Positions 1 through 64,000 of a DNA stretch of 64,000 nucleotides are shown here, piece after piece. This DNA is from Paenarthrobacter sp. (GTDB taxonomy: Bacteria; Actinomycetota; Actinomycetes; Actinomycetales; Micrococcaceae). Position 1 is the first letter of the stretch; each line of letters begins with the position of its first letter. The notes below the pieces were generated by a model. That model saw only the letters and a list, made by a program, of their open reading frames with translations, was not told the DNA's origin and ran no database searches. The DNA is taken from NCBI GenBank assembly GCA_031179305.1, contig JAPSHX010000018.1, positions 1 through 64,000 on the forward strand, written 5' to 3'. The translations under genes were made by a program, and so were the position numbers.

Positions 1-156
1 CAACCCCGGTGACAACACTCTCAAGATCATCGGATCGACAGAGCGACGCAATCATGCCGGGATCAGCAGGCCAGCACACCCATATCCTGCACCAGGAAAC
101 AGGCTACGAAAAAGGTAACGAGCGATCGGCTCAAGCCCGCGGGACGTGAGAGGGCG
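1..156. other. Window edge, no assignable gene
   Basis: No gene can be assigned to this stretch. Two plus-strand frames stay open from the left edge, one closing at about 112 and one at about 150, so the 3' end of an upstream gene may lie here. Neither short translation is recognisable. It sits downstream of the minus-strand response regulator that ends at 157. Confidence 0.3.
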
Positions 157-831
157 TTAGAGGAGGCGGCGCTCCGCTGCCCACTTGGTGAGTTCGTGGC
201 GGCTGGAAAGCTGGAGCTTCCTCAGGACCGCCGACACATGTGTTTCCACCGTCTTGATGGAGATGAACAGCTCCTTGGCAACCTCCTTGTAGCTGTATCC
301 CCGGGCAATGAGCCGCATGACTTCGAGTTCGCGGGCAGAAAGCTTGTCCAATTCGTCATCGGCGATGTCGGCGGGAGCGGTGCCGAAGGCATCCAGCACA
401 AAGCCTGCCAAACGTGGAGAGAAGACGGCGTCGCCATCGGCCACGCGGATGACGGCGTCGGAAATCTCCTTGCCGGAGATGGTTTTGGTGACGTAGCCCC
501 GTGCTCCGGCACGGATGACCGACACCACGTCCTCGGCGGCGTCGGACACGCTCAGGGCCAGGAAGCTGGTGGTGCCCAAGAAAGCGCCGGAGCCGGCAAG
601 GACTTCACGGCCGCCACCGCCCAGCCCGCCGGGAAGGTGCACGTCCAGGAGAACTACTTCAGGGCGCGTCTCGGCTATGACGCTGATGGCCTGTTCCACG
701 GTTCCGGCCTCGCCCACCACATCCACGCGTTCGTCGAGGTCCGCCTTCAATCCGGAGCGGAAAATGGTGTGATCGTCCACGATGACCACGCGCACCCTGC
801 GTCCGGCACCACTTTCAGGGCTGTTGTTCAT
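157..831 (-). CDS. LuxR/NarL-type response regulator
   Basis: Two-component response regulator of 224 aa that should bind DNA when phosphorylated by the adjacent kinase. The receiver domain (about residues 14-130) shows the acidic pair in VIVDDH and the phosphoacceptor Asp in VVLLDVHLPGG. The C-terminal LuxR helix-turn-helix (about 162-220) reads LSARELEVMRLIARG, then KTVETHVSAVLRKL. Length is typical of NarL/FixJ regulators. The start overlaps the 3' end of the kinase gene by 4 nt, indicating translational coupling. The PspC domain on its partner suggests a LiaR/envelope-stress type of role, which is inference. Confidence 0.93.
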   Translation of the reverse strand: MNNSPESGAGRRVRVVIVDDHTIFRSGLKADLDERVDVVGEAGTVEQAISVIAETRPEVVLLDVHLPGGLGGGGREVLAGSGAFLGTTSFLALSVSDAAEDVVSVIRAGARGYVTKTISGKEISDAVIRVADGDAVFSPRLAGFVLDAFGTAPADIADDELDKLSARELEVMRLIARGYSYKEVAKELFISIKTVETHVSAVLRKLQLSSRHELTKWAAERRLL

Positions 832-2402
832 TGCTTCGCTTCTCCATTCCGCTGTTCGCCATTCCGCTGCTCGCCGCCGTCCGAACTTATTGATGGAAGG
901 GTCAACCGGACCTCCGTTCCGTCGCTGCTGCTGTTGATGACCGCGGTGCCGCCGTGCCGTTTCATCCGGCCGATGATCGACTCTTTAACACCGAGCCTGT
1001 CATCCGGGACAGCATCAGGGTCGAAGCCCGGGCCGCGGTCCTTGATGAAGACCTCAGTGCTACCGGCGGCGCTCTCCAAGTACACGGAGACCGTTCCGCC
1101 GCCGTGGCGGGCGGCGTTGAGCATGGCTTCCCTGGCTGCCTGGACCAAGGCCTCGTGCCGGTCCGTCATATCAGTGTCTCCTACAGTGACTACCTCCACG
1201 GCATGCCCATGGGAGTCCTCCACTTCTGCCGCCACGGCCTTGATCCTGTCTGCCAGAAGGCCCGATTCCTTGGCGGGATCGCTGAATAGCCAGGAGCGGA
1301 GTTCGCGTTCCTGGGCCCTTGCAAGCCGGATGACGTCCTGCTCGGAGCCTGCCCGGCGCTGGATGAGCGCCAAGGTTTGAAGCACAGAGTCGTGCAAGTG
1401 GGCAGCGATCTCTGCGCGTTCAGTTTCACGGACCCTGCCGGCACGCTCGGCTTCAAGGTCCTTCCAGAACTTCAGCCCCCACGGCAGCAGCACCAAGGCG
1501 ACCCCGCCCAAGACAGCGACAGAGGCAAGCAGCGCCAGCCACGTCTGCTCCCACGACCCCGAACCGGACACCATCACCAGGACGCCGGCCACCACCAGGG
1601 CCAATCCCGCTGCCAGACGGGTCCAGCCGCCGGCTTGGTCGGCCTTCGTCTTGTCCACCAAGCCGGCCCGGCGGGTCTCATCAAGCTGCATCCACGCAAT
1701 TGCTGCGCCCCCCAGGATGGCGGCGGCCGGAATAAGCGTGCCCAAGGGGACGTCAACGCCGAACTGGCGGGCGATCAGGATCGCGGCAATCAAGAGCAAG
1801 GCTGCGCCGAGCAGGATTTCCTTGCCGTACTGGATCTTGCGGAACGTGAACCAGGACGACAAAGTGCTACCGCTGCCCTTGGCTGCTTCGTCCCGGAATT
1901 CTGCCCCGCTCCGGGATCCTGCCCAGTCCCAGGATGACGCGGCATTGCCAAAGGCGGCAGGTTCGGCCACAGGCACGGTGCCTGCATTTCCAAGGACAGA
2001 ACCGTTGCCCGGGATAGAACCATTGCCGGAGACAGAACGGCTACCCGGGACTGAACCGGAAACCGGAGGCGCGCCGCCGACGCTCGGCGAGGGGCCGGCG
2101 TCGTACGCTGTCGCTGCGGAAGGGCCGGCGGCCACGGAGGTGGGCGGGAGGCTCACCGCAGGAGCAATGGGCGACGCCGGGCGGCGGGCATTGCGTTTGG
2201 CGTTCTCGTCCGCAGTGGGAACCATGGTCCATAGCCATGCGTAGAAGGCCACGCCGGCTCCCCCGGCGAAGCAGGCCAGAATCATGCCTAGCCGGACGAA
2301 GTTGACTGGCCAGCCCAAGTGATCGGCCAAGCCGCTGCAAACGCCCGCGATCATGCGGTCGCTGCTGCGGACCAGCGTGGGGCGTTGAACAACGGTTGTC
2401 AT
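828..2402 (-). CDS. PspC-domain sensor histidine kinase
   Basis: Membrane sensor kinase of about 524 aa, partner of the response regulator that follows it. The N-terminus is a PspC domain (about residues 5-65, containing RMIAGVCSGLADHLG and one membrane segment). A Gly/Ser/Pro-rich linker follows to about 175, then roughly four membrane segments. The HisKA_3 dimerisation box has the phospho-His in AAHLHDSVLQTLALI, and the ATPase domain has an N box (REAMLNAARHGGG) and G box (DRGPGFDP). I take the ATG at 2402, where the PspC homology begins; a TTG four codons upstream is also open. The tail repeats NGEQR. PspC-HisKA_3 fusions are known in actinobacteria; the signal is not visible. Confidence 0.92.
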   Translation of the reverse strand: MTTVVQRPTLVRSSDRMIAGVCSGLADHLGWPVNFVRLGMILACFAGGAGVAFYAWLWTMVPTADENAKRNARRPASPIAPAVSLPPTSVAAGPSAATAYDAGPSPSVGGAPPVSGSVPGSRSVSGNGSIPGNGSVLGNAGTVPVAEPAAFGNAASSWDWAGSRSGAEFRDEAAKGSGSTLSSWFTFRKIQYGKEILLGAALLLIAAILIARQFGVDVPLGTLIPAAAILGGAAIAWMQLDETRRAGLVDKTKADQAGGWTRLAAGLALVVAGVLVMVSGSGSWEQTWLALLASVAVLGGVALVLLPWGLKFWKDLEAERAGRVRETERAEIAAHLHDSVLQTLALIQRRAGSEQDVIRLARAQERELRSWLFSDPAKESGLLADRIKAVAAEVEDSHGHAVEVVTVGDTDMTDRHEALVQAAREAMLNAARHGGGTVSVYLESAAGSTEVFIKDRGPGFDPDAVPDDRLGVKESIIGRMKRHGGTAVINSSSDGTEVRLTLPSISSDGGEQRNGEQRNGEAKQ

Positions 2403-2414
2403 GTACCAATCCAA

Positions 2415-2527
2415 ACACGGATGAGGGTGCCCCGAACCGGGATCCGGCGTTGTTCGGGGGTCCCTCAGGGATCAATCAGGGTATCCCCCAGTAGAGGGCA
2501 GGGTGGTCCGGGCGGCAGGATCGAAGT
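2415..2527. promoter_or_regulatory. Divergent promoter region of PspC cluster
   Basis: This 113-nt gap separates the divergently transcribed kinase operon and the plus-strand PspC operon, so it must hold both promoters. An AGGA Shine-Dalgarno-like stretch lies about 8 nt before the ATG at 2528. No clear palindromic operator was seen. Confidence 0.5.
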
Positions 2528-4282
2528 ATGAACGCGAACAGCATGAACCCAGAGGAACCCGGAACGCCAGGCACCGCCGGCGAATCCGGCTCGAGCGCCA
2601 ACAACGGCGCTTCCACCGGCGCCCCGGGTGCCGCGTCCGGCGCCCCGGGTGCCGCGTCCGGCGCCCCTGGCGCCACGTCCGGGGCATCTTCCGAGGCACC
2701 TGGTGAACCAGGCGCCGCCTCGGGAAACGGTGCAGCCAGCGGCGCTTACCCGCCAGCCGGCGGTGCTGCCAGCGGCGCTTACCCGCCAGCCGGCGGTGCT
2801 GCCAGCGGCGCTTACCCGCCAGCAGGCGGTGCTGCCAGCGGCGCTTACCCGCCAGCAGGCGGTGCTCCCGCAGCCTCTCAGCAGAACTTCTTCGACTGGA
2901 TCCGTAACCAGGGCATCCGTCGGGGACCGGACCGTTGGATCGGCGGCGTCTCAAGCGGAGTGGCCCACCGGTTCGGCATCGACCCGCTGATTGTGAGGGG
3001 CATCTTCATTGTCCTGGCACTCTTCGCCGGCGTCGGCGTGCTGCTGTACGGCGTGGCCTGGGCACTCCTCCCGGAGCCTGACGGCCGCATCCATGTGCAG
3101 GAAGCAGCCGCCGGCCGATGGTCAGGGGGCATGACCGGGGCCTTGATCACCACCATCATCGGCCTGCCGAGCCTTGGCCGCGGATTCTGGGGCTGGGGAT
3201 GGGATGGCCTCCCCGGCTTGTTCTGGACGCTCTTCTGGATGGGCGGCGTCTTCTACCTCATCTACTTCCTGGTTCAACGCAACAAAGCTTCGAAGGGAAC
3301 TCCACCTGTGGGCCATCAGAATTACACCGCCACGCCTTACTCCGCAGCATCCGGCAGCGCGACTGCCTACGGAACTCCCACGTCATACGCGTCCACCACC
3401 ACCGGCACCAACACCGGTGTGCCCGTCTACGGCAGTGGCCAGGCCGGAAGCAAAACCTACGGGTCTCCTTCTACAGGCGGCGCTTATGGACCGGCAGGAG
3501 GCTACGGCTCCGGTCATGGGCAGGGCTCCGGCCCGGTTCCCCCCTCAGGGCCGTTCGGCCCCTCGGGACCGTCCACGCCTTCCGGCCCGCGTCCTCCTTA
3601 CGATTCCACTCCCCCGCAAGGCTGGCAGCCCAAGCCCGCCGCTCCCAAGCGCAGGGGTCCCGGGGCTGCGATCGTTTCAGTCTCAGCCGGTGCGGCACTT
3701 CTGGCCGGCGGTACGTTGAAAGCGCTCGACGCCGGAAACGTCATCGATCTGGGCAACTCGGGAAATGCAGTGGTTTGGGCTACAGGTGCCGCCGTACTCG
3801 GCCTCGGCATCCTCATAGCGGGACTTCGCGGACGGACGTCAGGTTTCCTTGGCTTCCTCGCCGTGGCCGCCCTGGTCATTGGCGGGATCTTCAATGTGGT
3901 CCCCAGGGACGGCGACCGCTTCACCTTCCATGACGTGAACTGGGCGCCAACCAGCCTGGAGCAAGCCCGGTTGGGCATCAACGTCACCGGAGCTAAGGGC
4001 CAGCTCGACTTGAGCGAAATGGAACTCACGCCGCCGTTGATCTCCGAGGTCATCATTCCCGTGGACGCAACGGCCAGCAATGTCACCGTCATCATTCCCG
4101 ATGACGTCCCCGTGGAGGTCAGGGCGGACATGACATTCGGCAACCTCAACGAACGTGGCACGGACCGGGGTGGCCGCCTGCAGGACGAGAGGACGCTCTA
4201 CAACACCGAAAAGGCCGGTGCGAACCTCGTGGTGGAAATTGACGGCACGTTCAGCAACGTGACCATCCAGGAAGGAAACTGA
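2528..4282 (+). CDS. PspC-domain membrane protein with repeat-rich N-terminus
   Basis: Membrane protein of 584 aa, not assigned beyond its domains. The first 120 residues are low-complexity and Ala/Gly/Pro-rich, with about three GAPGAAS units and then four near-perfect copies of an 11-residue SGAYPPAGGAA unit. A PspC domain follows (about residues 125-190, RRGPDRWIGGVSSGVAHRFG plus a membrane helix). A further membrane segment, a Gly/Ser/Tyr/Pro-rich linker (about 265-375) and three more membrane helices lead to a soluble C-terminal beta-rich domain (about 465-584). That order is reminiscent of LiaF/DUF2154-type C-terminal domains. First gene of a plus-strand operon of three. Confidence 0.85.
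   Translation: MNANSMNPEEPGTPGTAGESGSSANNGASTGAPGAASGAPGAASGAPGATSGASSEAPGEPGAASGNGAASGAYPPAGGAASGAYPPAGGAASGAYPPAGGAASGAYPPAGGAPAASQQNFFDWIRNQGIRRGPDRWIGGVSSGVAHRFGIDPLIVRGIFIVLALFAGVGVLLYGVAWALLPEPDGRIHVQEAAAGRWSGGMTGALITTIIGLPSLGRGFWGWGWDGLPGLFWTLFWMGGVFYLIYFLVQRNKASKGTPPVGHQNYTATPYSAASGSATAYGTPTSYASTTTGTNTGVPVYGSGQAGSKTYGSPSTGGAYGPAGGYGSGHGQGSGPVPPSGPFGPSGPSTPSGPRPPYDSTPPQGWQPKPAAPKRRGPGAAIVSVSAGAALLAGGTLKALDAGNVIDLGNSGNAVVWATGAAVLGLGILIAGLRGRTSGFLGFLAVAALVIGGIFNVVPRDGDRFTFHDVNWAPTSLEQARLGINVTGAKGQLDLSEMELTPPLISEVIIPVDATASNVTVIIPDDVPVEVRADMTFGNLNERGTDRGGRLQDERTLYNTEKAGANLVVEIDGTFSNVTIQEGN
2618..2875 (+). repeat. In-frame tandem repeats, 24-nt and 33-nt units
   Basis: Two short tandem arrays lie inside the PspC gene. 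At about 2618-2690 a roughly 24-nt unit encodes GAPGAAS-like octamers. At about 2731-2875 a 33-nt unit is repeated about four times with one or two base changes and encodes SGAYPPAGGAA. Units are multiples of three, so copy-number change would not shift the frame. Confidence 0.85.
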
Positions 4283-4283
4283 T

Positions 4284-4658
4284 ATGAGCACCAACGAGCC
4301 AGGCAAGGCACCCGAAACCCGCCCCACTGAGGCCCTGCCCAAGGAAACCCGCCCCACTGAGTCCCTTCCAAAGCCGAGCCTCCAGCAGATCCCGCTCACG
4401 CCACCGTTGGAGCCCAGCTTCAAGGTGGAGCATGCGGACGACGACGAACCCCGGCAGGCGCGGATAGGCACAGTGGTGTGGGGATTGATTGTGATCGCCC
4501 TCGCGGCCTTGATCGTCATCTCGACCCTCGGCTGGGTCACTCTGAACGGTACGTATGTCCTGATTGGCCTGATGATCGGCGCAGGCGCAGCGCTGGTGAT
4601 CGGTGGTCTCCTGTCGGCGCGTAAAGGTTCCGGAACACCGAAGAGCCCGGCGAAGTGA
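4284..4658 (+). CDS. Small two-TM membrane protein
   Basis: Protein of 124 aa and unknown function. The N-terminal 55 residues are charged and Pro/Thr-rich, with a duplicated ETRPTE-LPK motif. Two hydrophobic helices follow (about residues 63-84 and 90-109), then a short basic tail. The ATG lies 1 nt after the preceding stop, with GGAA upstream, so it is co-translated with the PspC gene. Position between two PspC genes suggests an accessory role at the membrane, by context only. Confidence 0.8.
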   Translation: MSTNEPGKAPETRPTEALPKETRPTESLPKPSLQQIPLTPPLEPSFKVEHADDDEPRQARIGTVVWGLIVIALAALIVISTLGWVTLNGTYVLIGLMIGAGAALVIGGLLSARKGSGTPKSPAK

Positions 4659-4707
4659 CTGGAAGCACCAACGTGACAAAGCAACCGCAACAGGGAAGGG
4701 TGTAGCT

Positions 4708-4956
4708 ATGGACAAGTTCTTCAGCATCGTCAGGGGCTTCGGCCTGAAGCGTGGTCCGCAACGCTGGCTCGGCGGAGTTTGCGGCGGAATCGCAGCAAAG
4801 CTCAGGGTCGACGTAGCGTACGTCCGGGTCGCTTTCCTGCTCTTCTGCCTGCTGCCCGGCCCCGCATTCGTGGTTTATATCCTGGGCTGGCTCATCTTGC
4901 CGGACCAGAACAACAAGATCGCACTCGAATCCTTCATCAGCCAGCGTTCCCGGTAG
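4708..4956 (+). CDS. Short PspC-domain protein
   Basis: Protein of 82 aa that is essentially one PspC domain: KRGPQRWLGGVCGGIAAKL, a membrane helix, and the terminal ILPDQNNK motif. The frame is open further upstream, but the ATG at 4708 sits right before the conserved domain and follows an AGGG ribosome-binding stretch, so I use that start. In E. coli PspC regulates the phage-shock response; short actinobacterial PspC proteins are common and mostly uncharacterised. Last gene of the operon before a strong terminator. Confidence 0.88.
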   Translation: MDKFFSIVRGFGLKRGPQRWLGGVCGGIAAKLRVDVAYVRVAFLLFCLLPGPAFVVYILGWLILPDQNNKIALESFISQRSR

Positions 4957-4983
4957 TTGCCGGTTACGGCCAGCCGAAACAAT

Positions 4984-5022
4984 GGAACGCCCCGCCAGTT
5001 GGCGGGGCGTTCCGTTGTTTTT
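4984..5022 (+). terminator. Rho-independent terminator of PspC operon
   Basis: A GC-rich hairpin (arms GGAACGCCCCGCC and GGCGGGGCGTTCC around a short AGTT loop) is followed by GTTGTTTTTC. It lies 28 nt after the small PspC gene. Confidence 0.85.
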
Positions 5023-5067
5023 CAGCCAGGTTTCCAATACCGCACGGCCCGGGGCAAAAGTAACCGT

Positions 5068-5098
5068 TTGTGTCCCACCCCACATGCGCGTCTACAAT
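5068..5098 (+). promoter_or_regulatory. Putative pfkA promoter
   Basis: TACAAT at 5093-5098 is a good -10 match. TTGTGT at 5068-5073 is a possible -35, with a long 19-nt spacer. They lie upstream of pfkA and after the preceding terminator. Confidence 0.4.
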
Positions 5099-5156
5099 CA
5101 TTGGGAGCTCAGCGTGGCGCTCTGCACGTATTCCTCCAAGCCATGAGTGAGCAAAC

Positions 5157-6182
5157 ATGAAAATTGGCATTCTTACCAGCGGTGGCGACTGCCCCGGCCT
5201 CAACGCAGTGATCCGGGGATCAGTCCTCAAGGGCATTGCCATCCACGGCCAGGAGTTTGTGGGCTTCCGCGACGGCTGGCGCGGTGTGGTTGAAGGTGAT
5301 GTCATCGACATCCCCCGCACCATGGTCCGCGGTATCGCCAAGCAGGGCGGCACTATTCTGGGCACCTCCCGCACCAACCCGTTCGAAAACGGCGGTGGCC
5401 CGGATGTCATCAAAGCGCACATGGAACGCCTTGGCATTGACGCCATCATCGCAATCGGTGGCGAGGGAACACTGGCAGCTGCAAAGCGCCTCACCGATGC
5501 TGGCCTGAAGATCGTTGGCGTCCCCAAGACCGTGGACAATGACCTCGATGCCACTGACTACACCTTCGGTTTCGATACGGCTGTCCAGATCGCCACTGAG
5601 GCCATCGACCGGCTGCGTACCACCGGCGAATCCCATCACCGCTGCATGATCGCCGAAGTCATGGGCCGCCACGTCGGTTGGATTGCCTTGCACGCCGGCA
5701 TGGCAGCCGGGGCCCACGCCATCCTGATTCCGGAGCAGAAGGCAAGCATCGAACAGATCACTGAATGGGTCCAGGAAGCCCACGACCGTGGCCGTGCGCC
5801 GCTGGTAGTGGTTGCCGAGGGCTTCGTTCCGGACCACATGGAGTCCCCGCACTCCGAGCGCGGCCTGGATACGTTCGGCCGTCCCCGCCTTGGCGGGATC
5901 GCTGATCAGCTCGCCCCCGAAATCGAAGCGCGGACGGGCATTGAAACCCGAGCCACCATCCTCGGCCACATCCAGCGCGGCGGCGTCCCCACCGCCTACG
6001 ACCGCGTCCTGGCAACGCGTCTGGGCATGGCAGCCATCGACTCCGTGGTGGAAGGCCGCTGGGGCACCATGGTGGCCCTGAAGGGGACGGACATCTCCCA
6101 CGTGGGCTTCGAGGAAGCACTCGGCAAGCTCAAGACCGTGCCGCAACACCGTTACGACGAAGCGTCTGTGTTGTTCGGCTAG
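5157..6182 (+). CDS. pfkA: 6-phosphofructokinase
   Basis: Glycolytic enzyme of 341 aa that phosphorylates fructose 6-phosphate to the 1,6-bisphosphate. Visible motifs are the N-terminal nucleotide loop SGGDCPGLNAVIRG, GTSRTNPF, the GGEGT phosphate loop and the catalytic PKTVDNDL with Asp. Gly follows GGE and Lys precedes TVDND, the combination I associate with actinobacterial ATP-dependent enzymes (PPi enzymes have Asp at the first site). Cofactor use is therefore inferred as ATP. HIQRGG for substrate binding is present. Single gene with its own promoter. Confidence 0.95.
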   Translation: MKIGILTSGGDCPGLNAVIRGSVLKGIAIHGQEFVGFRDGWRGVVEGDVIDIPRTMVRGIAKQGGTILGTSRTNPFENGGGPDVIKAHMERLGIDAIIAIGGEGTLAAAKRLTDAGLKIVGVPKTVDNDLDATDYTFGFDTAVQIATEAIDRLRTTGESHHRCMIAEVMGRHVGWIALHAGMAAGAHAILIPEQKASIEQITEWVQEAHDRGRAPLVVVAEGFVPDHMESPHSERGLDTFGRPRLGGIADQLAPEIEARTGIETRATILGHIQRGGVPTAYDRVLATRLGMAAIDSVVEGRWGTMVALKGTDISHVGFEEALGKLKTVPQHRYDEASVLFG

Positions 6183-6199
6183 TCGACTAGGCTGAATCC

Positions 6200-6949
6200 A
6201 TGACTCTAGAGCCCACGTCTGCTGCCATCATCCAGCTGGCGTGGGCTCGCCGTTTGGGGCTCGACGACGACGCTTTCGCCGCCGCAGCTACCCGGCTCAC
6301 CGCTTCTGCTACTGACCCAGGGGACCCCGGCAACCGCATAGTCCGCGTGGATGATTCTGCGCGGGCCTTGGTTTTCCTCCGTCTCTTTGGCGTCTCGGCG
6401 CTCGTGGGACCGCAATGGGCACTGGACAATGCGGCATCAATCCCGGACACCGAGCTCGCTCAGCACGTGACGCTGCTGACCATCACCCGATCACACGGCG
6501 GACACGGCCTCGGGTCATCCGCCTTGTTCTTTGCGGACGATCTACCGCTCAAGCAGCCGTCCGACGAACTCACGGTTTCGCAGGGCAACCCCGAAGCAAT
6601 CAGCTTGGAGGGATTATGCCCGCCTGATGACGTCAATGAGGTTGGTTTGCAAGGTCTTGAGCATCGTTTCACCATCATGCACCCCGAAGAGGACCAGCCC
6701 ACGCCCGTGGCCTGCGGGGCTTATTCCGAGTGGGAAGGCATCCTGGCCAACATGGGCGTCCTGGTTGCGCCTCCCTGGCGACGACGCGGCTTGGGCACGT
6801 TGGCCGCGTCCATCGCTGCGCACGAGGCCCTGGCATCCGGGCTGACCCTTCAATGGAAGGCCGATGTCAGCAACACCGGAGCGCTCGCGATGGCCCGCAG
6901 CCTTGGCTTTGCCACAGGCGGGCTCCACGCGAGCGTACTCCTCGGCTAA
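6200..6949 (+). CDS. GNAT-family acetyltransferase
   Basis: Predicted N-acyltransferase of 249 aa. The C-terminal half carries the GNAT acetyl-CoA core: NMGVLVAPPWRRRGLGTLAAS (beta4 plus the pyrophosphate loop RRRGLG), then WKADVSNTGALAMARSLGF. The N-terminal 120 residues are less conserved and may contain a second degenerate GNAT-like fold. Substrate is unknown. Its 3' end lies 25 nt from the convergent MFS gene. Confidence 0.8.
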   Translation: MTLEPTSAAIIQLAWARRLGLDDDAFAAAATRLTASATDPGDPGNRIVRVDDSARALVFLRLFGVSALVGPQWALDNAASIPDTELAQHVTLLTITRSHGGHGLGSSALFFADDLPLKQPSDELTVSQGNPEAISLEGLCPPDDVNEVGLQGLEHRFTIMHPEEDQPTPVACGAYSEWEGILANMGVLVAPPWRRRGLGTLAASIAAHEALASGLTLQWKADVSNTGALAMARSLGFATGGLHASVLLG

Positions 6950-6974
6950 CAAAGAACCCCACACCGAACAAATG

Positions 6975-8492
6975 CTATTTCCGGACAGGTTCCTGTACGG
7001 CCTGTTCTGCAGCGGCTTTCCCGCCCCAACCTCCAACGGACTTCGGCTTGCCAAAGAACAACGCCACCACGGCACCCAGCAGAATCGCACAGGCAGGCAA
7101 CAAGATGGACTGGCTCATCGCCGTCGAGAATCCTGCGTGGAGCGCTTCCGGTAGCACGCCGCCCATGGAGGCTTCGCCCACAGGAGCCCCGGCGGGAGCT
7201 GCGGGCAATTCCGCCGCGAGCCGCGACTGAATGAGGGCGGCGATGGCAGCCGAACCGAGGACGGCACCAATTTGGCGCGTGGTGTTGAAGACGCCGGAGC
7301 CTGCCCCTGCCTGGCGTGGTTCCAGGTTGCGGGTGGTCGCGTTGGACACCGGCCCCCAGATGAAGGCGTTGGCAACGCCCTGCAGTGCGCTGGGCAACAG
7401 GAACATCCAGATGGGAGTATCCGGCCCCAGCAGGGACGCCGTCCAGAACAATGCCCCGGCCAGGCAGACGAGGCCAAAGGACGCGAACCAGCGCGGGTTG
7501 GCACGGTCTATAAGCTTGCCAACGAATGGGGCAAGTGCTCCCGAAATAACGGCCATGGGAATCATCAGCAACGCAGACTGCGTAGGTGTCAGGCCTCGCA
7601 CGGTCTGGTAGTAGAAGATGGTGGGCAGTGGGAAGGCGGTCACCGTGAAGCCAACAGCCATGATGGTGGTGTTGCCGAGGGAGAAGTTGCGGTCCTTGAA
7701 CAGGCCGAGCGGCAGCAAGGGTTCCCCTCCGCGGCGCTCAAGGAGCCACTGCCAGGCGACAAACATCACCAGGACCACAAGCCCCGTGATGATCAGGCCC
7801 CAGACGGAAACGAAGCCTGTGACTGTTCCCCACTTGTACGTCTGGCCCTCTTGGATGCCAAAAACCAGCAGGAACATGCCGACGGCGGACAGCACCACGC
7901 CCACGACGTCGAACGCGTGGCTGTGCGTGGTTAATTTCGGCACAAAACGCATCACCAGGATGAAGGCGACAATCCCGATGGGTACATTGACGAAGAAGAT
8001 CCACTCCCAGCCGAGGCTGTCCACCAGCAAGCCACCGAGGATCGGTCCGATCAGCACAGCCATGCCGGCTGTGGCTCCCCACAGTCCCATGGCTGCACCA
8101 CGGCGGTCCGGAGGGAAAATGCGCGTAATTACGGCCATGGTTTGGGGAGTCATCATGGCGGCACCCAAGCCTTGCACTGCCCGGGCAGCGATCAACATGG
8201 TGACGTCACCGGAGAGCCCACACCACAGCGAGGCGAGCGTAAAGACGACCAAGCCGATCAGGTACAGGTTCTTGGGCCCGAATCGGTCACCCAGCCTGCC
8301 AGTGATCAGCAAGGGCACAGCGTAGGCCAGCAAGTAGGCACTGGTGACCCAGATGACGGCGTTAATGTCCGTGTTGAGGCCCTCCATGATCCGAGGGTTG
8401 GCTACAGACACGATGGTGGTGTCGATGAGGATCATGAAGAAGCCCACCACCAATGACCATAGGGCGGGCCACGGCTTTGCTACGTTATCCAA
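6975..8492 (-). CDS. MFS drug transporter, DHA2 (EmrB/QacA) type
   Basis: Integral membrane proton-coupled exporter of about 505 aa with some 14 helices. Motif A-like GRLGDRFGPKNLYLIGL and the DHA2 motif C region WGATAGMAVLIGPILGGLLVDSLGWEWIF-type residues are visible. I prefer the TTG at 8492: it overlaps the PadR stop by 8 nt, has AAAGGA about 5 nt upstream, and begins just before the first helix. Frame-open sequence further upstream lies within padR. Coupling to a PadR repressor points to inducible efflux of small hydrophobic or phenolic compounds; substrate is not known. Confidence 0.9.
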   Translation of the reverse strand: MDNVAKPWPALWSLVVGFFMILIDTTIVSVANPRIMEGLNTDINAVIWVTSAYLLAYAVPLLITGRLGDRFGPKNLYLIGLVVFTLASLWCGLSGDVTMLIAARAVQGLGAAMMTPQTMAVITRIFPPDRRGAAMGLWGATAGMAVLIGPILGGLLVDSLGWEWIFFVNVPIGIVAFILVMRFVPKLTTHSHAFDVVGVVLSAVGMFLLVFGIQEGQTYKWGTVTGFVSVWGLIITGLVVLVMFVAWQWLLERRGGEPLLPLGLFKDRNFSLGNTTIMAVGFTVTAFPLPTIFYYQTVRGLTPTQSALLMIPMAVISGALAPFVGKLIDRANPRWFASFGLVCLAGALFWTASLLGPDTPIWMFLLPSALQGVANAFIWGPVSNATTRNLEPRQAGAGSGVFNTTRQIGAVLGSAAIAALIQSRLAAELPAAPAGAPVGEASMGGVLPEALHAGFSTAMSQSILLPACAILLGAVVALFFGKPKSVGGWGGKAAAEQAVQEPVRK

Positions 8493-9102
8493 GGGATTCC
8501 TTTGGGTATGAAAGTTCAGTTGAAGTTGGCCGGGGTTCATCCCAGGGCAGGCGCCCATTGCGCAACTCCTCGAGGAGTTCGCGGATCCACGCGATCTCCG
8601 TTCGGCGTATTGCTTGTTGATACGTGATATCGATCCAGTACTTACGATCCAGCCCTTTGGCCGTCACGGTTGCCTCGGCATGAACGAGGAAGTCGAGATC
8701 GGCTCCGAGGGCTACCAGCCGCGACGCCAGCAGTTCCATCACCACAGCCGCGGGAAGGTTGTGGGCCTCGGCGATTGCGTGGGGAAACACGGGGTATTCG
8801 TTGACGGGCGTGGAGAGCATGTCCTGGAGCCGCGCATCGAGGGCTTCATGTCCGGCGGCGGTAATCCTGTACGTGGTCCGTTCAGGACGGTTGCCTTCAC
8901 GTTCCGTTCCTGCGGCCTCCACCAGTCCGTTCTCGGCCAGTCTGCCCACTGCGTGATAAAGCGTGCCGGGGCGGACTTTGACGAGGCGGTCTTCATGACG
9001 TGCCATCAGCACTTGGTACATCTCATACGGATGCATGGGTTCCTCTGCCAGGAGCGCCAGTGAAGCGACCCCGAGCGGGGTCAACTCCGCGATTTTGGCC
9101 AC
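8485..9102 (-). CDS. PadR-family transcriptional repressor
   Basis: Regulator of 205 aa. The N-terminal winged helix (about residues 10-95) shows LLAEEPMHPYEMYQVL, the wing region VRPGTLYHAVGRLAENGLVE and TTYRITAAGHEAL, diagnostic of PadR. The C-terminal region (about 100-195) is the dimerising Vir_act_alpha_C-like helical domain. GTG start with AAGGGG 6 nt upstream. It is the first gene of an operon with the exporter, and a strong palindrome precedes it, so autoregulated repression of efflux is likely. Confidence 0.92.
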   Translation of the reverse strand: MAKIAELTPLGVASLALLAEEPMHPYEMYQVLMARHEDRLVKVRPGTLYHAVGRLAENGLVEAAGTEREGNRPERTTYRITAAGHEALDARLQDMLSTPVNEYPVFPHAIAEAHNLPAAVVMELLASRLVALGADLDFLVHAEATVTAKGLDRKYWIDITYQQAIRRTEIAWIRELLEELRNGRLPWDEPRPTSTELSYPKESLG

Positions 9103-9121
9103 GTTGACCCCTTTCGTAACA

Positions 9122-9155
9122 GATACTCCACAACAACTATTCCACGTGGAGTATC
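9122..9155. promoter_or_regulatory. Putative PadR operator
   Basis: Perfect 10-bp inverted repeat, GATACTCCAC at 9122-9131 and GTGGAGTATC at 9146-9155, with a 14-bp spacer. The inner TCCACGTGGA (9141-9150) is itself a perfect palindrome. It lies 20-53 nt upstream of the padR start, where the promoter should be. Confidence 0.75.
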
Positions 9156-9167
9156 AGGGCGCAAGAA

Positions 9168-9192
9168 AGCCCGGCCGCTAAGCGACCGGGCT
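9168..9192 (-). terminator. Terminator after ankyrin gene
   Basis: Hairpin arms AGCCCGG and CCGGGCT with further inner pairing, followed on the minus strand by TTTCTTG. It lies 17 nt beyond the ankyrin stop codon, before the PadR operator. Confidence 0.65.
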
Positions 9193-9208
9193 CCCCTCGT
9201 GATAGTTG

Positions 9209-9601
9209 CTACCCCAGGAGGGCTTGAATCTCTGATCTGGCGAACATCGAGGCGGCCTCGCGCGCTGTGGGAGTTCCGGCGTCGGGATCTGCTCCTGCGT
9301 CCAGCAGGACCCGGGCCACTCCGGTGTATCCCTTGAAGACCGCTCCGGCGAGTGGAGTCTGTCCGCGATCATTCGCTGCGTTTACGTCAGCACCGTGATG
9401 GAGGATGAGCTGCACGGCTTCCTCGTGCCCGTGGTAGGCCGCCAGCATCAGCAGGGAGTCCCCAGCGGCATTCGTCAGCGTGGCAGGAGCACCGGCGTTC
9501 AAGTAGCCACGCAGCAGTTCTGTATCACCTTCGCGGGCAGCATCGAACAAGGCGTGGGCCAGGGCCAACGTTTCGTCGTCGGGGCCTGTAGCTTGGGTCA
9601 T
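9209..9601 (-). CDS. Ankyrin-repeat protein
   Basis: Small soluble protein of 130 aa made of about three ankyrin repeats. Typical units are TLTNAAGDSLLMLAAYHGHEEAVQLIL, ANDRGQTPLAGAVFKGYTGVARVLLDAGADPD and a partial last repeat. Such proteins mediate protein-protein contacts; the partner is unknown. Its start overlaps the stop of the YgfZ-like gene by 4 nt, so the two are co-translated. Confidence 0.88.
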   Translation of the reverse strand: MTQATGPDDETLALAHALFDAAREGDTELLRGYLNAGAPATLTNAAGDSLLMLAAYHGHEEAVQLILHHGADVNAANDRGQTPLAGAVFKGYTGVARVLLDAGADPDAGTPTAREAASMFARSEIQALLG

Positions 9602-10683
9602 CGGTGGGGTCCCTTCAGGAATCCGGTCTGGCGCCCGACAACCTGGCCGGCGTCGGGGGCGACGATCACTTCCTGGGCAGCGATGTAAGGCTCCTCACCG
9701 TCCATCACCGTCAGGGTTTCCTCCGCCGAAACGGACCGCTTGATCACGGCCAAAGCAACGGGTCCCATTTCAAAGTGCTGCGCCACCGATGTCAGATTAC
9801 CTACCTTGCGCTCTCCGACAAATACGACGCTGCCAACGGCTGGCAACGTGTGCTGCGATCCATCAAGCTGGAGGAACACGAGGCGCCGGGGCGGGTGGCC
9901 AAGGTTGTGGACACGCGCGATGGTCTCCTGGCCCTTGTAGCAGCCTTTGTTCAGGTGCACCGAGGTCCTCAAGAGATCCAGTTCGTGGGGAATCGTCTTT
10001 TCATCAGTCTCAGCGCCGAGGCGGGGCCGCCACGCCGCAATCCTCAAGGCATCTGCCGCCATGGCTCCGGCCAGGGGAAGGCCTTCCACGGATTGTTCCA
10101 ACTCGGTGGCCGGCACAAGGTACTCGAACCAAGGGCGTTCAAGCCCAGGATGCGATTCCTCGGGAACGATGCTGTACGCGTATCCCCCAGGGCTGACGTG
10201 CGGCCATGGATCCTCCCACACCAAGCGGCCGGACAGCTGCTCCACCGGCTTGGTGGCGCCCAACACGGCCCACTGCTCCGAGACGTCCTCGATCTCGACG
10301 CGAAGCATGAACTTCATCCTGTTCAACCACTCAGCCAGCGGCGCGGCTTCGGCGGTCTCAACAACCAGCCACGTGGTGCTGCCGTCGTCAATTACGCGGG
10401 CATCGAACTCGATGCGGCCCTGGACGCTGAGCAGCAGCAGTTCGCTGGCGACCCCGGGCTGGAGGTTGGTGAGCTGCTGGGACGAGAGCGTGTTCAACCA
10501 GCTGAGCCGATCCGGGCCGGTAACGGTCACTATGCCACGGTGCGAAAGATCGACGACGGCGGTACCGGTTGCCAGGGCGCGCTGCTCACGCAGTGGTTCG
10601 CCGTAGTGGGCCGCGACGCCGGCATCGAGGCCGGTATCTTCAACGGCGCCAGGGCGCGACAACAGGGGGCTCTTGTAAGTCAT
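9598..10683 (-). CDS. ygfZ: YgfZ/GcvT-like folate-binding protein
   Basis: Protein of 361 aa with the tetrahydrofolate-binding aminomethyltransferase fold. The family signature KGCYKGQETIARVHNLG is present at about residues 240-257, with the invariant Cys. The N-terminal fold includes ALATGTAVVDLSHRGIVTVTGPDRLSWLN. E. coli YgfZ works with folate in Fe-S cluster assembly or repair (established); the same role here is inferred. Upstream partner of the overlapping ankyrin gene. Confidence 0.9.
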   Translation of the reverse strand: MTYKSPLLSRPGAVEDTGLDAGVAAHYGEPLREQRALATGTAVVDLSHRGIVTVTGPDRLSWLNTLSSQQLTNLQPGVASELLLLSVQGRIEFDARVIDDGSTTWLVVETAEAAPLAEWLNRMKFMLRVEIEDVSEQWAVLGATKPVEQLSGRLVWEDPWPHVSPGGYAYSIVPEESHPGLERPWFEYLVPATELEQSVEGLPLAGAMAADALRIAAWRPRLGAETDEKTIPHELDLLRTSVHLNKGCYKGQETIARVHNLGHPPRRLVFLQLDGSQHTLPAVGSVVFVGERKVGNLTSVAQHFEMGPVALAVIKRSVSAEETLTVMDGEEPYIAAQEVIVAPDAGQVVGRQTGFLKGPHR

Positions 10684-10722
10684 ATGTAGTAGAAGTCCTT
10701 GAGGGTCAGCCGTATTCCGTGG

Positions 10723-11442
10723 TCAGCGGAATTCCGGGTTTTCGAAATCGAATCGGGTGCCCGCTTTCCATTCCTCCGGCAGGTTGCCGTAGGCAGGGAT
10801 TCCCCCGGCATCCCGCAGGAGCTTGGCCATGTGGAGCAGGTTCCACGTCATGAAGGTGGCATTCCTGTTAGTAAAATCATTCTCCGGCCCGCCCGATCCT
10901 TCATCAAGATAGCTGGGTCCGGGTCCCACCGGGCCGATCCACCCGGCGTCGGCCTGGGGCGGAATGGTGAAGCCGATGTGCTGAAGACTGTAAAGGACGT
11001 TCATGGAACAGTGTTTGATGCCGTCTTCATTGCCGGTGATGAGGCAGCCACCCACCTTGGGGTAGAACGCCCATTGACCCTTGCTGTTCAGTTCGCCCGA
11101 GTGGGCATACAACCGTTCGATGAGTTTCTTGGTCATGGACGAGTTGTCGCCCAACCAGATGGGTCCGGCAACCACAACGATGTCGGCATCGCGGACATGC
11201 GGGTAGATCTCCGGCCACTCGTCGGTCTTCCAGCCATGCTCGCGCATGTCCGGATACACACCACTGGCGATGTCGTGGTCCACGGTCCGGATGAGGCGGG
11301 TACTGACGCCCTGCTTCTCCATGATGTCCCGGCTGATTTTGATCAGGCCGTCGGTATTGCTGAGCTGCGGCGAGGGCTTCAGTGTCCCATTGAAAAAGAC
11401 AGCCTTAAGCCCGCGGTAGCCCTCCGGTTTGAGGTTGTTCAC
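10723..11442 (-). CDS. Flavodoxin-like NAD(P)H-dependent oxidoreductase
   Basis: Soluble FMN-binding oxidoreductase of 239 aa. The phosphate-binding loop is FFNGTLKPSPQLSNTDGL, and the flavin-stacking region is DADIVVVAGPIWLGDNSSMTKKLIERL. I place the start at GTG 11440-11442, preceded by AAGGAG with a 6-nt spacer; the longer open frame reads into the next gene and carries no homology. Related proteins are NADPH-dependent FMN reductases or quinone reductases. The physiological substrate is unknown. It lies just downstream of the nitrobindin-like gene, in the same direction. Confidence 0.85.
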   Translation of the reverse strand: MNNLKPEGYRGLKAVFFNGTLKPSPQLSNTDGLIKISRDIMEKQGVSTRLIRTVDHDIASGVYPDMREHGWKTDEWPEIYPHVRDADIVVVAGPIWLGDNSSMTKKLIERLYAHSGELNSKGQWAFYPKVGGCLITGNEDGIKHCSMNVLYSLQHIGFTIPPQADAGWIGPVGPGPSYLDEGSGGPENDFTNRNATFMTWNLLHMAKLLRDAGGIPAYGNLPEEWKAGTRFDFENPEFR

Positions 11443-11491
11443 TATCTGCTCCTTCTGCTGGTTGCTGTGGAACGTACAGTGAGGCCTCGGG

Positions 11492-12091
11492 TCAGGACAC
11501 CTTGTTGAGGAATGCCGAGGCGTGCGCTTCGAGGGCCTTGCCGCTGGCAGCGACGTCCCAGCGCCACAGGAGGTTGCCGTCCACCAGGCCGAAGATGCGG
11601 GTGGCCGCCGTGTACTCCTTGGAGTGGCTGCCACGCATCACCATGTCGGTGCTCAGCTGGATCTGGGGACCTTTGATCTGGCCGTAGTAGAGCTCGGTGA
11701 TTCCGCCGGGGTGGGAAATCGACACCGAAATGTCGAAGCCGCCCTCCTTGTTGCGACGTTCCTCGACTTCGTCAGCAGTCTTGAGGACGGGGACGATGTC
11801 GGCCGGGATCAGGCCGGGGCCGCCGTCGCCCTCTTCAAGCTTCCGTTCCAACGCCCAGAACCCTGTCTCAACGGTCAACGGACGCAGCTTTTCGCCGGCG
11901 TCGTCACTGAGCCAGGTCTCGGCCCGGTACTGCAGGTACGGGAGCCCGTTGTGGGTGAAAGACACGTGCTGGACGAAATGCTCGGAATCCTCGTCTCCGC
12001 TGCCGAGCCGGCCGCGGCCTTCCCACTCACCAATGAGCCAGGAAAGAGGGACGAGTTCGGGCGTCAGATCTGTTGGGATCTCAATAGGCAC
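11492..12091 (-). CDS. Nitrobindin-like heme-binding beta-barrel protein
   Basis: Protein of 199 aa of the DUF1794/FABP-like family. The hallmark GxWxGxG near the N-terminus appears as IGEWEGRGRLG at about residues 19-29. A C-terminal His occurs near AASGKALEAHASAFL. Mycobacterial and human homologs bind heme and isomerise peroxynitrite to nitrate. That activity is inferred here. GTG start with GAGG about 8 nt upstream. The neighbouring flavin reductase may suggest a shared redox role. Confidence 0.85.
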   Translation of the reverse strand: MPIEIPTDLTPELVPLSWLIGEWEGRGRLGSGDEDSEHFVQHVSFTHNGLPYLQYRAETWLSDDAGEKLRPLTVETGFWALERKLEEGDGGPGLIPADIVPVLKTADEVEERRNKEGGFDISVSISHPGGITELYYGQIKGPQIQLSTDMVMRGSHSKEYTAATRIFGLVDGNLLWRWDVAASGKALEAHASAFLNKVS

Positions 12092-12126
12092 AACGATTAC
12101 CTCTGTCGAGCTGCAGGATCAGAAGG

Positions 12127-12240
12127 TTACTTCTGGCCCTTGAAAAGGCGGTAAACGACAAATCCCGCAAACCATGCCATGGCGACGCTGGCCAGGCCAA
12201 GGAGAACGAGGAAGAAGATTTCAAATGCGAGTACAGACAT
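12127..12240 (-). CDS. Single-helix membrane microprotein
   Basis: Short reading frame of 37 residues: MSVLAFEIFFLVLLGLAS, a continued hydrophobic stretch and a basic end (YRLFKGQK). It is almost entirely one transmembrane helix with positive charges after it. ATG is preceded by AGGA at 8 nt. It sits between the permease-like gene and the nitrobindin-like gene, same strand. No function is known. Confidence 0.6.
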   Translation of the reverse strand: MSVLAFEIFFLVLLGLASVAMAWFAGFVVYRLFKGQK

Positions 12241-12256
12241 GATGCAATCCTAACCG

Positions 12257-12991
12257 TTAGTAGATGAGTAGTTTGTCTATGAAGTAAGCCAAGGCCCCCA
12301 CAGCCCAAACAGGCGCTACGCCCATTCCTATTGCTGCCGGGATGTTCAAGCGCCCCCGCCGGAGGGTGGTCATCCGCCGGAAGCACACCAGGACGGATCC
12401 CACCACCACGCCAACCAAAGCGGCCGGAAGCACGGCGATATCCGAGAAAACAAGACCTGCCAGCGGTCCCATCAGTCCAGCCATCAACACCCCGAGCGGA
12501 GCCACGATCCGGTCCGGCCAGCGGATGATTCCCACCAGCAGGGCAACTGCCGCACTGAGTCCGGCCACGAGGACCATCTCCTTGACGCCGTTGAACCGTG
12601 CACTGGCGATCCATCCCGCACCCAAGCAGTTCAACAGCACACCGGCAGAGCATCCGAGGGTGGATTCCAAGCGTTGGGCCTGCCCGGTGCCCCTGACTAA
12701 TTGGACGACGAACACTGCCATCACGCCCAAAGCCACGAACGCGGGTGTACCGTCCAGGAACCCGGGCGCCGGCATATAGGCAGCAGTGACAGCAGATCCC
12801 GCGCCGGCAAGACCAATGACGGCGGCGAGCGTTTTCTTGGCCGGGACAGCCAGGAAGTGCGGCCACCCGATCCCGACTGCCGCTGACGCCATGATGCCTG
12901 CACCCACCATGGCTTCCCGGGAAACGAAGGTGCTGGCCACGATGGCTGCGAGCGCCACGAGTCCGAATACCCCGATGCTCCAAGACTTCAC
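12257..12991 (-). CDS. Polytopic membrane protein, permease-like
   Basis: Protein of 244 aa with about seven or eight hydrophobic segments and few charged residues, so an integral membrane protein. Short basic loops ([13 protein letters not shown]) suggest the cytoplasmic faces. GTG start. I do not recognise a named transporter family; annotations for similar actinobacterial proteins are generic. It is divergent from glnR across a 260-nt region, which raises but does not show a nitrogen link. Confidence 0.75.
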
Positions 12992-13115
12992 TGTGTGCCG
13001 ACCTCAATCCGATGCGCCTTACGACCTCTCGACAATCCTGCCTTAAGCCGGCCCAATATGTCGTAATTCCAGCGCTTCCCCGTCACGAATCCATGTGTCG
13101 TAAGGCACTGATGGG

Positions 13116-13251
13116 TATACTCAGACTTCAACAGCGCACTGTGTTGGCCGCGATCCCGTTACAACGGGAGAGGTTGCCAATGCGTTGTGACCGACCGGTG
13201 AGACTCCGGTTTCGACGCCCGATGATGCGCGTACAGCCCATTGGAGGAACT
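13116..13251 (+). promoter_or_regulatory. glnR promoter and structured leader
   Basis: TATACT at 13116-13121 is a strong -10, implying a start near 13128 and a leader of about 124 nt. The leader contains CCCGTTACAACGGG at 13155-13168 (5-bp stem, UACA loop), a CAA/TTG small hairpin around 13178-13187 and ACCGG/CCGGT at 13194-13210 (7-nt loop). A GGAGG stretch lies 7 nt before the ATG. No known riboswitch class fits. Confidence 0.5.
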
Positions 13252-13950
13252 ATGTCGCACATCCTGCTCCTAACGAACAGCACCGGCTCGTCGGTGGACA
13301 TTTTGCCTGCCTTGGAGTTGCTGAACCACCGCGTGCACATCCTCCCGGCAGAACCCACAGCACTACTCGAAACCGACCCCACGGATATCGTCTTCCTGGA
13401 TGCCCGGAAGGATCTGGTGGGCGCCCGCTCACTGACCCAGTTACTGAAGGCCACCGGCCTCAGCGCGCCGCTCATGTTGATCCTCACGGAAGGCGGCATG
13501 GCCGCTGTCTCATCAGCCTGGGCAGTGGATGACATTGTCCTGGACTCGGCCGGGCCCGCGGAAGTCGAGGCCCGCATCAGGCTGGCCATGGCGCGTGCAG
13601 TCCCCGGCGAAGAAGAAACCCAGACCGAAATCCGGGCAGCCGGCGTCGTGATTGACGAGGCAAGCTATACCGCCCGTGTCAGCGGCCAGCCACTCAACCT
13701 GACGTTCAAGGAGTTCGAACTCCTGAAGTACTTGGCCCAGCACCCGGGCCGGGTATTCACCCGCCAGCAACTGCTGACCGAGGTGTGGGGCTACGACTAC
13801 TACGGAGGCACCCGGACAGTGGACGTCCACATCCGGCGGCTTCGGGCCAAGTTGGGCGTGGATCACGAGAACCTGATCAGTACAGTCCGCAACGTCGGCT
13901 ACCGTCTCACTCTTGTCCGCCTCCCGGACGATGAGCTGTCCGAAGCCTGA
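13252..13950 (+). CDS. glnR: GlnR-type nitrogen regulator (OmpR family)
   Basis: Regulator of 232 aa matching the actinobacterial global nitrogen regulator. The N-terminal receiver-like domain (about 1-105) starts MSHILLLTN, has VFLDARKDL with Asp at residue 50 and [15 protein letters not shown], but lacks the usual acidic pair, as in unphosphorylated GlnR. The C-terminal winged helix (about 125-225) contains [40 protein letters not shown] and TVRNVGYR. The frame is open for 80 more codons upstream but the ATG at 13252 has a good GGAGG and matches the family start. GlnR controls glutamine synthetase and ammonium uptake genes. Confidence 0.93.
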
Positions 13951-13978
13951 GCAACAACGCGGACAGATGAAGCAAAAC

Positions 13979-14020
13979 AAAGAAGAGGCCGGGATCCACA
14001 TGGATCCCGGCCTCTTCTTT
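13979..14020. terminator. Bidirectional terminator
   Basis: Perfect 19-bp inverted repeat: AAAGAAGAGGCCGGGATCC at 13979-13997 and its complement at 14002-14020, loop ACAT. U-rich tails occur both ways, so it can end glnR on the plus strand and the tRNA-like transcript on the minus strand. Confidence 0.85.
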
Positions 14021-14026
14021 GTTTCT

Positions 14027-14082
14027 TGGTGGAGGACATACGGGTCGAACGTATCGAGGCCACCCCATTGGTGGATCCCCCC
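14027..14082 (-). ncRNA. Compact tRNA-like element with G3-U70 pair and CCA
   Basis: Read on the minus strand from 14081, the element begins GGGGGAT and ends GTCCTCC followed by ACCA. These arms form a 7-bp acceptor stem with two wobble pairs, one of them at the position of the alanine determinant G3-U70. In between lie a 5-bp hairpin (CCACC/GGTGG, 5-nt loop), a 5-nt linker and a textbook T-arm: stem ATACG/CGTAT, loop TTCGACC with G53-C61. There is no D-arm and no usable anticodon loop, total about 55 nt. A strong terminator follows 7 nt downstream. It could be an unusual small RNA or a decayed tRNA or tmRNA remnant. Structure is seen; expression and charging are not known. Confidence 0.5.
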
Positions 14083-14176
14083 TGCGCTGACTCACGGACA
14101 AACCGCAGAGCCGAACGAGATATTGAGACTACCTCCCATTTCCAGTGACATCAAATCATCAGGGTTGCACCGGACG

Positions 14177-14190
14177 TATAGCCTTGCATC
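14177..14190 (+). promoter_or_regulatory. Putative leaderless promoter of mshD
   Basis: TATAGC at 14177-14182 ends 8 nt before the mshD ATG at 14191, and no Shine-Dalgarno sequence is present. This spacing fits a leaderless mRNA, common in actinobacteria. The -35 is not obvious. Confidence 0.4.
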
Positions 14191-15162
14191 ATGAGTCACG
14201 CGCACCCGGAAAACTGGCCCGTACTGATCATTGCCGGAGCTTTGGACACCGAACTCCTTAGGGACGTCAAGACCCTCGCGGCAGCCGCCGGGGAGTCGGA
14301 CGGGAATCCGCCCTTCTCCGAACAGACGTTTGTCATGCTGCGCGGTGCGGATTCGGGCGAGCATTCCGTCTTGTCCTTCGTCTTGTATGCACCGGACGAA
14401 GATTCCGATCCGGTCACCGGAGAGGATCTGGCGGGCGTCGCCGTCGTCGTTGAAAGTGAGGACGGAAGCGGTGTCCTGGAGTTGGCCGTTCACCCCAGCT
14501 ACCGCAACCAGGGTGTGGCCGGAAGGCTTCTGGGTGCGCTGCAGGGCAAGCGGGGCCTCGACGGATTAAGCGCGTGGTCCCACGGCAACCATGAGGCCGC
14601 CGCCGAATTGGCCACGCGTTTCAATTACGGTCCCATGCGCGAACTGTGGAAGATGCGGTTGATGTCTTCAACCGCTGCACTGCCCGACGCCGGACTCCCG
14701 GACGGTGTTTCGCTCCGCGCCTTCGTGCCGGGCCAGGATGAGAAGGCGTGGCTTGCCGCGAACAGGGCTGCGTTTTCCCACCACCCCGAACAGGGTTCCA
14801 TGACACTGGCGGATCTCGAGGCGCGTAAGGCTGAGGATTGGTTCGATCCTGCAGGTTTCCTGCTGGCTGTAAACGCTGAAGGTGAATTGCAGGGTTTCCA
14901 CTGGACCAAGGTCCACCCCCGGCAAGGCCCCCACCCGGCCATCGGCGAGGTCTACGTGGTGGGTGTGACTCCGGCAGCGCAAGGTTTGGGGCTTGGCAAA
15001 GCCCTCACGGTTGCGGGCATCAAGCATCTCCAGGACCAAGGCCTGCATGCCGTGATGCTCTACGTTGATGCCGACAATGAGGCAGCAGTAGCTCTATATC
15101 AGAAGCTTGGCTTTGTTCGCTGGGACACCGACGTGATGTATGGGCCTTTAACCAAAAATTAA
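14191..15162 (+). CDS. mshD: Mycothiol synthase
   Basis: Acetyltransferase of 323 aa that acetylates the cysteinyl amine of Cys-GlcN-Ins, the last step of mycothiol synthesis, using acetyl-CoA. It has two tandem GNAT domains. The first has VVVESEDGSGVLELAVHPSYRNQGVAGRLL (about 90-118). The second has HPAIGEVYVVGVTPAAQGLGLGKALTVAG, then YVDADNEAAVALYQKLGFVRWDTDVMY. Length and architecture match actinobacterial MshD. Mycothiol is the main low-molecular-weight thiol of actinobacteria. Confidence 0.93.
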   Translation: MSHAHPENWPVLIIAGALDTELLRDVKTLAAAAGESDGNPPFSEQTFVMLRGADSGEHSVLSFVLYAPDEDSDPVTGEDLAGVAVVVESEDGSGVLELAVHPSYRNQGVAGRLLGALQGKRGLDGLSAWSHGNHEAAAELATRFNYGPMRELWKMRLMSSTAALPDAGLPDGVSLRAFVPGQDEKAWLAANRAAFSHHPEQGSMTLADLEARKAEDWFDPAGFLLAVNAEGELQGFHWTKVHPRQGPHPAIGEVYVVGVTPAAQGLGLGKALTVAGIKHLQDQGLHAVMLYVDADNEAAVALYQKLGFVRWDTDVMYGPLTKN

Positions 15163-15265
15163 CCTGACGGGCTGAGTTGCCGGAAAGCCTGTGACATCTT
15201 GGATTCGAGCACCGAAATTCCTTGTAATGTGGGAGGAAACCCCGTCCTGAGCTTAGGAGAACCCC

Positions 15266-17515
15266 ATGCAGCCGGACCCCGTCGGCACCGCCGGATCCAC
15301 CTCGAAGGGTGCAACCCTGCCCCCACGCTTCGGATCATCGGAAGTGCCGGCCTCGCGAGCCACCCAGGACCGCATCGATATTCCGGAATTCGCGCCGAGC
15401 CTGGAGCCCGAGGGCGACATCTCCCCGGATCGTTTCCTGGACCGCGAACTGAGCTGGTTGGCCTTCAACTCCCGAGTGCTGGAACTCGCCGAAGATCCTG
15501 ATCTTTACCTGCTGGAACGTGTCAATTTCCTCTCCATCTTCGCCTCCAACCTTGACGAGTTCTTCATGGTGCGCGTGGCTGGCCTCAAACGCCGCATCGC
15601 CACCGGGCTCGCCGTGCCCTCCCCCGCGGGACTGAGTCCCATTGAGGTGCTGGAACAGATCAGCGAAGAGGCCCACAAGCTGCAGGAACGCCACGCGCGG
15701 GTCTTCGCCGAGCAGATCCGTCCCGCCTTGGCCTACGAGCACATCCACATCATGCACTGGAATGAACTGGACGAGGATGCCCGTCACCGGATCAGCATCA
15801 TGTTCCAGGAGAAGGTCTTTCCCATCCTGACGCCGCTGGCAGTGGACCCTGCGCACCCCTTCCCCTACATCTCGGGCCTCTCCCTCAACCTTGCCGTGAT
15901 CGTCAGCAACCCGATCAGCGACAAAGAGCTCTTCGCCCGCGTTAAGGTTCCCGATCAGCTGCCCCGACTCATTTCCGTGGACGGACCGCGCGCTGGCGCC
16001 ATCCCCGGCCGCGTAGCCCGTTTCATCGCCTTGGAAGAAGTCATCGCTGTCCACTTGGACAAGCTTTTCCCCGGGATGGAAGTCCTGGAACACCACACCT
16101 TCCGCGTCACCCGCAATGAGGATCTGGAAGTAGAAGAAGACGACGCCGAGAACCTCCTGCAGGCCTTGGAGAAGGAACTCCTGCGCCGCCGCTTTGGCCC
16201 GCCGGTCCGCCTCGAAGTCACCACCGATATCAACCCGAACATCAAGGCACTCTTGATCCGTGAGCTCGGGGTTGAAGAGTCCGAGGTCTACTCCGTACCC
16301 GCCCCCTTGGATCTCCGTGGTTTGTCTGCCATCAGCGGCATTGACCGCGCCGACCTCCACTACCCCAAGCACGTTCCCCACACTTCCCGTTACCTCAACG
16401 AGTCCGAAACGTCCAAGGCCGCAAACGTCTTTGCCGCCATGCGCCGCAGGGACATCCTCCTGCACCACCCTTACGACTCCTTCTCCACCTCCGTCCAGGC
16501 CTTCCTGGAGCAGGCTGCAGCGGATCCCAAGGTGCAGGCCATCAAGCAAACCCTGTACCGGACCTCCGGCGACTCCCCGATCGTTGATGCTCTGATTGAC
16601 GCCGCGGAAGCAGGCAAGCAGGTCCTGGCCTTGGTGGAGATCAAGGCCCGCTTTGATGAGCAAGCCAATATTTCCTGGGCGCGAAAGCTCGAACAAGCAG
16701 GCGTCCACGTGGTGTACGGCATTGTCGGCCTGAAAACCCACTGCAAGTTGTCCTTGGTGGTTCGCCAGGAAGTGGACGGACTGCGGCGCTACTGCCACAT
16801 CGGCACAGGCAACTACCACCCGCGCACAGCCCGCTATTACGAAGACCTTGGCTTGCTGACCGCGAATGAACAAGTGGGCGAAGATCTCTCCAAGCTGTTC
16901 AACCAGCTCTCCGGCTACGCACCCAAGTCAACGTTCAAGAGGTTGCTGGTGGCACCGCGCTCGGTACGAGCAGGCTTGGTGGACAGGATTGAAACCGAAA
17001 TCCGCAATGCACGCGCCGGTGTTCCGGGCTTGGTGCAGATCAAGGTCAACTCGATGGTGGACGAAGCCATCATCGACGCCCTCTACCGGGCCTCGCAGGC
17101 TGGCGTGAAGGTAGACGTCGTGGTTCGTGGCATTTGTTCGCTGCGTCCGGGAGTGCCGGGACTGAGCGAGAACATCACGGTCCGCTCCGTGCTGGGACGC
17201 TTCCTTGAACACTCACGCGTCTTTGCCTTTGGAAACGGTGGCGAACCCGTAGTGTTCATCGGCTCGGCCGACATGATGCACCGCAACCTGGACCGCCGCG
17301 TGGAGGCACTGGTGCAGCTCGCCAGCAAGGAAGACACCGCTACAGTCATGGACCTGATGCGGCGCTACGTCGACGACGGGACAGCCAGCTGGCACTTGGA
17401 CGATAGCGGGCACTGGACCAGGCACCATTTGGACGAAGACGGCAAGCCATTGTTGGACATGCAGTCCTGGCTTCTGGCTTCCCGTTCACGCCAGCGCGCA
17501 GCGGCCCGGCGGTAA
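15266..17515 (+). CDS. ppk: Polyphosphate kinase 1
   Basis: Enzyme of 749 aa that reversibly transfers the terminal phosphate of ATP to polyphosphate. The N-terminal domain starts at [19 protein letters not shown] (about residue 52). The two phospholipase-D-like catalytic domains include [11 protein letters not shown] and [22 protein letters not shown] with the His candidates for phospho-intermediate formation, and [17 protein letters not shown] near the C-terminus. AGGAG precedes the ATG by 6 nt. A 50-residue low-complexity N-terminal extension is present. The downstream Nudix gene starts 8 nt after the stop, so the two probably form an operon. Confidence 0.96.
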
Positions 17516-17523
17516 GGACCCAG

Positions 17524-18492
17524 TTGAACAGCGATACTCCCGTGGCGGATCAAACAGACCACCCCGGCGAGCCGGTGGCCGTTGTCGCCGCCGGCGCCAT
17601 TCCTTGGCGCGTCACCAAGGGTGGCCTTGAGGTCCTCCTGATCCATCGTCCACGTTATGACGATTGGTCATGGCCCAAAGGAAAGCTCGACGCCGGCGAA
17701 ACAGTTCCCGAGTGCGCCGCCCGCGAAGTGTGGGAAGAGATTGGGCTAAAGGCACCGCTGGGCATTCCTCTTCCAGCGATCCACTATCACGTGGCTGCCG
17801 GCTTGAAGGTGGTCCGGTACTGGGCCGTCAAGGTCAATGGAGCGCAGCTTCGGCCCGACGGCAAAGAAGTGGACAGCGTCATGTGGTGCAGCCCGGACCG
17901 GGCGGCCAACTTCCTGAGCAACCCTACGGATGTGGAACCGCTCGAATACCTCGAGAAGGCCCACGTCCGCGGGGAATTGGACACATGGCCGTTGGTTTTG
18001 ATCCGCCATGCCAAGGCGAAGCCGCGCTCCTCATGGACAAAGGCCGAGGGCGATCGTCCCTTGGCAGCTACCGGCCAGCGCCAGGCAGTGGCTGTCCAGC
18101 GTCTCCTGGAGGTGTGGAAACCGCAACGTGTTGTAACCAGCCCTTGGGCGCGTTGTGTCGCCACTATCGCCCCCTATGCCAAGGCCAGCGGAGTCAAGGT
18201 GAAACTGGTGGAAGCACTCACCGAGCACACCCACCAACGCTCCCCCAAGAAGACCGCAGCAGCTGTTGAGGCCCTGTTCGACAAGCAGGTGCCGATCGCT
18301 GTGTGTACACATCGCCCGGCCCTGCCCACGGCGCTGAAGCAGCTGGGCCAACACATGTCGCAGGCACTGCGTGCCCTGCTTCCTTCCGCTGATCCCTACC
18401 TGTCGCCCGGTGAAGTTGTTGTTTGCCAGGTAGCTCGCGGGTCTGAACGGAAAATAGTGTCCGTTGAGCAGGTCAAGCCTTTCGACGACTAG
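17524..18492 (+). CDS. mutT1: Nudix hydrolase-histidine phosphatase fusion, MutT1-like
   Basis: Two-domain protein of 322 aa. The N-terminal Nudix domain contains the full box GKLDAGETVPECAAREVWEEIGL (metal-binding Glu cluster; about residues 56-80). The C-terminal half is a histidine-phosphatase domain starting at VLIRHAKAK with the catalytic RHA, and it has a second conserved His in CTHRP. This fusion matches mycobacterial MutT1, which degrades 8-oxo-dGTP and diadenosine polyphosphates. TTG start with AGGA upstream. Placement next to ppk is conserved in actinobacteria, as I recall it. Confidence 0.9.
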   Translation: MNSDTPVADQTDHPGEPVAVVAAGAIPWRVTKGGLEVLLIHRPRYDDWSWPKGKLDAGETVPECAAREVWEEIGLKAPLGIPLPAIHYHVAAGLKVVRYWAVKVNGAQLRPDGKEVDSVMWCSPDRAANFLSNPTDVEPLEYLEKAHVRGELDTWPLVLIRHAKAKPRSSWTKAEGDRPLAATGQRQAVAVQRLLEVWKPQRVVTSPWARCVATIAPYAKASGVKVKLVEALTEHTHQRSPKKTAAAVEALFDKQVPIAVCTHRPALPTALKQLGQHMSQALRALLPSADPYLSPGEVVVCQVARGSERKIVSVEQVKPFDD

Positions 18493-18503
18493 GAACTGCT
18501 TGC

Positions 18504-18541
18504 TTGACCTTCACTTCTTTGTATCAGTAGATTGATACAAA
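18504..18541 (+). promoter_or_regulatory. Promoter with GntR (YtrA-type) operator
   Basis: TTGACC at 18504-18509 is a good -35, and TAGATT at 18528-18533 a plausible -10. Over the -10 lies a perfect 9-bp inverted repeat, TTTGTATCA (18518-18526) and TGATACAAA (18533-18541) with a 6-bp spacer. Overlap with the -10 implies repression, presumably by the GntR protein encoded in the operon. Confidence 0.75.
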
Positions 18542-18559
18542 AGATGTGGGGGTCTTGCT

Positions 18560-20227
18560 GTGGTTGTTCTGCCAACGTTGTTTTTCCTGGGGCCTGTAAT
18601 CGGCGCCGTCATCCTGTACTTGTTTCTGCGCATGCAGGTCTGGTCCAAGCCGGATGCCCAGGCCGTTGCCTCCCACGGGTGGTGGGTAGGCATCATCGGG
18701 TGGATGGCCAGTTCCCTGCAGGGTGCCATGAACGCGGGGATCATTCGCGCGAACCCCATGGGTTCCAGCGCCCCCGCAACTCCGGACCAGATCGGCGTCG
18801 CTCTAGCCTGGCCCGTCCTGGCCTGCCTCGCCGTTCACGCCTTGGGTCAACTAAGCTACCCCGCACCGAAGGCACCCCGCAGATACGCGGAACTGACGGT
18901 CCGCAGAATCAGGGACTTCCTTCCCCGAAATCTCGCGCGGACCACAGGCGTGATCTTTCTCTACGCAGCGTTGGCCATTGCATGGATCGCAGCGTTGCCT
19001 GGGCACGCCGCCCTGGTGCCGGCACAGCCTGCGCCGCCGGCTTCCCCCCAGCAGCCCAACGCACCCTCTGCCCCCACTACGACGTTTCAAGGGCAGGACG
19101 GTCGGATTCCGGGCTCGGATATGGCGCTGTGGCTGGGCGGGGCTTTGCTGGTCCTGGCCCTGGGAACCTGGGTGGTCCTTCTCCTGATCGCCCGGCGCAG
19201 GCAGTTGGAAACCCTCGACGGCGACGACAATCGAACACTCCGGACCATTGCCACTAACCGGCTTCTCCGGACCGTCGCGACCATCGCCGCCGGGCTGGCT
19301 TCCATCGCCGGCAACTTCGCGGCACAACCGGCGCCGGGTGCAGTGTGGCAGTCGTCCTGGTTCAATGTCCTGGGGATTGTCAACATGGCAGTGCTCCTCG
19401 CCATGTTGTGGTGGAAGGTCCCTGAACTCCCGTCGCTTCTCAAAGTCCGGAAAACCACGAGCGCAAACACGCTGCGCGCCGATTCCCGAACGCACGGCGC
19501 TGTCCGGCTCACCATCTCCCTTGGCGCGGTGTTGGGCGTCGTGGGCGGACTCACGCTCCTGGCCGGAGTGGTGGTGATCCTTGTCGCCCTGCGTCCTCTC
19601 AATCCATGGCCTTTTCCCGTCCTGACCGCCATTGCTGCCGCGACTCTGCTGGCGGCCATTGCGGCGGGTGAGGCGTTGATGGCGCGAAATTACGGACGAA
19701 CCGAAGCGCCAATCCACTGGCCGCGACAGCCCGTTTCGCGAGGATTGCTCTCCTTCGCGATCGGAAGCGCATTGGTGCTTGCCGTGGCAGTAGCCTTCGC
19801 CGTGGCCGCGGAAGAACAGCCCTTTGTCCCCAGGACATGGCACGCTGTTCTTCTGCTCTCTGCTGCGGTTGCCGGAACAGGTACGGTGGCCAGCCTCGTC
19901 GTGCGCCGGCGTCGTGGTATTCCGGAAAGCGAGCGTGACAGAGGCCTGGACGCCGCCCTGAGGGCCATCAGCATGTATCGAATCGTGAGGACACTGGCCG
20001 CATACTGCCTGGGGCAGGCGGGAGCGCTGCTGATGATCACCGGCGACGCCTGGTACAGCGTGTTTTCACCGGGCGATGGCGAATATCCGCTGGCACCCAG
20101 CCCGGCCATCACGGTCGGAATGGTGCTGGCGGCCAGCGCCGTAATCGTCGCGGTGGTACCGGTGCGCAGCCTGTTCCGCGCCATCCCCCGCGGCGAGCCT
20201 GTCAAACATGGGGAACGCGCACAATGA
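18560..20227 (+). CDS. Large polytopic membrane protein of GntR operon
   Basis: Integral membrane protein of 555 aa with about 11-12 hydrophobic segments and a Pro/Ala/Gln-rich loop at about residues 155-180. I see no ATP-binding motif or known transporter signature; DUF1648-like membrane proteins are sometimes paired with GntR/YtrA regulators, but I cannot confirm that family here. GTG start with GGGGG 7 nt upstream. Its stop overlaps the GntR start in an ATGA, so the pair is translationally coupled. Confidence 0.8.
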   Translation: MVVLPTLFFLGPVIGAVILYLFLRMQVWSKPDAQAVASHGWWVGIIGWMASSLQGAMNAGIIRANPMGSSAPATPDQIGVALAWPVLACLAVHALGQLSYPAPKAPRRYAELTVRRIRDFLPRNLARTTGVIFLYAALAIAWIAALPGHAALVPAQPAPPASPQQPNAPSAPTTTFQGQDGRIPGSDMALWLGGALLVLALGTWVVLLLIARRRQLETLDGDDNRTLRTIATNRLLRTVATIAAGLASIAGNFAAQPAPGAVWQSSWFNVLGIVNMAVLLAMLWWKVPELPSLLKVRKTTSANTLRADSRTHGAVRLTISLGAVLGVVGGLTLLAGVVVILVALRPLNPWPFPVLTAIAAATLLAAIAAGEALMARNYGRTEAPIHWPRQPVSRGLLSFAIGSALVLAVAVAFAVAAEEQPFVPRTWHAVLLLSAAVAGTGTVASLVVRRRRGIPESERDRGLDAALRAISMYRIVRTLAAYCLGQAGALLMITGDAWYSVFSPGDGEYPLAPSPAITVGMVLAASAVIVAVVPVRSLFRAIPRGEPVKHGERAQ

Positions 20228-20622
20228 CTGCCGGAATTACCTTGGACCTTTCCGATCCGGTGCCGCCCTACGAGCAGATCCGACGACAACTCAGCTCGCT
20301 GATTGCGGTAGGGGTTTTGCAACCCGGGAGCCGGCTTCCCACGGTCCGCAGCCTGGCCGCCGATCTTGGTATCGCCGCTGGAACTGTGGCTCGCGCCTAT
20401 AAAGAACTTGAGCAGTCGGGATTGATTGAATCACGACGGCGAAACGGGACTATCGTCGTCGGGCCACCTCAGCCGACACTTGCCGTGGCGGGCGGAGACG
20501 CCGCGGTTATTGCCGCCGTCGACGATTTGATTCGAACGTCGCGCGACGTAGGCATAGGTGACGAATCGCTCGTGGACCTGCTTCGGGGACGACTTGCCCA
20601 AACAAGTAAGCTGGACTCGTGA
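20224..20622 (+). CDS. GntR regulator, YtrA subfamily
   Basis: Repressor of 132 aa. The winged helix fills residues about 8-78: [55 protein letters not shown]. The C-terminal region is only about 45 residues, as expected for the YtrA subfamily, which has a short dimerisation segment instead of an effector domain. It overlaps both neighbours by 4 nt (ATGA and GTGA). Autoregulation through the upstream palindrome is likely. Confidence 0.9.
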
Positions 20623-21422
20623 GCATCCCCACCCCATATGAAGACCTTCTGCGCGACGTCATGGCCAACGGCACACACAAGTCGGACCGCACCGGAACCG
20701 GAACGCGCAGCGTTTTCGGCCGCCAGCTGAGGTTCGATCTCGCCGAGAGCTTCCCGCTCATCACCACCAAGCGGGTCCACTTCAAATCCGTGGCAGTAGA
20801 ACTCCTGTGGTTCCTGCGCGGTGACTCGAATGTGAAGTGGATGCAGGATCAGGGCGTCTCCATCTGGGACGAATGGGCGGACGCCGACGGCGAACTGGGC
20901 CCCGTCTATGGCGTCCAGTGGCGTAGCTGGCCAACTCCCGATGGCGGCCACATCGACCAGATCTCCGAGCTCATGACCAACCTGGCCGCCAACCCCGATT
21001 CCCGGCGCCACATTGTGTCGGCTTGGAACGTGTCCGAGCTCAAGGACATGGCATTGCCGCCCTGCCACGCGTTCTTCCAGTTCTACGTGGCGGATGGCAA
21101 GCTGTCCTGCCAGCTGTACCAGCGTTCCGCAGACACCTTCCTGGGCGTCCCCTTCAACATTGCCTCCTATGCCCTGCTGACGTGCATGGTCGCCCAGCAA
21201 CTGGGGCTTGAACCTGGCGAATTCGTCTGGACCGGTGGCGATGTCCACGTCTACGACAATCACGTTGACCAGGTTGCCGAGCAGCTCACCCGGGAGCCAT
21301 ACGAGTATCCGCAGTTGAAGATCCTCCGTAAGCCGGACTCCATCTTCGACTACACGCTGGATGACTTCGAGGTTGTGGATTACCGCCACCACCCCACCAT
21401 CAAGGCCCCGATCGCGGTATGA
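20619..21422 (+). CDS. thyA: Thymidylate synthase
   Basis: Folate-dependent enzyme of 267 aa that methylates dUMP to dTMP. Visible motifs are [20 protein letters not shown] (phosphate-binding Arg), the active-site [12 protein letters not shown] with catalytic Cys, [20 protein letters not shown], and [18 protein letters not shown] start overlaps the GntR stop, and its stop overlaps folA by 4 nt. ThyA and FolA form the classic pair: ThyA oxidises methylene-THF to DHF and FolA reduces it back. Confidence 0.97.
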
Positions 21423-22036
21423 GCATGCCTACCCCTGAGACTCCATCCCAGCTTCCCGGCGTCATCTTCACCCAGGAGACCGCGGCCCGAATGACGGGCA
21501 TCGGACTGGTCTGGGCCCAAACCAAGTCCGGCGTGATCGGTAAGGACGGCTCCATGCCGTGGCACCTGCCCGAGGACTTGAAGCACTTCAGCCAGCTCAC
21601 CACGGGGCACCCCGTCATCATGGGCCGCAAGACCTGGCTGTCGTTCCCCGAAAAGTACCGTCCGCTCCCCGGCCGCACCAACATTGTGGTGACCCGCAAC
21701 GCCGACTGGGCCTCCACTCCCGAGGCGGAGGGCGCCGTCGTGGTTTCATCCCTTGATGCGGCACTGCTGGAGTCGCAGTTCGCCCCCGGGGGACAGAAAG
21801 TGTGGATTATCGGCGGCGGCGAAATTTTTCAACAGTCCATGGGCATCGCCAACCTGGCCGTGATCACCATCATCGACGAGGACCTGGAAGGCGACACTTT
21901 CGCTCCGGAACTCGGTGATGATTGGACCTTCGACGCCGTAGCCCCGTCCGAAGGCTGGCTCACCGCCCAAAACGGTACCAACTACCAGTTCACCACATGG
22001 CGCCGGAACGCAAGCCAAGAAACCCAGGAAGACTAA
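21419..22036 (+). CDS. folA: Dihydrofolate reductase
   Basis: NADPH-dependent enzyme of 205 aa, longer than the usual 160 because of an N-terminal extension of about 22 residues before [18 protein letters not shown]. The active-site [12 protein letters not shown] (catalytic acidic residue), [11 protein letters not shown] for cofactor binding, and [10 protein letters not shown] are present. Start overlaps the thyA stop in an ATGA. A shorter start at ATG codon 25 would also give a complete enzyme. Confidence 0.95.
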
Positions 22037-22038
22037 GC

Positions 22039-22263
22039 ATGCTGAAAAAACCTGAAACCCTGTTCGTGCTGGGCTATATGCTGCTGCCGCTCTTCGCCCT
22101 GATCTCTGCCATTGTGGGTCTCACCATGATCCTGGGCGGCAACAGAATCGCCGGGATCATCGTGCTGATCGTTGTCACGCAGGTCTTTACGTTTGGTGCT
22201 TTCTTTGCCCTGCGCAAGCGCAAAGCCCTCCTTCTTCAGGAGCCCGACGCAGGCAGCCTCTAG
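22039..22263 (+). CDS. Small two-TM membrane protein
   Basis: Protein of 74 aa with two hydrophobic helices (about residues 8-30 and 36-58), a basic stretch (RKRK) and a short acidic tail. It begins 2 nt after the folA stop, so it is the last gene of the operon. No family recognised. Confidence 0.7.
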   Translation: MLKKPETLFVLGYMLLPLFALISAIVGLTMILGGNRIAGIIVLIVVTQVFTFGAFFALRKRKALLLQEPDAGSL

Positions 22264-22273
22264 CCACGCGTGT

Positions 22274-22295
22274 CAGCCGCTTCTTACTGCGGCTG
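22274..22295 (+). terminator. Weak hairpin after folA operon
   Basis: CAGCCGC and GCGGCTG arms with an 8-nt loop lie 11 nt after the stop. No U-tract follows, so it may be a weak terminator or only a stabilising hairpin. Confidence 0.35.
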
Positions 22296-22372
22296 GCGAG
22301 TGCCGTCGTCGTGCAGTGCGTGCGTGACGTAACCAACAGCGGCAGTTCCCTTGGAAAGTTTAGACTTGGTGA

Positions 22373-23515
22373 ATGACTACAGCAGCTAATCCGTCCGTTG
22401 GACTGGTCGGTTGGCGTGGCATGGTCGGCTCCGTCCTGATGCAGCGCATGCAGGAAGAGAACGACTTCGCCAACATCAACCCGGTATTTTTCTCCACCTC
22501 GAACGCAGGAGGTGCCTCCCCGTCGTTCGCTGATGGGGCTGGCAAGCTCGAGAATGCGTTCGATATTGAGACGCTGGCCAAGCTGCCGATTATTGTCACC
22601 GCCCAGGGTGGCGACTACACCAAGCAGGTCCACGGCGAACTCCGCAACCGCGGTTGGGATGGCCTGTGGATCGATGCTGCTTCCACCCTGCGCATGAACG
22701 ACGACTCGATCATCGTGCTGGACCCCATCAACCGCGATGTCATCGACGCCGGACTTTCCGGTGGCGTGAAGGACTTCGTCGGTGGCAACTGTACGGTTTC
22801 CTGCATGCTGATGGGCCTCGGCGGCCTGTTCAAGAACAACCTGGTCGAGTGGGGCACCTCCATGACATACCAGGCAGCTTCAGGTGGCGGTGCCCGGCAC
22901 ATGCGTGAGCTCCTCAACCAATTCGGCACCCTCAACAACGAGGTCAGCAGCGAATTGGACGATCCCGCCTCTGCCATTCTCGAAATCGACCACAAGGTCC
23001 TCGCCGCCCAGCGCACCGGCGTTGACGCCACCCAATTCGGCGTGCCGCTGGCCGGCTCCCTCATTCCGTGGATCGATGCGGATCTTGGCAACGGCCAGTC
23101 GAAGGAAGAGTGGAAGGCCGGGGTGGAGACCAACAAGATCCTCGGCACCGGAAACGGCACCGCAGGCAAGGACCACGTCGCCATGGACGGCCTGTGCATC
23201 CGCATCGGCGCCATGCGTTCACACTCCCAGGCCCTCACGCTCAAGCTGCGCGAAGACCTGTCCGTGACGGAAATCGAGAACCTCCTGGCCAAGGACAACG
23301 AATGGGCCAAGGTTGTTCCCAACACCAAGGAAGCCTCCATGGCGGACCTGACCCCCGTGGCTGCCTCCGGCACATTGGACATCCCCGTGGGCCGTATCCG
23401 CAAGCTCGAAATGGGCCCGGAATACATCAGCGCCTTCACCGTGGGAGACCAGCTCCTGTGGGGCGCAGCCGAGCCGCTCCGCCGCATGCTCAACATTGTG
23501 ACGGGCAAGCTCTAG
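22373..23515 (+). CDS. asd: Aspartate-semialdehyde dehydrogenase, enterobacterial type
   Basis: Enzyme of 380 aa that reduces aspartyl phosphate to the semialdehyde for lysine, threonine, methionine and diaminopimelate. Motifs: [18 protein letters not shown] (NADP loop), FFSTSNAGG, active-site [17 protein letters not shown] with the nucleophilic Cys, and [10 protein letters not shown]. These, plus REEWK-like [14 protein letters not shown] and [15 protein letters not shown], resemble E. coli Asd as I remember it more than the 345-residue Mycobacterium/Corynebacterium enzyme. It is not next to lysC in this window. TAGACT at 22361-22366 close to the ATG suggests a very short leader. Confidence 0.95.
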
Positions 23516-23535
23516 CTGCCCGGCTTAGCACGTCG

Positions 23536-24540
23536 CTAACCCGCTGTTCCGTTGCTGCCCAGCAACGGAACAGCGGGTTTTCGACGTTCATACGGCTTCC
23601 GCTCCAACGCGGCTTTGAGCCTCCGTTCCACTTCCCACGGCCTGCTGAGTTGCTCCCACTCGATACGGACAACCTCCCAGCCAGAGTCCACAAGGGCCTT
23701 CTCCCGACGACGTTCGTTGAATATGACCTCGTTAGTAGGTGCATATTCGAAATACTTGGCGCGGCCATCGAACTCGAGGATCACTCGTTGGTCCTTCCAG
23801 CCGAAGTCGCCCCGGTACCGCCCGAGAGGGGTGTCCACGTCGAGCTGGAGGACGGCGCCCCGGATGCCAAGCCTGTTCAGCAGAATCCGTGTGCGGGTCT
23901 CCCCCACCGATTCGGACCTGGCATCCATTGCTTCAAGCACACGGCGAACGCGGCGAACACCCCGTGTGATGCGTCCGCTGTCCACATAGGCTTGAAGCAA
24001 CAGCTGATTCGCACCGCGGCGGAGCGCTTGATCTGCGATAATCACGGCCCGTTCCAAGTCCATGGTCCGGGCACAATCGACGAGAGTACGCTCCAAACTG
24101 GTGACACGTACGGGCCGGGGCCACGACGCCTGTAACTCAACCATCTCCGACGGTTCCAAAAGGCCGCCATGGGCTGTGACGTCCCCACCAGAGCTTGCTT
24201 GGGCAGGTGAGAATGGCATGGTGACGTGAACCGAGGAACCCACATCCCACGGAGAGCACCCATGCAACCGGGCGGCACTTGCATGACTGTAGACGCTTCT
24301 GCGGCTCACGTTGGAATGATGTGCCTGTATTCGCAGTAGCTCTTGCTCCCACGGTTTCTGCTGGCGCCAATCACGTGTCCGAATATAGGCGCCCCGCCGG
24401 AGCCTGATCAGCGTTCCGGAGCGTACGCCGAGCGTCAGGACCCGGTCACTCAGCCCTTTCACTGCAAGATCCGTGGTGGTGGCAATGACGGTGTCGGGCC
24501 AATGGGTGGCGATCAGGGCATCAAGTTTTCTCCGTTGCAT
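23536..24540 (-). CDS. AbiEi-like/DUF559 endonuclease-domain protein
   Basis: Protein of 334 aa from the ATG at 24540. The N-terminal half resembles AbiEi-type antitoxin or regulator domains (GTLIRLRRGAYIRT, then HASAARLHGC). The C-terminal 110 residues are a DUF559/Vsr-like restriction-endonuclease fold: GRYRGDFGWKDQRVILEFDGRAKYFE with Asp and Glu metal ligands, then RREKALVDSGWEVVRIEWEQL. Such genes are numerous in Arthrobacter-like genomes and have no proven role. Its last codons lie within the hairpin that ends asd. Related palindromes flank it on both sides. Upstream start codons are open but lack homology. Confidence 0.8.
   Translation of the reverse strand: MQRRKLDALIATHWPDTVIATTTDLAVKGLSDRVLTLGVRSGTLIRLRRGAYIRTRDWRQQKPWEQELLRIQAHHSNVSRRSVYSHASAARLHGCSPWDVGSSVHVTMPFSPAQASSGGDVTAHGGLLEPSEMVELQASWPRPVRVTSLERTLVDCARTMDLERAVIIADQALRRGANQLLLQAYVDSGRITRGVRRVRRVLEAMDARSESVGETRTRILLNRLGIRGAVLQLDVDTPLGRYRGDFGWKDQRVILEFDGRAKYFEYAPTNEVIFNERRREKALVDSGWEVVRIEWEQLSRPWEVERRLKAALERKPYERRKPAVPLLGSNGTAG
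23538..23579. terminator. 20-bp hairpin between asd and DUF559 gene
   Basis: Perfect inverted repeat with 20-nt arms (23538-23557 and 23560-23579), core CCGTTGCTG/CAGCAACGG, 2-nt loop, followed by TTTTCG. It likely ends asd. It also forms the last codons of the opposing DUF559 gene. Confidence 0.8.
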
Positions 24541-24619
24541 GGGCCCATCGTGCGTCTGGGGCGGGCTGTGCGGCAGGTGCCGGGCACCGTATGTGGACAA
24601 ACTCGTTGTGCGGCCGTGA

Positions 24620-24659
24620 TTACGTTGCCGGCCAGCAACGTAACTGCGGGCCGGCAACG
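24620..24659. repeat. Palindrome upstream of DUF559 gene
   Basis: TTACGTTGC at 24620-24628 pairs with GCAACGTAA at 24635-24643, and a third related half-site CCGGCAACG sits at 24651-24659. The core resembles the CGTTGCTG/CAGCAACG core of the hairpin at 23538-23579. It lies between the AlkZ-like stop and the DUF559 start. Confidence 0.55.
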
Positions 24660-24677
24660 CGTTAGTGAGCCTCCAAG

Positions 24678-25808
24678 TCAACCGGCCATGAACTTCAGGT
24701 AGGCGCGGCCCTGGGCTTGGAACGAACGCTCAGCGGCCGGTCCCAACTCTCCCGAGAACGGTTCCGGCACCACACCTATGGTCTTGCCGGTCGCGGTCCT
24801 CGCCCACGTGCCCACCACTTCTCCGCCGGACACCATGATCCGTTTGAACACTCCGTTCTTGCCAGGCACCACCAATTCCGCATACTCGGGAGCCAGCACC
24901 AGGCTTCGGTCCTGGTACCCGAGCAGGAATTCATCGAACCCCGGGAGCGCCAGGAACGAGCGCGAGCCGGGGACGCCGTCGTCGAGCATTTCTGCTGTCT
25001 CCGGCGAGAGCCAATAACTGGTGCCGCCGAACTGCAGCTCAGCCAGGCGGCCCTGTACCTCGTTCAGCGCTTTGCGCGCTTCCGTCATGGGCACTTGGCT
25101 CCACCACGAAAAATCCTTGATGGTGGCGGGGCCGTGGCTCTGGATGTAGCGGAACAGCAGCTCGGCGATTCCCTCCTCGCGTCCCAGGTCCCTCGAGTTT
25201 GGAATCCACTCGTCGAACGGCACGAAGAGTTGCTGCACACCTACTTTGCCGTTGCTCCCTGCCATCGGCCCTTGGACCAGCCAGGCACGCTGGCAAAGGC
25301 TCCCCAGCAAATGAATGCCACGCTGCGCCTTGGTGGGCTGTCCTGCTTCCTCGAACGCTTGAAACAGCTGCTCCCGGGTAGCACCCGGCGCCCCCGCTGC
25401 TTTGAGGACCTCAGCGGTTTTGAACGCGATATCCCGGCAATGGCTGATGTCATCAGGGGTGATGCCCAGTTCACGGTGGCGGGCTGCAAGTGAAGCCATC
25501 AGTCGGGCACTGGTGATACCAAGAATCCAGCGGAGGTCCTCGGGAGCAATCAAGTGCAGTGTCCCGCGCATGGGCCACGAACGGACCACCGTCCCGGCGT
25601 CGAGGGCGGCCCGGACGTCTGACGCAACCGTGCCCGGAACGCGCTGGCCTACTGCCCACAAAGCTGAGCCAAGATCCTGTGCCTGCATGGCGGTCATCCA
25701 GCGAACCGCGTCCGAAACTCCAGTGAAGCCGCCACCCAACAGGCCTTGGCTGGCCAGGCGCAACCGGCCCATGACGCGCGGAGTGGGAGTACTTCTCTCT
25801 GCAGGCAT
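24678..25808 (-). CDS. Winged-helix AlkZ-like DNA glycosylase family protein
   Basis: Protein of 376 aa of the HTH_42/AlkZ-like family (three winged helices). The QxQ-type motif used by AlkZ to unhook interstrand crosslinks appears as MTAMQAQDL at about residues 38-46. RSWPMRGTLHLIAPEDL is the other family hallmark, and the C-terminal region has LPGFDEFLLGYQDRS. AlkZ homologs repair alkylated bases or crosslinks; many are uncharacterised, so activity is inferred. ATG at 25808. Confidence 0.85.
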   Translation of the reverse strand: MPAERSTPTPRVMGRLRLASQGLLGGGFTGVSDAVRWMTAMQAQDLGSALWAVGQRVPGTVASDVRAALDAGTVVRSWPMRGTLHLIAPEDLRWILGITSARLMASLAARHRELGITPDDISHCRDIAFKTAEVLKAAGAPGATREQLFQAFEEAGQPTKAQRGIHLLGSLCQRAWLVQGPMAGSNGKVGVQQLFVPFDEWIPNSRDLGREEGIAELLFRYIQSHGPATIKDFSWWSQVPMTEARKALNEVQGRLAELQFGGTSYWLSPETAEMLDDGVPGSRSFLALPGFDEFLLGYQDRSLVLAPEYAELVVPGKNGVFKRIMVSGGEVVGTWARTATGKTIGVVPEPFSGELGPAAERSFQAQGRAYLKFMAG

Positions 25809-25893
25809 GCTTCATCCTAAGAGGACCGGCCAGCACAGGGAACCTTGCCGTGCCTCCCAGCCGTCACCCAGCCGTAGATCCTAGGATGGGTTC

Positions 25894-26373
25894 ATGCTTT
25901 TTGGTGATCTAGCTCCGTTCGTGCGGCCGATGAGCCGGTGGTTGGCTACCGCCGGTTGGTTCTGCACGCTCGTAGGGCTTGGCGCCGGGCTGATAGTGGC
26001 GGTAGGGACCGGTGTGAGGCTCTCCCCTTCAATGCAGGCCATTCAGACAGTAAGTCTGGTGGCAACTGCGGCAGCCGCCCTTCTCATCGGAACCGCTGCC
26101 GCCACCCAGCCCGTGGCCGACCGTGATGACGACGCCCCGGAACCTTGGTTCTACCCGGCCGCCGCGGCCCAGGTCCGAAGCTTCCTGCTCGGTGCGATCG
26201 TCCTGCTCCTGGGCTTGGTCGGCTTCGCCACGGCCGGGCTGTTCATGCCCAGCGGACCGTCGCCGCAAAGTATCGCGTTCAGCCAGATCTTCCTGCTGGG
26301 AGCGGTTAGTTGCGGCCTCACGTTCCTGCTGCTCAACAAGGTCCTGCCGATTGCCGAGAGGCGCACTCGCTAG
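25894..26373 (+). CDS. Four-TM membrane protein
   Basis: Protein of 159 aa with four hydrophobic helices (about residues 17-38, 46-66, 92-115, 125-145) and an acidic loop (DRDDDAPEP) between helices two and three. No family recognised. Its stop codon shares the CTAG at 26370-26373 with the stop of the convergent murB. Confidence 0.7.
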   Translation: MLFGDLAPFVRPMSRWLATAGWFCTLVGLGAGLIVAVGTGVRLSPSMQAIQTVSLVATAAAALLIGTAAATQPVADRDDDAPEPWFYPAAAAQVRSFLLGAIVLLLGLVGFATAGLFMPSGPSPQSIAFSQIFLLGAVSCGLTFLLLNKVLPIAERRTR

Positions 26374-27437
26374 AGGTTGACGCCGATCAGCAACGGTTCC
26401 GGGTGCAGTTCAATGCCGAAGCGCTCGACGACGCCGGAACGAACCTCGCGCGCGATGGCCACCATGTCCGTAGCCGTTGCTGAACCCCTGTTGGTGATGG
26501 CAAGTGTGTGTTTGGTGGACAGGGAAGCCCGCCCGCCGGAAACACTGGACTCCTCGAGTCCGAAGCCCTTACCGAACCCGGCCTGATCGATGAGCCATGC
26601 AGCGGAGAGCTTCACGAGTCCGTCTTCGCCAGCGGGATATTTGGGCGCGTTCTCCGGCAGCGACGATGCACGCTCTGCTGGGACGATCGGGTTGGTGAAG
26701 AATGAACCCGTGGAATAGGTGTCGCGGTCTGCAGAATCCAGGACCATGCCCTTGGAAGCCCGGAGCCGGAGGACTTCGCGCCGCACATCGTTGGAGTAGG
26801 CGCGCTTGCCGGCCTCTACGCCCAGCACCCTTGCCAGCTCGGCGTACCTGATGGGGGCACTCATCCGTCCCAGCGGCAACTGGAACTCGACAGTCAACAC
26901 AACGTAGCGGGGCGAGCCCTCAACCGTGGTCTGCTTCAGGATGGAGTCGCGGTATCCAAACTTGAGCTCGGAGTTGGTGAAAGTCTGTACCGCGTTGCGT
27001 TCGCGGTCCCAGGTGCGCACAACCGCAATGGTCTGTGAAACATCCGCGCCGTAGGCTCCCACATTTTGAACGGGCGTGGCTCCGGTGGCTCCCGGAATTC
27101 CGGACAATGCTTCCAGGCCTGACCAGGCGTGCAGCACCGCGTATTCCACCAGGGCGTCCCAGTTGTGGCCTGCCTGCACCACAACGGACACGCCTCCACA
27201 ACTGTCCTCCGAGTTCACGGTGAATCCTTCGGAGGCAATTTTCAGGACCGTACCGGGGTAGCCTTCATCGGAGATCAGCAGATTGGAGCCCCCGCCGATG
27301 ATCAGGAGTTTTTCGCCGGCAGCGTCGGCCGAGCGGACGGCGTCGATGATTTCTGCCTCAGTGCGAGCCTCAACATAGTTGCCCGCGGGGCCGCCAACGG
27401 CAGCAGTGGTCAGTTCGGAAAGCAGCGTTTGGGTCAC
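26370..27437 (-). CDS. murB: UDP-N-acetylmuramate dehydrogenase
   Basis: Peptidoglycan precursor enzyme of about 355 aa that reduces UDP-GlcNAc-enolpyruvate with NADPH and FAD. FAD loop: LLIIGGGSNLLISDEGYPG; GIPGATGATPVQNVGAYG; catalytic Ser in STGSFFTNPIV; C-terminal Glu in LHPEPLLIG. GTG at 27437 and TTG at 27440 are both possible starts. MurB acts in the cytoplasm. It follows the MFS gene and MaoC pair on the same strand. Confidence 0.95.
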   Translation of the reverse strand: MTQTLLSELTTAAVGGPAGNYVEARTEAEIIDAVRSADAAGEKLLIIGGGSNLLISDEGYPGTVLKIASEGFTVNSEDSCGGVSVVVQAGHNWDALVEYAVLHAWSGLEALSGIPGATGATPVQNVGAYGADVSQTIAVVRTWDRERNAVQTFTNSELKFGYRDSILKQTTVEGSPRYVVLTVEFQLPLGRMSAPIRYAELARVLGVEAGKRAYSNDVRREVLRLRASKGMVLDSADRDTYSTGSFFTNPIVPAERASSLPENAPKYPAGEDGLVKLSAAWLIDQAGFGKGFGLEESSVSGGRASLSTKHTLAITNRGSATATDMVAIAREVRSGVVERFGIELHPEPLLIGVNL

Positions 27438-27446
27438 CAATCAAGC

Positions 27447-28793
27447 CTAACGGGCTTCGCTGGGCTGCGCAGACTTCGCCTCCTGTTGGCCGGCCAAAGG
27501 TGCAAGGAAGAAGCTGACCACCAGCAAAGCCAGCGGTGCCAGCAGCGAAAGCAGGATGCCAAAATGTTCAGCCAGGAGTCCCAGGAGCGGCGGACCGCAC
27601 AAGAAGGCGCCGTAGCCAATGGTGGACACCACCGACACACGGGCCGCTGCGTGCACAGGATCATCCGCAGCGGCAGACATTCCCACGGGGAATCCGAGTG
27701 AGGCACCCAGGCCCCACACCGCCAAGGCCACGAACGCGAGCCACGGGACGGGAGCAAAAACAAAGAGCGCAAGACCCACGACGGCGGTGGCCGAGCACCA
27801 GCGCATCACCACTACGCGGCCAAATCGATCCAGGATGACAGTGCCGGTGAAACGCCCGATGGTCATGAAGGTGACGAAAAGTCCATAACCGACAGCACCC
27901 GCGGCGTCGGACTGCCCGTAGCCGTCAGCCAGTGCCAGTGCCAGTGCCACCCAGTCTCCGGCGGCTCCTTCTGCCAAGGCCAAACCAAGGACCAGGACCC
28001 CGATCAGCAAAGTCCGGCGGTCACGCCAGGCAAGGGCGACCAGGCGCTTGTTATCCAGAGGAGCGGCGGCTTTGCCAGCCTCCGTCCGAGGGGCGGCCGG
28101 TTCGGGAGTGATGATGGGCAGTGGACCAGTGGAAGGGTCGCGGAAGGTGTCCGTTTCCTTCGAGCGGTAGGTCTGCGTAGCTGCAGCGGTCTTTTCCGCG
28201 CGGAACCAGAACGTTGCAGCCACCACCGAGGCTGTCACTACGACGCCTGAGATCAGGAAATGCCGGAACACCGGCATGTGGACGGCAGCGGCCCAAGCAC
28301 CAAATCCCGCAGCGGCCACGGTTCCGAGGCTGAACGCACCATGCAGGTGGGGCATGATGTGCCGCTCCAACTCGCGTTCGAGCGACGCACCTTCCACATT
28401 GGACGCAGTGTTCCAGCTGGCCGTGCCCAGGCCAAGGACTACCAAGCCGGCAGCGACCACCAAGGGATTGGCCGCAATAGAGGTGCCCACACCCACGATG
28501 ACAAGACCCGCACCCACCATGCAGCTGCCGATCCTCGTGGTCAGCTTGGGACCCAGCCGCAGCACAATGAGCCCCGAAGCTGAGATTGAGATGAACGATG
28601 CAACCGTCATGCACATGAGCAAAAGACCGATGCCACCCGGCGTGAGGTTCAGTCCATCGCGGATGGCAGGGAGGCGGGAAACCCACGTGGCGAAGGCGAT
28701 ACCGCTGGCCGCATAGGAAGCAAGAACAGCGGCGCGCCACCGCGACATTTCAGTCGAAGTGGCGCGCCGTTGAGTGGTGTTCGGTTGGTTCAA
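27447..28793 (-). CDS. MFS transporter
   Basis: Membrane transporter of about 448 aa with 12 hydrophobic segments and a central hydrophilic loop (about residues 205-240). The conserved MFS loop after helix 2 appears as SGLIVLRLGPKLTTRIGSCM. TTG start overlaps the stop of the upstream MaoC gene by 4 nt. An alternative ATG lies 15 codons downstream. The substrate is unknown. Similar proteins are often labelled fucose- or sugar-type MFS, without proof. Confidence 0.85.
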   Translation of the reverse strand: MNQPNTTQRRATSTEMSRWRAAVLASYAASGIAFATWVSRLPAIRDGLNLTPGGIGLLLMCMTVASFISISASGLIVLRLGPKLTTRIGSCMVGAGLVIVGVGTSIAANPLVVAAGLVVLGLGTASWNTASNVEGASLERELERHIMPHLHGAFSLGTVAAAGFGAWAAAVHMPVFRHFLISGVVVTASVVAATFWFRAEKTAAATQTYRSKETDTFRDPSTGPLPIITPEPAAPRTEAGKAAAPLDNKRLVALAWRDRRTLLIGVLVLGLALAEGAAGDWVALALALADGYGQSDAAGAVGYGLFVTFMTIGRFTGTVILDRFGRVVVMRWCSATAVVGLALFVFAPVPWLAFVALAVWGLGASLGFPVGMSAAADDPVHAAARVSVVSTIGYGAFLCGPPLLGLLAEHFGILLSLLAPLALLVVSFFLAPLAGQQEAKSAQPSEAR

Positions 28794-29227
28794 GAGAGCT
28801 TCACAACTGCCTGCGACTTCATGAGGACTTTTTGTCCGCCGGCAACGACGGTGAGATCGATGCGCGCGGTGCGGGCATCGGCGTCGAGCGCTCCAACAAC
28901 GCCGGTGACATCGATGACAGCGCCGGCCTCATCGGTCCCGGTGGTGTCGGTGACGAGGACGGGCTTGGTGAAACGGGTCTGGTAGTCCACGACGGCGGCG
29001 GGGTCCACTGCCCAGTCGCTCACCAACTGCACTGCGGCACCCATGGTGAACATGCCGTGCGCGATGACGCCCGGCAGTTCCACGGAGGTTGCAAAGGCTT
29101 CATTCCAGTGGATCGGGTTGAAGTCGCCCGAGGCTCCTGCGTACTTGACCAGGTCCTGGCGGGTGACATCAATGCTGCGGGTGCCGATTTCCTGGCCGAT
29201 CGTCAGTTCTTCGAATGTGGGGCTCAT
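28790..29227 (-). CDS. MaoC-like (R)-hydratase, HadB type
   Basis: Hotdog-fold protein of 145 aa. The hydratase signature YAGASGDFNPIHWNEAFA with catalytic Asp and His and GVIAHGMFTMG are present. It works with the neighbouring HadA-like subunit, as in the mycobacterial 3-hydroxyacyl dehydratase complexes. In an organism without mycolic acids, a role in general fatty acid synthesis is inferred. Position beside murB is typical of actinobacteria. Confidence 0.88.
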   Translation of the reverse strand: MSPTFEELTIGQEIGTRSIDVTRQDLVKYAGASGDFNPIHWNEAFATSVELPGVIAHGMFTMGAAVQLVSDWAVDPAAVVDYQTRFTKPVLVTDTTGTDEAGAVIDVTGVVGALDADARTARIDLTVVAGGQKVLMKSQAVVKLS

Positions 29228-29229
29228 GG

Positions 29230-29679
29230 TTACTGTCCCTCTCCGCGGACCAGGATGGACGACGTGGTGGTGGCGACCCTTTCGCCTGCCTCGGTGGAAA
29301 TCTCGGAACGGGTAGTGATCATGGCTCCCCCGCCCATGGCGCGTACTCCGTCAACGTGCAACTCAGCAACCAAACGGTCGCCGGCGACGATGGGGCGGTG
29401 GTGCGTGAACCGCTGGTCGGCGTGGACCACCCGTGAGAAGTCAATGCCCGACTCCGGGTCCTGCACCAACTGGGCGTCAGCACGCTGGGCCACGATGATG
29501 GCGAATGTTGGCGGGGCTACGAGGTCGCTGTGGCCCAGGGCCTTGGCTGCCTCAACGTCAAAATGCGCGGGGTTGCTGGCTTTCACGGCCGTGGCAAACT
29601 CGCGGATCTTTTCTCGGCCGACGTCGTATACCTCTGCGGCAGGGTAGCTTCGGCCCTGCAGGTCCGGATTGATACTCAT
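29230..29679 (-). CDS. MaoC N-terminal-like hotdog protein, HadA/UPF0336 type
   Basis: Protein of 149 aa, hotdog fold of the FAS1-like dehydratase class. Typical residues are YPAAEVYDVGREKIREFATAV, APPTFAIIVA and DFSRVVHADQRFTHHRPIVAGD. It lacks the full catalytic Asp/His signature and would act as the substrate-binding partner of the HadB-like protein, whose gene starts 2 nt after this stop. Confidence 0.88.
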   Translation of the reverse strand: MSINPDLQGRSYPAAEVYDVGREKIREFATAVKASNPAHFDVEAAKALGHSDLVAPPTFAIIVAQRADAQLVQDPESGIDFSRVVHADQRFTHHRPIVAGDRLVAELHVDGVRAMGGGAMITTRSEISTEAGERVATTTSSILVRGEGQ

Positions 29680-29729
29680 GCTCCAACCCTATCGGGCCTC
29701 GGGTGCAGCACGTTGCTTGGGTGAAGGCG

Positions 29730-29954
29730 TTACTTCTTGTAGCTCTTGCGGATCTTCTGGCCGCGAACCACCAGTCCTGCAACATGGAGCAGCAGGCCAA
29801 CGCCGATGACGGGCAATGAAGCAATAGCCAAGCCTTGGTTACCGGAGGTGTTCCCCACAATGGACAGCACGAGCCCGACGGCGATGAGACCCATCGCGCT
29901 GAAAACCATCACTTTGTAGGACGTGGAGGCGGTGGCCCAAAATTGTTCTAGCAC
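29730..29954 (-). CDS. Small two-TM membrane protein
   Basis: Protein of 74 aa with two helices (about residues 12-33 and 41-61) and a basic tail RGQKIRKSYKK. GTG start. No recognised family. It lies just upstream of the MaoC pair. Confidence 0.7.
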   Translation of the reverse strand: MLEQFWATASTSYKVMVFSAMGLIAVGLVLSIVGNTSGNQGLAIASLPVIGVGLLLHVAGLVVRGQKIRKSYKK

Positions 29955-30057
29955 CGTCCAAGTCTACCGGCGCGCGTTGCGAGGCCTACTCTGCATCCCA
30001 AAACCCAGAAATACCCCGCAAAGAGGGCCTCACAACGCAAAGGGGGGCGATGAGGGG

Positions 30058-30975
30058 TTAGAACAAGGAGTCCTGCAGAGCCGGGATTTCCGTGGTGTGC
30101 CGGCCGAACTCGATCTTGCGGCCCTTCAAAGCACCCAGGTCTGCCACGAAGCTGCCCTCTACCTCGTTGCCCGCAGCGTCCGGGAGGCCCGCCAAGGCGA
30201 TCGCCCCGGAGAGTGAGTGGATCCGCAAACCGTGCCAGCCGCCGTCGAACGTTGCCGGGTAGGGGTGGCGACGCGCTCCTTCGGCGCCAGCGCAGAGACG
30301 CTCCGCCAACGCTGGGCGTTCCCACTCTTCCTCCACAGCCGCGTAGCCGGACATCGCCAAACCACCCAGCAGCTCGCGCACCCGGCCGGCATGCTGACGG
30401 TTCAGCGCCAAAAGCTCGACGCCGGCACGCGGCTCCACGAGTCCTGCGGCCTTGGCAGCGGAACGGACCTGCTGGACGAGACCGAGCTCACGGGTCACCA
30501 AGTCCTCGAGAACACGAACAACGCGGCCGTCCTCGGCGTGCGCCACATAGGAGGCGTGCACAGCGCCCTGTTCGGCAAGCCTGTTCCATTTGCGGGGTGC
30601 GGAGGCCGTCCCCACTTTGGTGGCACCGTTCCCGAACGTGGCCACGTAAAGCCAGTGCGGTTGCATCAGGTAGGCGCGGAGACCGGTGGGAACGGACGTG
30701 CCACGGTGGAAATCGTGCATCAGCCGGGAGTCGTCCCGCGCAAAGCAGGCTCCGCATTGCTTCCCACGCTCGGCTGGAGAACCGCTGCGGCACGGGACAT
30801 GCGTCCGGTCCCCCGGGCCGTGGACCTTCGTGTGGCCAAGGCACCACAAACCGGGGATAACGCGCAGGCCCAGGGTCGAACCCTGGGCCAACGAGACGTC
30901 ACTGAACTGCGCGTCCAGCGTGAACATCCGCAACGAAGGGGACAAAGTGTCCCAAGCGACTCCGTGGATAAGCAT
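30058..30975 (-). CDS. DUF2797-family protein
   Basis: Protein of 305 aa resembling the DUF2797 family, whose function is unknown. Features: CLGHTKVHGPGDRTHVPCRSGSPAERGKQCGACFARDD-type Cys residues (about 46-82) that could bind metal, HWLYVATFGNGATKVGTASAPRK (about 105-130) and a long central helical region. It starts 2 nt after the stop of the CitE-like gene, so the two are co-transcribed. Confidence 0.75.
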   Translation of the reverse strand: MLIHGVAWDTLSPSLRMFTLDAQFSDVSLAQGSTLGLRVIPGLWCLGHTKVHGPGDRTHVPCRSGSPAERGKQCGACFARDDSRLMHDFHRGTSVPTGLRAYLMQPHWLYVATFGNGATKVGTASAPRKWNRLAEQGAVHASYVAHAEDGRVVRVLEDLVTRELGLVQQVRSAAKAAGLVEPRAGVELLALNRQHAGRVRELLGGLAMSGYAAVEEEWERPALAERLCAGAEGARRHPYPATFDGGWHGLRIHSLSGAIALAGLPDAAGNEVEGSFVADLGALKGRKIEFGRHTTEIPALQDSLF

Positions 30976-30977
30976 GC

Positions 30978-31841
30978 TTACAGGGAAGGCTGGACTCCGA
31001 AGGCCACTGCGAGCTTCATGATCTTCTCAGCACGGCCCAGGCGCGGAAGGTCGGAACCATCCCGAATGACACGGCCGTTGGCCTCGAAGTCGTTCATGAA
31101 GTCCGTGGCCCAGGCGACGTCCGAAGGCGTGGGGCTGATGACCTCATTGATCACGGTGGTCTGGTCGATGGCCAGGCAGAGCTTGCCGGTCATGCCCATG
31201 GTCACGGTGATGCCCGTCTGCTCACGCAGGATGGGGTGGTTGGTTCCCACCGTGGGGCCGTCGATGGGGCCCGGCAGGTTACCTACGCGGCTGGCGACAA
31301 CAAGCTTGGCGCGCGGATAAGCCATGGCCTCCGGGGTGGCTGCCATACCCGTGTCGCGGCGGAAATCGCCGGACCCGAAAGCAAGACGGAATGCACCCTG
31401 CGCACGCGCAATGTGATTGGCTTCCTCAATGCCGAGGGCAGACTCGACCAAGGCGATCACGGGAGTCTTGCCGTCCATGCGGTGGTAGGACTCTGTGACC
31501 TGGTCAGCCGACTCGGTCTTTGCGAGCATGACGCCGAGCAGGCCCGGGGTGCCGCGCAATCCAGCGAGGTCATCGGCCCAGAACGCGCTGGTGGCGTCGT
31601 TGATGCGGACCCACGCCTTGCCACCGGCGGTCAACCAGTTGATGACGTTCTCGCGGGCGATGTCCTTCTGGGAAGGGTCAACGGCGTCCTCGATGTCAAG
31701 GATGATCGCGTCTGCACGTGAACCCGCGGATTCGTCAAAAAGCTCCGTCTTCATGGCATTCACAAGGAGCCAGGAACGGGCGATGTCGGCGGGAATATTG
31801 CGGGTAGGCCGAACTGATTCGGCGGCGATGCTAGACGTCAT
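30978..31841 (-). CDS. CitE-like CoA ester lyase (HpcH/HpaI family)
   Basis: Enzyme of 287 aa with a TIM-barrel of the citrate lyase beta-subunit family. Motifs: ADAIILDIEDAVDPSQKD (Arg/Asp and Mg ligands), AWVRINDATS, VIALVESALGIEEANHIA (Glu ligand), LAFGSGDFRRDTG. CitE paralogs in actinobacteria cleave acyl-CoA esters such as malyl-CoA or (S)-citramalyl-CoA; the substrate here is unknown. I use the ATG at 31841, the start that matches family length. Confidence 0.88.
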   Translation of the reverse strand: MTSSIAAESVRPTRNIPADIARSWLLVNAMKTELFDESAGSRADAIILDIEDAVDPSQKDIARENVINWLTAGGKAWVRINDATSAFWADDLAGLRGTPGLLGVMLAKTESADQVTESYHRMDGKTPVIALVESALGIEEANHIARAQGAFRLAFGSGDFRRDTGMAATPEAMAYPRAKLVVASRVGNLPGPIDGPTVGTNHPILREQTGITVTMGMTGKLCLAIDQTTVINEVISPTPSDVAWATDFMNDFEANGRVIRDGSDLPRLGRAEKIMKLAVAFGVQPSL

Positions 31842-32217
31842 GTATCTACCGTATCCGTCCGGCACCCCGCACAGCGAAGAATTCCGCCCCGTTGTGAGGA
31901 TCAATACGAACTAAATCCCATATGACTGTGGGGTCCCGCAGTATGAACGCCCGACGGCGGTAGGCGCCAGTCATAGCCGACCCACCTGTCGTTGTTGTTC
32001 ACAGGACTCAACGCAGCGTCTTTGTGTCCCAGGGTTGCCGGGAATGGCCCCGGATTTCGTTCCGTTTCGGGCTGTTTCGCAGCGTTTCCGGGCGTTACCA
32101 CCGCACTTCCCAGCCGGCGTCGGGATGGGTTTACATCGTTCCCAAGCCGTTCAAGGCTCCCAAGCCCTTGCGTAAGCAGGCCACCCAACACATCACAACC
32201 CATCGAAAGTAGCTCCC
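31842..32217. other. Intergenic region, CitE-like gene to ABC operon
   Basis: 376 nt between divergent genes, so it must hold promoters for both. A short hairpin CTGTGGG/CCCGCAG occurs at 31926-31941 and a CCGGG/CCCGG one near 32042-32058. Pyrimidine-rich TTTCG repeats run through 32060-32090. I see no operator, RNA gene or convincing small ORF. Confidence 0.4.
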
Positions 32218-33243
32218 ATGAAACTGCACCTGCCCCTGCTAAGCGTCGCGGCCGCCGTCGTACTAGCGCTGACGGTGTCCGGTTGCGGCGGTGCAGCCGA
32301 AGCCGGGCAAGGCGCTCAAGCCGGCAACGAAATCACGGAACTCCGGTACCAGGGCTGGGCCAACCAGGTCACCTTCCCGGAATTGGCGGAAGACCTTGGA
32401 TACCTGGGTGACGTCAAGCTGAAGTGGGTGGGAAACACCACCAGCGGCCCCCAGGACATCCAGTCAGCGGCCACAAACCAGACCGATTTTGGTGGCGCGT
32501 TCACCGGCGCCGTCACCAAACTCATCGAAGCCGGGGCGCCCGTGAAAGGCGTCATCAACTACTACGGCGCCGACGAGAAGAACTTCAGCGGCTACTACCT
32601 GAAAGCGGACAGCGCCATCAAGGAACCGCGGGACCTGATCGGCAAGAAGATCGCCGTCAACACCCTCGGCGCCCACCATGAAGCCGTCATCAACACCTAC
32701 CTGACAAAGAACGGGCTCAGCCAGGACGAGGTCAAGCAAGTCCAACTGGTGCCACTCGCGCCGAATGACACCGAAGAAGCCATCCGCCGCGGCCAAGTGG
32801 ACGCCGGAACATTGGGCGGCGTCCTGCAGGACCGGGCCATCGAGGCCGGCGGGTTGAGGTCGCTGTTCAACGACTACGAACTGTTCGGCACGTTCGCCGG
32901 CGGCCAGATTGTGCTCCGCAACGACTTCATCGAGAAGAACCCCAGCACCACCCGGACCTTCACCACCGCCATTGCAAAAGCAATCAAATGGGCCACTGAA
33001 ACACCCCGCGAGGAGGTCATTGCGCGCTACACCAAGATCATCGAGGGCCGTGGCCGCAATGAGAGCACAGCAAACCTGAAGTTCTGGAAGAGCCCCGGCG
33101 TTCCGGAAAACGGTGTCATCAAGGATGAGGACTTCACCCGCTGGGAGGCTTGGCTGAACTCCTCTGGGATCGTCAAGGACAAGCTCACGCCTTCCAAGTA
33201 CTACACGAACGAGTTCAACGAGCTCGCTGCAGAGAAGGGATAG
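32218..33243 (+). CDS. SsuA/taurine-type ABC substrate-binding lipoprotein
   Basis: Secreted lipoprotein of 341 aa: signal peptide MKLHLPLLSVAAAVVLAL, lipobox VSGC at about residue 23. The mature part has the NMT1/SsuA-like fold, including ELRYQGWANQVTFPELAEDLGYLGDVKL and VKLIEAGAPVKGVINYYG-like residues. With the ATPase, permease and TauD-type dioxygenase downstream it should take up organosulfur compounds such as aliphatic sulfonates or sulfate esters. Ligand inferred. Confidence 0.85.
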   Translation: MKLHLPLLSVAAAVVLALTVSGCGGAAEAGQGAQAGNEITELRYQGWANQVTFPELAEDLGYLGDVKLKWVGNTTSGPQDIQSAATNQTDFGGAFTGAVTKLIEAGAPVKGVINYYGADEKNFSGYYLKADSAIKEPRDLIGKKIAVNTLGAHHEAVINTYLTKNGLSQDEVKQVQLVPLAPNDTEEAIRRGQVDAGTLGGVLQDRAIEAGGLRSLFNDYELFGTFAGGQIVLRNDFIEKNPSTTRTFTTAIAKAIKWATETPREEVIARYTKIIEGRGRNESTANLKFWKSPGVPENGVIKDEDFTRWEAWLNSSGIVKDKLTPSKYYTNEFNELAAEKG

Positions 33244-33245
33244 CC

Positions 33246-34133
33246 ATGACCGCCAAAATCAGCCTCCGGAACGTCACCAAGGAATTCACGGTACGGGCCA
33301 CCAAAACCACAAGCGCCACCCGCCTCACCGCTATAGATTCCTTGAGCTTGGACGTCCGCGACGGCGAATTCCTCACCTTGGTGGGGCCCAGCGGCTCGGG
33401 CAAGACCACGCTCCTGGACCTCCTGGCCGGGCTCTCCACCCCGACTTCCGGTGAAGTCCTGGTGGATGGCAAAACCGTCACCGGGCCGGGCAAGGACCGC
33501 GCCGTGGTGTTCCAGCAGTATGCGTTGTTCCCCTGGCGTACGGCCTCGGCCAACGTCTCCATTGGGCTCGAAGGTGTGGGACCGGACGGCAAGAAGCTGA
33601 ACCGCCGCGAACGCGCCGCGAAAGCCAGCGAATACCTGGCCCTCGTAGGCCTGGCGGGCTTCGAGGACCGCTACCCTCACGAACTCTCCGGCGGCATGAA
33701 GCAGCGTGTTGCCATCGCCCGAAGCCTGGCCTATGAGCCGGATGTGCTGCTGATGGACGAGCCGTTCGCGGCCTTGGACGCCCAGACCCGCGAGCAGCTT
33801 CAGGATGAGCTCCTCAGGATCTGGAAGGCCACCGGCAAGACCATTGTCTTCATCACGCACGGCATCGATGAAGCTGTGTACCTCGGCGAGCGCGTCGCGG
33901 TGCTGAGCGCCCGCCCGGGCCGGCTCAAGGAAATCGTGGACATCAACATCCCGGACCGTGACGGCGACGAGGACATCCGTTCCAACCAAGCCTTTGTGGA
34001 GCACCGCCACCAGGTGTGGACGCTCCTGCACGATGAAGTCCGCCGGGCGCAGGACGCCGGCCACCGCAAGATCCTGCCTGACGGCAGCGCGCCGGACGAA
34101 CCGGCAACCATCACTGAAAGGAGCGCCGCCTGA
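33246..34133 (+). CDS. ABC transporter ATP-binding protein (SsuB/TauB type)
   Basis: ATPase of 295 aa. Walker A GPSGSGKTTLLDLLAGL, Q-loop FQQYALFPWRTA, signature LSGGMKQRVAIARSL, Walker B VLLMDEPFAALDAQTR and the His switch ITHGIDEAV are all intact. ATG 2 nt after the binding-protein stop. The longer open frame upstream overlaps that gene and is rejected. It energises import with the following permease. Confidence 0.93.
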   Translation: MTAKISLRNVTKEFTVRATKTTSATRLTAIDSLSLDVRDGEFLTLVGPSGSGKTTLLDLLAGLSTPTSGEVLVDGKTVTGPGKDRAVVFQQYALFPWRTASANVSIGLEGVGPDGKKLNRRERAAKASEYLALVGLAGFEDRYPHELSGGMKQRVAIARSLAYEPDVLLMDEPFAALDAQTREQLQDELLRIWKATGKTIVFITHGIDEAVYLGERVAVLSARPGRLKEIVDINIPDRDGDEDIRSNQAFVEHRHQVWTLLHDEVRRAQDAGHRKILPDGSAPDEPATITERSAA

Positions 34134-35080
34134 TGAGCACCACACTCGCTCAAGCCGAATCTGCCGCTGCAGGGTCCAAGTCGGGTACGGCGACTGACGC
34201 AAGTGCCGCCGTCGGGCCTTCCGATACTCAGGCGGCTTCCGACACTCGGGCAGCAACTGGAGAGCGGACGACGCCGGCCCCCGGCATAGTGCGACGCGTC
34301 GCCGGTGCCGTGGGGTCGGGTCTGTGGAAGTCCGCAGCTGTCCTGGCTTTCCTGGCGCTGTGGGAGCTTGGACCAACGTATTTGGCGAGCCCGTCCACCA
34401 GGGTGTTCCTTCCACCGCTGCATGAAGTGCTGTTAGCGTGGGGCAAGCTCTTCGAAGCCGGCAGCATCCAAGGCCATATCGCGGCCAGCCTCACCCGGTC
34501 CGTGACCGGCTTCGGCGCAGCGCTGGTGGCGGGTGTCTCCCTGGGCTTGCTCATCGCTTGGTACGGACGCCTGAACTCGGTCCTGAATCCGTTGCTGGAG
34601 CTTTTCCGCAACACAGCGGCGCTGGCCCTTCTGCCTGTTTTCACGCTGCTGCTGGGCATCGGCGAGGAGTCCAAGATCAGTATCGTGGCGTACGCGGCCT
34701 TCTTCCCGGTGCTCCTCAACACCATTGCCGGGGTGAAGACGGTGGACCCCCTGCTGATCAGGGCCGCCCGCTCCTTGGGGCTCAACAGCTTCAGGCTCTT
34801 CCAGAAGGTCATTCTCCCATCAGCCGTACCCACGATCTTCACGGGCATCCGCATGGCCGGCACCGCCTCCATCCTGGTGCTGATCGCCGCCGAAATGGTG
34901 GGAGCCAAGGCTGGGCTGGGGTACCTGATCGTGAATGCGCAGAGCAGCTTCCTCATCCCGGAAATGTATGCGGGCATCCTCACGGTGTCCTTGCTGGGGC
35001 TCGGCGTGAACTTCCTGCTGGTAGCCCTTGAAAAGCACTTCTCCCGCTGGCGGACCGCTGTTGGCGCCGCAGCTTCCTGA
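34133..35080 (+). CDS. ABC transporter permease (SsuC/TauC type)
   Basis: Membrane protein of 315 aa. The first 60 residues are low-complexity and hydrophilic (Ala/Thr/Ser-rich). Six helices follow, with the ABC permease loop AARSLGLNSFRLFQKVILPSAVPTIFTG. ATGA overlap with the ATPase gene. Partner of the preceding binding protein and ATPase. Confidence 0.92.
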   Translation: MSTTLAQAESAAAGSKSGTATDASAAVGPSDTQAASDTRAATGERTTPAPGIVRRVAGAVGSGLWKSAAVLAFLALWELGPTYLASPSTRVFLPPLHEVLLAWGKLFEAGSIQGHIAASLTRSVTGFGAALVAGVSLGLLIAWYGRLNSVLNPLLELFRNTAALALLPVFTLLLGIGEESKISIVAYAAFFPVLLNTIAGVKTVDPLLIRAARSLGLNSFRLFQKVILPSAVPTIFTGIRMAGTASILVLIAAEMVGAKAGLGYLIVNAQSSFLIPEMYAGILTVSLLGLGVNFLLVALEKHFSRWRTAVGAAAS

Positions 35081-35145
35081 CCCACCCCGTGGCACCCGCT
35101 GCGACCATCACAACAAGATCCATCACAACAAGTAAGGAACACGTC

Positions 35146-36078
35146 ATGACCGTCATAACCGAAACCAAGCTCGAGTTCGCCAAACTCGGCTCCCGCATCG
35201 GCGCCGAAATCCGTGGCCTGGACATCAGCGGAGACCTGAGCGAAGAAACTGTTGCCCAGATCCGGGCTGCGCTGAACGAGCACAAGGCACTTGTTTTCCG
35301 CGAGGCCAACATCCTCACGGACGAAGCCCAGGTGAAGTTCGCTTCGCATTTTGGACCGCTGACCAAGGCGCACCCGACGGTCGCTTCCGTGGACGGCGAA
35401 GAGAATGTCCTGCCCGTGGACAGCGAGAACGGTTCGGCCAATAATTGGCACACGGACGTCACCTTCGTGATCAACCCGCCGCAGGCCTCCACGCTGCGCA
35501 GCATCGATCTCCCCGCCTACGGTGGCGAGACCCTGATCGCGTCCTCGGCCGGGGCTTACCAGGACCTCCCGGAAGAGTTGCGGAACTTCGCGAACACTCT
35601 GTGGGCCATCCACACCAACGACTACGACTACTCGGTGCCCAAGAACCTTGAGCACTCCAACGCGGAAGAACGACGCAAGGAATTCACCCGGCTGAAGTTC
35701 GAAACCGCCCACCCTGTGGTGAGGGTCCACCCGTTGACCGGCGAGCGCGGATTGTTCATTGGGGGCTTCGCGCAGCGGCTTCGGATTGTGGGCCTGTCCA
35801 ACACTGAATCCAGGGACATCATCCGCCTGCTGCAGGCGTACGTGACGCGTCCTGAGAACGTGGTCAGGGTGAACTGGGAGCCCAACCAAGTGGTCCTGTT
35901 CGATAACCGCATCACCCAGCACTACGCACCGGACAACTACGACGGCCAGCCCCGCAAGCTCAACCGTGTGACTATTGCGGGAGACATTCCGGTGAGCATC
36001 GATGGCAAGCCCAGCCAGGCCTTGCAGGGTGACTCGAGCACGTACTCCGTGGTGGCTCCGATCAGCGACGCCTCGTAG
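35146..36078 (+). CDS. TauD/TfdA-family alpha-ketoglutarate dioxygenase
   Basis: Non-heme iron enzyme of 310 aa. The facial triad is visible as NNWHTDVTF (HxD) and DNRITQHYA (distal His), with Arg in QPRKLNRVTI for 2-oxoglutarate. Family members release sulfite from taurine, alkylsulfonates or sulfate esters, which fits the linked importer. ATG 35146 has TAAGGA upstream and is preferred to earlier open codons. The substrate is not resolved. Confidence 0.9.
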   Translation: MTVITETKLEFAKLGSRIGAEIRGLDISGDLSEETVAQIRAALNEHKALVFREANILTDEAQVKFASHFGPLTKAHPTVASVDGEENVLPVDSENGSANNWHTDVTFVINPPQASTLRSIDLPAYGGETLIASSAGAYQDLPEELRNFANTLWAIHTNDYDYSVPKNLEHSNAEERRKEFTRLKFETAHPVVRVHPLTGERGLFIGGFAQRLRIVGLSNTESRDIIRLLQAYVTRPENVVRVNWEPNQVVLFDNRITQHYAPDNYDGQPRKLNRVTIAGDIPVSIDGKPSQALQGDSSTYSVVAPISDAS

Positions 36079-36095
36079 TATGTGTGGCTGTTCGC

Positions 36096-36163
36096 ACCCA
36101 ACTGAGTCGCAGTTCAGGCCGTTCTGAGCGTTGGAAACGGCCTCAACTGCGACTCAGTTGGGT
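36096..36163. repeat. REP-like hairpin, copy 1
   Basis: Long inverted repeat with 28-nt arms (36096-36123 and 36136-36163), one mismatch, 12-nt loop. The outer part contains AACTGAGTCGCAGTT, which recurs at 58866-58931. It lies between two convergent genes and may act as a bidirectional terminator. Confidence 0.75.
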
Positions 36164-36174
36164 TAAAACCGGCG

Positions 36175-37134
36175 TTAGGGGATGTTGTTTCCCCGCGCTG
36201 CCACCCACAGTCCGTACCACTCGGCACGGGTCATGTCGGCAGCCACGGAGGCAGCACCGGCGCAGGCAGCAATTCGGGCAGGGTTGGTGGTTCCGACTAC
36301 CGGCGAGATCCTGGCCGGGTGCTTCATGAGCCAGCCCAGCAGTACCGACTCCGGCGTGGTGTTCTTCTCCCCTGCCAATTTCTCAAGCATCTCCGCTGTA
36401 GCCGAATCGGCCGGCGAAAGCTCCGCGGACGGCGCACCTGTATAGCGTCCCTGGGCCAACGACCCGTAGGCCTGCAGTTCAATTCCCTTGGCCATGCAGT
36501 GCTCAAGAGTCCCATGCGGAAAGCTGTATTCCAGACTTTCCGCATGGTTGACCAGCACGGTACTCTCCAGCCAGCCCCGGCGGAGCAGGCTCATTTCCAG
36601 CTGGTTCGCCACGATGGGCGTCTCCAACTCGTCCTGCAGGAAAGCGATCTGAGCGCCGGACATGTTGGACACGCCCAACTGCCGCACCTTGCCTTCCGCC
36701 ATGAGCTGTCCGACGGCGTCCGCCACCTCGCGCGGGTCCATCAACGGATCGGGCCGGTGCAGGAGGAGCACATCCACGTAGTCCGTTTGGAGCCGCTTCA
36801 GGCTTTCGTTGACCCGTTCAAAGATGGCGTCACGGCTGAGGTCGTAATGCGTCTCCAGTCCGCGCTCCCCCAGCCTGATCCCGCACTTGGTCTGCAGCTG
36901 GATCTTGTCGCGCAGACCCTGCGAACGGGCAAGGACCTCACCAAAGACGGCCTCGGACTTTCCGCTGCGATAGATATCCGCATGATCGAAAAGCTCAATG
37001 CCAATACCTTGCGCAGCTTCAATCACCGCAGCTGCCTGATCGATCTCCAAAGCCCCATAGGACGTGCCGTCCCAAGGGCCGCCGAGTCCCATGCAGCCAT
37101 AAATCAGGCGTCCCCGCCCGTTCGCATTCGTCAT
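36175..37134 (-). CDS. Aldo/keto reductase
   Basis: NADPH-dependent reductase of 319 aa. The catalytic tetrad region shows FDHADIYRSGKSEAVFGEVL with Asp and Tyr, QLQTKCGIRLG with Lys, and DVLLLHRPDPLMDPREVADA with His. The cofactor region is SPVVGTTNPARIAA. The closest type is YdhF/YghZ-like AKR. It follows the GH13 gene on the same strand 42 nt away, so it may act on sugar aldehydes from the alpha-glucoside module. This is inference. Confidence 0.9.
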   Translation of the reverse strand: MTNANGRGRLIYGCMGLGGPWDGTSYGALEIDQAAAVIEAAQGIGIELFDHADIYRSGKSEAVFGEVLARSQGLRDKIQLQTKCGIRLGERGLETHYDLSRDAIFERVNESLKRLQTDYVDVLLLHRPDPLMDPREVADAVGQLMAEGKVRQLGVSNMSGAQIAFLQDELETPIVANQLEMSLLRRGWLESTVLVNHAESLEYSFPHGTLEHCMAKGIELQAYGSLAQGRYTGAPSAELSPADSATAEMLEKLAGEKNTTPESVLLGWLMKHPARISPVVGTTNPARIAACAGAASVAADMTRAEWYGLWVAARGNNIP

Positions 37135-37176
37135 AACTTCAGTATTCTGCCGCAGCGCCAGTAGTGTCCTCAGCGC

Positions 37177-38931
37177 TTACGCGTTGCTGACAATCCACGC
37201 GGTGGTGTCGGCGGGCAGCTTGCCATCCTCCAGCGGTGCGCTGGAAACCACTGCCTTTCCTTCCGGAAGCTCCACCGGCTTGCTGCCGAAGTTGGTCACC
37301 GCATGCCAGCCGCCGGGGCGGACGAAATGAAGCACGTCCTGGTTGCCGGTCTCCACCCATTCAAGCTCCTCATCGGTCTGGAGTTCGCTCCGCAGGCTCA
37401 GTGCCTTCCGGTAGAGCTCCAGGGTGGAACCTTCCACACCCTCCTGCTTCGACACCGCATAATCCTTGAACCACTCCGGCTGCGGAAGGTGTGCTTTGCC
37501 GGCACCGAAGCCGAAGGAAGGGCCTTCCGCGGTCCATGGCAGCGGTACACGGCAACCATCGCGGCCAATCTCGACGCCGGGGTTCCGGAAGAAGGACGGG
37601 TCCTGGCGTTCGGAATCAGGGATTTCCGAGACTTCACGCAGCCCGAGCTCTTCACCCTGGTAGAGGTAGGCAGAACCAGGAAGCGCAAGCAGCAAAAGCG
37701 TCGCGGCGCGCGCACGACGCAAGCCAAGTTCGACGTCGAGCTCTTCAGCCGGCGCGCCGGCCAGCAGCCAGCCCTTGCCGTCCTGGCCTTTGGGCTCGCC
37801 GCCGGTGATGTCCTGCGCCGCATTGGTTCCCTGCGCTACGGAGCCGCCCTTGGGCAGGCCGTACCGGGTGGCGTGGCGGACGACGTCGTGGTTGGAGAAG
37901 ACCCACGTGGAGGAGGCTCCGGATTCTTTGGCCGCTACCAGGTTGTCCGTGATGATCTTCCGGAAGGATTCCGCGTCGTAGTCGGACTGCAGGAGGTCGA
38001 AGTTGAAGGCCTGGCCCAGACCTTCGGGGCTGGCGTAGCGGGAGCGGCGGGACTCGTGCACCCAAGCCTCGGCGACGGCGGTCCGCGGCGGTTTGTACTC
38101 ATTGAAGAGTTTGCGCCACTCGGCGTAGACCTCGTGAACTTCGTCGCGGTCCCAGAACGGGTGGGAACCGTCGGTGAAGCCGTCCGTGCCATGGGCTTTG
38201 GCTTCCAAGTCAGCCTTCATGGGCAGCGGCTCGGAAAGATCCTTGGCCATGCCGTGGGCGACGTCGATGCGGAAACCGTCCACGCCGCGATCCGACCAGA
38301 AGCGCAGTGTCTTGAGGAAGTCCTCCCGGATCTCCGGGTTCTCCCAGTTGAAGTCCGGCTGCTCCTTGGCAAAGATGTGCAGGTACCACTGTCCGGGCGT
38401 GCCATCAGGCTCGGTAATCCGGTCCCAGATGGGTCCACCGAAGACGGAGTCCCAGTCCGACGGCGGCAACTCGCCGTTTTCGCCCCGCCCGTCGCGGAAG
38501 ATGTAGCGGTCGCGTGCCGCGGAGCCCTTGGGTGAGGCCAGCGCTTCCTTGAACCACTCGTGGCGGTCGGAGGAGTGGTTGGGAACGATGTCCACCACTA
38601 TCTTGATGCCTGCGGCGTGCATGGCGGCGGCCATCTCGTCAAAGTCCTCAAGGGTCCCCAGCTTAGGGTCCACGTTGCGGTAGTCGTCCACGTCGTAGCC
38701 GCCGTCCGCGAGCGCCGACGGGTAGAACGGACTCAGCCAGACGGCGTCGATCCCCAAGTCCTTCAGGTAGGGGACTTTGGCCGTGATGCCCTTGATGTCT
38801 CCCAGTCCGTCACCGTTCGCGTCGTAGAAGCTGCGCGGGTAGATCTGGTAAACGGCGGCTTGGCGCCACCAGTTCGGATCGGACATGCGGTCGGCTTCAG
38901 TGCGGTGTGCCTGAGTGGCGGAAGTACTCAC
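37177..38931 (-). CDS. GH13 alpha-glucosidase
   Basis: Glycoside hydrolase of 584 aa, oligo-1,6-/alpha-glucosidase type, no signal peptide. Conserved regions: I DIVPNHSSDRHEWF, II GVDGFRIDVAHG with the nucleophile Asp, III AVAEAWVHE with the acid/base Glu, IV FSNHDVVRHATR. QIYPRSFYDANGDGLGD is near the N-terminus. GTG start with AAAGGAG upstream. It would hydrolyse alpha-glucosides imported by the adjacent transporter. Exact linkage (maltose, isomaltose, sucrose) is not determinable. Its own palindromic operator precedes it. Confidence 0.93.
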   Translation of the reverse strand: MSTSATQAHRTEADRMSDPNWWRQAAVYQIYPRSFYDANGDGLGDIKGITAKVPYLKDLGIDAVWLSPFYPSALADGGYDVDDYRNVDPKLGTLEDFDEMAAAMHAAGIKIVVDIVPNHSSDRHEWFKEALASPKGSAARDRYIFRDGRGENGELPPSDWDSVFGGPIWDRITEPDGTPGQWYLHIFAKEQPDFNWENPEIREDFLKTLRFWSDRGVDGFRIDVAHGMAKDLSEPLPMKADLEAKAHGTDGFTDGSHPFWDRDEVHEVYAEWRKLFNEYKPPRTAVAEAWVHESRRSRYASPEGLGQAFNFDLLQSDYDAESFRKIITDNLVAAKESGASSTWVFSNHDVVRHATRYGLPKGGSVAQGTNAAQDITGGEPKGQDGKGWLLAGAPAEELDVELGLRRARAATLLLLALPGSAYLYQGEELGLREVSEIPDSERQDPSFFRNPGVEIGRDGCRVPLPWTAEGPSFGFGAGKAHLPQPEWFKDYAVSKQEGVEGSTLELYRKALSLRSELQTDEELEWVETGNQDVLHFVRPGGWHAVTNFGSKPVELPEGKAVVSSAPLEDGKLPADTTAWIVSNA

Positions 38932-38943
38932 GAAACTCCTTTG

Positions 38944-38962
38944 ATTTAGAATCTAAATTTAT
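38944..38962. promoter_or_regulatory. ROK-type operator before GH13 gene
   Basis: Perfect 7-1-7 palindrome ATTTAGA-A-TCTAAAT at 38944-38958, extended by TTTATC. It shares TCTAAATTTAT with the site at 42301-42325. It lies 13 nt upstream of the GH13 start, overlapping the promoter or ribosome-binding area. Confidence 0.65.
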
Positions 38963-39007
38963 CTTCTGGACCAGTATGAAACTCTGGTCCGGGAAGGTCA
39001 ACAACTG

Positions 39008-39868
39008 CTAGCCCTTAACGGCGCCCTGTGTCACCCCGGCCATAACCCAACGCTGCGTAAACAGGTAGGCGATGATCGCCGGTGCCATGGCCATCAAGTA
39101 GGACGCGAAGGACACGTGGTAGTTGTTACTGAACTGCGTTTGGAAAAGGTTCTGCCGCACAGGAAGCGTCTGCAATGCCGGATCGGAAATAATCAGCGAC
39201 GGCATCATGAAGTCATTCCATGCGTAGAGGAAAGCGAAGATCCCAACGGTTGCACTCATCGGCGCCAGCAGCGGAAAAATCAGCTTCCAGAAGGTCTGCC
39301 AGGTTGTTGCGCCATCTATCCTGGCGCTCTCTTCCAATTCCATCGGGATCGAACGCAGGAACGCGGTGAAGAGCAGCACGCTGAAGCTCAGCTGGAACAT
39401 GGTGGCCAGCAGGATCACGCCGAACGGGTTGTCCAGGCCGAGGCGGCCGGTGAGCTGGATCTGCGGCAGCGCAACCACAGGGAAGGGGATGAACATGGCC
39501 CCCAAAAGGTAGAAGAACGAGTACCTGAACAGCCGCCGTTCCCAGTTCCGAACGATCGCGTAGGAGGCGAAGGCGGCCAGGATGATGGTGGCAAGGACGG
39601 TACCCGCCGTCACCAGCAACGACATCGCGGCCCCCACCGGGAAGTTCGTGAGGGTCCACGCTTGAACGAAGCCCTCCAGGCTAAATGGAGCGGGGAACGA
39701 GAAGGCATTGCCATCCACCGCCTGCCCCTGGGTCTTGAACGCCATGGAGACCGTGACGTACAGGGGAAGAAGCACAGTCACTGCACAAAGAACGAGGACG
39801 GTGGTTGCCGGCCAGTTGACGCGTTCCACTTTGGAGCTGGATTTTCTTGTCATCGATTCGTTGGTCAT
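39008..39868 (-). CDS. Sugar ABC permease, MalG type
   Basis: Membrane protein of 286 aa with six helices. The EAA loop is MELEESARIDGATTWQTFWKLIFPLL. It pairs with the upstream permease, whose stop it overlaps by 1 nt. No ATPase is encoded here; in actinobacteria a shared MsiK-type ATPase often serves such importers. Confidence 0.92.
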   Translation of the reverse strand: MTNESMTRKSSSKVERVNWPATTVLVLCAVTVLLPLYVTVSMAFKTQGQAVDGNAFSFPAPFSLEGFVQAWTLTNFPVGAAMSLLVTAGTVLATIILAAFASYAIVRNWERRLFRYSFFYLLGAMFIPFPVVALPQIQLTGRLGLDNPFGVILLATMFQLSFSVLLFTAFLRSIPMELEESARIDGATTWQTFWKLIFPLLAPMSATVGIFAFLYAWNDFMMPSLIISDPALQTLPVRQNLFQTQFSNNYHVSFASYLMAMAPAIIAYLFTQRWVMAGVTQGAVKG

Positions 39869-40809
39869 TACAGTGCGTTCCGTCCGCGAGTCAGCGAAAG
39901 CTGTACAAGAGAGATGAGGATGGCGACCACGAAGAAGATCGTCGCGTTGGCCATCTGATAGGCGTAGTCGCCGCCGTTGAAGCCGGAAATAACAGTCATC
40001 GCGATGCTCCGGGTAGAGGTTCCCGGGCCTCCGTTGGTCAGCCCGACGATGATGTCATAAGCGTTGAGGAAGCCCTTGAACCCGAGAATGATGTTGATGA
40101 CCACGTAACCGGCCACCAGGGGAAGGGTGATCTTCAGAAGCTGCTGGAATTTGCTCGCTCCGTCGATTTCCGCAGCCTCATACACATCTCCGGGCACCGC
40201 AACCAGGCCCGCAATGTAAATGAGCAGAGCCCCAGGGACTGCCTGCCAGGCCGTGACCAGCACGATCGCAATCCACGCGAGGTCGGGATTGGCCAGCAAG
40301 CTACTTTCCAGCCATGGAATTCCTGCCGCAGCCCCGAGGGACGGCAAGGAGTTCGAAAACAGGAAGTTGAAGACGTAGGCGATGATGATGCCGGAAACCA
40401 CCATGGGGATGACGAAGATGGTCCGAAGCGCTGTTTTCATCCGGATACGCGCGGTGAGCCCGACGGCAAGCAGGAAGGCGATCACGTTTACCGCGATCAC
40501 TGTGACGATGGAGAATCCGAAAGTGAACAGGTAGCTCTGCAGGATCGCCGGGTCGCTGAAGATCGCGATGTAGTTGGTTAGGCCAATGAAATCCCAGTCA
40601 CCGATTCCAATGGAGTTCGTGAAACTGAAGAAGATGCCCATGATGCCCGGAACCGTGATGGCCAGCGTGAACAGAATGAGGCTGGGAACCAGGAAAAGGT
40701 AGAAGATCGGTTCAACGCGCCGCCTGCTGCGTTGGGTTTGGGGCCGCTTTTGACGGCCCTGCTTTTGAAGGCCCTGCTTGGACGTGGTGGGGGTGGTGAT
40801 GGTGGACAT
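39868..40809 (-). CDS. Sugar ABC permease, MalF type
   Basis: Membrane protein of 313 aa with six helices after a basic N-terminus (QKRPQTQRSRRRVEP). The EAA loop is VYEAAEIDGASKFQQLLKITLPLV. It forms the channel with the MalG-type gene that follows. Typical of CUT1-family importers for di- and oligosaccharides. Confidence 0.92.
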   Translation of the reverse strand: MSTITTPTTSKQGLQKQGRQKRPQTQRSRRRVEPIFYLFLVPSLILFTLAITVPGIMGIFFSFTNSIGIGDWDFIGLTNYIAIFSDPAILQSYLFTFGFSIVTVIAVNVIAFLLAVGLTARIRMKTALRTIFVIPMVVSGIIIAYVFNFLFSNSLPSLGAAAGIPWLESSLLANPDLAWIAIVLVTAWQAVPGALLIYIAGLVAVPGDVYEAAEIDGASKFQQLLKITLPLVAGYVVINIILGFKGFLNAYDIIVGLTNGGPGTSTRSIAMTVISGFNGGDYAYQMANATIFFVVAILISLVQLSLTRGRNAL

Positions 40810-40825
40810 GTAGCTGACTCCCTAT

Positions 40826-40867
40826 GGTCTGCACTACTGGCGGAACGGTCTGCACTACTGGCGGAAC
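40826..40867. repeat. 21-bp tandem duplication at binding-protein stop
   Basis: Two exact head-to-tail copies of GGTCTGCACTACTGGCGGAAC (40826-40846 and 40847-40867). The second copy contains the stop codon and last residues of the binding protein. The first lies in the intergenic gap. Confidence 0.9.
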
Positions 40868-42135
40868 GCCAGGCGCGCCCAATCTGCGTCGAGGGTGCGG
40901 AGGGTGGATGCAGGGGGTGCGCCGAACACGATTGCCTGCGTGTAGTTCATGATCGGGATGGTGCGGGGAACGAGCACCGACGGGCCCTGATAAACCTTGC
41001 CGTTGTCGTAGTACTCCACCATTCCCTCAATCCGGGGGTCCGGGACGTTGGCAGTCTCCTTGGTGGGCGTGAAGCCCAGCTGCGATTTGTTGTAAGCATC
41101 AATCACCTCAGGCCGGTACAAATACTCGAGGAAGCCCCGTGCAGCATCCTTATGCTTGGAGGCCTCCGGAATCCAGGCCGCGAGGTCAACATTGACGCGG
41201 ACGCGCAAATCCTCAGGGTCCTCAGTCATCGGCAGCGGAAAGGTTCCGAGCTTCAGGTCGGGGGCGGTCTTGGCGATCTCGCTGAAAGCCCAGGGACCTT
41301 GGAGATACATCGCAGCTTTGCCCTGTGAAAACGCGAGGTTGCCGTCGCCGTATGCCCGGCTAGCAGCATCCTTGTTCACGTAGCTTTTAGCCAGTGTCAA
41401 CATTTTCTGGACGGGTTGGTCAAAGTCCTTCTGGAATGACACCGAAGACTCCGGCCCAACGTCCACCCCTTCAGCTTCAAGCTTCTTGAAGAAGTCAAGG
41501 GTGTCCACTTGGCCGCCTACAGAGTAGTCAAACCACCCTTGGGCGATGGTCCAGTCATCCTTCCACGTGGCATAGAACGGCGTTACTCCAGCGGCTTTCA
41601 GAGCTTCACAGGCTGCGATCAATTCGCTCCAGGTGGTGGGCACGGCAATGTTGTTGGCAGCGAAGATTTCCTTGTTGTAGATCACGGACGACGCCATGAC
41701 CGAATACGGCAGGGCGCTGGTCCGGCCCGGGTACGAACCGTACTGCTCCATGAGTGGCTGGAGGTCCTCGCGAATGCGGGATGCTGCCTCCGTCCCTGAC
41801 AAGTCGCTCAACGCTCCGCGCTGGACGAACCGGGACGTCTCCATGTTGTAGTTGGCAAGGGCGATGTCCGGCGGGTTGCCGCGAACGAAACTCGCGGACA
41901 CGACGTCGACGCCGGAAGTGTCCAGTACCACCTCGGTTTCGTCCTGGGACGCGTTGTAGTCGGCAACAAGTTTGGTCATGAACCCGATGGCTTCCCGTTT
42001 GCTGAACGTGAAGCGGATCGTCTCTTTCTCCGAATTCCCTGCGTCTCCGGCGCAGCCGGAGAGTAGGCCGGCGAGCAGTGCCAAGCCCAGGCCTATTGCT
42101 GCAAAGCGTTTCCTGCGTGTCGGTTTCACAGACAC
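40855..42135 (-). CDS. Sugar-binding lipoprotein of CUT1 ABC importer
   Basis: Extracellular solute-binding protein of 426 aa (family 1). Signal peptide with basic start (KPTRRKRF) and lipobox LLSGCAG at about residue 28. Typical regions include DLSGTEAASRIREDLQPLMEQYGSYPGRTSALPYSVMASSVIYNKE-like stretches, and FSQGKAAMYLQGPW. GTG start with AAAGG upstream. Alpha-glucoside uptake is inferred from the linked GH13 enzyme and ROK repressor. First gene of the operon. Confidence 0.9.
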   Translation of the reverse strand: MSVKPTRRKRFAAIGLGLALLAGLLSGCAGDAGNSEKETIRFTFSKREAIGFMTKLVADYNASQDETEVVLDTSGVDVVSASFVRGNPPDIALANYNMETSRFVQRGALSDLSGTEAASRIREDLQPLMEQYGSYPGRTSALPYSVMASSVIYNKEIFAANNIAVPTTWSELIAACEALKAAGVTPFYATWKDDWTIAQGWFDYSVGGQVDTLDFFKKLEAEGVDVGPESSVSFQKDFDQPVQKMLTLAKSYVNKDAASRAYGDGNLAFSQGKAAMYLQGPWAFSEIAKTAPDLKLGTFPLPMTEDPEDLRVRVNVDLAAWIPEASKHKDAARGFLEYLYRPEVIDAYNKSQLGFTPTKETANVPDPRIEGMVEYYDNGKVYQGPSVLVPRTIPIMNYTQAIVFGAPPASTLRTLDADWARLAFRQ

Positions 42136-42211
42136 TGTAGCCCTTTCGTCTTGCGGACCTCAGTGGCCGCATTTCCATCGTGCGGCGGACGATGCGCATC
42201 GCCACCCGAAG

Positions 42212-42234
42212 TTTAGATAGGAGGTAAATTTATG
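42212..42234. promoter_or_regulatory. Possible weaker ROK operator
   Basis: TTTAGAT and TAAATTTATG half-sites flank AGGAGG. They resemble the other two ROK-type sites but the symmetry is imperfect. Located in the divergent region between the binding-protein gene and the ROK gene. Confidence 0.45.
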
Positions 42235-42300
42235 ACCTATCGCTATCCATGGTGAGTGATTCCCGCCACAGGGTCAAGGGTTTGTCGAAATGCATTGTCA

Positions 42301-42325
42301 TCTAAATTTATGTACTAAATTTAGA
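42301..42325. promoter_or_regulatory. ROK operator in divergent promoter region
   Basis: Perfect 9-bp inverted repeat TCTAAATTT (42301-42309) and AAATTTAGA (42317-42325), 7-bp spacer. AT-rich in a GC-rich genome, which fits known ROK (NagC/Mlc-like) operators. It lies 50 nt before the ROK start. Confidence 0.75.
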
Positions 42326-42374
42326 GAGACCGCTCTATCACTCCGATCGGACGGCTGAAAAGTGGGAGCTCCTA

Positions 42375-43598
42375 ATGCAGACCGGGACCGCACCGTCAAC
42401 GCAACTGGTACGCAGGGTCAATGCCAGCGCCATGCTCAAAGCCATGCGCGGCGCCGGCATCGTCACCGGCACCGAGCTGATGGCTGCCACCGGGCTTTCA
42501 CGAGCCACCGTCATTTCGATCTGCGACGAACTCGTTCGGCTCGGCTGGCTCCAGGAATTGGAGAACCAGCGAGGAGCCGGTGATTACGTCAAAGGCAGGC
42601 CTGCCCGGCGCTTCGCTTTTGACGACAGTGCGGCCAGCGTGATCGGCATCGATATAGGTGCCAACAAGATCACAGCGATCGTGGCCGACATGGCCGGTAC
42701 GCCCTTGTCCCAGGTCACCATGCCTTTCCGCGCCTACAACGTCCCGGCCAATGAACGCGCAGACGTGCTGGACAGAATCGCGGCAGAGGCCTTGGAGAAG
42801 GCGGGCGTATCCGCCGACTCTGTTTTAGCCGTGTCCGTTGGCGTGGCTGCCCCGGTCAGCCGGGCGGGCGAGGTCCTCAGGGCACAGGAATTCTGGAAAT
42901 CGTTCGATGTCCGCAAGATCGTGTCCGAGCGCCACGGTTGGCACGTGCTCTTGGAAAACGACGCCAACCTTGCAGCCCTCGCAGAACGGTGGCAGGGAAG
43001 CGCACAAGGAGTCGACAACCTGGTAGTCATGCTGGCCGGTGACCGATTGGGGGCCGGCATCCTCGAATCCGGCCGATTGCTCCACGGGCAGGTTGGTGGT
43101 TTTGGCGAACTGGGATACCTGGACAACGTGGACGGGGTGGGCGACACCTACGGCATTGCCCACTACGCAACGCTATGGGGCAGGGAAGCCCTCGAATCCG
43201 GCGCGGAAACTGAACTGCGGGCACTGTGCGGCGGTGATCCTGAAGCCCTGACGGCAGAGATGGTTTTCAGGGCAGCAAAGGAAGGCGACCACGCAGCGCG
43301 TAAAGTCCTCGACCTTATGGCGCACCGCATGGCCCGGGTGATTGGCTCAATCAGTACGTTGGTCAATCCTGAGCTGGTGGTGATTGCCGGAGCCGTCGCG
43401 GCTTCTTCCCAGACCTTGATCCCAGCCATGGAAGAACAGGTGCCGGACTTCACCTTCACTCCCCCACGCTTGGCAACATCAACCTTGGGAGATGGCATTG
43501 TGTCCCTTGGTGCCATCCGCCACGCGTTGGACTACGTGGAAGAGAATGCACTGGACCTCTACCCGGCCTCACTGTCAACGCAAGTTGCTGCGGGCTGA
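42375..43598 (+). CDS. ROK-family transcriptional regulator
   Basis: Regulator of 407 aa. N-terminal winged helix (about 10-75): GTELMAATGLSRATVISICDELVRLGWL. C-terminal ROK domain: VIGIDIGANKITAIVAD (phosphate-1-like), LLENDANLAALAERW, LLHGQVGGFGELGYL. The usual CxCGxxGC zinc motif of ROK sugar kinases is missing, so it is probably only a sensor of sugar. ATG with GGAG upstream. It is divergent from the alpha-glucoside operon, whose repressor it should be. Confidence 0.92.
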   Translation: MQTGTAPSTQLVRRVNASAMLKAMRGAGIVTGTELMAATGLSRATVISICDELVRLGWLQELENQRGAGDYVKGRPARRFAFDDSAASVIGIDIGANKITAIVADMAGTPLSQVTMPFRAYNVPANERADVLDRIAAEALEKAGVSADSVLAVSVGVAAPVSRAGEVLRAQEFWKSFDVRKIVSERHGWHVLLENDANLAALAERWQGSAQGVDNLVVMLAGDRLGAGILESGRLLHGQVGGFGELGYLDNVDGVGDTYGIAHYATLWGREALESGAETELRALCGGDPEALTAEMVFRAAKEGDHAARKVLDLMAHRMARVIGSISTLVNPELVVIAGAVAASSQTLIPAMEEQVPDFTFTPPRLATSTLGDGIVSLGAIRHALDYVEENALDLYPASLSTQVAAG

Positions 43599-43616
43599 CC
43601 TGGTCCAACATCGGCC

Positions 43617-45188
43617 CTAGTCCGGCATTGACATGGTCCGCAGGTCCAGTTGTCGGAGGACCCTGTCAGCCACCTCCGGATCGGTGCCTGGCTCGTTGCG
43701 GGCTGCCACCACTTCCTGCCTGGCGGCATCGAGGGCGATGGTCTGCACGGCGATGGCCAGCTCCCGTCCACGCTTGCGCTTCTCAGCAACGGATTCGTTC
43801 TGCAACGTGCCATCCAAGAGCTCGGCATGGAGGCGGCGCATCTTTTCCTTGACCAAGGTCACCTTCTCGGCGGGGAGTTCCTTCATGAGGTCATGGTCTT
43901 TCAAAGCTGCCACGGCCGCCGACTGGGCACGCTTGGCAAGGACCTTGGCCGCGTCCTGCTCATGTGATCCGTCCTCCGTCGCGTCCAGGACGCGCATGAG
44001 CCACGGCAGAGTCAGGCCAGGGAGGACCAGAGTGGCCAGGAGCACCGCACAGGCAATCACCAGGATCTCGTGACGGGCCGGGAAGTCGCTGCCATCCGGC
44101 AAGGTCATGGGGAGGGCCAAAGCCAGCGCCAAGGTGGCCAGGCCACGCATGCCGCACCACGTCAGGATCAACACTTCCTTGGGCGACGTCGGTTGCAACA
44201 GGTTTCTGCGCTTACGTGCAGTGAGGGCGAGGAGGCCCAGCCAGAGGAAGCGCACTACGAACACCAGGACGCAGATCACCACGGCCATGCCGATCATCCC
44301 GAAAATGGCAGTACCTTCATCGCGGATGACGTGACGGATCTCCAGCCCCACCAGCCCAAAGGCCAGCCCGGTGGCCAGCAGCTCCACGACATCCCAAAAG
44401 GCGGTGCGGGTAATCCGCTCGGCAGCGTCCTGCGGCCGCGTATGACGCTGCAGTTCCAAGGCGGTGACGACGACGGCCACCACACCTGAGGCGTGCAGCT
44501 CTTCCGCGAGAATATACGCGGCAAAAGGAACCACCAAGGTCACAGCGCTTCGGGCAACCATGGAGGTGACCAGCTTGGTGATGAACTTGGTCAACCAGCC
44601 CATCGCGATGCCAAGCAGAACAGCCAGCGCAGCGCCAATGACGAACTGCGGAATTACTTCCGGGCCCACTTCCTTGCCCGACATTGTTGCTGCCACCGCT
44701 GCCTGGAAGATCACGATTGCCGCGGCGTCATTGAAGAGTCCTTCGCTCTGAAGGACCGTGATGAGCCGGCGCGGCATGTGCACTCGGCCCGCCACGGACT
44801 CCACGGCAACGGGGTCCGGCGGGGCCACCATGGCACCCAAGGCGATGGCAGCCGGGATGCCGATGCCCGGAATCATGAGCCACGCAGCGCCAGCCACCAC
44901 TGCTGTGGACACGACCACGAGGGCCACAGCCATCAGCAGAAGTGTCCGCCAACGCACCCGGAAGACAGCCCAGGAACTCTTCTGCGCCGTTGCGAACAGC
45001 AAAGGCGGAAGGAAGATGGGCAGGATCAGTTCAGGCGAAATCTCAAACTCGGGGAAGCCCGGTATGAAGGTGAGGGCAACGGCCAGAAGCAGCATCAGGA
45101 CGGGGTAGGGAAGCCGGAGCCTGTCCCCCAAGCCCACTGCCAGCACCGTTGCAAGCAGCAACCCGACAATGAGCGCCAACTGATCCAT
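43617..45188 (-). CDS. Na+/H+ antiporter, CPA1 family
   Basis: Membrane antiporter of about 523 aa with some 12 helices, then a cytoplasmic tail of about 110 residues with charged helices. Key regions: FLPPLLFATAQKSSW, ALGAMVAPPDPVAVESV, EGLFNDAAAIVIFQAAV with ion-binding Asn/Asp, and WCGMRGLATLALALALP. It exports Na+ (or K+) in exchange for H+. I prefer the ATG at 45188, but AGGAG is very near it; a GTG at 45218 is also open. Confidence 0.9.
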   Translation of the reverse strand: MDQLALIVGLLLATVLAVGLGDRLRLPYPVLMLLLAVALTFIPGFPEFEISPELILPIFLPPLLFATAQKSSWAVFRVRWRTLLLMAVALVVVSTAVVAGAAWLMIPGIGIPAAIALGAMVAPPDPVAVESVAGRVHMPRRLITVLQSEGLFNDAAAIVIFQAAVAATMSGKEVGPEVIPQFVIGAALAVLLGIAMGWLTKFITKLVTSMVARSAVTLVVPFAAYILAEELHASGVVAVVVTALELQRHTRPQDAAERITRTAFWDVVELLATGLAFGLVGLEIRHVIRDEGTAIFGMIGMAVVICVLVFVVRFLWLGLLALTARKRRNLLQPTSPKEVLILTWCGMRGLATLALALALPMTLPDGSDFPARHEILVIACAVLLATLVLPGLTLPWLMRVLDATEDGSHEQDAAKVLAKRAQSAAVAALKDHDLMKELPAEKVTLVKEKMRRLHAELLDGTLQNESVAEKRKRGRELAIAVQTIALDAARQEVVAARNEPGTDPEVADRVLRQLDLRTMSMPD

Positions 45189-45298
45189 TCTCCTGCTTCC
45201 CCTGAAGTTGCACGGCACTTCCCCAGGCGAAGCCGAAAAAGTTCCCTACAAACATATCCCGGTGCACAGGCCCATCCCGGCGAATAGGCAGCGCTGCG

Positions 45299-45955
45299 TC
45301 AGTCCTCCGTCAAGGCGTCCACAACATCGTCGGTACCATCCTTGAACGTGATGGTCCGGTGGATGGTCCCCGGCAATTCCAGGACTGCCGCTGTCACCAA
45401 GGCAACGTTGGCCCTGGAGGTCTCCGTGCCATTGCCGGGGTTGGCTGGATCCGTTTCGATCAGACCCGTCGCAGGCTCGTTCGTCAAAGTTCCCGGGCCC
45501 AGGACGGTCCAGTCGAGGTCGGTGCTGCGCAGGTAGTCGTCTGCCGCCGCTTTGGCCTCGGCATAGGCGAAGAACGGGTGGTCTTCCGGGACGCCGTGAT
45601 CTTTGGCGGCGCCGATGTAGGACACCATCACATACCGCTTGACGCCGGCCTCCCCCGCCGCGTCCATCGAGCGGATGGCTGCGTCACGGTCCACGGCGTA
45701 GGTCCTGGCAGGATTGCCTCCGCCGGCCCCGGCCGACCAGACCACGGCGTCGTGGCCCTTGAACGCCTGGGCGAGATCCGCCGTCGTCGAATTTTCCACG
45801 TCCAGCACCTCAGCAGTCGCTCCGGTCTCCGTGACATCTGCCACATGATCGGGATTTCGGATGATGGACGTGACGTCGTGACCTTCGCCACTAAGAATGC
45901 GGGACAGATGCAGGGCCACTTTCCCGTGGCCGCCAATGATTGCGATTCGGCTCAT
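45299..45955 (-). CDS. NmrA/SDR-like NAD(P)-binding protein
   Basis: Protein of about 218 aa with atypical short-chain dehydrogenase fold. The N-terminal dinucleotide loop is IAIIGGHGKVALHLSRIL. Downstream are DAVVWSAGAGGG and KRYVMVSYIGA, and YAEAKAAADDYLRSTDLDWTVLGPGTL. Such proteins act as redox sensors or minor reductases. ATG at 45955 matches the loop; a GTG at 45973 is an alternative. Confidence 0.85.
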   Translation of the reverse strand: MSRIAIIGGHGKVALHLSRILSGEGHDVTSIIRNPDHVADVTETGATAEVLDVENSTTADLAQAFKGHDAVVWSAGAGGGNPARTYAVDRDAAIRSMDAAGEAGVKRYVMVSYIGAAKDHGVPEDHPFFAYAEAKAAADDYLRSTDLDWTVLGPGTLTNEPATGLIETDPANPGNGTETSRANVALVTAAVLELPGTIHRTITFKDGTDDVVDALTED

Positions 45956-45983
45956 GAAACCATTCTGTCCCACGGAACAAAAA

Positions 45984-46014
45984 AAGACCCCGCAGGCGAA
46001 TGCTGCGGGGTCTT
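45984..46014 (-). terminator. Terminator of tRNA operon
   Basis: Arms AAGACCCCGCAG (45984-45995) and CTGCGGGGTCTT (46003-46014), then a T-tract on the minus strand. It directly follows tRNA-Met. Confidence 0.88.
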
Positions 46015-46020
46015 GCTCTG

Positions 46021-46094
46021 TAGCGGTGGGGAGGCTCGATCTCCCGACCTCACGATTATGAGTCGTGCGCTCTAACCAACTGAGCTACACCGCC
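46021..46094 (-). tRNA. tRNA-Met (CAT)
   Basis: Cloverleaf on the minus strand: acceptor GGCGGTG paired with CACCGCT, D-arm AGCTCAGTTGGTTAGAGC, anticodon stem CACGA/TCGTG with loop CTCATAA (anticodon CAT), T-arm with loop ATCGAGC. CCA is not encoded. Elongator Met is most likely; a tRNA-Ile2 with modified C34 cannot be excluded from sequence alone. Confidence 0.95.
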
Positions 46095-46155
46095 ACGAAT
46101 GAGAAAAACCTGTGTCAAGCCGGTCAAAACCGCCTTGACACAGGCCCTCATCCAG

Positions 46156-46227
46156 AGCCCCCCACCGGAATCGATCCGGTGACCTCGTTCTTACCAAGAA
46201 CGCGCTCTACCACTGAGCTAGGGGGGC
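46156..46227 (-). tRNA. tRNA-Thr (GGT)
   Basis: Acceptor GCCCCCC paired with GGGGGGC, D-arm AGCTCAGTGGTAGAGC, anticodon stem CGTTC/GAACG with loop TTGGTAA (anticodon GGT), T-arm ACCGG/CCGGT with loop ATCGATT. CCA is not encoded. Transcribed with tRNA-Met, 61 nt upstream of it. Confidence 0.95.
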
Positions 46228-46379
46228 AACGAGTAAATACTCTACCGGACGTTTTCAGAAGCTACAAATCGGCGAAAAAACGCGGAAAAACGGCGCCGAC
46301 ACAATTTGCGAAGACGCATGTTTCCTGATCCGTATTGTGCACCGCCGGCAATCACCGTGGGCTCTTTAGGTGGACCGAA

Positions 46380-46859
46380 TCAGGGCAGCCGGAGCACCTG
46401 CCCAGGGTAGATCTGATCCGGGTTAGGCACCGTATCTGCGTTGGTGGCGATGAGGGCACCAAGGTCCACGCCGTACTGCGCGGCGATTCCACTCATGGTG
46501 TCCCCCTGCTCCACCACAACCTCCGTGACCCGCGGCGCCACCGCTCCCGGCCGACCGGTCCCTGCCGCGGCCTCAGAGGCGGCCTCCTGCGCCTGCGGCT
46601 GGACTTCCGGGGCCTCGGGTTCCAAGCCCTCCTGCTCGGCCTCCTGAGCTGCGGCAGCGTCCGCAGCCGCCTGCTGCCGGGCTGCCTGCGCGGCAGCAGC
46701 CTCCGAAGCGGCCTTGTCCGCAGTGGAAACCTCGACGGCGGCACCATCCTCCGCTGCCTGGCTCGCAGCACTCTGGTCTACCGGAGCTGCCTCACTTCTT
46801 TCACCAGCGTCCTTGCCGCCGAAGCCCAGGTTCTTCTTCACGTTGTCCAGCAATCCCAT
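46380..46859 (-). CDS. LysM-domain protein
   Basis: Protein of 159 aa: a short N-terminal segment (MGLLDNVKKNLGFGGKD), an Ala/Glu/Gln-rich, probably helical middle (about residues 20-100), and one C-terminal LysM domain, VVEQGDTMSGIAAQYGVDLGALIATNAD, ending PGQVLRLP. LysM binds peptidoglycan or related glycans, as in the E. coli YgaU/Kbp class. No signal peptide is visible. No clear Shine-Dalgarno precedes the ATG. Confidence 0.82.
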   Translation of the reverse strand: MGLLDNVKKNLGFGGKDAGERSEAAPVDQSAASQAAEDGAAVEVSTADKAASEAAAAQAARQQAAADAAAAQEAEQEGLEPEAPEVQPQAQEAASEAAAGTGRPGAVAPRVTEVVVEQGDTMSGIAAQYGVDLGALIATNADTVPNPDQIYPGQVLRLP

Positions 46860-47046
46860 GAGGTGATAGTACGGCGGCGCAGTGGCCGACGTCACCCCGG
46901 TTCTGCTCGAAATACCCGTGTGGGTTCCACAACGTCGCAAGGGGTCGTTCGTGAACCCCACTAAAGTGGTCTCTGGGAGGACCCATCTCGCGGAGGGTTG
47001 TGTAGCGTTTAGCGCACCTTCAGCGGGCAGTTTCGGAGCGGGGCAT
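46860..47046. other. Intergenic region before accessory genes
   Basis: Part of a 342-nt gap between the LysM gene and the secreted protein gene. It should hold the LysM promoter on the minus strand. No tRNA, operator or terminator was seen. An ATG-open frame from 46882 runs into the small Cys-rich frame that begins at 47047. Confidence 0.35.
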
Positions 47047-47205
47047 ATGGGAATCCGGGACTGCCCGAGCGGTGGAGATTCCGATAAACGCGGCTTAGGG
47101 TGGTGCGCTGACTGGAGGTGTAACCAAGGAAACTCGGTCCGCCAGATTGCCGAACACTTGTGTTCTGCGTCACGATTCAACTGTGACCGCCACTACATGG
47201 TATGA
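47047..47205 (+). CDS. Possible Cys-rich microprotein
   Basis: Short frame of 52 residues, MGIRDCPSGGDSDKRGLGWC and then a part with four more Cys, including WCADWRC. GGAG lies 8 nt before the ATG. Its TGA stop overlaps the start of the next gene in an ATGA, and that next gene has no Shine-Dalgarno of its own, as expected of translational coupling. No homology recognised; it may still be a chance frame. Confidence 0.35.
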   Translation: MGIRDCPSGGDSDKRGLGWCADWRCNQGNSVRQIAEHLCSASRFNCDRHYMV

Positions 47206-47879
47206 AAAACATTCGGAAGACACTTCTGCTTGCCTTCGCTACTTTTACGATAGTGGCCGCAACAGTCTCTGCGCCCGCCCAAGCGGCGCCACCGCCGCCA
47301 GGCTACCCATCCAACGAAGTTATGGGCTATGGCCAGGGAAGCGCCGCAAATTACCCAATCCGACGAGGCTTCTACGATTCCGATGCCGACCAAGGTTTCG
47401 GCTTTGACAAAGCATGGTGGAAGCACGGCATCTATAGCGTCGGCGCGATCTCATGGGCCATGGGTGGAACAGAACGCTGGTGGGAAGGAACTGACTTCCT
47501 CACGCGCGTTTACGCCAACAAGATCACATGCGATTCGTTTGGTTGCCAAGTTGACGCCTCGCAACCTGTCAAGACGGTGACCGGAACGCAGTCCGTCACT
47601 ACCTACTATGGTCAACCCGTATATGGACAGCTCGGCCTTAAGACCATTTACTGCGAGGGATACATCGTCTGTCCCTGGTGGGTCACTGGAGCCATGGACG
47701 GAACTCTTAGTCGCAGCACAGCCGGTACCGAGTCTGCTGATAAGAAGGTCCAGCCAACAAGCCCCGGCTCCCTTTACATCAGCTTTGAGCCGCTTGCAGT
47801 AGGTTCAACGGTCGACCGGTCCGATCTCGATAAGCAGCAGAAGAAGATCAAGCAAGCCGACTTGTCGGCTACCAAATAG
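47202..47879 (+). CDS. Secreted protein of unknown function
   Basis: Protein of 225 aa with a signal peptide: basic MKNIRKT, hydrophobic core, AXA-type cleavage after APAQA at about residue 29. The mature part is rich in Gly, Tyr and Trp (AWWKHGIYSVGAISWAMGG, ERWWEGTDF), has four Cys that could pair, and ends in a charged helix (KQQKKIKQAD). I recognise no family. The base composition looks less GC-rich than the neighbours. It lies in an accessory patch next to tRNA-Thr. Confidence 0.7.
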   Translation: MKNIRKTLLLAFATFTIVAATVSAPAQAAPPPPGYPSNEVMGYGQGSAANYPIRRGFYDSDADQGFGFDKAWWKHGIYSVGAISWAMGGTERWWEGTDFLTRVYANKITCDSFGCQVDASQPVKTVTGTQSVTTYYGQPVYGQLGLKTIYCEGYIVCPWWVTGAMDGTLSRSTAGTESADKKVQPTSPGSLYISFEPLAVGSTVDRSDLDKQQKKIKQADLSATK

Positions 47880-47905
47880 ACCCGATCAACCCGGAGGAGG
47901 AACCA

Positions 47906-48253
47906 GTGGACGACGGGATGAAACTCGACGTGTGGATGAAAGCATTTACAGACGGGTTCTCCGATACTTCTTCTCGGTCCCTCGGTACCATACGCTACCG
48001 GGCTGTAAGACCACTTGCCCCCGATGTGCTTGTTCTAGTTTACGAAGACTGGGAGAAGCACCTCAGCGCGAGAGCTTACCGCGTGGCCGACCTCAACGAG
48101 TTCCATGGGCTTCCTCGCGAAGTAGTCCGAAGCATTGTAGTTAGTGAGCTCATCGAACCAACGGCCCACGGAAGAACAGTGGATACGGAACGGTTAAAGG
48201 GCCTTAATGCCGAGTTTCCTGGCTTGGAATGGATCGGTGAAATACCAACCTAG
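47906..48253 (+). CDS. Hypothetical cytoplasmic protein
   Basis: Soluble acidic protein of 115 aa, no signal or membrane segment. GTG start with GGAGGAGG upstream, 26 nt after the secreted protein gene. Contains YRAVRPLAPDVLVLVYEDW and a C-terminal region ending EWIGEIPT. No family recognised. The pair with the secreted protein could be an immunity- or regulator-like partner, but nothing in the sequence proves it. Confidence 0.65.
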   Translation: MDDGMKLDVWMKAFTDGFSDTSSRSLGTIRYRAVRPLAPDVLVLVYEDWEKHLSARAYRVADLNEFHGLPREVVRSIVVSELIEPTAHGRTVDTERLKGLNAEFPGLEWIGEIPT

Positions 48254-48290
48254 AATCTGACGGCTCTGCCGGATTCACAAGGCAAGAGGG

Positions 48291-48325
48291 GGTGGGCGGC
48301 GAAACTCTGGCCGCCCGCCCTTTCC
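48291..48325 (+). terminator. Terminator after hypothetical gene
   Basis: GGTGGGCGGC (48291-48300) pairs with GCCGCCCGCC (48310-48319) with one G-U, followed by CTTTCC. It lies 38 nt after the stop of the 115-residue protein. Confidence 0.65.
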
Positions 48326-48513
48326 GATTCTGGGATATGTCTCTTCAAAGGTTCTAAGGGGTCAAAGGATGCGGTGACTAAGCTCCGGGTTCTCCTTTGG
48401 TCCCGGAGGATTAAGTGTAGTGCCTGGCCGATCGGCTGAAACTGCGCCGCTAGCGGATCCCCTACGGGACAGCCTCCGTCCCGGAAGTAGCCCCGGAGCA
48501 AGGGGTTAAACGC

Positions 48514-48547
48514 GTGAGGGGGCCGGCTCGAAAGCCGACCCCCTCAC
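48514..48547 (-). terminator. Terminator of deaD-like gene
   Basis: Arms GTGAGGGGGCCGGCT and AGCCGACCCCCTCAC with one mismatch and a CGAA tetraloop, 35 nt beyond the helicase stop on the minus strand. Confidence 0.7.
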
Positions 48548-48581
48548 GGGAATTACTCAGTGGTGATCACCAAGAAAGTGT

Positions 48582-50747
48582 TTACCACTTGCCCTTGCGG
48601 TTGAAATCGCGGTGTCCGCCTTCGCCGCCACTGCGGGGCTTGCGTGCGCCGTCACCATGACCGCCGAAGCGGGAACCGCTTGCCTGTCCGCGGTCGCGGT
48701 CGCCGAAGCTGCCTGCGGTGCGCTCGGAGCGGTCGCTGTAGGAGCGGCCACCACGGTCAGCGGAGGTACGCTCGCCGTCGGACTTGCGGAAGTCCTTCTT
48801 GAAGCCACCGGCACCCTTGAAGTTTCCGCCGCCACGGTTTTCGCGGTCGCCATAGCCACCACGTCCGCCAGAGCCGCCACCCTGGTAGCTGCCACGGTCG
48901 CCGCTGGGCCGGCGGCCGTTATCCAGCTCGAGGTTGATCAGTTCGCCACCGATGCGGGTGCGGGACAGTGCGCGCAGCTGCTCGGGGCTCAGGTCTGCCG
49001 GGAGCTCCACCAGGGAGTGGTCCGAGCGGATGTCGATGCCGCCGATTTGCGCGGACGAGATACCGCCTTCATTGGCAATGGCACCAACGATGGAGCCCGG
49101 CATGACGCGCTGGCGGCGTCCCACGGAGATCCGGTAGGTGGCGTTGCCCTCGGTAAGTGCACGGGTCGGACCACGGGAACCGAAGCCGTCCTTGGAGCGC
49201 TCGCGCTTCTGGTACTCAGGAGCGGCAGGCAGTTCCTTGACCAGCAGCGGCTGTCCACCCTGGGCCATGACGGCCAGGGCTGCAGCGATTTCCGACGCCG
49301 GAACGTTGTGCTCTTCCTCGTAGGAGGAGATGAGGTCGCGGAACGCTGCAACATCCTCGGACTCGAGGGTCTCGGTGATGCGCTCGGCGAACTTGCCCAG
49401 GCGAAGAGTGTTGACGGTCTCGGCGGTAGGCAGGTGCATCTGCTCCACCGGCTGACGCGTGGCCTTTTCGATGGAACGCAGCAGGTACTTTTCACGCGGC
49501 GTCATGAACAGGATGGCATCGCCGGAACGGCCTGCACGGCCCGTACGGCCAATGCGGTGCACGTAGGACTCAGTGTCGTGGGGGATGTCGTAGTTGATCA
49601 CATGGCTGATGCGCTCAACGTCAAGGCCACGGGCCGCGACGTCGGTAGCAACCAGGATGTCGATGCGGCCTTCCTTCAGCGCGTCCACAGTGCGTTCGCG
49701 CTGCTGCTGCGGGATGTCGCCGTTGATGGCGGCAGCCTGGAAACCGCGGGCCTTGAGCTTGTCTGCCAGGTCCTCGGTAGCCATCTTGGTGCGCACGAAG
49801 GCGATAACGCCGTCGAATTCTTCCACCTCAAGGATGCGGGTCAGGGCGTCCAGCTTGTGCGGGCCCATGACCTGAAGGTAGCGCTGCTTGGTGTTGGCAC
49901 CGGTGGTGGTCTTGGACTTCACCGAGATCTCGGCCGGGTTGTTCAGGTACTGCTTGGACATGCGGCGGATCTGGCCCGGCATGGTGGCAGAGAACAACGC
50001 AACCTGGCGGGTTTCCGGAGTCTGCTGGAAAATCTGCTCCACGTCATCGGCAAAGCCCATGCGCAGCATTTCGTCAGCTTCGTCCAGTACCAGGTACTGG
50101 AGTTCGGAGAGGTCCAGGGAGCCCTTCGCGATGTGATCGATCACGCGGCCGGGGGTACCGACAACAACCTGTGCACCGCGGCGCAGGCCTGCGAGCTGGG
50201 GGCCGTAAGCCGAGCCACCGTAGACCGGGAGCACGGTGAAATCATCAATGTGCTTGGCGTAGGAAGTGAAGGCCTCCGCAACCTGCAGAGCCAGTTCACG
50301 CGTCGGAGCCAGGACCAGGGCCTGGGTCTTGCGGGACGGGCCGTTGAGGTCATGAAGTTCGGCCAGACGGGACAGGGCAGGTACAGCGAAAGCTGCGGTC
50401 TTGCCGGTACCGGTCTGGGCGAGGCCAACGACGTCGCGACCTTCAAGAAGCAGCGGGATGGTGGCTGCCTGGATGGGAGACGGCTTTTCGTAGCCAACAT
50501 CCTGCAGGGCGGCCAGAACGCGTCCGTCAATACCAAGATCGACGAACTTGACGCCTTCTTCTTCCTCTTCTTCTACCTTGGGGGCAGGAGCTTCGGTGAA
50601 GGCGGGGGCTGCAGTCTCAGCTGCAACGGTCTCGACGGGGGCAGCGGCAGTAGCCGGTGCTTCAGCTTCGGCGGGTGCGGAGGTCTCTGCTGCTTCAGCG
50701 GACTCAGCCGTGGTGGCGTCGAAGTTTTCGTTGAGATTTTCGGTCAT
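48582..50747 (-). CDS. deaD: DEAD-box RNA helicase, DeaD/CsdA type
   Basis: ATP-dependent RNA helicase of 721 aa. After an Ala/Glu/Pro-rich N-terminus come the Q motif region, motif I AQTGTGKTAAF, PTRELALQV, DEAD box VLDEADEML, SAT in LFSATMPGQ, and motif VI HRIGRTGRAGR. A DbpA-like RNA-binding domain (YRISVGRRQRVMPGSIVGAI, near residues 545-620) is followed by a Gly/Arg-rich tail of about 90 residues. Role: cold adaptation, ribosome assembly, RNA turnover. The ATG at 50747 has a GAGGAA about 10 nt upstream; earlier starts lack homology. Confidence 0.95.
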   Translation of the reverse strand: MTENLNENFDATTAESAEAAETSAPAEAEAPATAAAPVETVAAETAAPAFTEAPAPKVEEEEEEGVKFVDLGIDGRVLAALQDVGYEKPSPIQAATIPLLLEGRDVVGLAQTGTGKTAAFAVPALSRLAELHDLNGPSRKTQALVLAPTRELALQVAEAFTSYAKHIDDFTVLPVYGGSAYGPQLAGLRRGAQVVVGTPGRVIDHIAKGSLDLSELQYLVLDEADEMLRMGFADDVEQIFQQTPETRQVALFSATMPGQIRRMSKQYLNNPAEISVKSKTTTGANTKQRYLQVMGPHKLDALTRILEVEEFDGVIAFVRTKMATEDLADKLKARGFQAAAINGDIPQQQRERTVDALKEGRIDILVATDVAARGLDVERISHVINYDIPHDTESYVHRIGRTGRAGRSGDAILFMTPREKYLLRSIEKATRQPVEQMHLPTAETVNTLRLGKFAERITETLESEDVAAFRDLISSYEEEHNVPASEIAAALAVMAQGGQPLLVKELPAAPEYQKRERSKDGFGSRGPTRALTEGNATYRISVGRRQRVMPGSIVGAIANEGGISSAQIGGIDIRSDHSLVELPADLSPEQLRALSRTRIGGELINLELDNGRRPSGDRGSYQGGGSGGRGGYGDRENRGGGNFKGAGGFKKDFRKSDGERTSADRGGRSYSDRSERTAGSFGDRDRGQASGSRFGGHGDGARKPRSGGEGGHRDFNRKGKW

Positions 50748-51139
50748 AGGGGGAAATTCCTCATCCATAGGGCAGTCGGCGCGGCCCGGTTGGGCTGGCC
50801 GCATTACTCGTCGCGAGAAACAGGAAAAGGTGCCCTGCTTTCGCAAGAAGTCCGGCGCTATCGCAATCCCATGGCAGGACTTCCCGCTGCATCTCTTGGC
50901 TGCTATCCCAGCAGTCTGTACAGCGTTTTCTTTAGCCGGCTCTCCCTATGAAAATGCCCGCACACATTTGCGGGCCCCAACACTTACCAGTCCTGCCTCA
51001 AGAATTGGGCAGGATAAAGGGATTTCCGGAGTGGGGGATATTTCAAGTGTAGGGCACGGAGGCCCATCACCGCGAGTTGAGAGTCCTTGAAGACAGGGTG
51101 AGCTTGTTCACACTGGCTTGCAAGACCCCCAACGGGGTT
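50748..51139 (-). promoter_or_regulatory. Long 5' leader of deaD-like gene with attenuator-like hairpin
   Basis: 392 nt without a gene. On the minus strand the hairpin GCCCGCA/TGCGGGC (50956-50975) is followed by ATTTTC, as in an intrinsic terminator or attenuator, about 210 nt before the ATG. Further hairpins lie closer to the gene. TACACT near 51047-51052 is a possible -10. Confidence 0.4.
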
Positions 51140-51148
51140 CTAGAACCC
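51135..51148. repeat. 14-bp palindrome at MOSC stop codon
   Basis: GGGTTCTAGAACCC is a perfect palindrome that includes the stop codon of the MOSC gene at 51140-51142. A short ACCCC/GGGGT hairpin lies immediately beyond it. Confidence 0.6.
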
Positions 51149-51796
51149 GCTTCTCCGCAGTACCTTTTCGAAGACCGGGTGGTAGTCCTCCTGCAAACGA
51201 ATCTCCCCATCGGCGTCCGCATCCAGGAGGATCTGCACCAGCTCAGGGGTGGGCTCGCTGAACCATTGCCCCACAGTAATGCCGTGTTTGGGGACGAAGG
51301 TGCGGCGGATATGGTCCCCTGCGGAAATGGTGCCCGTCTTGATCACCCGGAGGTACGTTCCAACCCGACCGGCCTGCGTGAAACGCTTCACCCATTGGGG
51401 TTCGCCGATCACCCGTTGGAAGGTGGCGCACGGTACTCGCGGGGACGTGACTTCCAGCTCCACATCCAGGCCAATCTTCCAGCGCTCGCCGATGACCGCG
51501 CCGGTGGTTTCGATTCCGGCCACACGAAGGTTCTCTCCGAACACGCCGGCAGGCAACTCCCGGTCCAACTCACCTGACCAGTAGTCCGCATCTGCCTGCG
51601 AATACGCGTACAGGGCTTGGTCTTCCCCGCCGTGATCCACCCGGTTTGCCTGCACATCCCCGTGGAGCCCAAGTTTATGAACCTTGATTTGCCCCTCTAC
51701 CGGACGTTTGTCCAGGCCCGTGACCCCCACACTCCCCTCGGGGTCGGGCAGCAGCTGGTGGACACGGCAGACGGCAAGGAGGGATGCGGTGTTCAT
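51140..51796 (-). CDS. MOSC-domain protein
   Basis: Protein of 218 aa of the YiiM-like MOSC family. Features: KVHKLGLHGDVQANRVDHGGEDQAL (sulfur-carrier domain entry), FGENLRVAGIE, and the conserved PRVPCATFQRV with the Cys that binds sulfur or Mo cofactor. C-terminal 3-alpha region follows. Homologs detoxify N-hydroxylated bases with the molybdenum cofactor. I use the ATG at 51796. The gene precedes the MOSC terminator and lies 32 nt after the KdpE-like gene. Confidence 0.88.
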   Translation of the reverse strand: MNTASLLAVCRVHQLLPDPEGSVGVTGLDKRPVEGQIKVHKLGLHGDVQANRVDHGGEDQALYAYSQADADYWSGELDRELPAGVFGENLRVAGIETTGAVIGERWKIGLDVELEVTSPRVPCATFQRVIGEPQWVKRFTQAGRVGTYLRVIKTGTISAGDHIRRTFVPKHGITVGQWFSEPTPELVQILLDADADGEIRLQEDYHPVFEKVLRRSGF

Positions 51797-51828
51797 GGTC
51801 ACCAGTGTACGGACGGGCAGCTCCAAGC

Positions 51829-52503
51829 TTAAGGATCGAATCGGTAGCCCATACCGGCTTCCGTATGCAGGTGCCGGGGCTCGGCAGGATCCCGCTCCAG
51901 CTTTCGCCGTAGCTGGGCTATATATACGCGCAGGTACTGTGTTTCCTTCGCGTACGCCTGCCCCCAGACCTGGGTGAGGATCTGCTGCTGGCTCACGAGC
52001 TTCCCCTTATTGCGGACCAGCAGCTCCAGAATGTTCCATTCCGTGGGCGTCAGGCGCACTTCCGAGCCATCCTTGAGAATCTTCTTGCCTGCCAGGTCAA
52101 CCATGAAGTCCGTGGTGGCCAGCGTTGGTTCCTCGTGTTCGGTCACAACCCGGCGCGAAGCGACCCTAAGCCGCGCCAGCAGTTCATCCAAACCGAAAGG
52201 CTTGGTCACGTAGTCGTCCGCACCGGCGTCGAGCGCTTCAACTTTGTCCTCCGATGCGTGCCGGGCGGACAGCACGATGATGGGCATATTGCTCCAGCTG
52301 CGGATACGTCGGATAACCTCCACCCCGTCCTTGTCCGGCAGGCCAAGGTCCAGCACCACGATTTTCACGGGCTGCTTGGCAGCGGCCCGCAGGGCGTCGG
52401 CGCCAGTGCCCACCGTCAGTGCCTGGTAGCCATGGGCCTGAAGTGTGATCTGCATGGCCCTGGCGATACGGGCTTCGTCCTCCACGATCAGCACCAGCGT
52501 CAT
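51829..52503 (-). CDS. kdpE: KdpE-like response regulator
   Basis: OmpR-family regulator of 224 aa. Receiver (about 1-115): VLIVEDEARIARAM acidic pair, VVLDLGLPDKDGVEVI with phospho-Asp, VLSARHA and the Lys in YVTKPFG. C-terminal winged helix: LTPTEWNILELLVRNKGKLVSQQQILTQVWGQAY, TQYLRVYIAQLRRKLE. Start overlaps the kinase stop in ATGA. KdpE controls potassium uptake; no kdpFABC genes are seen in the window. Confidence 0.92.
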   Translation of the reverse strand: MTLVLIVEDEARIARAMQITLQAHGYQALTVGTGADALRAAAKQPVKIVVLDLGLPDKDGVEVIRRIRSWSNMPIIVLSARHASEDKVEALDAGADDYVTKPFGLDELLARLRVASRRVVTEHEEPTLATTDFMVDLAGKKILKDGSEVRLTPTEWNILELLVRNKGKLVSQQQILTQVWGQAYAKETQYLRVYIAQLRRKLERDPAEPRHLHTEAGMGYRFDP

Positions 52504-54038
52504 TGCGGGTCCCCTGTCCACAGCGGCAAGGTGACCACCATGGTCAGGCCGCCGCCCGGCGTCGGCTCCGCTGCGAGCCTGCCACCCATTGCCTCGCTGA
52601 AACCCTTCGCGACGGCCAGTCCCAAGCCGATCCCGCCACCAGCGCTGGTTCCGCCTTCCATCGCAGGCGACGGCGAATCGCCAAAGCGCTGGAACGGCTG
52701 GAAAATATCCACCACTTCCTTCTGCCCGACGCCCCTGCCGTAATCGATGATCCTCAATTCGCCTGCGGGCCGCTCCCCCAAAGTGATGCCGGCACCCGTA
52801 CGGGCGGTCAGGACCACGTCGGAGTCGGGCGCGTACTTCATGGCATTCTCCACGATGTTGGCCACCACCCGCTCGAGCATTCCGGTATCGGCCTGCACGG
52901 GGGGAAGGTTGGGCGGGAGTTCATTACGCAACCGCGCTGGGGGGATTCCCCTTAGCGCCTGCGGCAGCACCTCAGCCCACACAATTCCGGTCAACAGGGG
53001 GTTGACCGCGTCCGCCGTGATGCGGGACATGTCCAGGAGGTTGTCCACCAAATGGTCCAATCGGTCCGCATACTCCTCGATGGTCTCCAGCAACTCGCGT
53101 TCAACATCCGGCGGAAAATGCACATCCTCCTGGCGCAGACTGCTGACAGCGAGCTTGATCCCGGCCAAGGGAGTCCGAAGGTCATGCGACACAGCGCGGA
53201 GGATGGACGTCCGCATCTTGTTGCCCTCGGCCAACCGCGCATTATCCCGCCGACTCTTCACCAGCTGCTGCCTCTCCCGGACAGCCACCACGAAAGCCCC
53301 GAACGCAGCCAACATCCGTTGGTGTTCCGCCGACAACGGCCCGCCCCGCAGCAGCAGGGTGTAGTGGGGATCGACGACGGCGGCATGGTCGGCGGCGGCA
53401 TGGGTCAACGGCGGATTCGGGCCGGCACTGGCCAGGACACGCAACCCGCGTTGGGCCCCGGCCGAAGCCATGCTCGGGGCTCCGGGCGCTTTGCCTGACG
53501 AGCCCAGCAGCGTTACCGCCTCCATGCCCAGGTTGCTGCGCACTTTTTCCAGAAACGATTCCAAGCTCCCATCCGAGCTAAGGATTCGCAGGGCCAGCTC
53601 ACTAAGGGCCGTAGCCTCGGCCCCGGAGCGAGCCGCCTCCTGCGCGCGGCGGCTTGCGAGGCCCACGGCGAGCGCCACCCCACAGGCCACCCCAAGGAAA
53701 ACCACCAAGGTGAACAACGTGGTGGGATCGGCAATGGACAGCGAACCCACAGGGTCCGCGGAGAAGTAATTAAGGAGGACACTGCCCAACACTGCGGCGA
53801 CCACCGCGGGCCACAAACCACCGATGGCCGCCACCGCAACAGCTACTGCCAGTTGCAACAGCATGATCATGGCAAAGTTGCGGAAACCGAGGACAGTAAC
53901 CATGAGTTCAATACCGGGCGGCATCAGGACAGCCAACACCAGGCCAGTGATGACCCGGGCGGAGCCAATGCCGCGAACCGGCGGAAGCCGCAGCAGCACG
54001 CCGTCGTCGACGTTGCTACGTGCTTCAGGTCCCGCCAT
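52500..54038 (-). CDS. KdpD-like sensor histidine kinase, short form
   Basis: Membrane kinase of about 512 aa. It has a DUF4118-type four-helix segment (about 30-130), a GAF-like region, H box AVSHDLRTPLAGIKLAV, N box VVANIVENAMKYAP and G box IDYGRGVGQKEV. It lacks the long cytoplasmic KdpD and universal-stress-like domains that precede these in the 850-900-residue KdpD. ATG 54038 has AAGGA about 8 nt upstream. It pairs with the KdpE-like gene. Potassium or ionic stress sensing is inferred. Confidence 0.88.
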   Translation of the reverse strand: MAGPEARSNVDDGVLLRLPPVRGIGSARVITGLVLAVLMPPGIELMVTVLGFRNFAMIMLLQLAVAVAVAAIGGLWPAVVAAVLGSVLLNYFSADPVGSLSIADPTTLFTLVVFLGVACGVALAVGLASRRAQEAARSGAEATALSELALRILSSDGSLESFLEKVRSNLGMEAVTLLGSSGKAPGAPSMASAGAQRGLRVLASAGPNPPLTHAAADHAAVVDPHYTLLLRGGPLSAEHQRMLAAFGAFVVAVRERQQLVKSRRDNARLAEGNKMRTSILRAVSHDLRTPLAGIKLAVSSLRQEDVHFPPDVERELLETIEEYADRLDHLVDNLLDMSRITADAVNPLLTGIVWAEVLPQALRGIPPARLRNELPPNLPPVQADTGMLERVVANIVENAMKYAPDSDVVLTARTGAGITLGERPAGELRIIDYGRGVGQKEVVDIFQPFQRFGDSPSPAMEGGTSAGGGIGLGLAVAKGFSEAMGGRLAAEPTPGGGLTMVVTLPLWTGDPQ

Positions 54039-54190
54039 GGCTACATCCTTACATGGTTCCGCAGGTGGGGACTTCTTCCCATTTACGGCTGTCACCCGTG
54101 CCTGCACCGCGCACAGGGACTAGGCTTGCTCTGAGCATTCTGGTCCGGCGTGGCGCCGGACACTTCAACGGTCTATCCAGGGGGATACAC

Positions 54191-54913
54191 ATGGGCCCGA
54201 AAGACAGCCCTGACGCAGCCGGCAACAACGGCAGCGGCAGGGACAACAACGGCGACTTCGGAGCGGGCAATAACCAGCCCAAGCCTCCTCCATGGCAGGT
54301 ACCCAAACCCGAACTTCATCCTGAGCTGTTCACGCCCGTGCAAAACGACCCGGCGCCAGGCGGCGCCACCAACGGGAGCACAGGCAAGAGGAAGAAAACT
54401 CCCGCCGGGGCACCGCAGGGCGGTGCATTCCCGGCCGGGACGCCCCAGCCCGGCCAGCCCCTCCCCGTGGTTGACCCCTTCGCCAAGGAACGCGAGCGCG
54501 GTGAGGCCGAGGCGGCAAAGAAGAAAAAGCGCTCGCAGCGTCGCACCGTCGTGGTGGGTCTGGGTGTGACTGCCCTCTTGGCCGGCACCATCACCGCAAT
54601 CGTGGCCAGCAACGAGAAGGAAGCCGACTACGCGCAGGTCTGTTTCAATGAGGAAACCGGCGAGCGCGTTGACGACAACCAGTGCGACAACAGCAGTTCG
54701 GCGGGCCGAAGTTCTGCGATCTACGCCTGGTACTTCTACTCCCGCGGGGCCAGTGTGCCCGCCGTGGGCCAGAACCGCAGCTCCTACCCGAGCTATACCA
54801 AGAACGTGCCTACGGACGCCAAGACTTCCAAGGGTTACAGCACCAAGGGCGGCACGGTCAGCCGCGGCGGTTTCGGCAGCAGCTCCAAAAGCGGCGGAAG
54901 CTCGGGAGGCTAG
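54191..54913 (+). CDS. YgiB-like membrane-anchored protein
   Basis: Protein of 240 aa. The N-terminal 110 residues are disordered (Asn/Gly/Pro-rich, then a Lys/Arg/Glu-rich helix KKKKRSQRR), followed by one membrane helix (about 118-140) and a Cys/Ser/Gly/Tyr-rich outer part. CFNEETGERVDDNQC and YTKNVPTDAKTSKG resemble YgiB/DUF1190. It is the upstream partner of the YgiC-like synthase, as in E. coli ygiBC. The family assignment is inferred from context and resemblance. Confidence 0.6.
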   Translation: MGPKDSPDAAGNNGSGRDNNGDFGAGNNQPKPPPWQVPKPELHPELFTPVQNDPAPGGATNGSTGKRKKTPAGAPQGGAFPAGTPQPGQPLPVVDPFAKERERGEAEAAKKKKRSQRRTVVVGLGVTALLAGTITAIVASNEKEADYAQVCFNEETGERVDDNQCDNSSSAGRSSAIYAWYFYSRGASVPAVGQNRSSYPSYTKNVPTDAKTSKGYSTKGGTVSRGGFGSSSKSGGSSGG

Positions 54914-54915
54914 GC

Positions 54916-56121
54916 GTGCGTCGACTGCCCTCCAAGCCCAGACCGGACTGGAAGCAAAAGATCGAAGAACAGGGCCTGGTATTTTCCACTACCACCATGC
55001 CCGATGGCCGGAAAATCGAATACTGGAACGAATCGGCCTACTACGAGTTCACCGAAGACGAAGTGGAAACCCTCGAGAAGACCGCCGAGGACATGCACAT
55101 CATGTGCTTGGAGGCCGCGAAGTACCTCGCCACCGGGGCCATGGGCGATATAGGCATCGGGCAGCAGGCGTTGGAACTCGCCGGCGAATCACTGCTGGCC
55201 GCGGACATGGACATTTACGGCCGCTTCGACTTCATCTATGACGGCAAGGGTGGTCCGGCCAAGATGCTGGAGTACAACGCCGATACCCCCACCGGACTGA
55301 TCGAAGCCTCCGTGGCCCAGTGGTTCTGGCTGCAGGACGTTTTCCCCGAGAAGGACCAGTGGAACGGAATCCATGAGGCCCTGATCCGTCAGTGGAAGAA
55401 GCTGCAATTCCGTACCGGCATGAGCACTCTGCACGTTGCCCACTCGGAGGCGGAGGAATCCGGCGAGGACTGGATGACTGCGGCCTACATGCGCGATGTC
55501 GCAAGCCAAGGCGGGTGGACCACCATTGGCATCAACATGTCCGATATCGGCTGGGATCCCAACCTGAACCGGTTCGTGGACCTGGACAACTTCATGATCA
55601 GCACCATGTTCAAGCTGTACCCGTGGGAACTGATGATGAAGGAGCCGTTCGGACACCGCCTCCTCCAGCGCGCCCACAACCCCCGCTGGGTTGAGCCGGC
55701 CTGGAAGATGCTGCTGTCCAACAAAGCCTTGCTCGCTGCGCTATGGCATCTCTACCCCGACCACGAAAACCTGCTTCCCGCCTACCTCGGCGATCCAGGT
55801 CCCCTCAAGGAATGGGTGGCCAAGCCGCTGCATGGACGTGAAGGCGACAACATCCGCATCCACGCCCCGGGCATCGAGATCCAGCAGCCCGGTGGTTACG
55901 GGCGCGAAGGCTGGTGCTTCCAGCAGTACCATTCCCTCCCCGACTTCGACGGGAACCACCCGGTGCTGGGTCTCTGGGTAGTGGATGGCGAATCCGTGGG
56001 CTGCGGCATCCGTGAATCCGACGGCCCCATCACGGACTACTTCTGCCGCTTTGTCCCCAACACCATCGACGCCCCGGCGCCCATTGCGCCCCCTGCTACT
56101 TCCTACGGAGCTGCACTATGA
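54916..56121 (+). CDS. YgiC-type glutathionylspermidine synthase-like ligase
   Basis: ATP-grasp enzyme of 401 aa of the glutathionylspermidine synthase family. Recognisable: GRFDFIYDGKGGPAKMLEYNADTPTGLIEA (substrate and Mg residues), DNFMISTMFKLYPWELMMKEPFG, and REGWCFQQYHSLPDFDGNHPVLGLWVVDGE near the C-terminus. GTG at 54916 with GGGAGG 7 nt upstream. Actinobacteria make mycothiol, not glutathione, so the true substrates are unknown. ATGA overlap with the permease. Confidence 0.88.
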   Translation: MRRLPSKPRPDWKQKIEEQGLVFSTTTMPDGRKIEYWNESAYYEFTEDEVETLEKTAEDMHIMCLEAAKYLATGAMGDIGIGQQALELAGESLLAADMDIYGRFDFIYDGKGGPAKMLEYNADTPTGLIEASVAQWFWLQDVFPEKDQWNGIHEALIRQWKKLQFRTGMSTLHVAHSEAEESGEDWMTAAYMRDVASQGGWTTIGINMSDIGWDPNLNRFVDLDNFMISTMFKLYPWELMMKEPFGHRLLQRAHNPRWVEPAWKMLLSNKALLAALWHLYPDHENLLPAYLGDPGPLKEWVAKPLHGREGDNIRIHAPGIEIQQPGGYGREGWCFQQYHSLPDFDGNHPVLGLWVVDGESVGCGIRESDGPITDYFCRFVPNTIDAPAPIAPPATSYGAAL

Positions 56122-57644
56122 GCACTGAAACTTCGACGCCGGGTGGCGGCCCAGCGGGCGGCGACCGTACCGCCGTCGTACCTTCCAAAGGCCTCCACGC
56201 GGGGATCCTGGACCTGGGCGACTCCGTCATGCTGGGTCTTGCGTCCACCGCGCCCGTCTACTCGCTGGCGGCCACGCTGGGCCTCATTGTGGCGGTCAAC
56301 GGCAACTACACTCCCCTGATCCTGATCCTCGGCTTCATCCCTGTGCTGTTCATTGCTTACGCGTTCCGTGAGCTGAACAGCGCCATGCCCGACTGCGGCA
56401 CTACGTTCTTCTGGGCCCGGAAAGCCTTCGGGCCGTGGGCCGGTTGGCTGGGCGGCTGGGGTGTGGCCCTCGCGGGAGTGGTGGTGCTGGCCAACCTGGC
56501 GCAAATCGCGGGCAAGTACCTGTGGCTGTTGATCGGCGACGGTTCCTTGGCCGACAACACCTGGCTCGTGACCGCTACCGGCGTGCTGTTCATCGTGTTC
56601 ATGACGTACGTGAACCATCGCGGAATCCGGCTGGGCGAGCACGTTCAGCGCACCCTGACCTACATCCAGTACATCTCGCTGGGCATCTTTGCGGTCGCCA
56701 TTATTTTCCGCATAGCAGGTGGAGCGCCTGAGGGGCAGGCCTTCGATTTCGAGTGGTTCAACCCTGCCGGCGCTTTTGCCGACCCCGGTGCGGTGGTCCA
56801 CGGCGTCCTGCTTGCCCTGTTCATTTATTGGGGCTGGGACACGTGCCTGGCGCTGAACGAGGAGACTGATAACCCGGCCAAGACCCCCGGCCGTGGCGCC
56901 GTGATCTCGGCCTCTGTCCTGGTGGCGATCTACGTTTCCGTGGCCCTCCTGGTGATGATGTACGCCACGATCGGTACCGACGGTATCGGGCTGGGCAATG
57001 AAGCAAACCAGGACGACGTCTTCCTTGCCATGAAGGACGTTGTGTTGGGCCCTTGGGGCTGGCTGATCATCGTGGCTGTGCTGGCATCCGTTCTGTCCTC
57101 CACACAGACCACCATCCTCCCGACTGCCCGCGGAACCCTGTCCATGGGCGTCCACGGTGCGCTGCCGCCCAGATTCGGCAAGGTCCACGAGCGCTTCATG
57201 ACGCCGGGCTTCTCCACTCAGGTGATGGGTGCGGTGGCCGTGGTTTATTACGTGGCCATGAGCTTCCTCAGCGAAAACCTGCTCTCGGACTCCATCAGCG
57301 CCATCAGCCTGTTCATCGCGTTCTACTACGCACTGACCGGCTTCTCCTGTGTGTGGTTCTTCCGCTCCACGCTCCGGGACTCGGCGCGGAACCTGTGGTT
57401 CCGAGGCATCCTGCCGTTCCTCGGTGCGCTGTCCCTCACCGTGGCGTTCTTCATCTCCGCAGTCCAGATGTGGGATCCGGCGTATGGCGACACGCAGATC
57501 TTTGGCATCGGCGGGGCCTTCGTCAGCGGCGTGCTGCTGCTGGCTCTGGGCGTGGTTTTAGCCGTGGTGTGCCGCTTCGCACCCTCCACCCGTGGCTACT
57601 TCACGGGAGAGCGCGCAGAGGTTGGGGCGGTCCGCGGCGAGTAG
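56118..57644 (+). CDS. APC-family amino acid/amine permease
   Basis: Membrane transporter of 508 aa with about 12 helices. The APC signature region LGDSVMLGLASTAPVYSLAATLG (helix 1), GTTFFWARKAFGPWAGWLGGWG and IYWGWDTCLALNEETDNP are visible. Its start overlaps the YgiC-like gene by 4 nt. Coupling suggests it imports an amine or amino acid for the ligase or moves its product. Substrate unknown. Confidence 0.9.
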   Translation: MSTETSTPGGGPAGGDRTAVVPSKGLHAGILDLGDSVMLGLASTAPVYSLAATLGLIVAVNGNYTPLILILGFIPVLFIAYAFRELNSAMPDCGTTFFWARKAFGPWAGWLGGWGVALAGVVVLANLAQIAGKYLWLLIGDGSLADNTWLVTATGVLFIVFMTYVNHRGIRLGEHVQRTLTYIQYISLGIFAVAIIFRIAGGAPEGQAFDFEWFNPAGAFADPGAVVHGVLLALFIYWGWDTCLALNEETDNPAKTPGRGAVISASVLVAIYVSVALLVMMYATIGTDGIGLGNEANQDDVFLAMKDVVLGPWGWLIIVAVLASVLSSTQTTILPTARGTLSMGVHGALPPRFGKVHERFMTPGFSTQVMGAVAVVYYVAMSFLSENLLSDSISAISLFIAFYYALTGFSCVWFFRSTLRDSARNLWFRGILPFLGALSLTVAFFISAVQMWDPAYGDTQIFGIGGAFVSGVLLLALGVVLAVVCRFAPSTRGYFTGERAEVGAVRGE

Positions 57645-57686
57645 GCTGCCGTGCCTGCCGGTGGGTTAGCCACCTAGGATGCTGGA

Positions 57687-58862
57687 ATGAGCGATTCAAC
57701 GACGAACACCTCCGACGTCCTTGCCCTCGATTCCCTGCTGACTGCGGACGAGCTGGCCCTCCGCGACCGGGTTCGCGACTACACGGCGCAACGGATCCGT
57801 CCGAACATCGCGCGCTGGTATGAGGACGCTCATTTCCCACCCGAGCTCGCCCCGGAGTTGGGCGAGCTCGGTGTCCTTGGCATGCATTTGGAGGGTTACG
57901 GCTGTCCCGGGCGGACCGCCGTCGAATATGGCCTTGCCGCAATGGAACTGGAGGCTGGCGATTCGGGGATCCGCACCTTCGTCTCGGTGCAGGGCTCCTT
58001 GGCCATGACGGCGATCCATAAGTGGGGCTCGGAGGCGCAGAAAGAGCAGTGGCTGCCGCGGATGGCTGCCGGCGAGCTGATCGGTTGCTTCGCACTGACG
58101 GAGCCCACGGCGGGGTCGGACCCGTCCTCCATGACAACATTTGCCCGTGAAACCCCCGATGGCTGGGTCTTGGACGGGGCCAAACGCTGGATCGGACTCG
58201 CGTCGATTGCGGACGTCATGGTGGTGTGGGCGAACACCGAGGACGGAATCCACGGGTTCCTTGTTCCCGCCGGAACCCCCGGCGTGACCGCGACACCCAT
58301 CGAGCCGAAACTCTCCATGCGCGCTTCGGTTCAGTGCGATGTAAAGTTCGACGGCGTGAGGCTGGGGACCGAGGCCATCCTCCCGGGTGCCCTTGGACTC
58401 CGAGGACCGTTCTCCTGCTTGAACGAGGCGCGCTACGGTATCGCGTGGGGTGCCATGGGAGCTGCGCGCGACTCGTACGAAGCTGCACTTTCCTACGCGA
58501 GTGAACGTTTGCAGTTCGGACGGCCCTTGGCTGGTTACCAGCTGACCCAGGAGAAGCTGGTGAACATGCTGGTGGAGATCCAGAAGGGCACCATGTTGGC
58601 CCTTCACCTGGGCCGTTTGAAGGACGCCGGCCACCTTCAGCCCCAACAGATTTCCATGGGCAAACTGAACAACGTCCGCGAAGCCATCAAAATCGCCCGC
58701 GAGGCCCGCACCATCCTTGGCGGTAACGGCGTCACACTTGACTACTCACCGCTCCGACACGCCAACAACCTTGAGTCGGTCCGGACCTACGAGGGCACGG
58801 ATGAGGTTCACACCCTGATCCTGGGGCAGCACATCACGGGCATCGGAGCTTTCCGCGGCTAG
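57687..58862 (+). CDS. Acyl-CoA dehydrogenase, glutaryl-CoA type
   Basis: FAD enzyme of 391 aa. FAD- and substrate-binding ACFALTEPTAGSDPSSM-like region, KRWIGLASIADVMVVWANTED, and EARYGIAWGAMGAARDSYEAAL. C-terminal YEGTDEVHTLILGQHITG contains the catalytic Glu of glutaryl-CoA dehydrogenases. Typical length. ATG with GGAT upstream. It likely degrades glutaryl-CoA or a related acid from lysine or aromatic catabolism. Possible operon with the preceding permease. Confidence 0.9.
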   Translation: MSDSTTNTSDVLALDSLLTADELALRDRVRDYTAQRIRPNIARWYEDAHFPPELAPELGELGVLGMHLEGYGCPGRTAVEYGLAAMELEAGDSGIRTFVSVQGSLAMTAIHKWGSEAQKEQWLPRMAAGELIGCFALTEPTAGSDPSSMTTFARETPDGWVLDGAKRWIGLASIADVMVVWANTEDGIHGFLVPAGTPGVTATPIEPKLSMRASVQCDVKFDGVRLGTEAILPGALGLRGPFSCLNEARYGIAWGAMGAARDSYEAALSYASERLQFGRPLAGYQLTQEKLVNMLVEIQKGTMLALHLGRLKDAGHLQPQQISMGKLNNVREAIKIAREARTILGGNGVTLDYSPLRHANNLESVRTYEGTDEVHTLILGQHITGIGAFRG

Positions 58863-58865
58863 CCC

Positions 58866-58931
58866 CCCAAGTAGGTCGCAGATCAGGTCGTTTTCAGGTC
58901 TGAGAACGACCTGAACTGCGACTCAGTTGGG
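58866..58931. repeat. REP-like hairpin, copy 2
   Basis: Arms 58866-58892 and 58905-58931, four mismatches, 12-nt loop. Right arm contains AACTGCGACTCAGTTGGG, identical to the outer right arm of copy 1 at 36136-36163. Again between two convergent genes. Confidence 0.75.
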
Positions 58932-58943
58932 TGAGGGGTCGGG

Positions 58944-59567
58944 TTAGGGGTCGGGTGAGGGTTCGGGGAGCACCACCAGATCAAAGTAGCCGCGCAAGCC
59001 CTTGACCACGTCCACTTCGTCGGGGGCCAGCAGCCATTGCGTCTGAAGCCCGTCCCACAGGGCAACCAGGGACATGGCAGCTACGTCAGGATCGACGTCG
59101 GAGCGGAGCCTGCCTTGGGCAGCCAGCTCGGCAAACCGCCGCGCATAGCTTTTGCGGAGACGTTCGAAACGTTCGGTGAAGTAGACCCGCCCGGGGTGCG
59201 AATCGGTGACGGACTCCGCGCACAAAACGGTGTACAACTCAACCACGCCAGGGATGTTCTCGTTGAAGAGCGCCGTACGGATCACCGAGTCAACCAAGCC
59301 CTCTTCCATGTCGTCCGGGAAGGCGTCACCGGTGATTTCGTCGCGGCGCTCCAGGACTGCCATCAGGAGATCGCGCTTGGACGGGAAATAGTGCAGCAGG
59401 CTGGTTTGGCTCAGGCCTACTTTGTCGGCAACATCCTGGAGGGATCCACCACGATAACCGTGGGCAGCAAACACCTCATGGGCAGCATCGAGGATGGTCC
59501 GGCGCCGTTCTTCGGATTTCGCGTAGGGGCCCCGCCGCGCTGCGCGACCCACGTCCTTTGTGGTCAT
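58944..59567 (-). CDS. TetR-family regulator
   Basis: Repressor of 207 aa. N-terminal helix-turn-helix: ILDAAHEVFAAHGYRGGSLQDVADKVGLSQTSLLHYFPSKRDLLMAVL. The C-terminal ligand domain is of the BetI-like TetR_C_6 kind. The last residues PEPSPDP are encoded by a 12-nt GGGTCGGGTTAG-like repeat near the stop. Divergent from the sugar operon; a strong palindrome lies between. Confidence 0.92.
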   Translation of the reverse strand: MTTKDVGRAARRGPYAKSEERRRTILDAAHEVFAAHGYRGGSLQDVADKVGLSQTSLLHYFPSKRDLLMAVLERRDEITGDAFPDDMEEGLVDSVIRTALFNENIPGVVELYTVLCAESVTDSHPGRVYFTERFERLRKSYARRFAELAAQGRLRSDVDPDVAAMSLVALWDGLQTQWLLAPDEVDVVKGLRGYFDLVVLPEPSPDP

Positions 59568-59605
59568 GGCTAGCCAGTGTACATGCGTGTTGAGGGTCCA
59601 AAATG

Positions 59606-59629
59606 AAATTCGAGTAACTACTCGAATTT
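59606..59629. promoter_or_regulatory. Putative TetR operator
   Basis: Perfect 11-bp inverted repeat AAATTCGAGTA (59606-59616) and TACTCGAATTT (59619-59629), 2-bp spacer. It lies 39 nt upstream of the tetR start and 88 nt upstream of the sugar-binding gene, in position to control both. Confidence 0.8.
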
Positions 59630-59716
59630 TCTGTTACCGTGGTCACACTTGTCGCGGCAGGATCCACGAATCCAAGCCCGCGTCATCGTCAACCTGACAC
59701 GAAGAGGTGAAGGCTC

Positions 59717-61051
59717 ATGACCCGATTCACGCGAAGACAACTCCTGGGCGCAGGCCTGGGCACAGCAGCCATGGGCCTGCTGACCGGGTGCGCTACCCCA
59801 GGAACACAGTCCGTCAACGCTGCCCCAACCATCCCCGCGGCCGGCGAGCCCGTGCGACTGACCTACTGGGCCTGGCTCAAGGACTTCCAGAAAGTCGCCG
59901 ACGTCTGGAACGCAGCCAATCCGCACATCCAGGTGGACGTGGTGTGGATCCCGGGCGGCAACAACGGCGGATATCAGAAGATTTACTCGGCCTTGGCAGC
60001 GGGAGGCGGACCGGACTTGGCCCAGGTGGAGTTCCGTTCCATCCCGGAGTTCATGCTGGTCAACGGCCTGGTTGATGTGTCCCGCTATGGCGCCAATGAC
60101 CACGCCCACTTGTACGACCCCACACTGTGGAAGCAAGTCAGCTACACAGGGGGCGTCTACGGCATCCCCCAGGACGCGGGGCCCATGGGCATGTTCTTCC
60201 AACCGGCCGTCCTGGACAAGGTGGGCGGAGTCGCTCCGAAAACCTGGGACGAATGGGCTGCGCTGGCCGCCGAACTTCGCTCCGTGGACAGCTACCTGGA
60301 CTGTTTCCCCATCAGTGATGCCTCTCCATTCGCCTCTTTCGCCGGGCAGGCCGGCGCGCAGTGGCTGCGCCCGGAGGAGGATGGCTGGGTCATCAACATG
60401 ACCGACGACGCCACGCTCAACACCGCGCGCTTCTTCGACAAAGCGATCGACGACGACCTCGTCACCACCGCGTATGGAGCCTTCTCCCCGGGCTGGTTTG
60501 CGGCTGCCGCCAAGGGCGGGATTGCCTCGACCATAACCGGCAGCTGGGGCGATGCGTTGGTTCAGGGTGTCAGCGGTTCCGAAGGAAAGTGGCGCGCAAC
60601 TCCGATGCCCACCTGGGGCGATACGGGCTTCGGCTCAAGCTACCTCGGCGGTTCCACGGCGGCAGTCCTGGCCAATAGTAAGCACCCGAAGGAAGCAGTC
60701 GAGTTCGCAGTGTGGCTGACTACGTCCAAAGAGGGAATCGACGCCCAGATCAAGAACAGCGGCATCGGCTGGTCACCCAACCCCGAGTTCATCGGCACGG
60801 AGCGGCAACAACCCTCGGCGTTCTTCGGCGGCCAGCGCTACAACGAGGAAGTCTTCGTCCCGGCTACCCAACAGCAGAACCCGGACTGGTCCTGGTGGCC
60901 CGTAACCCAGCAGTCCTTCAACATTCTCAGCGACGGTTTCCGCAAGAAGGCCTTCGGGACCTCATTGGTGGATTCCATTGCCGCTTCGGAGCAGCAAATC
61001 ATGACCGTTTTCAAGAACAAGGGCCTCAACATCCGGAAGGAAACGGCATGA
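59717..61051 (+). CDS. Sugar-binding lipoprotein, Tat-exported
   Basis: Solute-binding protein (family 1) of 444 aa. The signal has a twin-arginine start (MTRFTRRQLLGAGLG) and lipobox LLTGCA, so Tat export and lipid anchoring are likely. Typical body: RLTYWAWLKDFQKVADVWNAANP, GGPDLAQVEFRSIPEFML. The operon ends in a GH2 beta-galactosidase, so a galactoside ligand is inferred. ATG with AAGG upstream. Confidence 0.9.
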   Translation: MTRFTRRQLLGAGLGTAAMGLLTGCATPGTQSVNAAPTIPAAGEPVRLTYWAWLKDFQKVADVWNAANPHIQVDVVWIPGGNNGGYQKIYSALAAGGGPDLAQVEFRSIPEFMLVNGLVDVSRYGANDHAHLYDPTLWKQVSYTGGVYGIPQDAGPMGMFFQPAVLDKVGGVAPKTWDEWAALAAELRSVDSYLDCFPISDASPFASFAGQAGAQWLRPEEDGWVINMTDDATLNTARFFDKAIDDDLVTTAYGAFSPGWFAAAAKGGIASTITGSWGDALVQGVSGSEGKWRATPMPTWGDTGFGSSYLGGSTAAVLANSKHPKEAVEFAVWLTTSKEGIDAQIKNSGIGWSPNPEFIGTERQQPSAFFGGQRYNEEVFVPATQQQNPDWSWWPVTQQSFNILSDGFRKKAFGTSLVDSIAASEQQIMTVFKNKGLNIRKETA

Positions 61052-61995
61052 CCACCACCCGCACCGCACCCACCGTCCAGCACCCCGCCGCACCAAGCCG
61101 GGCCAGCAAACGGGCCGGTGCTGCCGCACGCGCACCCTGGCTCTTGCTGGCACCTTTCCTGGGGCTCTTCGTCCTCACCTTCCTGCTGCCCATCGTTGTG
61201 GCCATCATGTCCAGCTTCACCAAAGTGACCCGCAGCGGACTCTTCGGCGAGGCTGGCGTGACCAGCGAGTTCGCCGGCTTCAACAACTACGCCCAGGCCC
61301 TTGCCGACGGCAGCTTCGTCGCCTCCATCGGCCGAATGCTGCTGTTCGGGGTAGTCCAGGTGCCCGTCATGATCGTCCTGTGCACGGCGTTGGCCCTCAT
61401 GCTGGAATCGGCCTCCGCGAAATGGCCGGGGTTCTTCCGTGCCGCCTACTTCCTCCCTTACGGCGTGCCGGGTGTCATCGCCACCATTCTGTGGTCCTTC
61501 CTGTACGTGCCCGGTCTCAGCCCGTTGTTTGACGTGGCCAAGGTTGTTGGCCTGACCCCTGATTTCCTCGGCGCGAACAGCGTGCTGTGGTCCATCGCGA
61601 ACATCGTCACGTGGAGCTACACGGGCTACAACATGCTGATCATCGTTGCGCAACTGAAAGCCATCCCGGTGGAACTCTACGAGGCCGCCAAGGTGGATGG
61701 CGCCTCCACGTGGCGCGTCGCCCGGAGCATCCAGCTCCCCCTTATTCGTCCGGCCCTCATGCTCACCACGGTGTTCTCCATCATCGGAACCTTGCAGCTC
61801 TTCGCTGAGGCGCAAGTCCTCAAGACGGTGGCTCCGGCGATCGACAGCCAGTACACACCCAACCTCAGCGCCTACACAACGGCCTTTGCCTACAACGACT
61901 ACAACGTCGCTGCAGCCCAGTCGGTCATCATCGCCGTGGCCGCATTCGCCCTTTCCTTCGCCTTCCTCGCACTGACGAACAGGAAGTCCTCATGA
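61048..61995 (+). CDS. Sugar ABC permease, MalF type
   Basis: Membrane protein of 315 aa with six helices after a Pro/Arg-rich N-terminus. EAA loop: LYEAAKVDGASTWRVARSIQLPLI. ATGA overlap with the binding-protein gene. I reject the longer frame upstream that overlaps it. Confidence 0.92.
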   Translation: MTTTRTAPTVQHPAAPSRASKRAGAAARAPWLLLAPFLGLFVLTFLLPIVVAIMSSFTKVTRSGLFGEAGVTSEFAGFNNYAQALADGSFVASIGRMLLFGVVQVPVMIVLCTALALMLESASAKWPGFFRAAYFLPYGVPGVIATILWSFLYVPGLSPLFDVAKVVGLTPDFLGANSVLWSIANIVTWSYTGYNMLIIVAQLKAIPVELYEAAKVDGASTWRVARSIQLPLIRPALMLTTVFSIIGTLQLFAEAQVLKTVAPAIDSQYTPNLSAYTTAFAYNDYNVAAAQSVIIAVAAFALSFAFLALTNRKSS

Positions 61996-62912
61996 CCGCC
62001 ACCGCCACCGCCACGAAGCCCACCACCACCGCCGTCCGCAGCAAGGCTTTGGCAGGCCCGGACCGCTCAGCCGGAAGACGACGGTCATCCACCATCATCG
62101 TCACCGCACTTTTGGTGGTGGTCGCCTTGTACTTCCTGATTCCCGTGTACTGGGTCTTCGTCGCGTCCACGAAGTCCACCACCGATCTCTTTTCCACCAA
62201 CGGCTTCTGGTTCGCCCCCACGTTCTCTCTCTGGGAGAACATCGGCCGCGTGGTCAGTTATGACAACGGGATTTTTGGCCGCTGGTTCTTGAATTCGGCG
62301 GTCTATGCCGGCGTCGGAGCGCTCCTGGCCACGTACTTTGCCGCAGCAGGTGGGTATGCCTTGGCCAAGTACGAATTCCGCGGACGCAACCTGGTATTCG
62401 GCACCATCCTTGGCGGCGTGCTTGTTCCCGGCACCGCCACTGCCCTGCCGCTGTTCCTGCTGTTTAGCCAGATGGGCTTGGCGAACACCTACTGGAGTGT
62501 CCTGCTGCCATCGCTGGTCTCCCCTTTCGGGCTGTTCCTCTGCCGCATCTACGCCCAGGCCACTGTTGATACCTCGCTGATCGAGGCCGCCAGGATCGAC
62601 GGCGCCGGCGAGCTCCGCATCTTCCACACCATTGGGCTCAAGGTACTGACGCCGGCCTTGGTCACCGTTTTCCTGTTCCAGCTGGTGGGCATCTGGAACA
62701 ACTACTTCCTGCCGCTGGTCATGCTGTCCGACGCAGAGCTGTATCCCATAACCCTGGGCCTGAACAACTGGCTCAGCCAGGTTGACCGTCTGCCCGAATT
62801 TTACGAACTAACCACAGGCGGGGTGCTGCTATCCATCATTCCGCTCAGCATCGCCATGGTTGTCCTGCAGCGCTTCTGGCGCGGCGGGCTGACAGAAGGA
62901 GCCGTTAAGTAA
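61992..62912 (+). CDS. Sugar ABC permease, MalG type
   Basis: Membrane protein of 306 aa with six helices. EAA loop: SLIEAARIDGAGELRIFHTIGLKVL. ATGA overlap with the MalF-type gene. No ATPase in the operon, so a shared MsiK-type ATPase is likely. Confidence 0.92.
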   Translation: MTATATATKPTTTAVRSKALAGPDRSAGRRRSSTIIVTALLVVVALYFLIPVYWVFVASTKSTTDLFSTNGFWFAPTFSLWENIGRVVSYDNGIFGRWFLNSAVYAGVGALLATYFAAAGGYALAKYEFRGRNLVFGTILGGVLVPGTATALPLFLLFSQMGLANTYWSVLLPSLVSPFGLFLCRIYAQATVDTSLIEAARIDGAGELRIFHTIGLKVLTPALVTVFLFQLVGIWNNYFLPLVMLSDAELYPITLGLNNWLSQVDRLPEFYELTTGGVLLSIIPLSIAMVVLQRFWRGGLTEGAVK

Positions 62913-64000
62913 TGACCAACACCGCCAACTACATCACTGATACCGGTCCTGGGACCGGCAAGAGGCTCCCGGCCCGCTCCTGGCTGCACACTGACGCGCC
63001 CACGCTGTCCCTCAACGGCCAATGGCGTTTCCGGCTTCTCCCCGGTGCGCCCGGAACCCCCGGCGGACGGGGTGTCCTTCCCGCGGGAGAGGCAATCGAA
63101 GGCTTCGCCGAGGAAGGGTTGGACGACTCCGGCTGGGACCGGATCCCGGTTCCGGCTCACTGGGTTTTGGAGGGGGACGGCAGCTACGGTCGCCCCATCT
63201 ACACCAATGTCCAGTTCCCCTTTCCCACGGACGCACCCCACGTCCCGGACGAGAACCCCACCGGTGACTACCGGAGAGCCTTCGATCTGCCAGCGGATTG
63301 GAGCGAAGCCGAGCGCATCGTGCTGAGGTTCGACGGCGTCGAATCCCGCTACAAGGTATGGCTCAACGGCAGCGAGATCGGAGTGGGAACAGGCAGTCGG
63401 CTGGCCCAGGAATTCGACGTCACTGTTGCCGCCCGCCCGGGCCACAACGTGCTGGCTGTCCGGGTCCATCAATGGTCGGCTTCGAGCTACGTGGAGGACC
63501 AGGATCAGTGGTGGCTGCCGGGCATCTTCCGCGACGTCACCCTCCAGGCCCGCCCCAAGAAGGGGATCGACGACGTCTGGCTACGGACGTCCTACACCGC
63601 CGGCTCAGGCACCATTGATTCTGAGATTTCAGCGGACAAGGCGGCCTTCCCGCTTAGGCTATCCGTCCCGGAACTGGACGTCGACGTCGTCTGGAACTCC
63701 CCTGCCGACGTCGCCCCGGTGGCGATCACCGGCGTCGAACCCTGGTCCGCAGAGGTTCCGCGCCTCTATAACGCAGTGGTGGAAAGCGCAGGCGAGACCG
63801 TTTCGCTGCGCCTTGGTTTCCGGACCGTGGAGATCAAGGGCGATCAGTTCCTGGTGAACGGCCGTCGTGTGGTGTTCCACGGCGTGAACCGCCATGAGAC
63901 GCATCCTGACCGCGGCCGCGTGTTCGACGAAGACTTTGCCCGCGCCGACCTCGCCCTGATGAAGCGGTTCAATGTCAACGCGATCCGAACCAGCCATTAC
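62912..64000 (+). CDS. GH2 beta-galactosidase (partial, cut by window end)
   Basis: N-terminal 363 codons of a glycoside hydrolase family 2 enzyme. The sugar-binding domain (LSLNGQWRFRLLPGAPG, IPVPAHW, GRPIYTNVQFPFP) leads to an immunoglobulin-like domain and the start of the catalytic barrel, VNRHETHPDRGRVFDEDF and LMKRFNVNAIRTSHY. The catalytic Glu residues lie beyond the window. ATG overlaps the permease stop by 1 nt (TAATG). It probably hydrolyses beta-galactosides imported by this operon. Confidence 0.92.
   Translation, partial: MTNTANYITDTGPGTGKRLPARSWLHTDAPTLSLNGQWRFRLLPGAPGTPGGRGVLPAGEAIEGFAEEGLDDSGWDRIPVPAHWVLEGDGSYGRPIYTNVQFPFPTDAPHVPDENPTGDYRRAFDLPADWSEAERIVLRFDGVESRYKVWLNGSEIGVGTGSRLAQEFDVTVAARPGHNVLAVRVHQWSASSYVEDQDQWWLPGIFRDVTLQARPKKGIDDVWLRTSYTAGSGTIDSEISADKAAFPLRLSVPELDVDVVWNSPADVAPVAITGVEPWSAEVPRLYNAVVESAGETVSLRLGFRTVEIKGDQFLVNGRRVVFHGVNRHETHPDRGRVFDEDFARADLALMKRFNVNAIRTSHY

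What the first reader, a model, noticed from the sequence alone, without database searches (positions are those of the whole stretch)
14027..14082. Compact alanine-type tRNA-like RNA without D-arm or anticodon, followed by a terminator
Seen on the minus strand: a 7-bp acceptor stem GGGGGAT/GTCCTCC with G3-U70, a perfect T-arm with canonical loop TTCGACC, encoded ACCA, and a 5-bp hairpin instead of the D- and anticodon arms. A 19-bp terminator follows. G3-U70 is the main identity determinant for alanyl-tRNA synthetase and is shared by tmRNA, and acceptor-T minihelices can be charged with alanine (established). A free-standing minihelix gene would be new. The element may instead be a decayed tRNA, or the 3' end of tmRNA left by an integration event.
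Basis: partly seen in the sequence, partly recalled or inferred. Interest (0 to 1): 0.75.

Follow-up and report, generated by a model that had tools for sequence, protein, structure and literature searches.

The report
Anticodon-less mini-tRNA gene for alanine
A tiny conserved bacterial RNA keeps the amino-acid-accepting half of an alanine tRNA but has no anticodon, and in several lineages it sits beside a cut-down alanine-charging enzyme and a membrane-lipid aminoacyl-transferase, which suggests an alanine carrier that works outside protein synthesis.

Summary
Minus strand 14081-14027 encodes a 55-nt RNA: 7-bp acceptor stem (G3.U70, A73), a T-arm stacked directly on it, one small hairpin, no anticodon arm. 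Its 53-nt core is 94-100% identical in 23 of 36 same-genus relatives while the flanks diverge. It is found in 96 of 295 family genomes and, scattered, in Gordonia, Williamsia and other actinobacteria. Hairpin and T-stem pairs covary; G3.U70 is kept in 44 of 44 distinct rows. No sign of an att remnant; no Rfam family. The encoded CCA is optional (76 of 175 contexts); the hairpin looks like a D-arm.

Outside Micrococcaceae the RNA often lies beside a truncated alanyl-tRNA synthetase, an MprF-type transferase and an esterase. In 298 genomes, all 10 with the RNA have the mini-synthetase, and 10 of 12 the other way. The window's genome has two transferase-esterase pairs; its family shows no mini-synthetase, but one member has RNA, transferase and esterase in a row. 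Best reading: a mini-tRNA carrying alanine for non-ribosomal, mainly lipid, alanylation. Expression, charging and use are inferred.

The parts
14027..14081 (-). tRNA-like RNA, G1 to encoded CCA (55 nt); mature ends inferred
   Evidence: read directly; conserved core; model hit 86.7 bits
14075..14081 (-). acceptor stem 5' strand GGGGGAU (G1-U7), G3 at 14079
   Evidence: 5 of 7 acceptor pairs never vary, G3.U70 in 44 of 44 distinct rows
14060..14074 (-). 5-bp hairpin, D-arm-like, loop AATGG with GG
   Evidence: covariation; GG in 45 of 45 rows
14055..14059 (-). single-stranded linker CCTCG where anticodon arm and variable loop would be
   Evidence: read directly; varies in sequence and by one base in length
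14038..14054 (-). T-arm: 5-bp stem ATACG/CGTAT, loop TTCGACC
   Evidence: T-stem pairs change together in L316-L323; loop varies only at 57, 59, 60 in 45 rows
14030..14037 (-). acceptor stem 3' strand GTCCTCC (U70 at 14033) and discriminator A73
14027..14029 (-). encoded CCA (C74 conserved, C75 and A76 not)
13977..14022 (-). bidirectional intrinsic terminator
   Evidence: downstream stems of at least 7 bp in 144 of 175 contexts against 187 of 865 control windows
14126..14154 (-). weak sigma-70-like promoter read by eye: TTGATG (14154-14149), 17 nt, TAGTCT (14131-14126)
   Evidence: TATAGT at the corresponding place in many relatives; the tool's scan at its threshold found none, so inference
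14191..15162 (+). mshD, mycothiol synthase, divergent neighbour
   Evidence: TIGR03448 371 bits, cut-off 163
13252..13950 (+). GlnR-type regulator, convergent neighbour (start placed by me at the ATG of MSHILLL; the ORF tool starts at 13012)
   Evidence: PF21695 and PF00486, ORF

Best explanation
The element is a free-standing gene for a mini-tRNA: a tRNA-Ala reduced to acceptor stem, T-arm and a D-arm-like hairpin, without anticodon arm. Shown here: a conserved, covarying RNA with the layout of a transcription unit and with the acceptor-stem alanine determinants of bacteria. Inferred: it is transcribed, trimmed to G1 and A73, given CCA where not encoded, and charged with alanine, in Gordonia-type bacteria by the dedicated truncated AlaRS often encoded nearby and in Arthrobacter-type bacteria by the housekeeping AlaRS. 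Lacking an anticodon it cannot decode, so alanine loaded on it would be set aside for non-ribosomal use. The most likely user is the MprF-type transferase (related to AlaDAGS of Corynebacterium glutamicum) that is paired with an esterase in the same cluster or genome; in Micrococcaceae that lack this enzyme another aminoacyl-transferase must be the user.
For: Conservation. Covariation with G3.U70 fixed. T-loop T54 T55 C56 A58 in 45 of 45 rows. A73, G2-C71, G3.U70 and G4-C69, the acceptor determinants of bacterial tRNA-Ala tabulated in PMC9976931 (passages), are present in 45 of 45 rows; the further determinant G20 could not be placed. Context: 19 of 176 distinct contexts lie within 8 kb of transferase, esterase or mini-AlaRS, among them L120, L142, L146, L158, L159, L173, L195, L320, L323 and L333-L335; in L331 (around L323) RNA, transferase, esterase and mini-AlaRS are together. 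One of the 19 is a Micrococcaceae genome (G133, L298) with RNA, transferase and esterase in a row on one strand. Co-occurrence: 10 of 10 RNA genomes have the mini-AlaRS, 10 of 12 the other way, in 298 genomes (Fisher p 5e-17, relatedness ignored). The mini-AlaRS aligns end to end with the crystallised N-terminal fragment of E. coli AlaRS (residues 5-437 of a 441-residue chain), forms its own clade, and keeps the residues aligned with E. coli N303 in 14 of 16 and D400 in 15 of 16 (their role as G3.U70 readers is recalled). The own genome has two transferase-esterase pairs.
Against: No transcript and no charging data. Single-sequence folding is no better than shuffles; two of five covariation measures are not above shuffles. 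In Micrococcaceae the RNA usually sits at mshD and not at the transferase (149 of 176 contexts at mshD and/or the regulator); no mini-AlaRS was seen there (119 of 120 genomes have one AlaRS, full length or in one case split; the own assembly shows none); 9 of 38 RNA genomes lack an AlaDAGS-like transferase (7 have no PF09924 match, 2 only a LysX type) while about 20 of 82 RNA-free genomes have one. Two mini-AlaRS genomes (G740, G647) show no RNA in the genome with laxer filters or near the gene with filters off. Eight contexts have none of the genes near (five of them checked over 13-14 kb). Alanine and lipid specificity of the transferase were not tested.
Confidence: 0.68

Rival explanations
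1. Mini-tRNA-Ala whose main consumer in Micrococcaceae is a Fem/MurM-type peptidoglycan transferase that builds alanine-containing cross-bridges, with the lipid link confined mainly to other families.
For: 9 of 38 RNA-bearing Micrococcaceae lack an AlaDAGS-like transferase yet keep the RNA. Lys-Ala bridges in Arthrobacter-type walls are recalled, not tested. Fem and MprF ligases are related GNAT-fold enzymes (PMC2922099 passages).
Against: The clusters outside the family, and the RNA-transferase-esterase row in G133, point to lipid. Fem genes were neither profiled nor looked for near the RNA (looked only for mshD, the regulator, transferase, esterase and mini-AlaRS).
Confidence: 0.2
2. A regulatory tRNA mimic: the RNA binds AlaRS or another tRNA-binding protein and senses alanine or titrates that protein, and is not an amino-acid donor.
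For: Small RNA with terminator and promoter-like layout; in most Micrococcaceae contexts it is unlinked to the transferase.
Against: Fixed acceptor end and A73-C74, encoded CCA in 76 of 175 contexts, and a partner mini-AlaRS with conserved catalytic motifs suggest that the 3' end is used chemically.
Confidence: 0.08
3. Decayed tRNA, tmRNA 3' end or attachment-site remnant.
For: Resembles a tRNA 3' half; first-stage alternative.
Against: No tRNA or ssrA-like match in the own assembly (82.8% complete), no match in the phage, plasmid and viral collections (and the exact pattern), conserved and covarying across genera.
Confidence: 0.01
4. A cis-acting element of mshD or of the GlnR-type regulator.
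For: Constant location between the two genes in the Micrococcaceae loci (73 of 80 loci have mshD and/or the regulator beside it).
Against: Outside Micrococcaceae, and in G133 within it, neither gene was found beside the RNA; it is divergent from mshD and separated from the regulator by a terminator.
Confidence: 0.03

Closest known systems
AlaRS minihelix substrates (Francklyn and Schimmel 1989, seen only as cited in PMC9976931)
   Same: RNA minihelices with the tRNA-Ala acceptor end are charged with alanine; G3.U70 is the main determinant.
   Different: Those are laboratory constructs; this is a genomic gene family with an extra D-arm-like hairpin.
tmRNA tRNA-like domain (recalled)
   Same: Alanine identity, acceptor and T-arm, reduced D region, no anticodon.
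   Different: No mRNA or pseudoknot part, about 55 nt in all, no Rfam or ARAGORN tmRNA match; it cannot tag by the tmRNA route.
AlaDAGS and PesT of Corynebacterium glutamicum and C. pseudotuberculosis
   Same: MprF-type alanyl-transferase and a gene called pesT, deleted together in C. glutamicum; Ala-DAG and Ala-PG are the products (PMC10580965 passages). That our esterase corresponds to PesT is inference.
   Different: No dedicated RNA or mini-AlaRS is mentioned in the passages seen; the original 2015 paper could not be opened.
LysX and VlmL/VlmA
   Same: A synthetase paralog dedicated to an MprF-type transferase outside translation (PMC2922099 passages).
   Different: No dedicated RNA is mentioned in the passages seen; here the RNA itself appears dedicated.
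AcmD/AcmF/AcmE of ascamycin biosynthesis
   Same: Extra AlaRS, a truncated AlaRS-like protein and an alpha/beta hydrolase in one pathway (PMC12945691 section 4, read whole).
   Different: AcmF is reported to lack most key activation residues and uses Ala-tRNA made by AcmD; the mini-AlaRS here keeps motif 2 and motif 3 signatures, and no special RNA is mentioned there.
Non-proteinogenic tRNA-Gly of Staphylococcus (recalled)
   Same: tRNA set aside for envelope synthesis.
   Different: Full-length tRNA with anticodon; here the anticodon arm is gone.

Membership tests
tRNA (Rfam RF00005, ARAGORN) | detected by tRNA models; cloverleaf with anticodon arm | tested here: not met
   for the window; for seven related loci (one unrelated tRNA found)
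tRNA-like acceptor/T-arm minihelix | 7-bp acceptor stacked on a 5-bp T-stem with canonical T-loop, kept by covariation | tested here: met
   covariation is in the T-stem and hairpin, the acceptor hardly varies; single-sequence energies do not support it
alanine-accepting RNA | A73, G2-C71, G3.U70, G4-C69 | tested here: met
   45 of 45 rows, determinants
alanine-accepting RNA | actual charging with alanine | not testable with these tools
   needs an aminoacylation assay
tmRNA | Rfam or ARAGORN tmRNA match, tag reading frame | tested here: not met
   window; seven related loci
tmRNA | similarity to the organism's own ssrA 3' end | tested here: inconclusive
   no such match, but the assembly is 82.8% complete and ssrA itself was not located
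attachment-site remnant | copy of a tRNA or ssrA end; presence in phage, plasmid or viral records | tested here: not met
active AlaRS (the partner protein) | class II catalytic core with motif 2, motif 3 and G3.U70 readers | tested here: met
   PF01411 positions 1-433 of 552; 2 of 16 lack the N303 residue and 1 of 16 the D400 residue
full-length AlaRS (the partner protein) | editing and C-terminal domains, NCBIfam alaS cut-off | tested here: not met
   380.6 bits against cut-off 457.05; 15 of 16 end 383-397 or 381 residues after the TFFEMLGN motif, the 16th (L173) is cut by the locus end
AlaDAGS-type lipid alanyl-transferase (the presumed user) | MprF C-terminal domain | tested here: met
   PF09924
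AlaDAGS-type lipid alanyl-transferase (the presumed user) | alanine specificity and lipid product | not testable with these tools
   needs lipid analysis; the proteins fall well below the NCBIfam MprF and LysX cut-offs

The most novel reading that the evidence does not exclude
A natural, free-standing tRNA minihelix that forms with a truncated AlaRS a second, translation-free alanine-charging pair: the acceptor-stem 'operational RNA code' used by itself in living cells, as a private alanine supply for membrane lipid (and perhaps wall) modification, and kept with the housekeeping AlaRS alone in Arthrobacter-type bacteria.
Probability: 0.6. Interest if true: 0.95.

Novelty: categorically new. 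Interest (0 to 1): 0.9.

Why it matters
Minihelices have been laboratory models of primitive tRNAs for decades. A gene family that encodes one, paired in some lineages with a synthetase cut down to about the part that is crystallised with full catalytic core, would show the acceptor-stem code working alone in nature, and would give a defined route for diverting alanine from translation to the cell envelope. It would also make the unknown role of alanylated diacylglycerol testable, and offers a small, possibly orthogonal RNA and synthetase pair. The claim of novelty rests on ten text searches of an open-access library and on the absence of a match in Rfam 15; most subscription papers and preprints are outside that library.

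Tried and rejected
Rejected: tRNA or tmRNA by standard models; att remnant; mshD-specific cis element. Rfam hits below the gathering score over the terminator and in L319 were taken as chance matches to hairpins. A protein search of the own genome for the mini-AlaRS found nothing, not even AlaRS, and the profile search found no AlaRS in this incomplete assembly either, so absence of a mini-AlaRS is shown for other family members (119 of 120), not for this genome. Weak RNA-model hits were treated as chance and left out of counts: nine genomes with only hits of E 0.004 or more (G096 among them), G461 and G418, G079. L107 (from G096) was kept in alignment A2 but not in A3 or A4. R1 was built from 18 of the 24 loci then known, R2 from 48 and R3 from 45 selected matches, and A2 to A4 are fitted to the modelled fold, so counts on them lean to it. 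RNA presence used strict filters; of the RNA-free genomes only the 36 (two of them not Micrococcaceae) were searched again with laxer ones. Of the 31 PF09924 genomes with the RNA, 24 were fetched and typed (22 AlaDAGS-like, 2 LysX-like) and 7 were taken as AlaDAGS-like by reading-frame size; of the 31 without the RNA, 17 were typed AlaDAGS-like and 9 LysX-like, 4 were judged by size or genus (3 AlaDAGS-like, one of them a fragment; 1 LysX-like) and 1 (G108) is unclear. The Fisher values ignore relatedness. One of the seven hits (G1105) has the same coordinates as Gordonia hirsuta (G603) and is probably the same genome. Full-length AlaRS retrieval failed because of a wrong motif and then gave 6 of 13. 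A possible contact between hairpin loop and T-loop was looked at: the constant GG fits it, R57 and the base before GG show no clear association, and two members with G55 (L334, L335) have an altered loop, which is only suggestive.

Full report
What is in the window. On the minus strand, 14081-14027 reads as a 55-nt RNA: a 7-bp acceptor stem with G3.U70, a 5-bp hairpin, a 5-nt linker, a T-arm stacked directly on the acceptor, A73 and an encoded CCA. A strong bidirectional terminator follows (14022-13977). By eye a weak TTGATG-17-TAGTCT promoter precedes it; the tool's threshold did not accept it, but many relatives show TATAGT at the corresponding place. The neighbours are mshD (TIGR03448), divergent, and a GlnR-type regulator (PF21695), convergent.

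It is a conserved RNA. A 216-base query was found in 23 of 36 same-genus relatives and, at a meaningful score, in none of 22 relatives of other families. In 19 of the 23 the best hit begins at or near query position 110 or 100 and is essentially the tRNA-like core with little flank; over the 53-nt core the 23 are 94-100% identical to the window. A covariance model finds it in 96 of 295 family genomes with E below 1e-10, the own one included. With that first model no genome of another family among 297 of the order scored so. With later models it is in 10 of 298 genomes of the order of Gordonia desulfuricans and in 7 of 345 genomes of the class: three Micrococcaceae, two in another family of the window's order (f19), and two in other families, one of them probably Gordonia hirsuta again.

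The fold is under selection. On 44 distinct rows, 53 cells are changed on both sides of a pair against a shuffled mean of 10.6, 98.9% of cells pair, and the score falls in every slid control. Two of the five measures of that call do not exceed the shuffles. The hairpin shows CG, GC, GU and AU at one pair; the T-stem changes from ATACG/CGTAT to CCAGG/CCTGG and CTAGG/CCTAG. The acceptor stem hardly varies, and its G3.U70 wobble is kept in 44 of 44 rows. T-loop positions 54, 55, 56 and 58 are constant in 45 rows and 57, 59 and 60 vary, as in tRNAs; two further members (L334, L335) have G55. RNAalifold gives the fold too, lacking one hairpin pair, on an alignment fitted to it. Against this, single sequences do not fold better than shuffles, and the window's minimum-energy fold lacks the T-arm.

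It carries the alanine signature. A review tabulates A73, G2-C71, G3.U70, G4-C69 and G20 for bacterial tRNA-Ala and cites charging of minihelices with alanine (PMC9976931, passages). The four acceptor features are present in 45 of 45 rows; G20 cannot be placed. CCA is encoded in 76 of 175 contexts; the window's tRNA-Met and tRNA-Thr encode none, so its absence elsewhere is not unusual.

It has partners. In Williamsia, Gordonia and others the RNA lies beside three kinds of gene: an esterase with a hydrophobic N-terminal part (PF00756), an MprF-type transferase (PF09924, with a below-cut-off rhomboid match in one) and a truncated AlaRS of about 470 aa (PF01411, positions 1-433 of 552). Of 176 distinct contexts, 149 lie at mshD and/or the regulator, 19 within 8 kb of transferase, esterase or mini-AlaRS, and 8 near none of them (many loci are only 3 kb long, and five of the 8 were checked over 13-14 kb). 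In L331 all four parts are together; in L360 and L361, from the window's own order, the RNA lies next to the mini-AlaRS. In 298 genomes, 10 have the RNA, 12 have the mini-AlaRS and 10 have both (Fisher p 5e-17, relatedness ignored). G740 and G647 have the enzyme without a detectable RNA.

The partner enzyme fits. Sixteen mini-AlaRS form one side of a fully supported branch against six full-length AlaRS, on average 67% identical among themselves and 40% to the others. The Williamsia protein aligns to the crystallised N-terminal fragment of E. coli AlaRS almost end to end. Residues aligned with E. coli N303 and D400, recalled as the readers of G3.U70, are kept in 14 and 15 of 16. That an E. coli fragment of this size charges alanine minihelices is recalled, not looked up.

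In the window's family the picture is looser. No mini-AlaRS was seen (119 of 120 genomes have one AlaRS, in one case split by assembly; none was found in the own assembly, 82.8% complete), so the housekeeping enzyme would have to charge the RNA. The own genome has two transferase-esterase pairs on other contigs. Among 120 family genomes, 29 of 38 with the RNA and 20 of 82 without it have an AlaDAGS-like transferase (typing partly by size; Fisher p 1e-7, relatedness ignored). Seven RNA genomes have no PF09924 match and two have only a LysX type. In one family member, G133, RNA, transferase and esterase follow each other on one strand (L298: RNA at 3452, transferase match 3947-6331, esterase match 6351-7634), away from mshD. 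So the lipid link is likely here but not exclusive.

Mechanism. Best supported: transcription from the minus strand, trimming, CCA completion, charging with alanine through G3.U70, and donation of alanine to a membrane transferase; without an anticodon the RNA cannot enter decoding. Known parts of this pathway are AlaDAGS and pesT in Corynebacterium, where the significance of Ala-DAG is unknown (PMC10580965, passages). Dedicated synthetase paralogs for MprF-type enzymes are known (PMC2922099, passages). A dedicated mini-tRNA was not found in the paper searches made nor in Rfam. Steps shown: conservation, fold, identity elements, genomic association. Steps inferred: expression, charging, transfer, product.

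Noticed in passing
L296 5591-9387 and L297 4380-8199 (own genome, contigs C28 and C9): Two separate transferase-esterase pairs in the own genome, one near a gene that looks like atpD, the other near one that looks like dnaG (names recalled from the reading frames).
   Followed up: partly
L132: A contig filed as Vibrio cholerae 35D carries the RNA with mshD and the regulator in Arthrobacter order, probably a contaminating contig.
   Followed up: no
L146: A record named Kitasatospora arboriphila carries the Williamsia-like cluster; the name or the assembly may be mixed.
   Followed up: no
L186 4515-4538 and 5261-5284: Arthrobacter sp. Br18 shows two copies of the RNA with the same near flanks 746 bases apart, possibly an assembly repeat.
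   Followed up: no
L173 2699-2754 and 6362-6417; genomes of L120, L142 and L158: Gordonia desulfuricans, both Williamsia genomes and the Rhodococcus bin hold two strong RNA copies each; in G. desulfuricans they lie on either side of the transferase gene.
   Followed up: partly
L342 (G603): The mini-AlaRS match of this Gordonia genome is reported with one TAA inside the matched stretch.
   Followed up: no
L334 and L335: RNAs of family f19 have T-loops TGCGAAT and TGCGATT (G55) together with altered hairpin loops, which hints at a loop-loop contact.
   Followed up: partly
window 14082-14125 and the same place in L010-L032: The stretch between the promoter-like site and the RNA holds in many relatives what looks like a variable hairpin (CATCCGGC...GCCGGATG type, by eye).
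   Followed up: no
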